This document shows positions 1-28,831 of a stretch of DNA of 28,831 nt, in pieces (position 1 is the first letter of the stretch; each line of letters starts with the position of its first letter). Location of the stretch: positions 1 to 28,831 of IMG/VR virus record IMGVR_UViG_3300021599_001134; one strand, given 5' to 3'. This DNA is from a virus. Under the pieces are notes generated by a model. That model was not told where the DNA came from, made no database searches, and saw only the letters and a program-made list of their open reading frames with translations. The position numbers and the translations under genes were made by a program.

Positions 1-495
1 ACCACCACTTGCACCTATTCCACCAGTGGTTGCTCCCCAACCACCAGATCCACCGCCACCACTACCACCACGATTCCATGATCCACCGCCACCGCCACCG
101 CCGCCGCCAGCAACAATTAACCATCCATTACCTATTGTACTACAAGTAATACCACTACCACTACCCCCACCTCCACCAGATCCAGAACATCCAGAAGCAG
201 ATCCTCCACCACCCCCAGAAATATCTCCTCCAGATCTACTAGTTCCTCTACCAAAACATCCTGGACCACCTTGACCAGCATCTCCAGGATACATTCCTAA
301 AGTTCTACCAATATAATCTGGTAAAGAAAATGCACCATATCTGCCATTTCCATATCCACCCCCAGGTCCACCACTATCACCACCACCAGAGCCACCTCGT
401 GCTCCCCGAATAGTTAATCTAATATCAATTGAATTTGCTGGAATAATTGCAGTTCCGTTATCGTCAAATCGGAAAGAACGATTTATTGTTGACAT
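1..495 (-). CDS. Glycine-rich tail-fibre/adhesin-like protein, 3' end off the window
   Basis: Open frame from an ATG at 495-493 to the left edge (165 codons), with no stop seen, so the C-terminus is missing. It begins MSTINRSFRFDDNG and, after about residue 30, becomes strongly glycine-rich (runs of GGGGGG, GGSGGG, GSGSG) with scattered Cys, Tyr and Trp. Similar poly-glycine proteins in T-even phages (the gp38 adhesin type) fold as packed polyglycine helices at the fibre tip and determine receptor specificity. Here the role is inferred from composition and from its place behind the other fibre genes. The ATG lies 2 nt after the stop of the preceding 80-aa gene, so the two are surely co-transcribed. 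It resembles the glycine-rich N-terminal half of the 643-aa protein nearby, so the two may be paralogues. The frame is secure; the function is moderately sure. Confidence 0.75.
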   Translation of the reverse strand, partial: MSTINRSFRFDDNGTAIIPANSIDIRLTIRGARGGSGGGDSGGPGGGYGNGRYGAFSLPDYIGRTLGMYPGDAGQGGPGCFGRGTSRSGGDISGGGGGSASGCSGSGGGGGSGSGITCSTIGNGWLIVAGGGGGGGGGSWNRGGSGGGGSGGWGATTGGIGASGG

Positions 496-497
496 AA

Positions 498-740
498 TTA
501 TAAAATTTCATCTATTGATTTATTAGCAAGGTATTCTTTATATTGCTCTTCAATTTGATCTATAATTTTTTCTGGAGTGATATTATATTTACGAACGTAA
601 GTATGCAACAAACGATCAAAATATTCTATAAGTTCTCCATTACCCCTTCTACCAAAATATTCTCTAAGCATTACATTAAACGGAGTATATGCTAGATATA
701 ATTTTTGCAACTCATCTGGCGTTCCATCTGGAGTCATCAT
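498..740 (-). CDS. Small helical protein of unknown function (80 aa)
   Basis: Starts at a tandem ATG ATG (MMTPDGTPDE). A GAGG Shine-Dalgarno sequence lies at 754-751, about 10 nt upstream, which supports the start. The protein is charged and predicted mostly helical, with YFGRRGNGELIEYF in the middle and a Glu/Lys-rich C-terminus; it has no signal peptide or membrane segment. I do not recognise a family. It sits between two glycine-rich adhesin-like genes, 26 nt after one and 2 nt before the next. That position suggests a fibre assembly factor, small chaperone or minor structural part, but this is inference from context only. Confidence 0.7.
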   Translation of the reverse strand: MMTPDGTPDELQKLYLAYTPFNVMLREYFGRRGNGELIEYFDRLLHTYVRKYNITPEKIIDQIEEQYKEYLANKSIDEIL

Positions 741-766
741 GGTTAAATTACCTCAATTCATATTAT

Positions 767-2698
767 TTAGATTATATTTGGTTTAGTCCAATTATTATTA
801 GGTTGATTACCTTGACGTTGGACATTAACTTCTAAATTAGTATTATTTTGTGAACTTATATCATTATATGATGTAGTAGTAGGTGGTGAATATTTTATAT
901 CTTTTGCTTTTATTTGAACTCCATATGGAGATTCCAATTCAACTTCCCATGCTGTGGATGTTGGTTCAACAATAGTTGGTGAATTTAAATATTCTGTTGG
1001 TGATTTATATGTTCCTCCATCTGGAAGAACTTCTCCAATAACTCTAGTATCCACTTTAGGATATGGAAATGCAAATTGGTTATCCCCAAAATCAAATATT
1101 TCATTAACATTTGGAGCTCTAGTCTGAACTTTAAATGATATAGTTTGACATCCAACAGTTAACGAAACAGTTTTTTCATTAACTAAACCATTTTCATCAG
1201 TATTAAAAGGCTCTGCATAAACACGTATACTTAAAGTGGAACCAGAAATTATAGATGTTGATGTTGTATAACCACTTCCACCACTTCCGATAACTTGTAC
1301 TCCTGGACCACACACAACAGAAGTAACCATATCAATTCCTGTTACTGGGGATGTGGTTATTTTTATTTCTTCTCCAGGTTCTTTTCCTAATTGATCTGGT
1401 ATTGAAATCGTATCTGGGCAATTATCATTATACGCTTTTACAGTAACAGTGGCTGTAGCTGTATTAAACCCATCTGTCGCAGTTAAAGTGTATGTGGTAT
1501 CTGATCCAGGTTGAGAAGATCCAGTAGAAATTGATTGATATAAATTTGTTACAGATTTACTGCCAGATCCCCAAAATACGGGAGGTTGTGTTGAATCTGT
1601 TGGTTGTTCTTTTTGTTCCCATGTAGCTGATACTACAGAATCGTTTCTAGTAGCAACAGCGGATAAAACACTAATACCTTCCCAAATTAAAATTGTATTG
1701 TAATTTGGTATTCCATCTTCACCACTAGTTTGTGGATTTGGAGATGCTATTAAAGATTTAATTTTTACTTTCGGTAGAATAGTAAATGTAATACTTGATT
1801 GTGCTCCTAAATTATCGGTATATTTGTATTCTTGTTGTACATTTGCTTCAGTTTCATTCGTAAAAGATGTTTCCACCGTTCCTGTATTTCCAAAAGAATC
1901 TGAATATGTAACTGTTACAGGTTCTCCAGATCTCAATATAGATTTAGGAGCAGTTAATACTACCCATCCAACAAATGCAATACCACCTGCCCCACCCCCA
2001 GGTCTACTAATATTAACAATATTATAAACAGGTGCTTGATCTCCTCCACCATAATCAATTTCAACTGCGTCTACACTACCTCCACCACCTCCACCATAAC
2101 TAGCTCCATTGGTAGAAGAAGCTTCTACTTCTGGTGTTGTAAATCCATTAGCACTAAAATTAAAAGTTGTTCCATTTCCCCCAGCACCAGCAAATGATCC
2201 TCTACCAGCAACGGAATTTAATCTAGCAGCACCACCACCTCTACATCCTATTGGAAATAAAGGATTAACTGCTACTGGATTTTCTCCATTTCCTCCATCT
2301 CTCTCATTGCCATTTCCTCCATTACCACCATAAAATGTTCTACCCCCTTTTCCCCCACCTCCAGTTCTTTGGCCGTAGCTGGTTCTAACAAAACTATCTT
2401 GTCCATCTTTCCCATCTTCGGAACCGCTACCAGTAGATGGGCTCCCTCCTCCACCACCTCCAGCTCTAACTCTTATGTTACCAAGTGGATCTACTTCTAA
2501 AGTACCTTTAGATAATCCGCCTCCACCGCCTCCGCCACCAGATGGATCTCCACCACCAGATGCACCGCCACCACCACCTGCTCCTAAACAAATATAAGAT
2601 ACTCTTATCACATTTGCGGGAGCATCAAAATTTTCAGCATCATCAGTGCCGTCAAATCCTAATCCACCAGAAGTTCCGAACTTAATCTTATTTGGCAT
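767..2698 (-). CDS. Glycine-rich tail-fibre adhesin with Ig/PKD-like domains (643 aa)
   Basis: A virion protein, probably at the distal part of a tail fibre, where it would contact the host surface. Residues about 40-240 are glycine-rich (GGGGGGASGGG, GGNGGNGNERDGGNG), ending near GGGAGGIAFVGWVVL. Residues about 250-430 look like Ig/PKD-type beta sandwiches (VTVTYSDSFGNTGTV; YTLTATDGFNTATATVTV). The C-terminal part (about 430-643) contains RAPNVNEIFDFGDN, which closely matches RAPNDNEIFDFSD in the gene immediately upstream, so the two share a homologous C-terminal module. The ATG lies 2 nt after the upstream stop. No transmembrane segment or signal peptide is seen. A T-even gp38-like adhesin function is inferred from composition and location; the sequence is not a clear gp38 homologue. 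Confidence 0.8.
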   Translation of the reverse strand: MPNKIKFGTSGGLGFDGTDDAENFDAPANVIRVSYICLGAGGGGGASGGGDPSGGGGGGGGLSKGTLEVDPLGNIRVRAGGGGGGSPSTGSGSEDGKDGQDSFVRTSYGQRTGGGGKGGRTFYGGNGGNGNERDGGNGENPVAVNPLFPIGCRGGGAARLNSVAGRGSFAGAGGNGTTFNFSANGFTTPEVEASSTNGASYGGGGGGSVDAVEIDYGGGDQAPVYNIVNISRPGGGAGGIAFVGWVVLTAPKSILRSGEPVTVTYSDSFGNTGTVETSFTNETEANVQQEYKYTDNLGAQSSITFTILPKVKIKSLIASPNPQTSGEDGIPNYNTILIWEGISVLSAVATRNDSVVSATWEQKEQPTDSTQPPVFWGSGSKSVTNLYQSISTGSSQPGSDTTYTLTATDGFNTATATVTVKAYNDNCPDTISIPDQLGKEPGEEIKITTSPVTGIDMVTSVVCGPGVQVIGSGGSGYTTSTSIISGSTLSIRVYAEPFNTDENGLVNEKTVSLTVGCQTISFKVQTRAPNVNEIFDFGDNQFAFPYPKVDTRVIGEVLPDGGTYKSPTEYLNSPTIVEPTSTAWEVELESPYGVQIKAKDIKYSPPTTTSYNDISSQNNTNLEVNVQRQGNQPNNNWTKPNII

Positions 2699-2700
2699 TT

Positions 2701-3947
2701 TTATTGTGCTATATTTTTTGCTGTTAAAATACCAGAAGATCTAGTATTAATAGATCTTGGTTGTGAATTAGATATATTTCCATTATTTCTAGTTCCCAAT
2801 GTAGCCCAATTCATATTTTCAATCGTTTTTGGACCAGGATCAATTATTTCATCATACAAATATTCTGTATTAACCCAAGATCCCCAAGAACCACCAAATG
2901 GTCTTACTCTAACTTGAGCTTTATCATTGTATGTAGTTTTTACTTCAACACCAGATTGTAAAGTTATGTTGTTTGGGTATTGTAGTTCAACTTGCCATTG
3001 ATCTGCAGATGGTTCTACTGTTTCTGGAGAAACTAGATACTGCGGAGGATTTTCACTATTTCCAGGAGGTACTGGATAAGGAACAGAATTTTTTACATCA
3101 CTAAAATCAAAAATTTCATTATCATTTGGAGCTCTCGTAACTACAGCGAAACTCCAGTTGTAACTAATACATAATCATCGCCAGTAACAGATATTGGAGC
3201 ATCAATTCCAGTTATTGCTGGTAAAGTATAAGTTATAGTTTCATTTGGTTCTCTATTATAAAAATTTGGTATTTCTATATTATTTGGAGTTTTATCATTA
3301 AATACTAAAACTTCTACAGTAGCAGTATCTACATCAGATGGAGCATTTCCATATGCTGTTACTGTATAAATTTTTGATGCTGGAGAATTAAAACCAACTA
3401 CTGATTGCAAACCAGTATTTACTGATTGTTGTGTTTTTCCAGTAACATCACCTACATTTTGGTTAATTTCAATTTTTCTAGCATTGGCAATATCCCAATT
3501 TAATATTGTATTAGTTGTATTGGTTAATACTCTTGGTGCAGCATCAAAATCTCTAATATCTACTGGATTATATTCACTACGAATCCATCTTGCAGCAATT
3601 GATGTTGGCTTTATTCCTGTATCTGTTCTTATAAATGTAAGACGATGTACAGTAAGAGCATCATAATATTTTGTGGTAAATATTCTTTGGTTATCATTTA
3701 AAGGACCAAAATCTCCCAAATATTCACCATCAATATAAAATTGAGCTTCGTCGTCTGCAGCTGTACCAAATACTTGTATTCCAGTTTCTAAAAATCTAAT
3801 GTCAAACTCATATATTCCTTGATCTTGAATAGAATTATCAAATAAAAATGTTCCCCATAATGAAGAATATTGGGTTGGTAAAGCATAATAAGTATTAAAA
3901 ATATTTAAAGATCTAGTTGACCAATTTGTGGAATCTACTATTGCCAT
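2701..3947 (-). pseudogene. Tail-fibre-associated beta-sandwich protein, frame broken near 3150
   Basis: The ATG at 3947 (MAIVDSTNWSTRSLNIFNTY) follows the upstream stop by 3 nt. The frame stops at 3141 after 268 aa. From 3174 to 2701 another frame is open and reads on as SFAVVTRAPNDNEIFDFSD and so on to a stop directly before the next ATG at 2698. That segment matches the C-terminal module of the downstream 643-aa protein. Adding one T to the TTT at 3151-3149 joins the two parts into a 415-aa product. The N-terminal part (about 1-125) resembles a carbohydrate-binding or PA14-like sandwich (GTAADDEAQFYIDGEYLGDF), followed by an Ig-like domain. Either a one-base sequence error or a true lesion would explain this. 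The 643-aa paralogue has about 50 extra residues at this spot, so a short deletion junction is also possible. Confidence 0.75.
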
Positions 3948-3950
3948 TGC

Positions 3951-4811
3951 TTATATTTTTATAATGTATTCTACTAAAATATATGGAGATATAACATCAT
4001 CTAATTTTTTAACATTGCTTGTAGTAATAATTATTTCACTTTTTAGACCATCTGCTGGAATTTGTGTATTTGAAAAAGAATATTTTAAAGTATTGTTTGC
4101 TTTTAATTCTGTACTTCCTGGTAAATTAATCCTATGGTTGTGAGAAACTGTTGTTGATGCTTGGTCTGGAGATTCAATCTGAACTAAATTATTAGATCCT
4201 TCTGTCTGAGCTTCATTACCACCCCTAGCATATCCTTCAATAAATACGTTATCTTGCCATTTACCTAAGTAAGTAAATACTCCAACATCTGCATAATGAC
4301 CGTGTGCTTGGAAATTTTCTTCATTCAATGCATCAGATAAAGTGAATCCAGTATCTGTTTCAAAAATAGGATTACCAATAAAATTTAATCCGTTTTGACC
4401 AAGTATTTCAAAATATCCAGAATAAGAGATTTCAGTAGTATCTCCAACCAAAGAAATAACTTCAACTTCAGTACCAACTTTAGTAATTGTTGGATCTTGT
4501 TCTAGTGTTGTGTTTAAATATTGACCAGAAGAACTTGATGCCCTAATATATTTGGATCCTAAATCAGGTAATTGTATTTCATCATTTGCAATATCATTTG
4601 GATCTTTAGCAAATCTACAGTTAGATCCAATTCCAATTGTGTTTGCTAATGCTGGATAAACAGAAGCTTTCAAAATAGACCCATCACATTTTAAAAATCC
4701 TGCTGGAAGAAAGTCTTTTTTAACAGCATCAGTTACAACAATAGGATAAGGAATGATAGTTCCAGTTACCCCACCAAATTTTGCTTTTTGTTTTGTGTAA
4801 TAAACTGTCAT
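3951..4811 (-). CDS. Tail-fibre protein with phage tail collar domain (286 aa)
   Basis: The N-terminal part reads GTIIPYPIVV, then LPAGFLKCDGSILKASVYPALA, then LPDLGSKYIRA. This is the signature order of the phage tail collar domain found in T4 gp12 and many fibre proteins (a G-I stretch, P-G-[WF]-L-x-C-D-G, and LPDLR near the end). The C-terminus contains HNHRINLPG and ends in ISPYILVEYIIKI, a typical way for collar proteins to finish. It probably forms part of a trimeric short fibre or baseplate-proximal adhesin that binds the host surface. Its ATG lies 1 nt after the reconstructed stop of the upstream gene, and overlaps by 4 nt the stop of that gene as it actually reads. Confident family call; the precise fibre position is unknown. 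Confidence 0.85.
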   Translation of the reverse strand: MTVYYTKQKAKFGGVTGTIIPYPIVVTDAVKKDFLPAGFLKCDGSILKASVYPALANTIGIGSNCRFAKDPNDIANDEIQLPDLGSKYIRASSSSGQYLNTTLEQDPTITKVGTEVEVISLVGDTTEISYSGYFEILGQNGLNFIGNPIFETDTGFTLSDALNEENFQAHGHYADVGVFTYLGKWQDNVFIEGYARGGNEAQTEGSNNLVQIESPDQASTTVSHNHRINLPGSTELKANNTLKYSFSNTQIPADGLKSEIIITTSNVKKLDDVISPYILVEYIIKI

Positions 4812-6382
4812 TTTAATACGCTCTTACTAGATGAATACATGAAAGAGATGGAGAAGTAACAGTAAATGTCATTTGAAATGCATTTTCTACATTGTCTGGA
4901 GTTACAACTGGTTGTTACATTATAATCAACTGCAGCATTATTAAATAAGACTTGTGTAGGTGGGCTAACAATACCATCACTAAGACCATTAGATGAGCTT
5001 CCTCCTCCATTATCATAATTTGGAGCAGCTACTGCGTTAGATTCGTCAGAAAATGGTATTCTAGAAGTTCCAGCAATTAATTTACTATCACTAATTAAAG
5101 TTGCTAAGTATGGAGTATCTGGACTTACTATACTATCTGTAACTCTTAATTTTTTTGCTTGGTTAAACCAAGATTTTCCAATTCCATGTCTATCAATCGA
5201 TGTTCTTTCTGGTCTGTGATTTCTAATTGGAATAGATCCTTCGATAGAAGCAAGAGCATATCTACCAGCTCCTGGAAGAAAAGGTTGTACCATTCCAGCA
5301 GCACTCACTACACCATCTAAACCTTCATCTTCAGGTCCAGTTTCATTTCCCCATCTTATTTCTGTACTTTTTGGATTGGATCTATTTTGTCTTCTTTCAT
5401 CTGGATCACATGCTAAAGATAGTGGTTCACATGGCACTCTTCTATACCAATAACTAAGAATACTTACCTCTGGAGTATCAAATACACCAACACCTAAACC
5501 AGGATTATCTCCAGAATCTCCTTTGTTGATAGTAGTATATCCACCATCTGGAGCTGGATGGAAATGAGCTGGGAAGTGCTCTCTAGATAATTTTCTACCA
5601 ACAATATAAACAGATTTAATACCAAATCCAGGAATTACAGAATGCCCTTCAATTCTACCATCAAAAAAACCATCTCCAGTTGATTGTACTGTAACTGTAA
5701 TATCATTTGTTGGAGAAGTTCCAGGTGTTGTTCCTTTTGTGAATGAAGATCCTAATATTGTAATTACTTCCCCCTGGGTAAAATCCTCGCCTCTACTAAT
5801 GATTTTAATAGAATAGGTTGAATTAGTATTTTGTACTACTTGGAATGTAGCATTTATTCCATTTCCATCGCTAGATAATGTTAATTCTCCAGAATCATAT
5901 TTTTGTGCTGTTGTTGTCGTTGGAGCAGTGCCAGAATACTGAAATGTTAAAATTACTCCATCTGGATCTGGAGCATATGTAAAGTTCATATCAGTATTTG
6001 CAAATACTGTAGATGGTGTTCCTAAATCTCCAATATCACCAATATATTGCTGAACTATTGCAGCTGCTTTGGTGGTATCCATTTTATTGTTTCTTAACAA
6101 AGAACTATCACTAAAATAAGATACATTAATATCAGCAAGACCTTTTTGATTTGTTGGAGGCAATCTAAAAGTTCCTGCATAATTAGGAAATCCACCAGAA
6201 AAATTTACACCACCATAAGTATCCTTTAGAATTCTAGCAAGCAAAGGATATTCTCTTGCTTGTAATTCCGCACCATTTGCTAATAACCAACCCTTTGGTA
6301 TTTGTGTTAAAGGACCAACCCAGGGTTGCACCGATCCAATCGGCAACCCTTTCATTGTTCTTATAGCTCCGTAATTTGACAT
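4808..6382 (-). CDS. Tail-fibre protein with collar domain (524 aa), C-terminus probably frameshifted
   Basis: The N-terminus GLPIGSVQPWVGPLTQIPKG followed by WLLANGAELQAREYPLLARIL and GTFRLP is a clear phage tail collar domain (residues about 12-78). The middle is beta-rich and HFPAHFHPAP is seen near residue 268. The gene starts 1 nt after the stop of the 3493-aa gene. The last 35 or so residues as written (SCNSRQCRKCISNDIYCY) look unlike a fibre protein. If one A of the AA at 4916-4915 is removed, the frame reads VQPVVTPDNVENAFQMTFTV, continues to LVRAY, and stops at 4815-4813, giving 522 aa with the stop 1 nt before the next ATG. I therefore infer a one-base insertion, either a sequence error or a real mutation. 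The protein probably acts in host recognition together with the neighbouring collar protein. Confidence 0.85.
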   Translation of the reverse strand: MSNYGAIRTMKGLPIGSVQPWVGPLTQIPKGWLLANGAELQAREYPLLARILKDTYGGVNFSGGFPNYAGTFRLPPTNQKGLADINVSYFSDSSLLRNNKMDTTKAAAIVQQYIGDIGDLGTPSTVFANTDMNFTYAPDPDGVILTFQYSGTAPTTTTAQKYDSGELTLSSDGNGINATFQVVQNTNSTYSIKIISRGEDFTQGEVITILGSSFTKGTTPGTSPTNDITVTVQSTGDGFFDGRIEGHSVIPGFGIKSVYIVGRKLSREHFPAHFHPAPDGGYTTINKGDSGDNPGLGVGVFDTPEVSILSYWYRRVPCEPLSLACDPDERRQNRSNPKSTEIRWGNETGPEDEGLDGVVSAAGMVQPFLPGAGRYALASIEGSIPIRNHRPERTSIDRHGIGKSWFNQAKKLRVTDSIVSPDTPYLATLISDSKLIAGTSRIPFSDESNAVAAPNYDNGGGSSSNGLSDGIVSPPTQVLFNNAAVDYNVTTSCNSRQCRKCISNDIYCYFSISFMYSSSKSVLK

Positions 6383-6383
6383 A

Positions 6384-9300
6384 TTAGATTTCCATTAACC
6401 ACCAACCTTGTTGTGATGCTGGAGCTCCAGTAGATGTACCATCATAATTAACGGGTCCAATGTATACAAGTCCGAGACCAGCATTAGGAGTTTGAACTAC
6501 AAGTTCTCCCCCATTATATGTAGTACCTGGATCTGGAGTACCGCCAGAGTTGGTAGTATCACCTTGAATAGCTACACCAGATGGTGCTCTAAATTTAAGT
6601 GATACATTATAAGTTAAATTTCCTCCAATATCAACAACTCTAATTGTATCACCAGTTAGTGGATTTGCTGGTAATTTAAGAACAGTTGAAGCAGTTGGAG
6701 ATACAAAATAATTTATATTTGATTCAACTTCAACAACATCTTGACCAGACTGCACATATTGCCACTTTCTGGCACCAGTTTGAGTAAAGAATCCTTGCTG
6801 ACCAGCAAAGTCAATTGCACCTCCAGAAGGTCTATTAACTGCTTGTTCAATCCATCTTACTTTAAATAGATTGACCTCAGTATCTTCTCCACCAATATTT
6901 AATACTTTATTGAATATTAAATTCTCGCCATTAATTTTAAGATCAGTATTAAATATATTTTCTCCCGAAGTAACGAGTGAGTTTAATAAACCACTAATAG
7001 TTAAATTACCAGTAGAATTTTGTAAGAATAATTTTTGATTATCAATATTATCTGCAGTGATTAATAGATCACCACCTCTAATTGTTGTATCACCGCTAGA
7101 AGAATCAACAAATAGACGATTATAATTAGTAGAATTCCCTACATTCAAGTTACCAAATATGTAAGTTTTTCCAGTAGCACTATCTACAACAAATTTCTCA
7201 TTATTACTTTGATCTTTAATAACCAATCGTTGATTATTTTCGGTATTTGAACCAAGTAAACGAATATCTTTATAAACGGTTAAATTACCAAGAATTTCTG
7301 TATCTCCATTGGTAGAATCAACTGTAAATACATCAACTGCAGGATTTCCTCCATCATTGATAATAAATCTTTGTGGAGATGTAATATTAATAGCATTAAT
7401 AAATGTAAGTTCGGAATCACTTAATCTAAAGATATCACCCTGCTTAATTGTACCACTGAATACTCCTGTAGATAAATTTTCCAAAGTACCAACAGAACTA
7501 TTAGGAAGTCCATTTGCATTATCAATAAAGCTTACGTCTTCTGATAAATTATATCTAATAATTTTGGCGTTATCAGGGTGATCATTTCTCAGATACTTAT
7601 ATCCAGATGGAGATGACCCATCAACAATCATATTACCATTTAAATCAAGAACGTTTCTTGCTCTTTTTACTTTAACACGTAATGGTAAATCAGAAACGTT
7701 GTTTAGGTTAGTTAATTCCGTAACCAATAATAATTCACTATATTGTTCACCAACAGGAGAAGTAATAATATTTTGTTGATCTACTTGTACAGATCTATCA
7801 ATAAGTAAATATGAACCAACTTCAAATTGAATATTTGTGCTTACCTGACCAATTGGTAGGAAATATTCTGAAGGATCATCGGCATCTACTAAAAATTCAG
7901 AACCAGACCACACAGAAGCACCTTGGGTATCAATTGTTCTGTCAATTGTTACTCTAGAGAAAAAGTCAATATTGGTATTATCAATACTTCCTCTAATGTG
8001 AGTAGTAGTTGGAGTTGAGAATGATCCTCTTCTAATTTGATATTGGCCAGCATTCAAACCACCAAGATGAGTTACATCACCTTTCATGGTTGTATTTGCT
8101 TCAACAACTAAAGAGTTATTAATTGTTGTGGTTCCGCCTTTAGAACCAATGCTTAATCTACCAACGCCAGTTGCAAAGTTTAATCTTGAGGTGTTTACAG
8201 TAAACATCTCAACTTGTAAAGCATTTGATTGCAATCTTGCAATTCCAGTACCAACAACTAATCCAGTTCCAATACTTAAATCACCATCTAATTCTGTATA
8301 TCTATTTTTTACATTAAATACTGATCCGTTTTCTTTTGAGTTGGAATTTCTAGCAAATGCACCACCAATACTAATAACACTAATGCTTCCAGTACTGATA
8401 TTATCTGAAGTTCCCAAATTAACAATAGATTTTGTTCCATTATTATGGACATTAAATTCTCCATCTGGAGTAAATGTTCCAATGTTAACTTGCTGAGAGG
8501 ATGGATTGATTCCTAAAGTGATAGTTTGAGCACCACTTGCCAAAGTACCAATAGAAATATTCTGAGCAACGCTAAATGCAGCAGCAGAAGTTGCATTAGT
8601 AACAGCTAAATTAAATGAAGTTTGAGTGGTTGTAATATTACCACCATTCACTTCAAGATTTTTTTGTAATTTTACTTCATCTGTAATTCTAGCATCACCA
8701 TAAACAACAAATGTTCTATCGAGATTTCCTAAGTTGGTATTAATACCAACTCTACCATTATTTGTTGTAGCAACACGCAAGGTAGAATTTGCATCTGGAT
8801 TTAAACTATCACCACCAACTAAGAATGCATTTCCAACATTATTAAATGTTCTATTCGCAGCGGTTGGATTAGATACAAAGTTATTGACTGGAGAAGTAGA
8901 TAATGTTTTACCACTTACAAAAGCAGTTCCAACAATATCAAGATTTGCCCTTGGTTGAGTAGCTGTAGAAACAAATCCCTGTAAACGATCAATATGATCT
9001 GCTCTTGCAAGAGTATTAATACCTAATCTAAAATCACCATAATTATCTGTATTTGTTCTTAATGCTTCAGCACCAAGAACACCAACTTCTTTCCATTGAA
9101 CAGAAGAAACTTCAATTAAAGCATTAACTTGCTGCTGATCTAAACGAGTTGGATCATCTGGACTTTGAGAAACAATAATTTGGGTATTAATAGTAAATGT
9201 TGTTGCCGTTATTGAAGAAACAGTTCTTACTCCATTTACTGGTTCAAATCTACCAATAAAGCCAGTAAATTTAACTTCAGTACCTTGTGCGATACCAATA

Positions 9301-12300
9301 TCAGTTGGAGTAATACCAATTTGCATTGTAAATGTAACTGACAGATTTCCATCTGCCCTTACAGTAAATACACTTGTTGTTCTATTTGTATAGAAGTTAG
9401 CAAAAATCCAACCAAGAGAGCCAGATTTACCAACTTCTACTCCTTTTAATAAAATATCTCCAGATTTTGGAGTTTTTGATCCATATTGTACTTGCTTACC
9501 AAGACTTCCGTTTGTTTGATTTGGTGTAATGTTGGAAGGTAAATTGCCATTAGTTTGGTCTGCATGTGTTCTAATACTATAATTTTGACCAGGAATTGTT
9601 ACACTACCTCTTGGGTTAAATGCATATACACCAGCATAAATTTTGTTTTTATGTAATGTAATATTACCTTCAGATTCAATAGTACTTAATGCAAAAGTTG
9701 CACTATCCAATGAGGTATCTTCGCCAGAATTTGCATCTACATTAGATATAATAGTTAAGGCATTTGGTTCACTCGGTTCAACATTAATTGTTACTGGATT
9801 ATTGAATGTTGCATCTCCATCAACAGTAATATCTCTTTCAAATACAACTGGAAGTTCAAACGTAGTGACAAGATTTCCGAGATCTCCACCATCATCATCA
9901 GAAGAAACTAGTTCTGCTCTTTCAAGGAAAGTTTCTTCTCCAGTGATAGCATTAATCTTACGATTACCAATATAAAGATCTCCATTGGAGTTTAAACCAG
10001 TATAGAAGACAATACCACCATCTTCACGCTTAGATTGTGCATAGAAATCTTGAATATCAGATAGAACAACTTCTTGACGAAGTGGGAAACCAGTTGAGTA
10101 GTTACCAGGACCAAATCCTAGGTATTCAAACGTATGATTACCAGAACGAGCAATAGATGGTCTACGAAGTTCTACGTAAAGTCTATTTTCGGTTGGATAT
10201 TGTGAATTTCCAGCAATAGAAATTTTACGATCTTCTGAACCAGAAGTTGCATTACCAGACTGAGCTGTAATTAAACTAGTATAATCATAACGATCTAATG
10301 CTGGATTATTGACAAGATCAAGAACAACTTCTTTTGTTTCACTATTTTTATAATCATTAGTTCTTACAAGACCATGAACATAGTTATCTGCAGCACAAAT
10401 TGTTGCTGGTACATCAGTTAATGTTGTATCTCTAGTTCCATCTGGTCTTACTTGGAACCATAGCGGATCATTCTTGTAGTCAAGAGGATATAGTTGTGAA
10501 ATAGGCTGAGAGAACTTAAAGTTTCTGAAGTTTGTGCCAACACCAGCACCAACTGGATATGGAGAAACATTACCCTTAACACAAGTTAGATAATATACAC
10601 CTTCTTGCTGATTAGGTATTCTTCTTTGAATTTCATTGATATCAAAGATATAGAATGAGTCTTCAATTTCTCCACAATCTTCAACAGAAATAACTCTATA
10701 TTGAGTTGCATCATCATCTTCAATAATATCACCAGGAGTTACTGTTAATACGTTAGCGTCTTTATTGCTGTATAAGTAATCTGCTTTTTCTGATTTACTT
10801 AAAATTTCATTTGGACTGCCAACACTATTTGGTTTTTTAATTAATTTAGCGTAAATTTGGACTGGTTGATTGCTACCATCTAAAACAGGATCATTATTTA
10901 CATCAAGCAATGGTTGATAGAATGTAGTATCAACTAAAGAATTATAAACAATAGAACCAGTAACTGCTCTTAATACTAAATAATGTTCATTTGTTTCTGG
11001 AACATTAAAGTATGCTTGAACAGTTGCAGAACCAGAAGAATTTCCATTCCAAGTAATAGTATTGAATCCTTCAGTAGATCTAAAAGTTCCCTCCTGTGGA
11101 GCTTCAATTTTAACAGTTACAAAAGTTTCATTTTTAAGGGCATCATTAGTGATACTATGATCAAATACAGTCAATTCAAGAAGTTCTGTGTTTGACACAG
11201 ATACTTTTCTAGCAGATTGAATACTAAAAGAAACTTTACTAGAAGTTCTATCGCTTTCAACAATCTTTACACTTGTTGTATCATATGGATCATATACAAA
11301 ATTTGGATCTAATTGACTCTTTGGAAGACCTAATTGTTGGGCAATAGTGCCACCAGATTCTGTTGGAATTTGAACTTCAAAATATGCAACATCTGGAGAT
11401 CCAGATGATACTGGACTTAATACAATACGTTGAGGAAGAAGTTTTCTTGTAGTATCTGTTCTTGCTTTAAGCACAAATCCATTTAAAGGATCACGAACAC
11501 CTTCTGCATACTGAGGAATTACATAACGTAAACGATAAATTCTATCTTCTTTTTCTCTCTTATCAACTAGTCTAGTAAAATAAGTATTTTTACTTCTACT
11601 ATCTTTTAGTGTATCACCAAGTTCCTGGAATCTAGCAATAATGTTATTTGAATTTGAAGTTTCATCTAAAACATTGATATACCATTGACCAGTTGTTGTA
11701 TCATCATTTTCTAGAGCAGCATCAAATCTTACTGGACTTTCTCTCTTATCTGAGAATACATAAAAGTTTTTACCAAAACCAGGAGTAAATGTAATTCTAG
11801 GTGTTCCAGCAATTGCTTGAGCGGCAGTTTCAAATACAGAGAATGTTTTATTTGTTACATATCTTACATAATAATACTTGCTTGGATTTACTTCTGCGTT
11901 AGTTCCTCCAGAAGAAATTTGAGGAAGTTCTGATTCATTTGGATCTCCAAATGTTCTGAAGAATACTTTATGAACAGTATTAATAGAACCTGGAACATCA
12001 AAAATATGAGGTACGTCTGTTTGAATTACATCAGTTTGACCAGTTGCAAAATTACAGATATATTGATGCAAATCATAAGAATCATCTAATACATATTGTT
12101 GAAGCTCAATTTGTACATCTGGATCAATCGCATCGGTTTCAGACGAATAAATGTAAATACCAGCAGCAGCATTCTCTTTAGTTGATGCAAGCATTAAGCG
12201 AGTAGATGCATCTGCACTAAAAATATCTTGATATTTTGTAGAATTTGAATAATCTTCTGGTGTAGTTCTTCTTCCAGGAGCAATTACATAGTAAGTTGTA

Positions 12301-15300
12301 TTTGTTTCAAACCCTCTTGGTAGTCTAATTACTCTTTTATCTGGATTTGTTCCTGTTCTTGCTTTTGGAATAAGACGAACTGGAGTTCCAGTTTCAAAAT
12401 TATGAGGGTTTGATGAACCAGAACCTGTATTTACAGTAAATATTGTTGCTCTTGCTGCAAGATTTGCTGTATCTAATACTGGTTCTACTCTAGTAATATT
12501 AGTAAATTGAGGAGCAGTTCTAACTACACCGATTAAATTACCAGGATTTGATTCTGTTCCAATAGCACCAGTGACAATTGCCATTAAAGTGGTAATTGTG
12601 CTTGCCACATCAGCACAAGCAGGTACTACTAAATTTCCATTTGAATCATATTCGAGTAGTACATTATTATCAATTGTTTGAGTTAAACCATGAGATCCTT
12701 GAATAGTAATCAATTGATTTCTCATGGCTTGAATCGCCATATCTCTTACTTGTAAATATACTTCTGTAGATTCTTCTCTTTCGCCATTTAAAAGTTCTGG
12801 TTGTTCTACATAAATTTTTGCTGCATCATAAATTCTGCTATTACTACCATACTTTACGTTAAATGCTAATGCATCAATAATTTTCAATACATCATCAATA
12901 CAATTTTGATTACCACCTGGAACAGAGAATCCAGAATTATTTGCTAGCATTCTTTCGACTGCTTCGTTAGCAATAAGATCTTTATTTGCTAAAATTAAAT
13001 TAGAAGCATCAACCCATCTACCACCAGTTGGTGTCAATCCTTGGCTTAAAATTAGTGAAATATTTGTAAAATATCCAATGATTGTAGTAGCAACACCACT
13101 ACATTCTGGATATCCATCAGGATCTCCAACTTCCCAAGCTGTAGCATCTTGTATTACTGTAGGATCTTTTTTAGCTGGTACTGAAGACCATTTACCAGAT
13201 AGATTATTTACACTATCAACAATACTAGTTGTTTGTGGCAACTCAAAATAAATGTATGCAGATCCAGTTGAAATATTTGCAGTTACTGTAGTGCCAGTAT
13301 TGAGATAGCTTCCTTGAATACCAAGTTCAATTCTAGAACTATCTAAAATTCTCTTTACATAAGCACCAGCTGGAATTGCTGATGTAACTGAAGTAGCTCC
13401 TGGATTTAATCTTCCATTAGTAAAGTTAGTGGTATTAAATTCATATTGAGTTGCTTTCATTCCAATAATGATACCAGTAGTATCACCAATATCAACAATT
13501 GCAGATCCAGCAACTGTGGTGCAATTACGAATGAGATAATCAAAATTTCTCATTGCAGAAATGCATAGATTCTTGACGTAATCGTATGCTTCTAGCGATT
13601 CATTAAGTTCATTTTGAATATATGCAAGTTGACCACCTACATAATATCCTTCTGCTGCTTGAATAGTATTGATATTTCCACCAAGACGTAAATCTTGAAC
13701 CACAGCATCAACAAAATAACCAATATCTCTTTCACACTTAGAAATAGTGATATTAGTATTAGTTAAAAGTTCTGGATATTTGGCTGTAATATATCCATAT
13801 GCTTCTTTTTGAATAAATTGCTTGTTATCTTCAATTAAATTAGCAGCATCTTGTGCAAAATTATTAATTATAATTCCATCTGGATTTAAAGTTTGTAAAG
13901 CAACTGTATAACGTTTAAATCCAGATGGAGATAAAGTAGATTCAAATGGAATAGTAGTTCCTACAGTAGATTTAATTTTCACATAAAGTTTTTCATCAGT
14001 CTTGGCACCCAATCTATAACCATTAATAGAAGTTGCTGGTTTTTGGAATGGGTTATATGCTTCATCTGTTCCATAATATAGTTTAGTTTTATTTGATGGA
14101 TCTTTGGTTGGTTGAATAGCAATTGAATAATATTTTTGCTGTTCTAAATTAAATTCACTATCATCAATCTCCTTAACTGGAATAATATCAGTAATATAAC
14201 CACCTTTGTCTTGGTTGAAAGCAAAACCTTTAAAACCAATAGCGTGTAGAGAAGTATTACCAAAGTTAGAGTTAGAGTTGGTGATGGACATGTCGCCACC
14301 AGACTCCATTAAGAAGTGGTCAAAGAAGCCTACAGCGAATACCGAAACGCACTGAATAAATGCATCGTTGGAAGCACGAATGTGGAAGTTTCTCCAATCA
14401 TCTTTCCAGTATGCATCACCTTTGGTGTGATAAGGAACAGTTGCAAATGCATCAGTTAATGATGCTTGGTTCCAAGTGTTACTAAACTCATCATAACGAA
14501 TGAATGCACGGTCGTCTTTCTGTAGAGAAACACCAGTATACTGGGCAACAACCATCGAACGGAAGCCAGTTGACTTGGCACCATCCGCCCACATACCACA
14601 CAGACCCCATGTAGAGCGGATCGAGCAGTTGAATACGTAAGGAGATGCAGATTCAACTGAATCGATTTCTGCTTGTCCTCTACAGTTTACGCTTAGTGCT
14701 GGAGTTGTTGTTGCATCATAACCTTCAGCATTTACATCTAATCCAAGAATAATAGAAGTTGTTTCTACTTCGTAACGGAATTTTTTTGGATCTTCTTCAT
14801 CTACAGAAATAACTTTAAATGTACCATTAAGTAAATCACTTAATCCAGTATCAATAACTGCAATATATTGACCAATAAAATATCCATGAGGAATTTTAGT
14901 GGTTGCTTCAATAAGAGTTTTATCTCTACCATTTACCTGAGATTCAGATACAAGACGAAGATTTACAATACTTCTTGTATCTGATAGAGGTCCAACAATT
15001 CTATTTTCTTGTGGAAGTGCTTCAAAATCACCATCATCAATTGTTGGCTGGAAGAGTGAGAATGCCTTACCAACTTTTTGATAATACTTGGTAAGTTCAA
15101 AGTCTTCCGCATACTCCATAATTGTAATTTTATGGTGCGAATACTCTGGAATTGCAAGCTGAGTATTATTACCTTTTTGGAAGTATACCTTACCAACTCT
15201 ATCATTTGCATCATAAAGTGGAGAATTTTCTGAAAGATCTCCATCCTTGATGGTAAACTGCCAAATATAGCAACCACCAGTTAGGTTAAAGATAGAAGTT

Positions 15301-16865
15301 CTACCCTGTGTTCCATCTGCGGGATCTGGGACATAAAGAGGACGAACAATAGTTCTACGAAGATCATAACCAACAAGTGAACAACCTCTAGGTACGATAG
15401 CACCACCAGTAGAAGCGTTAAACTTGTAGAGAACGTTATCTGGGTTTGAAAGATCTAATACTGATTGATCATTCCACTCTTGCTTCGCTTGATCAAAATA
15501 GAATACAGGAATATCACCACTAATTTCAAGATCAGCAAGACCATCTAGATTGCCGTCTTCAATTGCTGAGGAGATAATATTAGTTAATGTAGCAATAGAT
15601 GCTTGCACATCAACACAAGTGTTTGCATTACCCGAAGGTAAATTTGAGATAGCAGCACCACCAGATGCATAATCAGCTGGACCTTCAGATAAAGTTAAAT
15701 CTTTTACATACAACTGATTAGTTACTGCTTTCTGCATCATATCTCGTGCAGCATTAAAAGCAATAACAGATTGAGTTTGCTCTCCAATTAATCCACCTGA
15801 AATTGGAGTTCCATTTGAATTGAAATATGCTTTAGTTGCAGCAATGATACTTGCATTACCACCATTTCCAATATCAGAAGAAACAGCATCAACAATATAA
15901 CCAATATCACGTTTGCACTTAGACATACCAGCACCAGCTTCTGGAGTACTTTCTGGTGCTTCTATATCAAGATCATCAATATTACCTTGAGTAATATATG
16001 AAGTAACTAAAATGCCAAGTGTGTCAATTGAAGTTTGTACGTTACCACAAACAGCAGGATTTGTGTTTGATCCATAAGAAGGATCTGGGGTAATTGTGAG
16101 ATCTTTATAAGCAAGTTGGTTTGCAACTGCTTGCTTCATCAAATCTTTTGCTTTATTAAAAGCAGTGTTAGATTCTACTTCTTCTCCTTCCAGAGTATTT
16201 GATTTCCAAGTATTACCAGAGAAGTAATTTTGTAAAAACTTTCTAGTATATTTGTTAGCTCCACCAAGAGAAATGTCAAGAGAAACTGCATCAACAAAAT
16301 AACCAATATCTCTTTGGCATTTTGCTGGATTTGGATTTACAAATGTTGGGTGAGAAATAGCAATTTGTGCATAAGCACCATCAATAATTGCTTGTCTATT
16401 TTTTTGAATTAAACGATATGCATCTTTATAACGTGAAAATTCATCTGTAGTGTCGTCGCCAGGAACTACCCAGTTAGTTCCCCACAGATCTTCACGATAA
16501 TCAATCATAATTTGAGCAAATGCTCTATCAACGATTTCATCACGGTTTGCGTTGATTAGATTTCTTGCATCAAAATAACGCTGTCTATCAGCGTCATCAA
16601 GATCAATAAGTCCAGGACGGTTATCGATATAGTGATCACCAGGCATCAACATGATGCTAAACTGGTCAAAACGATCGTTGTCCTTTCCTGGTAAATACGA
16701 GAATCTTGCTACTTCAAGAAAAGCTCTTTGAATTGTCTTGAATGGTCTTAGAGGTGAATTTCCTCTATTATCAAGTTCGTCTGTTGCGTTAAAGTCATCA
16801 GGCGAAACATATAAATATTTTCCTGTCTTACTTGAGTAAAGGTTATCAAGTCTTGTAAGAGCCAT
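6384..16865 (-). CDS. Giant virion structural / tail-fibre protein (3493 aa)
   Basis: One uninterrupted frame of 10.5 kb. I choose the ATG at 16865 (MALTRLDNLYSSKTGKYL); a TTG at 16982 adds 39 residues but lies upstream of the late promoter at 16913-16906, so it is unlikely. An AGGG lies about 11 nt before the ATG. The N-terminus has FKTIQRAFLEVARF then IMLMPGDHYIDNRPG, and later GCSLVGYDLRRTIVRP and TGGCYIWQFTIKDG, the pattern of pectate-lyase-like parallel beta-helix proteins. A unit of about 90-130 residues beginning KCxRDIGYxVDAV recurs near residues 182, 316 and 1043, with a diverged copy near 1322. The C-terminal third has fibre-like beta repeats (GNLTVYKDIRLLG; FGNLNVGN). No catalytic residues are evident. 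It heads the fibre block and precedes two collar proteins, so it is probably a long, shaft-like tail-fibre or baseplate-appendage subunit. Confidence 0.85.
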   Translation of the reverse strand: MALTRLDNLYSSKTGKYLYVSPDDFNATDELDNRGNSPLRPFKTIQRAFLEVARFSYLPGKDNDRFDQFSIMLMPGDHYIDNRPGLIDLDDADRQRYFDARNLINANRDEIVDRAFAQIMIDYREDLWGTNWVVPGDDTTDEFSRYKDAYRLIQKNRQAIIDGAYAQIAISHPTFVNPNPAKCQRDIGYFVDAVSLDISLGGANKYTRKFLQNYFSGNTWKSNTLEGEEVESNTAFNKAKDLMKQAVANQLAYKDLTITPDPSYGSNTNPAVCGNVQTSIDTLGILVTSYITQGNIDDLDIEAPESTPEAGAGMSKCKRDIGYIVDAVSSDIGNGGNASIIAATKAYFNSNGTPISGGLIGEQTQSVIAFNAARDMMQKAVTNQLYVKDLTLSEGPADYASGGAAISNLPSGNANTCVDVQASIATLTNIISSAIEDGNLDGLADLEISGDIPVFYFDQAKQEWNDQSVLDLSNPDNVLYKFNASTGGAIVPRGCSLVGYDLRRTIVRPLYVPDPADGTQGRTSIFNLTGGCYIWQFTIKDGDLSENSPLYDANDRVGKVYFQKGNNTQLAIPEYSHHKITIMEYAEDFELTKYYQKVGKAFSLFQPTIDDGDFEALPQENRIVGPLSDTRSIVNLRLVSESQVNGRDKTLIEATTKIPHGYFIGQYIAVIDTGLSDLLNGTFKVISVDEEDPKKFRYEVETTSIILGLDVNAEGYDATTTPALSVNCRGQAEIDSVESASPYVFNCSIRSTWGLCGMWADGAKSTGFRSMVVAQYTGVSLQKDDRAFIRYDEFSNTWNQASLTDAFATVPYHTKGDAYWKDDWRNFHIRASNDAFIQCVSVFAVGFFDHFLMESGGDMSITNSNSNFGNTSLHAIGFKGFAFNQDKGGYITDIIPVKEIDDSEFNLEQQKYYSIAIQPTKDPSNKTKLYYGTDEAYNPFQKPATSINGYRLGAKTDEKLYVKIKSTVGTTIPFESTLSPSGFKRYTVALQTLNPDGIIINNFAQDAANLIEDNKQFIQKEAYGYITAKYPELLTNTNITISKCERDIGYFVDAVVQDLRLGGNINTIQAAEGYYVGGQLAYIQNELNESLEAYDYVKNLCISAMRNFDYLIRNCTTVAGSAIVDIGDTTGIIIGMKATQYEFNTTNFTNGRLNPGATSVTSAIPAGAYVKRILDSSRIELGIQGSYLNTGTTVTANISTGSAYIYFELPQTTSIVDSVNNLSGKWSSVPAKKDPTVIQDATAWEVGDPDGYPECSGVATTIIGYFTNISLILSQGLTPTGGRWVDASNLILANKDLIANEAVERMLANNSGFSVPGGNQNCIDDVLKIIDALAFNVKYGSNSRIYDAAKIYVEQPELLNGEREESTEVYLQVRDMAIQAMRNQLITIQGSHGLTQTIDNNVLLEYDSNGNLVVPACADVASTITTLMAIVTGAIGTESNPGNLIGVVRTAPQFTNITRVEPVLDTANLAARATIFTVNTGSGSSNPHNFETGTPVRLIPKARTGTNPDKRVIRLPRGFETNTTYYVIAPGRRTTPEDYSNSTKYQDIFSADASTRLMLASTKENAAAGIYIYSSETDAIDPDVQIELQQYVLDDSYDLHQYICNFATGQTDVIQTDVPHIFDVPGSINTVHKVFFRTFGDPNESELPQISSGGTNAEVNPSKYYYVRYVTNKTFSVFETAAQAIAGTPRITFTPGFGKNFYVFSDKRESPVRFDAALENDDTTTGQWYINVLDETSNSNNIIARFQELGDTLKDSRSKNTYFTRLVDKREKEDRIYRLRYVIPQYAEGVRDPLNGFVLKARTDTTRKLLPQRIVLSPVSSGSPDVAYFEVQIPTESGGTIAQQLGLPKSQLDPNFVYDPYDTTSVKIVESDRTSSKVSFSIQSARKVSVSNTELLELTVFDHSITNDALKNETFVTVKIEAPQEGTFRSTEGFNTITWNGNSSGSATVQAYFNVPETNEHYLVLRAVTGSIVYNSLVDTTFYQPLLDVNNDPVLDGSNQPVQIYAKLIKKPNSVGSPNEILSKSEKADYLYSNKDANVLTVTPGDIIEDDDATQYRVISVEDCGEIEDSFYIFDINEIQRRIPNQQEGVYYLTCVKGNVSPYPVGAGVGTNFRNFKFSQPISQLYPLDYKNDPLWFQVRPDGTRDTTLTDVPATICAADNYVHGLVRTNDYKNSETKEVVLDLVNNPALDRYDYTSLITAQSGNATSGSEDRKISIAGNSQYPTENRLYVELRRPSIARSGNHTFEYLGFGPGNYSTGFPLRQEVVLSDIQDFYAQSKREDGGIVFYTGLNSNGDLYIGNRKINAITGEETFLERAELVSSDDDGGDLGNLVTTFELPVVFERDITVDGDATFNNPVTINVEPSEPNALTIISNVDANSGEDTSLDSATFALSTIESEGNITLHKNKIYAGVYAFNPRGSVTIPGQNYSIRTHADQTNGNLPSNITPNQTNGSLGKQVQYGSKTPKSGDILLKGVEVGKSGSLGWIFANFYTNRTTSVFTVRADGNLSVTFTMQIGITPTDIGIAQGTEVKFTGFIGRFEPVNGVRTVSSITATTFTINTQIIVSQSPDDPTRLDQQQVNALIEVSSVQWKEVGVLGAEALRTNTDNYGDFRLGINTLARADHIDRLQGFVSTATQPRANLDIVGTAFVSGKTLSTSPVNNFVSNPTAANRTFNNVGNAFLVGGDSLNPDANSTLRVATTNNGRVGINTNLGNLDRTFVVYGDARITDEVKLQKNLEVNGGNITTTQTSFNLAVTNATSAAAFSVAQNISIGTLASGAQTITLGINPSSQQVNIGTFTPDGEFNVHNNGTKSIVNLGTSDNISTGSISVISIGGAFARNSNSKENGSVFNVKNRYTELDGDLSIGTGLVVGTGIARLQSNALQVEMFTVNTSRLNFATGVGRLSIGSKGGTTTINNSLVVEANTTMKGDVTHLGGLNAGQYQIRRGSFSTPTTTHIRGSIDNTNIDFFSRVTIDRTIDTQGASVWSGSEFLVDADDPSEYFLPIGQVSTNIQFEVGSYLLIDRSVQVDQQNIITSPVGEQYSELLLVTELTNLNNVSDLPLRVKVKRARNVLDLNGNMIVDGSSPSGYKYLRNDHPDNAKIIRYNLSEDVSFIDNANGLPNSSVGTLENLSTGVFSGTIKQGDIFRLSDSELTFINAINITSPQRFIINDGGNPAVDVFTVDSTNGDTEILGNLTVYKDIRLLGSNTENNQRLVIKDQSNNEKFVVDSATGKTYIFGNLNVGNSTNYNRLFVDSSSGDTTIRGGDLLITADNIDNQKLFLQNSTGNLTISGLLNSLVTSGENIFNTDLKINGENLIFNKVLNIGGEDTEVNLFKVRWIEQAVNRPSGGAIDFAGQQGFFTQTGARKWQYVQSGQDVVEVESNINYFVSPTASTVLKLPANPLTGDTIRVVDIGGNLTYNVSLKFRAPSGVAIQGDTTNSGGTPDPGTTYNGGELVVQTPNAGLGLVYIGPVNYDGTSTGAPASQQGWWLMEI
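15541..16322 (-). repeat. Two tandem copies of a CxRDIGY-type protein repeat inside the giant gene
   Basis: Two adjacent units of roughly 125 residues start with KCQRDIGYFVDAVSLDI (from 16322) and KCKRDIGYIVDAVSSDI (from 15920). Both continue with AFN.A.D.M..AV.NQL..KDLT, then a C.[DN]VQ.SI.TL..[IL] motif and I..GN.D.L. Related copies start near 13739 (KCERDIGYFVDAVVQDL) and, more diverged, near 12905 (NCIDDVLKIIDALAFNV). The match is at protein level and the DNA has diverged, so these are old duplications. The unit is probably helical, unlike the beta-rich remainder. Confidence 0.75.
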
Positions 16866-16905
16866 AATTACCGAAACCCTGGGCTGCGTGTTTTCTTCTT
16901 GAATG

Positions 16906-16913
16906 TATTTATA
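16906..16913 (-). promoter_or_regulatory. T4-type late promoter TATAAATA
   Basis: Reads TATAAATA on the minus strand, an exact match to the T4 late promoter core recognised by the phage sigma (gp55) complex. It lies about 40 nt upstream of the ATG of the giant gene and 1 nt after the T-tract of the terminator, and no -35 box is needed for this class. It is probably the start point for the whole fibre block (16865 to 1), whose genes have almost no space for further promoters. Confidence 0.85.
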
Positions 16914-16914
16914 C

Positions 16915-16941
16915 AATAAAACCCCCCTGTTACGGGAGGTT
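16915..16941 (-). terminator. Intrinsic terminator ending the tRNA island
   Basis: On the minus strand, AACCTCCC pairs with GGGGGGTT (8 bp including one T-G pair) around a 6-nt loop GTAACA, followed by TTTTATT (two of these T also pair in the stem). This has the layout of a rho-independent terminator. It follows tRNA-Asn by about 40 nt and sits directly before the late promoter, so it should stop early transcripts of the island from entering the giant late gene. The reverse orientation lacks a T-tract. Confidence 0.8.
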
Positions 16942-16982
16942 CTATCGCACACGGAAGGGTAGGTTCTTGGCAGTATCGCCAA

Positions 16983-17109
<127 letters not shown>

Positions 17110-17178
17110 AACTTACCCTCGACTTTTTTGGCGATTTTTTGGCGGGGAATTTTTTCCCCAATTTATGTAACTGAAAAG

Positions 17179-17201
17179 TGAATTTGAAAAAACCAAATTC
17201 A
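17179..17201 (-). other. Stem-loop just after tRNA-Leu(UAG)
   Basis: TGAATTTG pairs with CAAATTCA (8 bp) around GTTTTTT, beginning directly next to the tRNA discriminator base. The stem is AT-rich and no T-run follows, so a tRNA 3' processing signal is likelier than a terminator. Confidence 0.4.
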
Positions 17202-17283
17202 TGTCGATGAGAGGACTTGAACCTCCACGTCCGAAGACACTGGAACCTAAACCCAGTGCGTCTACCAATTCCGCCACATCGAC
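17202..17283 (-). tRNA. tRNA-Leu (UAG)
   Basis: The acceptor stem GTCGATG/CATCGAC is perfect over 7 bp, with discriminator A. The anticodon loop TTTAGGT gives anticodon TAG. The long variable arm (TGTCTTCGGACG) is typical of class II leucine tRNAs. The T loop is TTCAAGT. CCA is not encoded. Reads CUN codons, chiefly CUA. It starts 3 nt after the stop of the 70-aa gene. Confidence 0.93.
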
Positions 17284-17286
17284 ATA

Positions 17287-17499
17287 CTATTGATTTGAAC
17301 TTACAAAAGCATTAATGACTTCTGCTTGCTTCAAAACTTTTCGTAGAGATGGAAACTCAGGAAGATCCATTTTAACTTGGTTCATAGAATTTTCATTCCA
17401 TGTTCTTGCAAAGTCATAATCAACGCAGAACTCATCGTTCAACATATTGTATGCTTGCTTGAAAATTTCAAAACGAAGTTCGTAAGGTGTTTTAGACAT
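17287..17499 (-). CDS. Small hypothetical protein (70 aa) between tRNA genes
   Basis: I start at the ATG at 17499 (MSKTPYELRFEIFKQAYNML). A longer frame from 17559 would begin inside the tRNA-like element and has a poor N-terminus. A weak AGAG lies 8 nt before the chosen ATG. The product is acidic to neutral and mostly helical, with an ELRFEIFKQAYNMLNDEF segment that looks amphipathic. There is no signal peptide, membrane segment or recognised motif. Small proteins beginning with a similar F-x-I-x-K/R-x-A stretch are, as I recall, frequent in cyanophage tRNA regions, but I cannot assign a function. It is probably transcribed with the tRNAs as an early or middle gene. Confidence 0.65.
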   Translation of the reverse strand: MSKTPYELRFEIFKQAYNMLNDEFCVDYDFARTWNENSMNQVKMDLPEFPSLRKVLKQAEVINAFVSSNQ

Positions 17500-17527
17500 A
17501 ATAATCTCTGTATGTGTGTTGTGTGTT

Positions 17528-17599
17528 ACCTCTGGCTGGGAATCGAACCCAGTTTCCATGTGTGTTGTCCACCCGTCCTTACCAATAGACTAACAGAGG
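17528..17599 (-). pseudogene. Degenerate tRNA-like element (Glu-like frame, anticodon arm lost)
   Basis: The acceptor stem (CCTCTGT/CCAGAGG, 6 of 7 pairs), D arm (GTCT ATTGGTAA GGAC) and T arm (CTGGG TTCGATT CCCAG) are those of a normal tRNA, and the D arm is most like tRNA-Glu. The segment that should form the anticodon arm, GGGTGGACAACACACATG, does not fold into a 5-bp stem with a 7-nt loop and lacks U33. An 11-nt piece of it, ACAACACACAT, recurs 46 nt downstream. I think it is a broken tRNA, with no anticodon that can be assigned. Confidence 0.6.
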
Positions 17600-17612
17600 T
17601 TGTGGTAGGCGT

Positions 17613-17635
17613 TGGGGACTTTACCTATGTCCCCA
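17613..17635 (-). other. Stem-loop between tRNA-Thr and the tRNA-like element
   Basis: TGGGGAC pairs perfectly with GTCCCCA (7 bp) across a 9-nt loop, with no T-tract on the coding strand. It may be a processing or attenuating structure in the tRNA transcript. The stretch 17636-17742 around it holds no gene I can support. Confidence 0.45.
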
Positions 17636-17742
17636 CTCTTTACATTCACTCAGACACAGAATACTAGGACTGAGGAGCGGTTTTGGCACCTACATTGAAC
17701 GCTATCACTACGACCAGATATTTCCAGTCCATGTGAAAGCGA

Positions 17743-17816
17743 AGCCCAAGATCGGACTTGAACCGATGACCTACGGTTTACAAAACCGTTGCTCTATCCA
17801 GCTGAGCTACTCAGGC
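17743..17816 (-). tRNA. tRNA-Thr (UGU)
   Basis: The acceptor GCCTGAG/CTTGGGC pairs over 7 positions with two wobble pairs. The D arm is GCTC...GAGC, the anticodon arm ACGGT TTTGTAA ACCGT gives anticodon TGT, and the T arm is ATCGG TTCAAGT CCGAT. The discriminator is T, which is unusual, and CCA is not encoded. Reads ACN, chiefly ACA, a codon favoured by AT-rich phage genes. Its first 10 nt overlap the end of cpeT. Confidence 0.92.
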
Positions 17817-18331
17817 ATTCTTGCAAATTCAAATCTACCATATTTAGATCCCCAAATTTGATGATGATGATTGGAACAAAATCCTTTATCAATTACGTAA
17901 TAAAAATCCTGTGTTAATTCAATTTGATTTTGAAGATAAGATTTTCTTCCTAACCAATCAACATGACAATCACACCCAGTTAGTCCACCTTTAAAAGAAG
18001 GACCATCTTGTGTCACAACAACGTCACAACCATTCTTCAATTTTAGCATACTTCTATCAATTTTGTCAAGGTCTTGACAGTTTTTAAATTGATTTTTATT
18101 CTCCACTTCGTAATTTAAAATACGAATTTGGTTTTCTTCTTGAATAGGTTCAAGAATAAACTGACGGTAAGGAGATCTTAGATTGTAATTGTATGCTTGT
18201 TCTCCATAGTAAAGTCCATCTCCAATATCAACATGAGTGATTCTAATGTAAGCAAATTTACTAGGGTTTTTAAATGCTTGAAGTTTGTTTTCAAACTTAC
18301 CAACTAATAGTGCTTTAAATTCTTCAATCAT
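17807..18331 (-). CDS. cpeT: CpeT/CpcT-like phycobiliprotein lyase family protein (174 aa)
   Basis: Member of the CpcT/CpeT family, which in cyanobacteria attaches or presents bilin chromophores to phycobiliproteins of the light-harvesting antenna. In cyanophages it is a known auxiliary metabolic gene, and a phage CpeT was reported to bind phycoerythrobilin without clear lyase activity. Family features seen: YYGEQAY (residues 41-47), SPYRQFIL (53-60), FKGGLTGC (113-120) and the C-terminal IWGSKYGRFEF (159-169), all in the expected order. The length is normal. I start at MIEEFKALLV (ATG at 18331). A start at 18370 adds 13 residues that overlap the upstream gene. The ATG overlaps the upstream stop (ATGATTGA), suggesting translational coupling. 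Its stop codon lies in the 5' end of tRNA-Thr. A direct effect on host pigments is inferred. Confidence 0.88.
   Translation of the reverse strand: MIEEFKALLVGKFENKLQAFKNPSKFAYIRITHVDIGDGLYYGEQAYNYNLRSPYRQFILEPIQEENQIRILNYEVENKNQFKNCQDLDKIDRSMLKLKNGCDVVVTQDGPSFKGGLTGCDCHVDWLGRKSYLQNQIELTQDFYYVIDKGFCSNHHHQIWGSKYGRFEFARMPE
18040..18069 (-). promoter_or_regulatory. Possible internal sigma-70 promoter inside cpeT
   Basis: TTGACA (18069-18064), an 18-nt spacer and TAAAAT (18045-18040) form a near-consensus host-type promoter inside cpeT that could drive tRNA-Thr and genes beyond. In AT-rich coding DNA this could be chance. Confidence 0.35.
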
Positions 18332-18596
18332 CTTTTGGTAATAGATCTGGATTATCAACTTCAAGTTCAAACATAAGAGGGTGAGCAGCTTCAGTCATCA
18401 GATAATTTGATGCCATGTAAAGACATTCATCATCATAATCACGATGATGAAGTGCTTCTGCTTGAACTGATGGATGATCTTGAACTATTTGGGGTAGTTC
18501 ATCAAAGGTATATGGGATACCTTGTATAAAATACATACGTACTACCTCTCCCATATAGAAGACATAGGATTGTGATAACGTATATTTGTATTTCAT
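18324..18596 (-). CDS. Hypothetical protein (90 aa) co-transcribed with cpeT
   Basis: The ATG at 18596 opens MKYKYTLSQSYVFYMGEVVR and the gene ends NPDLLPKDD. Later in-frame ATGs give MGEVVRMYFIQ and MYFIQGIPYTFDEL, and the last is also a sensible start. The upstream region GTGGATGTATC gives only a weak Shine-Dalgarno sequence, and that sequence is part of a stem-loop (18601-18627). The C-terminal half is acidic, with a His/Asp-rich patch (ALHHRDYDDECLYMA). No family recognised. Its last 8 nt contain the cpeT start, so the two are probably translated as a pair. A role in pigment metabolism would be a guess. Confidence 0.65.
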   Translation of the reverse strand: MKYKYTLSQSYVFYMGEVVRMYFIQGIPYTFDELPQIVQDHPSVQAEALHHRDYDDECLYMASNYLMTEAAHPLMFELEVDNPDLLPKDD

Positions 18597-18600
18597 GATA

Positions 18601-18627
18601 CATCCACTACGAAATATTTAGTGGATG
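18601..18627 (-). promoter_or_regulatory. Perfect 9-bp stem-loop before the 90-aa gene
   Basis: CATCCACTA pairs with TAGTGGATG around the loop AATATTTCG. It lies 2 nt after tRNA-Leu(UAA) and 4 nt before the ATG. The only Shine-Dalgarno-like bases (GGATG) are locked in the 3' arm, so the hairpin could reduce translation or mark where the tRNA is cut from the messenger. Confidence 0.55.
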
Positions 18628-18629
18628 AA

Positions 18630-18712
18630 TAGGGAGAGGGGGACTTGAACCCCCACGGGCAATGCCCAACAGATTTTAAGTCTGGTGTGTCTACCGATTC
18701 CACCACCTCCCC
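18630..18712 (-). tRNA. tRNA-Leu (UAA)
   Basis: The acceptor GGGGAGG pairs with TCTCCCT (two G-T pairs), with discriminator A. The anticodon loop CTTAAAA gives TAA, and the stem pairs CCAGA with TCTGT. A long class II variable arm (TGGGCATTGCCCG) and a T arm GGGGG TTCAAGT CCCCC are present. CCA is not encoded. Reads UUA, a leading leucine codon in AT-rich phage genes. Confidence 0.94.
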
Positions 18713-18725
18713 AGGTGATGAGACA

Positions 18726-18754
18726 ATCATAGCATAGTTTGCTGAGATTGTCAA
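18726..18754 (-). promoter_or_regulatory. Sigma-70 promoter for tRNA-Leu(UAA)
   Basis: TTGACA at 18754-18749, a 17-nt spacer, then TATGAT at 18731-18726. The expected start is near 18719, 7 nt before the tRNA 5' end. The -35 box begins 2 nt after the discriminator base of tRNA-Met, so the whole intergenic space is used by the promoter. It should also serve the 90-aa gene and cpeT. Confidence 0.8.
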
Positions 18755-18755
18755 G

Positions 18756-18828
18756 TGCAGGTTGTGGGGATCGAACCCACCTTAGCCGAATTATGAGTTC
18801 GGTGCTTTCGCCAGAGAGCTAAACCTGC
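18756..18828 (-). tRNA. tRNA-Met (CAU), elongator type
   Basis: The acceptor GCAGGTT/AACCTGC is perfect. The anticodon arm CCGAA CTCATAA TTCGG gives CAT, and the T arm is GTGGG TTCGATC CCCAC. The G1-C72 pair argues against an initiator. A CAU tRNA can also be tRNA-Ile2 after lysidine modification, but a tRNA-Ile(UAU) lies next to it, which makes Met the better call. CCA is not encoded. Confidence 0.88.
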
Positions 18829-18834
18829 AACAGG

Positions 18835-18906
18835 TAGGACCGCCGAGAATTGAACTCGGTTCTGCCGCTTATAAGGCGACGGCTTTAACCAATAAGCAAC
18901 GGTCCC
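18835..18906 (-). tRNA. tRNA-Ile (UAU)
   Basis: The acceptor GGGACCG/CGGTCCT pairs fully with one G-T. The D arm is GCTT ATTGGTTA AAGC, the anticodon arm GTCGC CTTATAA GCGGC gives TAT, and the T arm is CCGAG TTCAATT CTCGG. It reads AUA, which most bacteria decode with a lysidine-modified CAU tRNA. The next tRNA starts 6 nt after its discriminator. Confidence 0.9.
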
Positions 18907-18920
18907 ATGACCATGAACTT

Positions 18921-18950
18921 ATTGTATCATATTCGACCTGTTGCTGTCAA
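18921..18950 (-). promoter_or_regulatory. Sigma-70 promoter for the tRNA-Ile/tRNA-Met pair
   Basis: TTGACA at 18950-18945, an 18-nt spacer, then TACAAT at 18926-18921. The -35 box and spacer lie in the last codons of the 43-aa gene and the -10 box starts right at its stop. The expected start is near 18914, 8 nt before tRNA-Ile. Confidence 0.78.
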
Positions 18951-19058
18951 GCGGTTCTTCAAGGCTTGCCTACGCTTCCTGGCATCCCTCAACGCTTGTG
19001 GTTTGAGGTGCCTCTTCTGTTCTTTTTTACTGTGGTGTTGCCAATTTGGAACAGTCAT
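18927..19058 (-). CDS. Small very basic protein (43 aa)
   Basis: ATG at 19058, GAGGAAG Shine-Dalgarno at 19069-19063, and a consensus promoter about 20 nt further up, so this short frame is well supported. The product begins MTVPNWQHHSKKEQKRHLKP and ends RQALKNRLTATGRI. About 14 of its 43 residues are Lys or Arg, with few acidic ones, and the middle (QALRDARKRRQALKNR) is likely a basic helix. It would bind nucleic acid or an acidic host protein such as RNA polymerase or ribosomal components. No family is recognised. It is the first gene of the early-type island and its 3' end carries the promoter of the following tRNAs. Confidence 0.7.
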   Translation of the reverse strand: MTVPNWQHHSKKEQKRHLKPQALRDARKRRQALKNRLTATGRI

Positions 19059-19084
19059 TGGACTTCCTCGACCTGTGTTTATTT

Positions 19085-19113
19085 AGTATAGCACACGGTC
19101 TTGGTCTTGTCAA
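19085..19113 (-). promoter_or_regulatory. Strong sigma-70 promoter at the head of the tRNA island
   Basis: TTGACA at 19113-19108, a 17-nt spacer, then TATACT at 19090-19085: the -35 box is perfect, the spacing ideal, and the -10 box 5 of 6. The expected start is near 19078, 20 nt before the ATG of the 43-aa gene. This is the layout of an early phage promoter used by the unmodified host polymerase. Confidence 0.85.
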
Positions 19114-19118
19114 CCCCC

Positions 19119-20357
19119 CTAGTTTAGGTAGATCGCAGTGCCTTTTATCGAAACCTTCGCTGCTTCGGCAGTGACAGTAGAAGTTTCTCCATACTTTAAT
19201 TCTGCTTTGTCTGTTGCAGCAGTAACAGATGCACTCTCAGCAAAACTTATCTTAGCTTCTTTCTCTGTGATAGCTAGCTGTCCTAACTTTTTGCCGACTG
19301 ATGCTGCCAATTCTTTCTCTGTCAATTCAAGTTTACTTGCTTGCTTGGCAGTTTCCACTAGGAATCCATCAGTAGTAGTTTCAATCTTAACACCAGATCC
19401 AGAAGTAATTAGATAAGATGGAATTTCTTTAGCAGCTGCACCAACTTCAAGGATATATGTTTCTTTTTGTGCTGATGTTTTATTAATGCCATTGAAAATT
19501 TGCTTCGCTTTGCCTTCTACTTTGGTGGAATAATCTCCTTTTACGGTAGCAGCATAATCTTTATCGATTGCTAAGCTATAATTTCCATTAACAATTTGTT
19601 TGTAATCACCAGTAACACCAACTTCATAGTCACCATTAACAGTATATTTTATACTGCCTGGTGTTGATATTTCAGTAGATGCAGATGGATTGTATTGATC
19701 TACTTTATTTTCTCCAGATCCAGTGGAATATTCTCCACCAGATATATTTTTATTAAAGAATGCAGCATCAAGATTAAATTTACTACAATTTAAATTGATT
19801 GTACCACTTTTCTCTCCAGCTTGAATATTAATATCTTTACCAGATTTTAAATTCAAAGTGTTGAGAGCATTAAGTGTAATGTTGTCACCTTTAACAACAA
19901 CCTCACCACCAACTGATTCAAGAAGAATATCACCTTCAACTTTTAATGAGTATGCTGGAAGCTTTGATTCTTCTATGCCATCATTCTTAACTTCTTGTTT
20001 TGTGACGCCATCATCTTTTCTTCCTGTTACATGAGTTGAAACAGATCCAGTTCGCTGAACGATTGCTTCACTTTTTTGAATTAGTTTACCTCCACAACCA
20101 CCTTGAGATGGAGGACCAGCAGTAAAGATGAAGTTATTATTGTTGTCTACATGGAATGCCCATGATTTAGAAAAAATAGCAAAGCCATCTGATCCATCAG
20201 CAAATTTATAACTTGCAATAGATGCTTCACCAAATTCCATGAAAGCATCTATTACTGGACCACCATACTGTCCAGTAAATTCACCTTCACCTTTTGGTAC
20301 GTTACCTGATAGTTTTGTTGCTGTATCTTCCGATACTGGTTTATTAGTTAATGACAT
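19119..20357 (-). CDS. Baseplate central spike, gp5 C-terminal-like beta-helix (412 aa)
   Basis: The N-terminal part (to about residue 140) has FGEASIASYKFADGSDGFAI, typical of a domain that seats the spike on the hub. Residues about 145-200 contain stacked short beta repeats (GDILLESVGGEVVVKGDNIT, LNLKSGKDINIQAG). Residues about 235-285 show the octad pattern NGDYEVGVTGDYKQIVNGNY with period 8 and a recurring G-[DN]-Y, as in the T4 gp5 C-terminal triple beta-helix needle. It should trimerise below the hub and pierce the outer membrane. The ATG overlaps the hub gene stop (TAATG), so coupling is expected; a TTG 9 nt earlier is less likely. In T4 these parts are one protein with the hub; here they are two genes. 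Confidence 0.85.
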   Translation of the reverse strand: MSLTNKPVSEDTATKLSGNVPKGEGEFTGQYGGPVIDAFMEFGEASIASYKFADGSDGFAIFSKSWAFHVDNNNNFIFTAGPPSQGGCGGKLIQKSEAIVQRTGSVSTHVTGRKDDGVTKQEVKNDGIEESKLPAYSLKVEGDILLESVGGEVVVKGDNITLNALNTLNLKSGKDINIQAGEKSGTINLNCSKFNLDAAFFNKNISGGEYSTGSGENKVDQYNPSASTEISTPGSIKYTVNGDYEVGVTGDYKQIVNGNYSLAIDKDYAATVKGDYSTKVEGKAKQIFNGINKTSAQKETYILEVGAAAKEIPSYLITSGSGVKIETTTDGFLVETAKQASKLELTEKELAASVGKKLGQLAITEKEAKISFAESASVTAATDKAELKYGETSTVTAEAAKVSIKGTAIYLN

Positions 20358-23300
20358 TATGGGCAATCAATATACTTACCTGTTCCAATCTTAGCATATC
20401 CAATTCTTTCAAGTTCAAGTGGATCCTTACATACAATATTAGGTAGAACTCGTGCTCCACCGCCACCACCACCTTGTATTACGATGTTTGGAATCTCATA
20501 ATACTCTTTAGATCTATCTAGTATTCTAACACTAAAGACGTAACCATCATTATTTACCAAAGCTTCTGCAAGGTTTGGTTCTCCATTGATGAATACTTTA
20601 GGTGCAGATGTGTAATCTCTGCCTGGATTCAATAGTGTGAAGGAATCAATAACACAACGTAGATTTGGATCTGGTAGATTCTGCTTGTAATTTGTTCCTG
20701 TTTTAGTTATTCTTGCTTCTGTTACATATCCTTTATCATCCAATAAAGGAATAGCTCTTGATCCATATCCATTACCAGAAATAATTATAGTAGGTGGAGT
20801 CTGATAAGGACATCCTCTTTCTAAAATAGGAATACTAATAATAGATCCATTAGCATCTGTAATTGGTTCGCCAAATGTTGGTGGAGTTACACAAGGAACT
20901 GCAATATCTGGATCATCTTCAATTAACTCATCTAAATCTCCCTTGATTATAACCTGAGCTGATGCTCCAGTTCCATTCACACTGAATGTTAATGTTTCAT
21001 CTTTCTCAATAGAAAGATCTTCTTCAATGCCAACATAAACCTTTGCTTTATTGTCAAGAACAAGGAAAGATCCATACAAAGAACCACCAGTTATATCATT
21101 AGAAGTAATTGATTCTCCAAAGAGTGAGTATTGGAACTCAGTACCATCAGGAACATTAGTTGTTGTAATAGTATAAGTAATAGTTTCTCCTTCATCATAG
21201 TTTAATTTATCAGTAGTTACCAACACACTAATAACTTCTGGATCAATTAATGTTTCTTCTTCTGGAAGAACAATGACATCAGCAGAAGCAGTAGTATTAT
21301 CAATAGTAAATGTTAACAATTCAGTTTCTTCAATAGTACCATCTTTAGTTAATTGAACTTGTACTGTAGCAGTATTATTTTGTATTTCAAATTCACCAGT
21401 TAAACTATAGCCAATAATATCTAAACGATCAATGTCTCCCGATAAAGTATATGTTAACTTAGTATTGTCAGCAACGTTTGCAGTTGTGATTGTGTAAGTA
21501 ATCACATCTCCTTCTTCAGCTACAGTTCTATCTGCAACAACATCATAAGTCGGAATATCATCAGCTATAACAGCAACAGTTCTTGTGGCAGGAGTATTAA
21601 GTAAACTTAATATTAAAGTTTCTGTTGCTACATCAGCATCATCTACTGTAGTAAACTGTAAGGTAGCAGTATTATTTACAATCGTAACTTGACCAGTTAA
21701 TGGTTCAACAATGTCAGCACTATTAATTGTTCCAGTTACATCATAATTAAACACAGTATTGTTAGGAACATTTGTTGTGTTTATAGTAAATGTAATAACT
21801 TCACTGTTATAATAGTAAGCTTTGTCTGATGTAATTCTAAACGTTTGTCTTGATGGGACTGTAGATGGCAACAGTGGTAGCGGTTGAATAAATGTTGGTG
21901 TTGTTGTTTGTGGTGGAGAATTAGGAGGAGAACCAACTACTGGACCATAATTTTGATTATTAAAATCAGTAATACTACACTTGAAAGAGTTGCCATTTGG
22001 AAATCTAGGAGTAATTCCAGCTGGAGTTGATGCTGGTCTTAATACTAACTGAAAATCTTCTATTCCTTCTTTCTTTTTATCTCTAAATGTTCTTAATTGA
22101 ATTGTCTTGCTTCTTTCTCCTCTTGCAAATCCAACTGTACCAACAACAGCTCCGATATAATCTTCGCCATAGGTCGTAGTTAAATCAGTTATAGTATAAG
22201 ATAAACTAGAAGAGAACAATGTATTTCCTGATCTAGTTATTGTAAAAACAGCAAAGTTACCCTCAGTAACTGTAATGTCGGAAGAACTATATGAAATACT
22301 ATTAATAGTGCTTAGATTAATACCATTTGGTCCAGAACCAGCTGGACCGCTAGTTGTTCCTGGAATAGTAGAACCAGGAGCTGGTGTAAATACTCCACCA
22401 ACAGCAACAACATTGGTACTTCTAATTGTTGGAAACTTTTTAGAATCTGAGCACACAGAATCTCCAGCAAGTTCTCCATCTTCAATCTGTGAAATTAAAT
22501 CATCTAACCAATCTTGTGTCTCTTCACTATCACACTCGGTGCATTCTTTCTTTACCTTTTGGCAACTAGATGAAGGACCATCACAAGAGATACCAAGAAG
22601 ACCAAGAACAGTATTGATAGCAGAACCAATCAAGTTTAAAGGTGCAGCAGCAATGGATAAAATTGCTTGCAGTGGACCTAGTATATTTGAAATTAAGCTT
22701 TCGAGAAAAGAAACAATTTGATTAATGATTCCGTTCACTAAAGTATCTACCAAGCAAGTAGCAGCATTGAAAGCATCCATCAAGAATCCAAGTAGAAGAT
22801 CAGTCAACCACTGAGCAATTCTATCAGTAATATCTTCAATGCTACAGCCAAGCTCTCCTAATGTTTTATCTAAGAATTCTTGAATTGCTTTTAATCTTGA
22901 TTCTCTTTTTACAATAGGTTGGAAAGGTTCGATATCTAAGTTTGGTGCAACTGGACCTGTGTTTACATTACCCAATGCATCTGTTGCTGCTTTTTCTACC
23001 GTTAAAGCATTTTCAATTAAGAAATCTACACCTTGACGAATTAATTTAATTAGTTCTCCCTTTACTCTAGCAATAAAACTCTTGACTAATCTAATTGCTC
23101 TATTAGCATGATATCTACCAACATCTAGGTATCTAGTTAGTTCACCACTAACTTTACTTACATAGAAATCACCTAGTTGTCCACCAGATTGCTGGTTTGC
23201 TGCCAGCATATCACCTAAAATATTAGTAAGACCACCTTTAAGATCACTCTCGGTTCCACACTTAGGATCAGCAATCTCTACACAGATCTTAGCACCGTTT

Positions 23301-23905
23301 GGATTTGTTGCTGTGTTCTCTGCAAACAATGCATAGAAATTAGCAGCGTGCTTTTCTGGAACAGCATTAGCAGGTAATCCTGCTTGACCTATTGTTGTTG
23401 GTTTATCTCCTACAGTTTGTGCTGATGGTGTTCCGTTTGTTTTTTCTTCTTCTGGTAGAGGTTCGTGCTTATATGGATCTCTATCAGGTGAAAGGAATGT
23501 AGTAAATGATTTGCATGTTTCTCCTGGTGCTGGATCTTCCTCTACATTCTTGAGTAGTGTAGCACCAGCAGTGTGACCAACAGATCCCATGATAATAGGT
23601 TTCTGTTTATCATTATCAAGGTAGAATCCTACTACCCAGTTACCTTGATTGAGATTAACAGATGCTCCAGTGACACCACCATCAGACCATGGAGTAGTGA
23701 CAGGCATCATCACATTTGCCCATGGCAATTCTTCCGTTGGGGTAGCATCGCATGTCTTTAGATGTTGCCCAACAATTCTTACTCGATACCTACCAGAATT
23801 CTTTGGATCATCGTTCTTGTTGGTTTCAACTTGACCGATCCACCAATTGAATCCGTCAGCACCAATCTGATGAACAGGAAATAGTGATGATAATACTGGA
23901 TCCAT
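20357..23905 (-). CDS. gp5: Baseplate hub protein, gp5-like OB domain with Calx-beta and tandem beta repeats (1182 aa)
   Basis: Residues about 15-115 are a T4 gp5-type OB-fold (WWIGQVE, RYRVRIVGQH, LPWANVMMPVTTPW, QGNWVVGFYLD, QKPIIMGSVG). A helical, partly hydrophobic region (about 230-450: LTDLLLGFLMDAF, ILGPLQAILSIAAAPLNLIG) follows, where T4 would have its lysozyme; no lysozyme signature is seen. Then come a Calx-beta domain (about 538-648; ITVTEGNFAVFTITRSG), three tandem beta-sandwich units (from about 689, 786 and 893, each with [ED]xITYTI-like cores and a NNTATxQ strand), and a C-terminal part with GRDYTSAPKVFING-type repeats. The ATG lies 21 nt below a late promoter motif. The added domains may contact the host surface. 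Confidence 0.85.
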   Translation of the reverse strand: MDPVLSSLFPVHQIGADGFNWWIGQVETNKNDDPKNSGRYRVRIVGQHLKTCDATPTEELPWANVMMPVTTPWSDGGVTGASVNLNQGNWVVGFYLDNDKQKPIIMGSVGHTAGATLLKNVEEDPAPGETCKSFTTFLSPDRDPYKHEPLPEEEKTNGTPSAQTVGDKPTTIGQAGLPANAVPEKHAANFYALFAENTATNPNGAKICVEIADPKCGTESDLKGGLTNILGDMLAANQQSGGQLGDFYVSKVSGELTRYLDVGRYHANRAIRLVKSFIARVKGELIKLIRQGVDFLIENALTVEKAATDALGNVNTGPVAPNLDIEPFQPIVKRESRLKAIQEFLDKTLGELGCSIEDITDRIAQWLTDLLLGFLMDAFNAATCLVDTLVNGIINQIVSFLESLISNILGPLQAILSIAAAPLNLIGSAINTVLGLLGISCDGPSSSCQKVKKECTECDSEETQDWLDDLISQIEDGELAGDSVCSDSKKFPTIRSTNVVAVGGVFTPAPGSTIPGTTSGPAGSGPNGINLSTINSISYSSSDITVTEGNFAVFTITRSGNTLFSSSLSYTITDLTTTYGEDYIGAVVGTVGFARGERSKTIQLRTFRDKKKEGIEDFQLVLRPASTPAGITPRFPNGNSFKCSITDFNNQNYGPVVGSPPNSPPQTTTPTFIQPLPLLPSTVPSRQTFRITSDKAYYYNSEVITFTINTTNVPNNTVFNYDVTGTINSADIVEPLTGQVTIVNNTATLQFTTVDDADVATETLILSLLNTPATRTVAVIADDIPTYDVVADRTVAEEGDVITYTITTANVADNTKLTYTLSGDIDRLDIIGYSLTGEFEIQNNTATVQVQLTKDGTIEETELLTFTIDNTTASADVIVLPEEETLIDPEVISVLVTTDKLNYDEGETITYTITTTNVPDGTEFQYSLFGESITSNDITGGSLYGSFLVLDNKAKVYVGIEEDLSIEKDETLTFSVNGTGASAQVIIKGDLDELIEDDPDIAVPCVTPPTFGEPITDANGSIISIPILERGCPYQTPPTIIISGNGYGSRAIPLLDDKGYVTEARITKTGTNYKQNLPDPNLRCVIDSFTLLNPGRDYTSAPKVFINGEPNLAEALVNNDGYVFSVRILDRSKEYYEIPNIVIQGGGGGGARVLPNIVCKDPLELERIGYAKIGTGKYIDCP

Positions 23906-23925
23906 GCTAAAGTAGTTTTATTACC

Positions 23926-23933
23926 TATTTATT
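23926..23933 (-). promoter_or_regulatory. Late promoter motif AATAAATA before the gp5-like gene
   Basis: Matches NATAAATA, the late motif described for cyanophages and one base off the T4 core. It includes the stop codon of the upstream hub gene and lies 20 nt before the gp5-like ATG. It probably gives extra late transcripts for the hub and spike pair. Confidence 0.6.
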
Positions 23934-25353
23934 TAACCTTGGAAGCACTATCTTGTCTTCCATACGAATCTCTAATCAATACAAGATACGTCGTACATTT
24001 CTGATCCTTAGGATCAAACGCATGGTTGACTTCTGAAATTAGATATGTTCCACTGTGCTCATCATCATATAATTTCTGTGCTCTGTTGGCAGTTGGAATC
24101 TGGTTGGGGATAAGAATCTCAATCTTATCTCCAACCTTCAACTCTGGGTTGCCAGTAACAGTTAGATTTACTTTTTGATTCTCTAATGAATGGTATCTAG
24201 AAATTGACTGAGATATATAATACTTTTGAAAATCTGGAAAGCCAGATGTTTTTCCATTCGCTCCATCTCTCTCCTCAGGTGATGCTGTTTCTTCTCCATC
24301 GAACCATGTCTCATGATCGAGAAGAACACTCATGATTCTAGTTGGATACTTTGATAATTCTTTCTGACCATATGGCAATCCTTTTTGTGATCCCATATGA
24401 CCCATGTTTTCATACTCTTTTGCTAGTGAATAGACATACTCTTCATAGGCACCTGTACTATAATTATAGAAACAAATTAGTGATGAGAAAGCACCCATTC
24501 TAAGTTTGCTCATGACATCAATCTCATTATTGAAATCAATGTCTAAGATCTTTCTATCTGGTGTGCCACCTACATCTTTATTCTCTTGAACATAAGTTGC
24601 TACTGGTTTTTCTCCATTGAATTTATCTGATGAGCATAAGCCATCAACAGATCTGAAGAAGTATCCTTCTCTATTTTCATAGAAAAAGTATCCAGCAGTT
24701 CCACCAGCGGATGAGTAGTCCGCTTTGTCTGTTGCTGGAACATCAGATGCTCCTCCACTACCACTACCAGATTTTGCTGTAGCTGATTTACCCTTTGATT
24801 TTACTGATGTTCCCTCAGGAACTGCTTTAGTTTTGATCGAATTAATAATAGAGAAAGGTGTTTTCTTTCCTGGTTGGAATACCATATTGTATACAGATTT
24901 ATCAGTATAAATTTCTTTCTCGGTCTTCAAATATGACTGCAGTATTTCCTTCACGATAGCATCAGGTTTACCTCTTAGTGTCTTAGCAACTCTAACTCCT
25001 TCATTGAGTAGTGCTTCAGTAGAAATTAATCCTAATGAGTATGCTTGAAATCTATCAGCACCAAATCTATTATCTACTTTATATACTCTAAAAGAATACT
25101 CATAAGTTTTATTATTATATGCTTCTAAAGTTACCTCCACCTTTTCAAATCCTTGTATTGGTAATGAAGCAATTAAATTCTCTGCACTATCAACTAATAA
25201 TAATCGAGCAGATGTTGTTGGGTAGTGAATGTTCTCAAAGTAATCAAACTTAGAAACCATTTGAGTAATATCAAATGCTTTATTAGATTCAACCTGATAT
25301 ATTTTTACTTGCTTTAGTTTAAAACTAGAAGCGTATGGAAATTTGTTTGCCAT
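23929..25353 (-). CDS. Baseplate hub protein, gp27/gpD-like (474 aa)
   Basis: The N-terminal half (FKLKQVKIYQVESNKAFDIT, YPTTSARLLLVDSAENLI, YEYSFRVYKV) and the C-terminal part (VNLTVTGNPELKVGDKIEIL, GTYLISEVNHAFDPKD, YLVLIRDSYGR) follow the pattern of tail hub proteins of the T4 gp27 / gpD class, which form the ring that holds the spike. A Gly/Ser/Lys-rich linker (about residues 190-225) and an FFYENREGYFFRSVDGL segment lie between. It begins at a TAATG overlap with the upstream gene and is followed directly by the gp5-like gene, its natural partner. The fold assignment is by pattern and neighbourhood, not by a diagnostic motif. Confidence 0.75.
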   Translation of the reverse strand: MANKFPYASSFKLKQVKIYQVESNKAFDITQMVSKFDYFENIHYPTTSARLLLVDSAENLIASLPIQGFEKVEVTLEAYNNKTYEYSFRVYKVDNRFGADRFQAYSLGLISTEALLNEGVRVAKTLRGKPDAIVKEILQSYLKTEKEIYTDKSVYNMVFQPGKKTPFSIINSIKTKAVPEGTSVKSKGKSATAKSGSGSGGASDVPATDKADYSSAGGTAGYFFYENREGYFFRSVDGLCSSDKFNGEKPVATYVQENKDVGGTPDRKILDIDFNNEIDVMSKLRMGAFSSLICFYNYSTGAYEEYVYSLAKEYENMGHMGSQKGLPYGQKELSKYPTRIMSVLLDHETWFDGEETASPEERDGANGKTSGFPDFQKYYISQSISRYHSLENQKVNLTVTGNPELKVGDKIEILIPNQIPTANRAQKLYDDEHSGTYLISEVNHAFDPKDQKCTTYLVLIRDSYGRQDSASKVK

Positions 25354-27944
25354 TATCCTAGATACAATCCTGATCCTTGAAGTGGGTTAGAACCTCTACC
25401 AACTGTTGCTGTCTCTGCATTTGATTGTGGTGCAGTTCCTGCGGTGGAAGTTTGTGATGTTGCTGGTGTATTTAATGCCACAATAGTTGGTTGATTTTGT
25501 TTTGGAGCACTAGACATATCAAAAATACTAGAAGGTTGTTGCTGTTGCGGACGTTGGAATATAGGACTGGGAACTGCCATCACTTTTTCAGCAACAAATT
25601 TATCTTTATCTTTTCCTTTAAGACCTAATGCATCTGCTTCTGCTCTGGCAGCAATAGCAACTCTATGTTGCTCGGGAGACAATGCTTTATCTGGTCTTTG
25701 ACCTGCTGCTAATGCTCCAGGTGGATTACCTGCAACTGGTGTTGTCGGAGTTGGTTTTTGTTGTTGATATTTTGATAAGAATTGTTGATAACGTTTTGCT
25801 GCTTCTGGTGTGTGAACATTTGGTTGACTTCCTCCAGGAAGAGATGGCCATCCCAAATCTTTAGAAAGTTTAGGAAATACTTCAGATTCAATCTTACCTT
25901 CTTTAAGTGCTTTAAGCATTCCTGCTTCTCCACCTTTTCCTCCTCCAGCATTATAAACTTGGGTCATAAAATTTCTCATAATTTGAGTTTGATTTTCCAT
26001 ACTAAATTTATCTTTCGTTGGATCCAATCCAGCTTGAATTGCTCTCTCACGTAAATATGAAGAGTGAAACTGGAATGCACCCAAGGCTCCTGTCGAAGAT
26101 CCTTTTCCAATAAATGATTTTGCTTTTGATATGGCATCATCAATAGTCATATTTTCTAGACCTTGTACTGCTCCAATTCCTTGAACTGAATTTGGTCCAC
26201 CTTCACCACCAGAAATAGTTGACATCAAAGCTTTGATTTCTTCTGGTGCATCTCCAGGTATTAAATTATCAGATCCATTTCCCATACCATTTCCAGTGCC
26301 GTTTCCAGATGGATCTGTATCATTTATTTTTTTACCAAGAAGTTCCATGAACTTACCAAATCCTTCCTTCATCTTCTCAAATAAAGATTTCTTTCCACCT
26401 TTATCTTCTTCTTTCTTTTGTTTTTCTTCTTTTGGTTTTGCTACTGTCTTAGTTCCAGTTGCTTTATTAGTGATAGTTGAAGGTAAACCAAATACATTAG
26501 AAAGTGCTCTGGAGTTTTGTTGTATTAATGGTCTAATATCATCACCAGAACTACCCATAGTACTCAGGTATTCATTTGTCATTGCAAGTGTTCCGCCACC
26601 AGCTGCCATTGGTAGTAAACTTGCGGCGTCAACTAATGATTGAGTGAGATCATTATTCATTGTAAGAGCATTGATACTATTGGTGTTATTAAAAGTGTTT
26701 TGTGTTCCCATTTCAAACTGTTGAAGTTTTGGTTTGGGTAACATAGGTGTTCTTGGTTTTGGTTCTACCTTACCAGTAACAGCACTTCTTTCACCTTGAG
26801 TATAGTTGTTATTTAATGGAACAACTTTTGTTGGCTCATCAATCTCATGTAAATATCCACTGTCTGGACCAGAAACTATTTTAGCAGATCCATCTGGTGT
26901 TAACAATGCTTCTGTACCATGTAATTCAAGACCACCTTTACCAGAGAACATACCACCTTTCTCTGCTTTTGGATAACCATATGCTTCCATACTAGGAAGA
27001 TCATTCATCATGCCAGATACTGGTCTGACTATAGGTGGTTCATAACCATATCCATATGCAGCCATCATATCAGATTCATCCGCAAAAGATGAATACATCT
27101 TTCGCTCATTCTCTTTTGTTCTCAAATCATCTGGTGTTTCCGCACCAGCAGCTGTAATTTTTCTTTCTAACTGGGACTCTTGTTGTATGTCCTCTCGTTT
27201 GTCAACAATATTTTTTTGGACTTGAGTTTGATTAGAAATTACATCAACTAACTTCTGTAGTTTATCTTCAAGTGTAGTGTTCCTTACTTTAAGATCTTGT
27301 GCTACATCTGCCTGCAATTGATTTGCTACAATCAACGTACCATAAACAGAAGATGATGATTGTGTAATTGATTGTGCTGTCTTTTCAATTGACTTTGCGA
27401 TAGCATCAATCGATTCAATAATCTGCTCTCTAGAAACTCTCTTGCCACCTCCACCATCAATAGCATTCTTTACTTTTGTCCTAGTGCTAGGAATTTTTTC
27501 ACTTTGCGGAGAAAAATAATCTTCGTAATCAGTATAATCAAACTGACTGCGAAATCTTTTTGAGTTCTTTAAATTTGCTTTAGAATATATTAATGACTGC
27601 TTAAGTTGTCCTATAACTTTACCACGTAACCTTTTGTTCTTAGTTACTTTACCAACTAGCAAAGCTTTTCTGTAGAGTGCTGCTAGTTCTTGTTTCTTCT
27701 TGTTTAATTTGAATCCACCAAACTCACCAACCAATGCTTTCTTAAAGAAATCTCCACGAGGAAACATTGAATTGAATTGTGCTTCATCAATCCCTTGTTC
27801 TAGTGCTTTCTTCTGAGCAAACTTTCTTTCTTTATCTGCAAGAACTTTTGCAGCAAGAACTTTGGAAATCATAGTTCCAATAGAATCTTCTAGAAAAGTA
27901 GAACTCCCCCTAGTATCTACGTAACCTTCAGTTCCTGCTGCCAT
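25353..27944 (-). CDS. Hub-associated structural protein with lysozyme-like transglycosylase domain (863 aa)
   Basis: The N-terminal part (1-160) is basic; a coiled-coil-like stretch follows (about 170-280). A segment with GGMFSGKGGLELHGTEALLTP (about 325-350) is of the kind found in tail tape-measure and hub proteins. Residues about 575-720 form a lysozyme-like domain: SGGEGGPNSVQG with a likely catalytic Glu near 581, then MTIDDAISKAKSF, GALGAFQFHSSYL and GLDPTKDKFSMENQ. This order is that of phage transglycosylases that cut peptidoglycan glycan strands during DNA entry. The tail is Pro/Gln/Thr-rich. An excellent AGGAAGG (27959-27953) stands 8 nt before the ATG. It could replace the lysozyme missing from the gp5-like protein. 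Confidence 0.78.
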   Translation of the reverse strand: MAAGTEGYVDTRGSSTFLEDSIGTMISKVLAAKVLADKERKFAQKKALEQGIDEAQFNSMFPRGDFFKKALVGEFGGFKLNKKKQELAALYRKALLVGKVTKNKRLRGKVIGQLKQSLIYSKANLKNSKRFRSQFDYTDYEDYFSPQSEKIPSTRTKVKNAIDGGGGKRVSREQIIESIDAIAKSIEKTAQSITQSSSSVYGTLIVANQLQADVAQDLKVRNTTLEDKLQKLVDVISNQTQVQKNIVDKREDIQQESQLERKITAAGAETPDDLRTKENERKMYSSFADESDMMAAYGYGYEPPIVRPVSGMMNDLPSMEAYGYPKAEKGGMFSGKGGLELHGTEALLTPDGSAKIVSGPDSGYLHEIDEPTKVVPLNNNYTQGERSAVTGKVEPKPRTPMLPKPKLQQFEMGTQNTFNNTNSINALTMNNDLTQSLVDAASLLPMAAGGGTLAMTNEYLSTMGSSGDDIRPLIQQNSRALSNVFGLPSTITNKATGTKTVAKPKEEKQKKEEDKGGKKSLFEKMKEGFGKFMELLGKKINDTDPSGNGTGNGMGNGSDNLIPGDAPEEIKALMSTISGGEGGPNSVQGIGAVQGLENMTIDDAISKAKSFIGKGSSTGALGAFQFHSSYLRERAIQAGLDPTKDKFSMENQTQIMRNFMTQVYNAGGGKGGEAGMLKALKEGKIESEVFPKLSKDLGWPSLPGGSQPNVHTPEAAKRYQQFLSKYQQQKPTPTTPVAGNPPGALAAGQRPDKALSPEQHRVAIAARAEADALGLKGKDKDKFVAEKVMAVPSPIFQRPQQQQPSSIFDMSSAPKQNQPTIVALNTPATSQTSTAGTAPQSNAETATVGRGSNPLQGSGLYLG

Positions 27945-27964
27945 TTGCTATACCTTCCTACTAA

Positions 27965-27972
27965 TATTTATT
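27965..27972 (-). promoter_or_regulatory. Late promoter motif AATAAATA before the 863-aa gene
   Basis: Matches NATAAATA, contains the stop codon of the M23 peptidase gene, and lies 20 nt before the ATG at 27944. The same layout is seen before the gp5-like gene, which makes chance less likely. Confidence 0.6.
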
Positions 27973-28831
27973 GTAAGGATAAACGAAGTTTTTCTATTAC
28001 TTTTACATCATATTCTTTAGTGGATCTCCATTGACCACCTACTTGTTCAAACTGTATATTACTAAATCCAGTTGGTAATGTAGGTGCTTTTTGTTGATTA
28101 ATAACAATCAATTGTTCTTGCTCTCCAGTTTCAAATTTGTTAAGCATTTGTATCGATTCTGCTTTAGGTGGAGAATACATTGCTTGCGTTTGTTGAGCAA
28201 CAAAATCTCTAACAAGTCCAACATTTTTTACATTTCCCTTTTCATCTTTAGATGTAGTATCTAATCTAGTCATGCCATCAAAGAATTCAAATCCTTTTGC
28301 CGTCTTATGTGCTTTGTATTGTTTACCACCAGATGTAAACATTCTCTCTTGTCCTGTTTCCATTCCAAAGTTTTGAGTGATTGATTGACCACTTCCAGGT
28401 GAAGTTCCATCGTAAGCTTCCAATGGAGTTTTACCACTTGGATCTAGATTTAATCCAGGAACTTTACCTGCTTGAATATCTGCCATCTTATATGCTTTTT
28501 TAAGTATACTATTACCAGCTTTATCTGGATCTACATGTGTACCATTAACAATCATTTCAAAATGCAAGTGGGGAGCACTACTAATACTATCTGTTTTAGT
28601 AATGACACCAAGTTTTTGCCCAGCTTTAACTTGATCTCCTTGTTTGATAGATGGAGTTACATGAAGATATCTTGTTTTAATATTGTTTGCATGTTCAACT
28701 GTGATACCATAACTAACTCCTCCTCCAGGAATATCTGCCACTTCAAATACTTGTGTAACTTTTCCTGGCAAAGCAGCGACAAATTTCATTCCAGGTGGTC
28801 CAATAATATCTCTACCTTTATGCTTTCTTCC
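27968..28831 (-). CDS. M23-type peptidase (lysostaphin-like), 5' end off the window
   Basis: The frame is open to the right edge and reads GRKHKGRDIIGPPGMKFVAA before the internal ATG at 28789, so that ATG is not the start and the protein continues beyond the window. The zinc-site motifs of M23 endopeptidases are all visible: HKGRD (His and Asp ligands), YLHVTP, and APHLHFEM (HxH). GDQVKAGQKLGVI between them is the usual biotinyl-like loop. The family cuts peptide cross-links of peptidoglycan. The C-terminal 170 residues are of unknown fold. It stands at the head of the visible hub block and next to a transglycosylase, so it is probably a virion-borne wall hydrolase used at infection, not the lysis enzyme. 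The family call is firm. Confidence 0.88.
   Translation of the reverse strand, partial: GRKHKGRDIIGPPGMKFVAALPGKVTQVFEVADIPGGGVSYGITVEHANNIKTRYLHVTPSIKQGDQVKAGQKLGVITKTDSISSAPHLHFEMIVNGTHVDPDKAGNSILKKAYKMADIQAGKVPGLNLDPSGKTPLEAYDGTSPGSGQSITQNFGMETGQERMFTSGGKQYKAHKTAKGFEFFDGMTRLDTTSKDEKGNVKNVGLVRDFVAQQTQAMYSPPKAESIQMLNKFETGEQEQLIVINQQKAPTLPTGFSNIQFEQVGGQWRSTKEYDVKVIEKLRLSLQ

Follow-up and report, generated by a model that had tools for sequence, protein, structure and literature searches.

A tRNA and small-gene island inside the structural gene block of a T4-like cyanomyovirus carries four promoters of the host sigma-70 type (P1–P4), all present in its relatives, together with a leader hairpin built around a late-promoter core. 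We find it rather probable that this island acts as an early transcription cassette within a late block, in which P1–P4 would work early, the hairpin would delay the synthesis of proteins, and a late restart would follow. The main new points are the P4 promoter, placed inside the cpeT gene, and the leader hairpin; both were missed in an earlier sequence-only reading of the same DNA.

The stretch analysed here (the window) is an IMG/VR virus record of 28,831 bases, and the record holds nothing beyond it. It represents part of a T4-like cyanomyovirus genome, and the named records closest to it are those of Synechococcus myoviruses. The minus strand carries its large genes, several of which match tail, hub and fibre families; every feature located below is on this strand as well. 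In minus-strand order, the gp5 hub gene (23905-20357) comes first, followed by a second hub protein gene (20366-19119), the island (19118-16940) and a giant fibre open reading frame of 3532 aa which ends at 6384. The place of the island is that of the cyanophage hot-spot characterized as ‘near gp5 with tRNAs’ in the text of PMC3037559. Exact NATAAATA late motifs of the T4 type were found at 27972, 23933 and 16913, each upstream of a large gene, thus the surroundings of the island look late. The giant fibre gene is preceded by the T4-type late promoter TATAAATA (16906..16913), and the island ends in a terminator-like stem with a T-rich tail (16922..16939), with a similar sequence present in L001, L003 and L006.

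The first gene of the island (18927..19058) encodes a basic protein of 43 aa and unknown function (phrog_3309, PHROG E 5.8e-16), with relatives in 164 phage records. In different phages this gene, often unannotated, is placed after gp32, gp46 or gp5 or before tRNA-Leu; it is a small gene moving between places. It is followed by tRNA-Ile(UAU) (18833..18906; ARAGORN, Rfam tRNA 58.7 bits) and by a tRNA with a CAU anticodon (18755..18828; ARAGORN, Rfam), which was called as tRNA-Met. The anticodon loop of the latter is CUCAUAA, and its antisense strand matches the plastid ycf2 5'UTR family, which overlaps trnI-CAU antisense, at 44.3 bits, a score below the gathering threshold. The loop and this match together suggest that the CAU tRNA is probably tRNA-Ile2(CAU) and not tRNA-Met; if so, the phage would hold two readers of AUA, with tRNA-Ile(UAU) adjoining. 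One host is reported to be devoid of a UAU tRNA (PMC9964418). Five further tRNAs were called by ARAGORN, namely tRNA-Leu(UAA) (18629..18713), tRNA-Thr(UGU) (17743..17816), tRNA-Leu(CAA) (17527..17600), tRNA-Leu(UAG) (17201..17284) and tRNA-Asn(GUU) (16982..17055), with Rfam as a second source for the three tRNA-Leu genes and tRNA-Asn(GUU). Codons of the large open reading frames in the window lean to A/T endings, and several of them are read by the island tRNAs (UUA 30.4 and ACA 35.9 per thousand), which fits the role of cyanophage tRNAs discussed in PMC9964418. A candidate SAM-II riboswitch at 17165-17118, upstream of a 40-aa open reading frame, was rejected, as it scored 23.4 bits where 44 are needed. 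In the RefSeq record of S-PM2 (NC_006820; loci L002, L184 and L187), the annotated tRNAs are displaced by about 146 kb from where ARAGORN places them, apparently because their coordinates were left as they were when the genome was rotated.

Three near-consensus sigma-70 promoters had been claimed in the sequence-only reading, and our promoter scan recovered each of them, on the minus strand, with its hexamers, spacer and target as described. P1 (19085..19113; TTGACA-17-TATACT, extended -10) has a predicted start at about 19078, 20 nt from the ATG (19058) of the 43-aa frame. P2 (18921..18950; TTGACA-18-TACAAT) overlaps the 3' end of that frame and is predicted to start at about 18914, 8 nt from tRNA-Ile(UAU) at 18906, while the predicted start of P3 (18726..18754; TTGACA-17-TATGAT, extended -10) is at about 18719, 6 nt from tRNA-Leu(UAA) at 18713. 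With starts only 6-8 nt ahead of a tRNA, P2 and P3 transcripts would have little leader to be removed. Each of the three promoters has 11 of the 12 consensus bases and a TG preceding the -10 hexamer, and all four, P4 included, have the hexamers and the 16-18 nt spacer of the host sigma-70-type early promoters of T4-like cyanophages. Such quality and density had been called unusual inside a structural block. Four sites of at least 11/12 with TG were observed, against a mean of 0.118 and a maximum of 2 in 1000 first-order Markov windows, and three 11/12 sites within 400 nt of one strand occurred in 0 of the 1000 simulated windows.

For the relatives, 80 hub loci, including L004, L005 and L006, were reduced to 46 non-redundant ones, the window counted in. 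L004 and L005 (IMG/VR; hub-protein identity of 84 and 88%) and L006 (63%) have all four promoters at similar places. Across the 46 loci, the 97 kb downstream of the hub gene hold 80 sense sites of at least 11/12 and the 159 kb upstream of it hold 6, so that the density of near-consensus sense promoters rises about 20-fold past the hub gene; the corresponding antisense sites numbered 6 and 2. The claim of strong host-type (sigma-70/SigA-like) promoters within a late structural block is thus upheld, as the sites are present and are kept in relatives. A P1-like site of at least 10/12, in varied form and with its start between -40 and +300 nt relative to the hub stop codon, was found in 37 of the 46 relatives. 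We considered whether P1 belongs to the 43-aa gene and rejected this, since members of that family standing after gp32 or gp46 have no strong promoter directly upstream; P1 thus goes with the post-hub position. A strong site starts 40-43 nt upstream of tRNA-Leu(UAA) in 21 of 32 loci, and the DNA flanking it differs, with another tRNA upstream in some phages and unrelated sequence in others. No separate promoter precedes tRNA-Leu in L007, L008, L014, L015 and L018, where it stands directly behind the 43-aa frame. P2 reaches 10-11/12 in L004, L005 and L006 and is conserved in close relatives only, whereas P1, P3 and P4 occur in many phages. The sites persist in spite of changed spacers and flanks. 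A strict promoter pattern run over the whole genomes of S-PM2, S-RSM4 and S-CAM3 gave too few hits to assign user genes. Many post-hub promoters (L050-L071, L002, L014) share CAG before and (A/G)ACTCTGT after the -10 hexamer, which might be the target of an additional factor.

P4 (18040..18069; TTGACA-18-TAAAAT, extended -10; predicted start at about 18033) equals P1–P3 in quality and lies within cpeT (17807..18331), a gene for a CpeT/CpcT-family antenna protein (PF06206, E 2.7e-37; phrog_488). With synonymous-codon shuffles as the null, sites of at least 11/12 were found in 18 of 24 non-redundant cpeT genes (1.0 expected, maximum 5), and in a set of 69 genes that contains these 24, a strong P4 site was present in 64 (11.1 expected, maximum 20). 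Antisense strong sites were found in none of the 69 cpeT genes, and hub genes, used as the shuffle control, showed no surplus (0 observed, 0.7 expected). Two single cases apart, the start of the -35 hexamer is confined to two registers. In 47 cpeT genes the hexamer is read as TTG ACA (Leu-Thr, frame 0), and in 16, including that of the window, C TTG ACA is read as CTT GAC (Leu-Asp) in another frame, at an alignment position 26 nt further upstream. The codon of one conserved leucine is TTG in 46 of the 47 genes, where it is part of the -35 hexamer, and CTA in 15 of the 16, where it is part of the -10. The promoter codons had the top conservation scores among the columns tested in each register set. 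On the cpeT protein tree the two registers fall on opposite sides of one branch (support 99/95), so they do not stand for many independent events. Excess over the shuffles in two frames, without any excess in hub genes, indicates that the DNA motif is conserved and not the protein alone; the explanation of P4 as a by-product of protein sequence was ruled out by the synonymous shuffles and the two reading frames.

The end of cpeT merges with the next tRNA gene, the last 10 nt of cpeT being the first 10 nt of tRNA-Thr (17807-17816). The cpeT stop codon forms nt 8-10 of tRNA-Thr in the window and in 38 of 69 relatives, which covers most phages where tRNA-Thr adjoins cpeT. RNase P cutting would thus leave the cpeT RNA without its stop codon, and this could be the reason why tRNA-Thr needs a promoter inside cpeT. 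A scan of one genome for host cpeT, meant as a control, yielded no more than two short, weak matches and a piece that is probably of phage origin. On a contig in a Lewinella metagenome bin (L101), tRNA-Thr and tRNA-Ala come after cpeT as they do in cyanophages, and the contig is therefore probably phage DNA within that bin.

The leader hairpin (18601..18627) lies between tRNA-Leu(UAA) and the phrog_4134 gene (18324..18596; T4-GC730, E 1.1e-38), which encodes 90 aa of unknown function. Its stem has 9 bp (5' arm 18627-18619, 3' arm 18609-18601; -11.2 kcal/mol, z -3.07), with TAAATA at 18620-18615, and the 3' arm contains the ribosome-binding site of the phrog_4134 gene, which the stem could mask as in T4 gene e and I-TevI. 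TAAATA follows tRNA-Leu in 42 of 51 non-redundant regions (4.4 expected), and a stem search with shuffles found at least 6 bp around it in 35 of these (6.7 expected, maximum 12); S-CAM3 and Sf-FR1 are examples of phages with the stem. At most positions of the stem close to the loop, between three and six types of base pair occur. An RNAalifold consensus fold on the MAFFT alignment of the hairpins returned no structure, a failure probably due to misaligned arms of unequal length. In T4 late promoters, RNA starts 6 nt after TAAATA. A start at this distance would place the 5' end of the late RNA between -3 and +5 nt relative to the 3' arm and leave out the 5' arm. The core of the hairpin in the window, CTAAATA, is one base off NATAAATA, so the motif at 18620 is not the exact late one. 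S-PM2 has plain TATAAATA in the position of the hairpin, without a stem, and two other phages do likewise. Within at most 70 nt upstream of 47 structural genes of S-PM2, the NTAAATA forms are ATAAATA (15), CTAAATA (4), TTAAATA (2) and GTAAATA (1), with CTAAATA upstream of g23 and TTAAATA upstream of gp5. These variants make the CTAAATA of the window a plausible, not a certain, late promoter.

Under the cassette model, host RNA polymerase with the main sigma factor would start at P1–P4 soon after infection, and the early products would be the 43-aa mRNA with its protein and the phage tRNAs. P4 would feed tRNA-Thr and the tRNAs after it, while RNA from P3 would read on into phrog_4134 and cpeT; as the hairpin would hide the ribosome-binding site, we propose that phrog_4134 and CpeT are not made early. 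Later, transcription of the gp55 type would start inside the hairpin, at TAAATA, and the resulting RNA, devoid of the 5' arm, could be translated, so that phrog_4134 and CpeT would appear late. The stem at 16939-16922 would end the unit and TATAAATA at 16913 would restart transcription for the fibre gene. The earlier claim of an early, independently expressed cassette therefore stands in part: independent expression is favoured by promoter type, targets and conservation, and early timing is suggested by promoter type. Read-through from the hub genes could yield late tRNA transcripts beside the early ones, thus an either/or test between early starts and late read-through, as put forward in the sequence-only reading, would be too strict. 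More tentatively, and with less confidence than the cassette itself, one DNA stretch may serve two programmes, in which host-type promoters, one of them written in the codons of cpeT, produce early tRNAs, the hairpin with its late promoter delays the operon proteins, and tRNA and cpeT messages are mutually exclusive.

Other explanations of the promoters differ in how well they agree with these data. Chance matches in A+T-rich DNA would account for sites of at least 9/12, which stand at the chance level in the region with no overall surplus (70 observed, 71.3 expected); however, the strong surplus over three different null models and the conservation in relatives make this reading of the promoters extremely improbable, and for P1, P3 and P4 jointly a chance origin is refuted. 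The island had also been suggested to be imported, i.e., a recent mobile cassette with its own promoters. The tRNA content does differ between phages, and cyanophage tRNA-rich spots accompany broken synteny according to the text of PMC3037559, but several named genera share, in variant forms, the order hub, small genes, tRNA-Leu(UAA), phrog_4134, cpeT, tRNA-Thr, tRNA-Asn and giant fibre, and promoter positions were re-created in different flanks and in two cpeT frames. Moreover, the difference in G+C is small (0.40 against 0.36, with tRNA genes counted), and the island proteins searched gave no match to an integrase or a homing endonuclease. Patchy presence, foreign composition and a mobility gene, the marks of an imported mobile cassette, are thus not seen, and we regard a recent import as very improbable.

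The role of P4 and the existence of a switch are less clear-cut. P4 is present in 61 of 64 cpeT genes with a tRNA downstream and in 2 of 4 without a tRNA within about 1.5 kb, which points to the tRNAs as its targets, the comparison with four genes being small. The first tRNA begins 187-241 nt beyond the predicted start, a long leader, and together with the site kept in those two genes without a near tRNA this would agree with P4 and its codon conservation serving another product, either a small RNA made from the 3' portion of cpeT or a shortened form of CpeT. We consider such a role unlikely, given the 61 of 64 genes and the fact that two of the five genes lacking the site also lack near tRNAs. 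It may further be argued that the promoters add transcription throughout infection, with no early/late switch, and that the hairpin has no role beyond stabilising or trimming the RNA that follows tRNA-Leu: late read-through of the hub unit would also make tRNAs, and some phages have TATAAATA without a stem. A stem needed for stability alone would not require TAAATA, however, and this motif spans stem and loop across different stems, with the 3' arm reaching the ribosome-binding region. This explanation is hence the less favoured one, although slightly less doubtful than a role of P4 outside the tRNAs, and we retain the early cassette with the hairpin-delayed proteins.

Parts of this arrangement resemble known systems. 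In the hot-spot of Sullivan et al. 2010 (PMC3037559), at the same genomic place, small genes and tRNAs separate hub from fibre genes as they do in the island; the part of that text considered here does not contain the conserved promoter set, the cpeT promoter or the leader hairpin. In cyanomyoviruses, early genes are read by unmodified host polymerase with sigma-70 and late genes from NATAAATA (reviewed in PMC2984593). The sigma-70-like early promoters of S-PM2 and Syn9, read by that polymerase, have the same -35 and -10 hexamers as those of the island, but the latter stand within a late structural block, close upstream of tRNAs. The same review reports that no sigma-70-like promoters were found in S-RSM4, whereas we find several such sites in the S-RSM4 island. 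The T4 genes e, soc, 49 and I-TevI have a leader hairpin with a late promoter inside, and in gene e and I-TevI the stem silences the long early RNA while the late RNA is translated (PMC3014915, PMC2988022). The likeness to gene e, soc and I-TevI lies in a stem over the ribosome-binding site and a late RNA that would start past the 5' arm; in contrast to T4, the hairpin described here belongs to cyanophages and separates a tRNA gene from the downstream phrog_4134-cpeT, and its regulation is a prediction. T4 gene 32 promoters inside segG (PMC2988022) are likewise located within one gene and serve the next, as P4 would, but here it is codon choice that keeps P4 in 64 of 69 genes, in two registers and different frames.

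Why lytic phages carry tRNAs, and when these are made, is still debated. The island provides exact predicted start sites for cultured phages such as S-PM2, and the cassette offers a reason why tRNAs could be early despite their location in a late block. P4 illustrates clearly how codon choice can preserve a promoter, here in two reading frames. If the hairpin works as proposed, control of the T4 lysozyme type would extend to cyanophages, and it would cover a gene acting on the light-harvesting antenna of the host.
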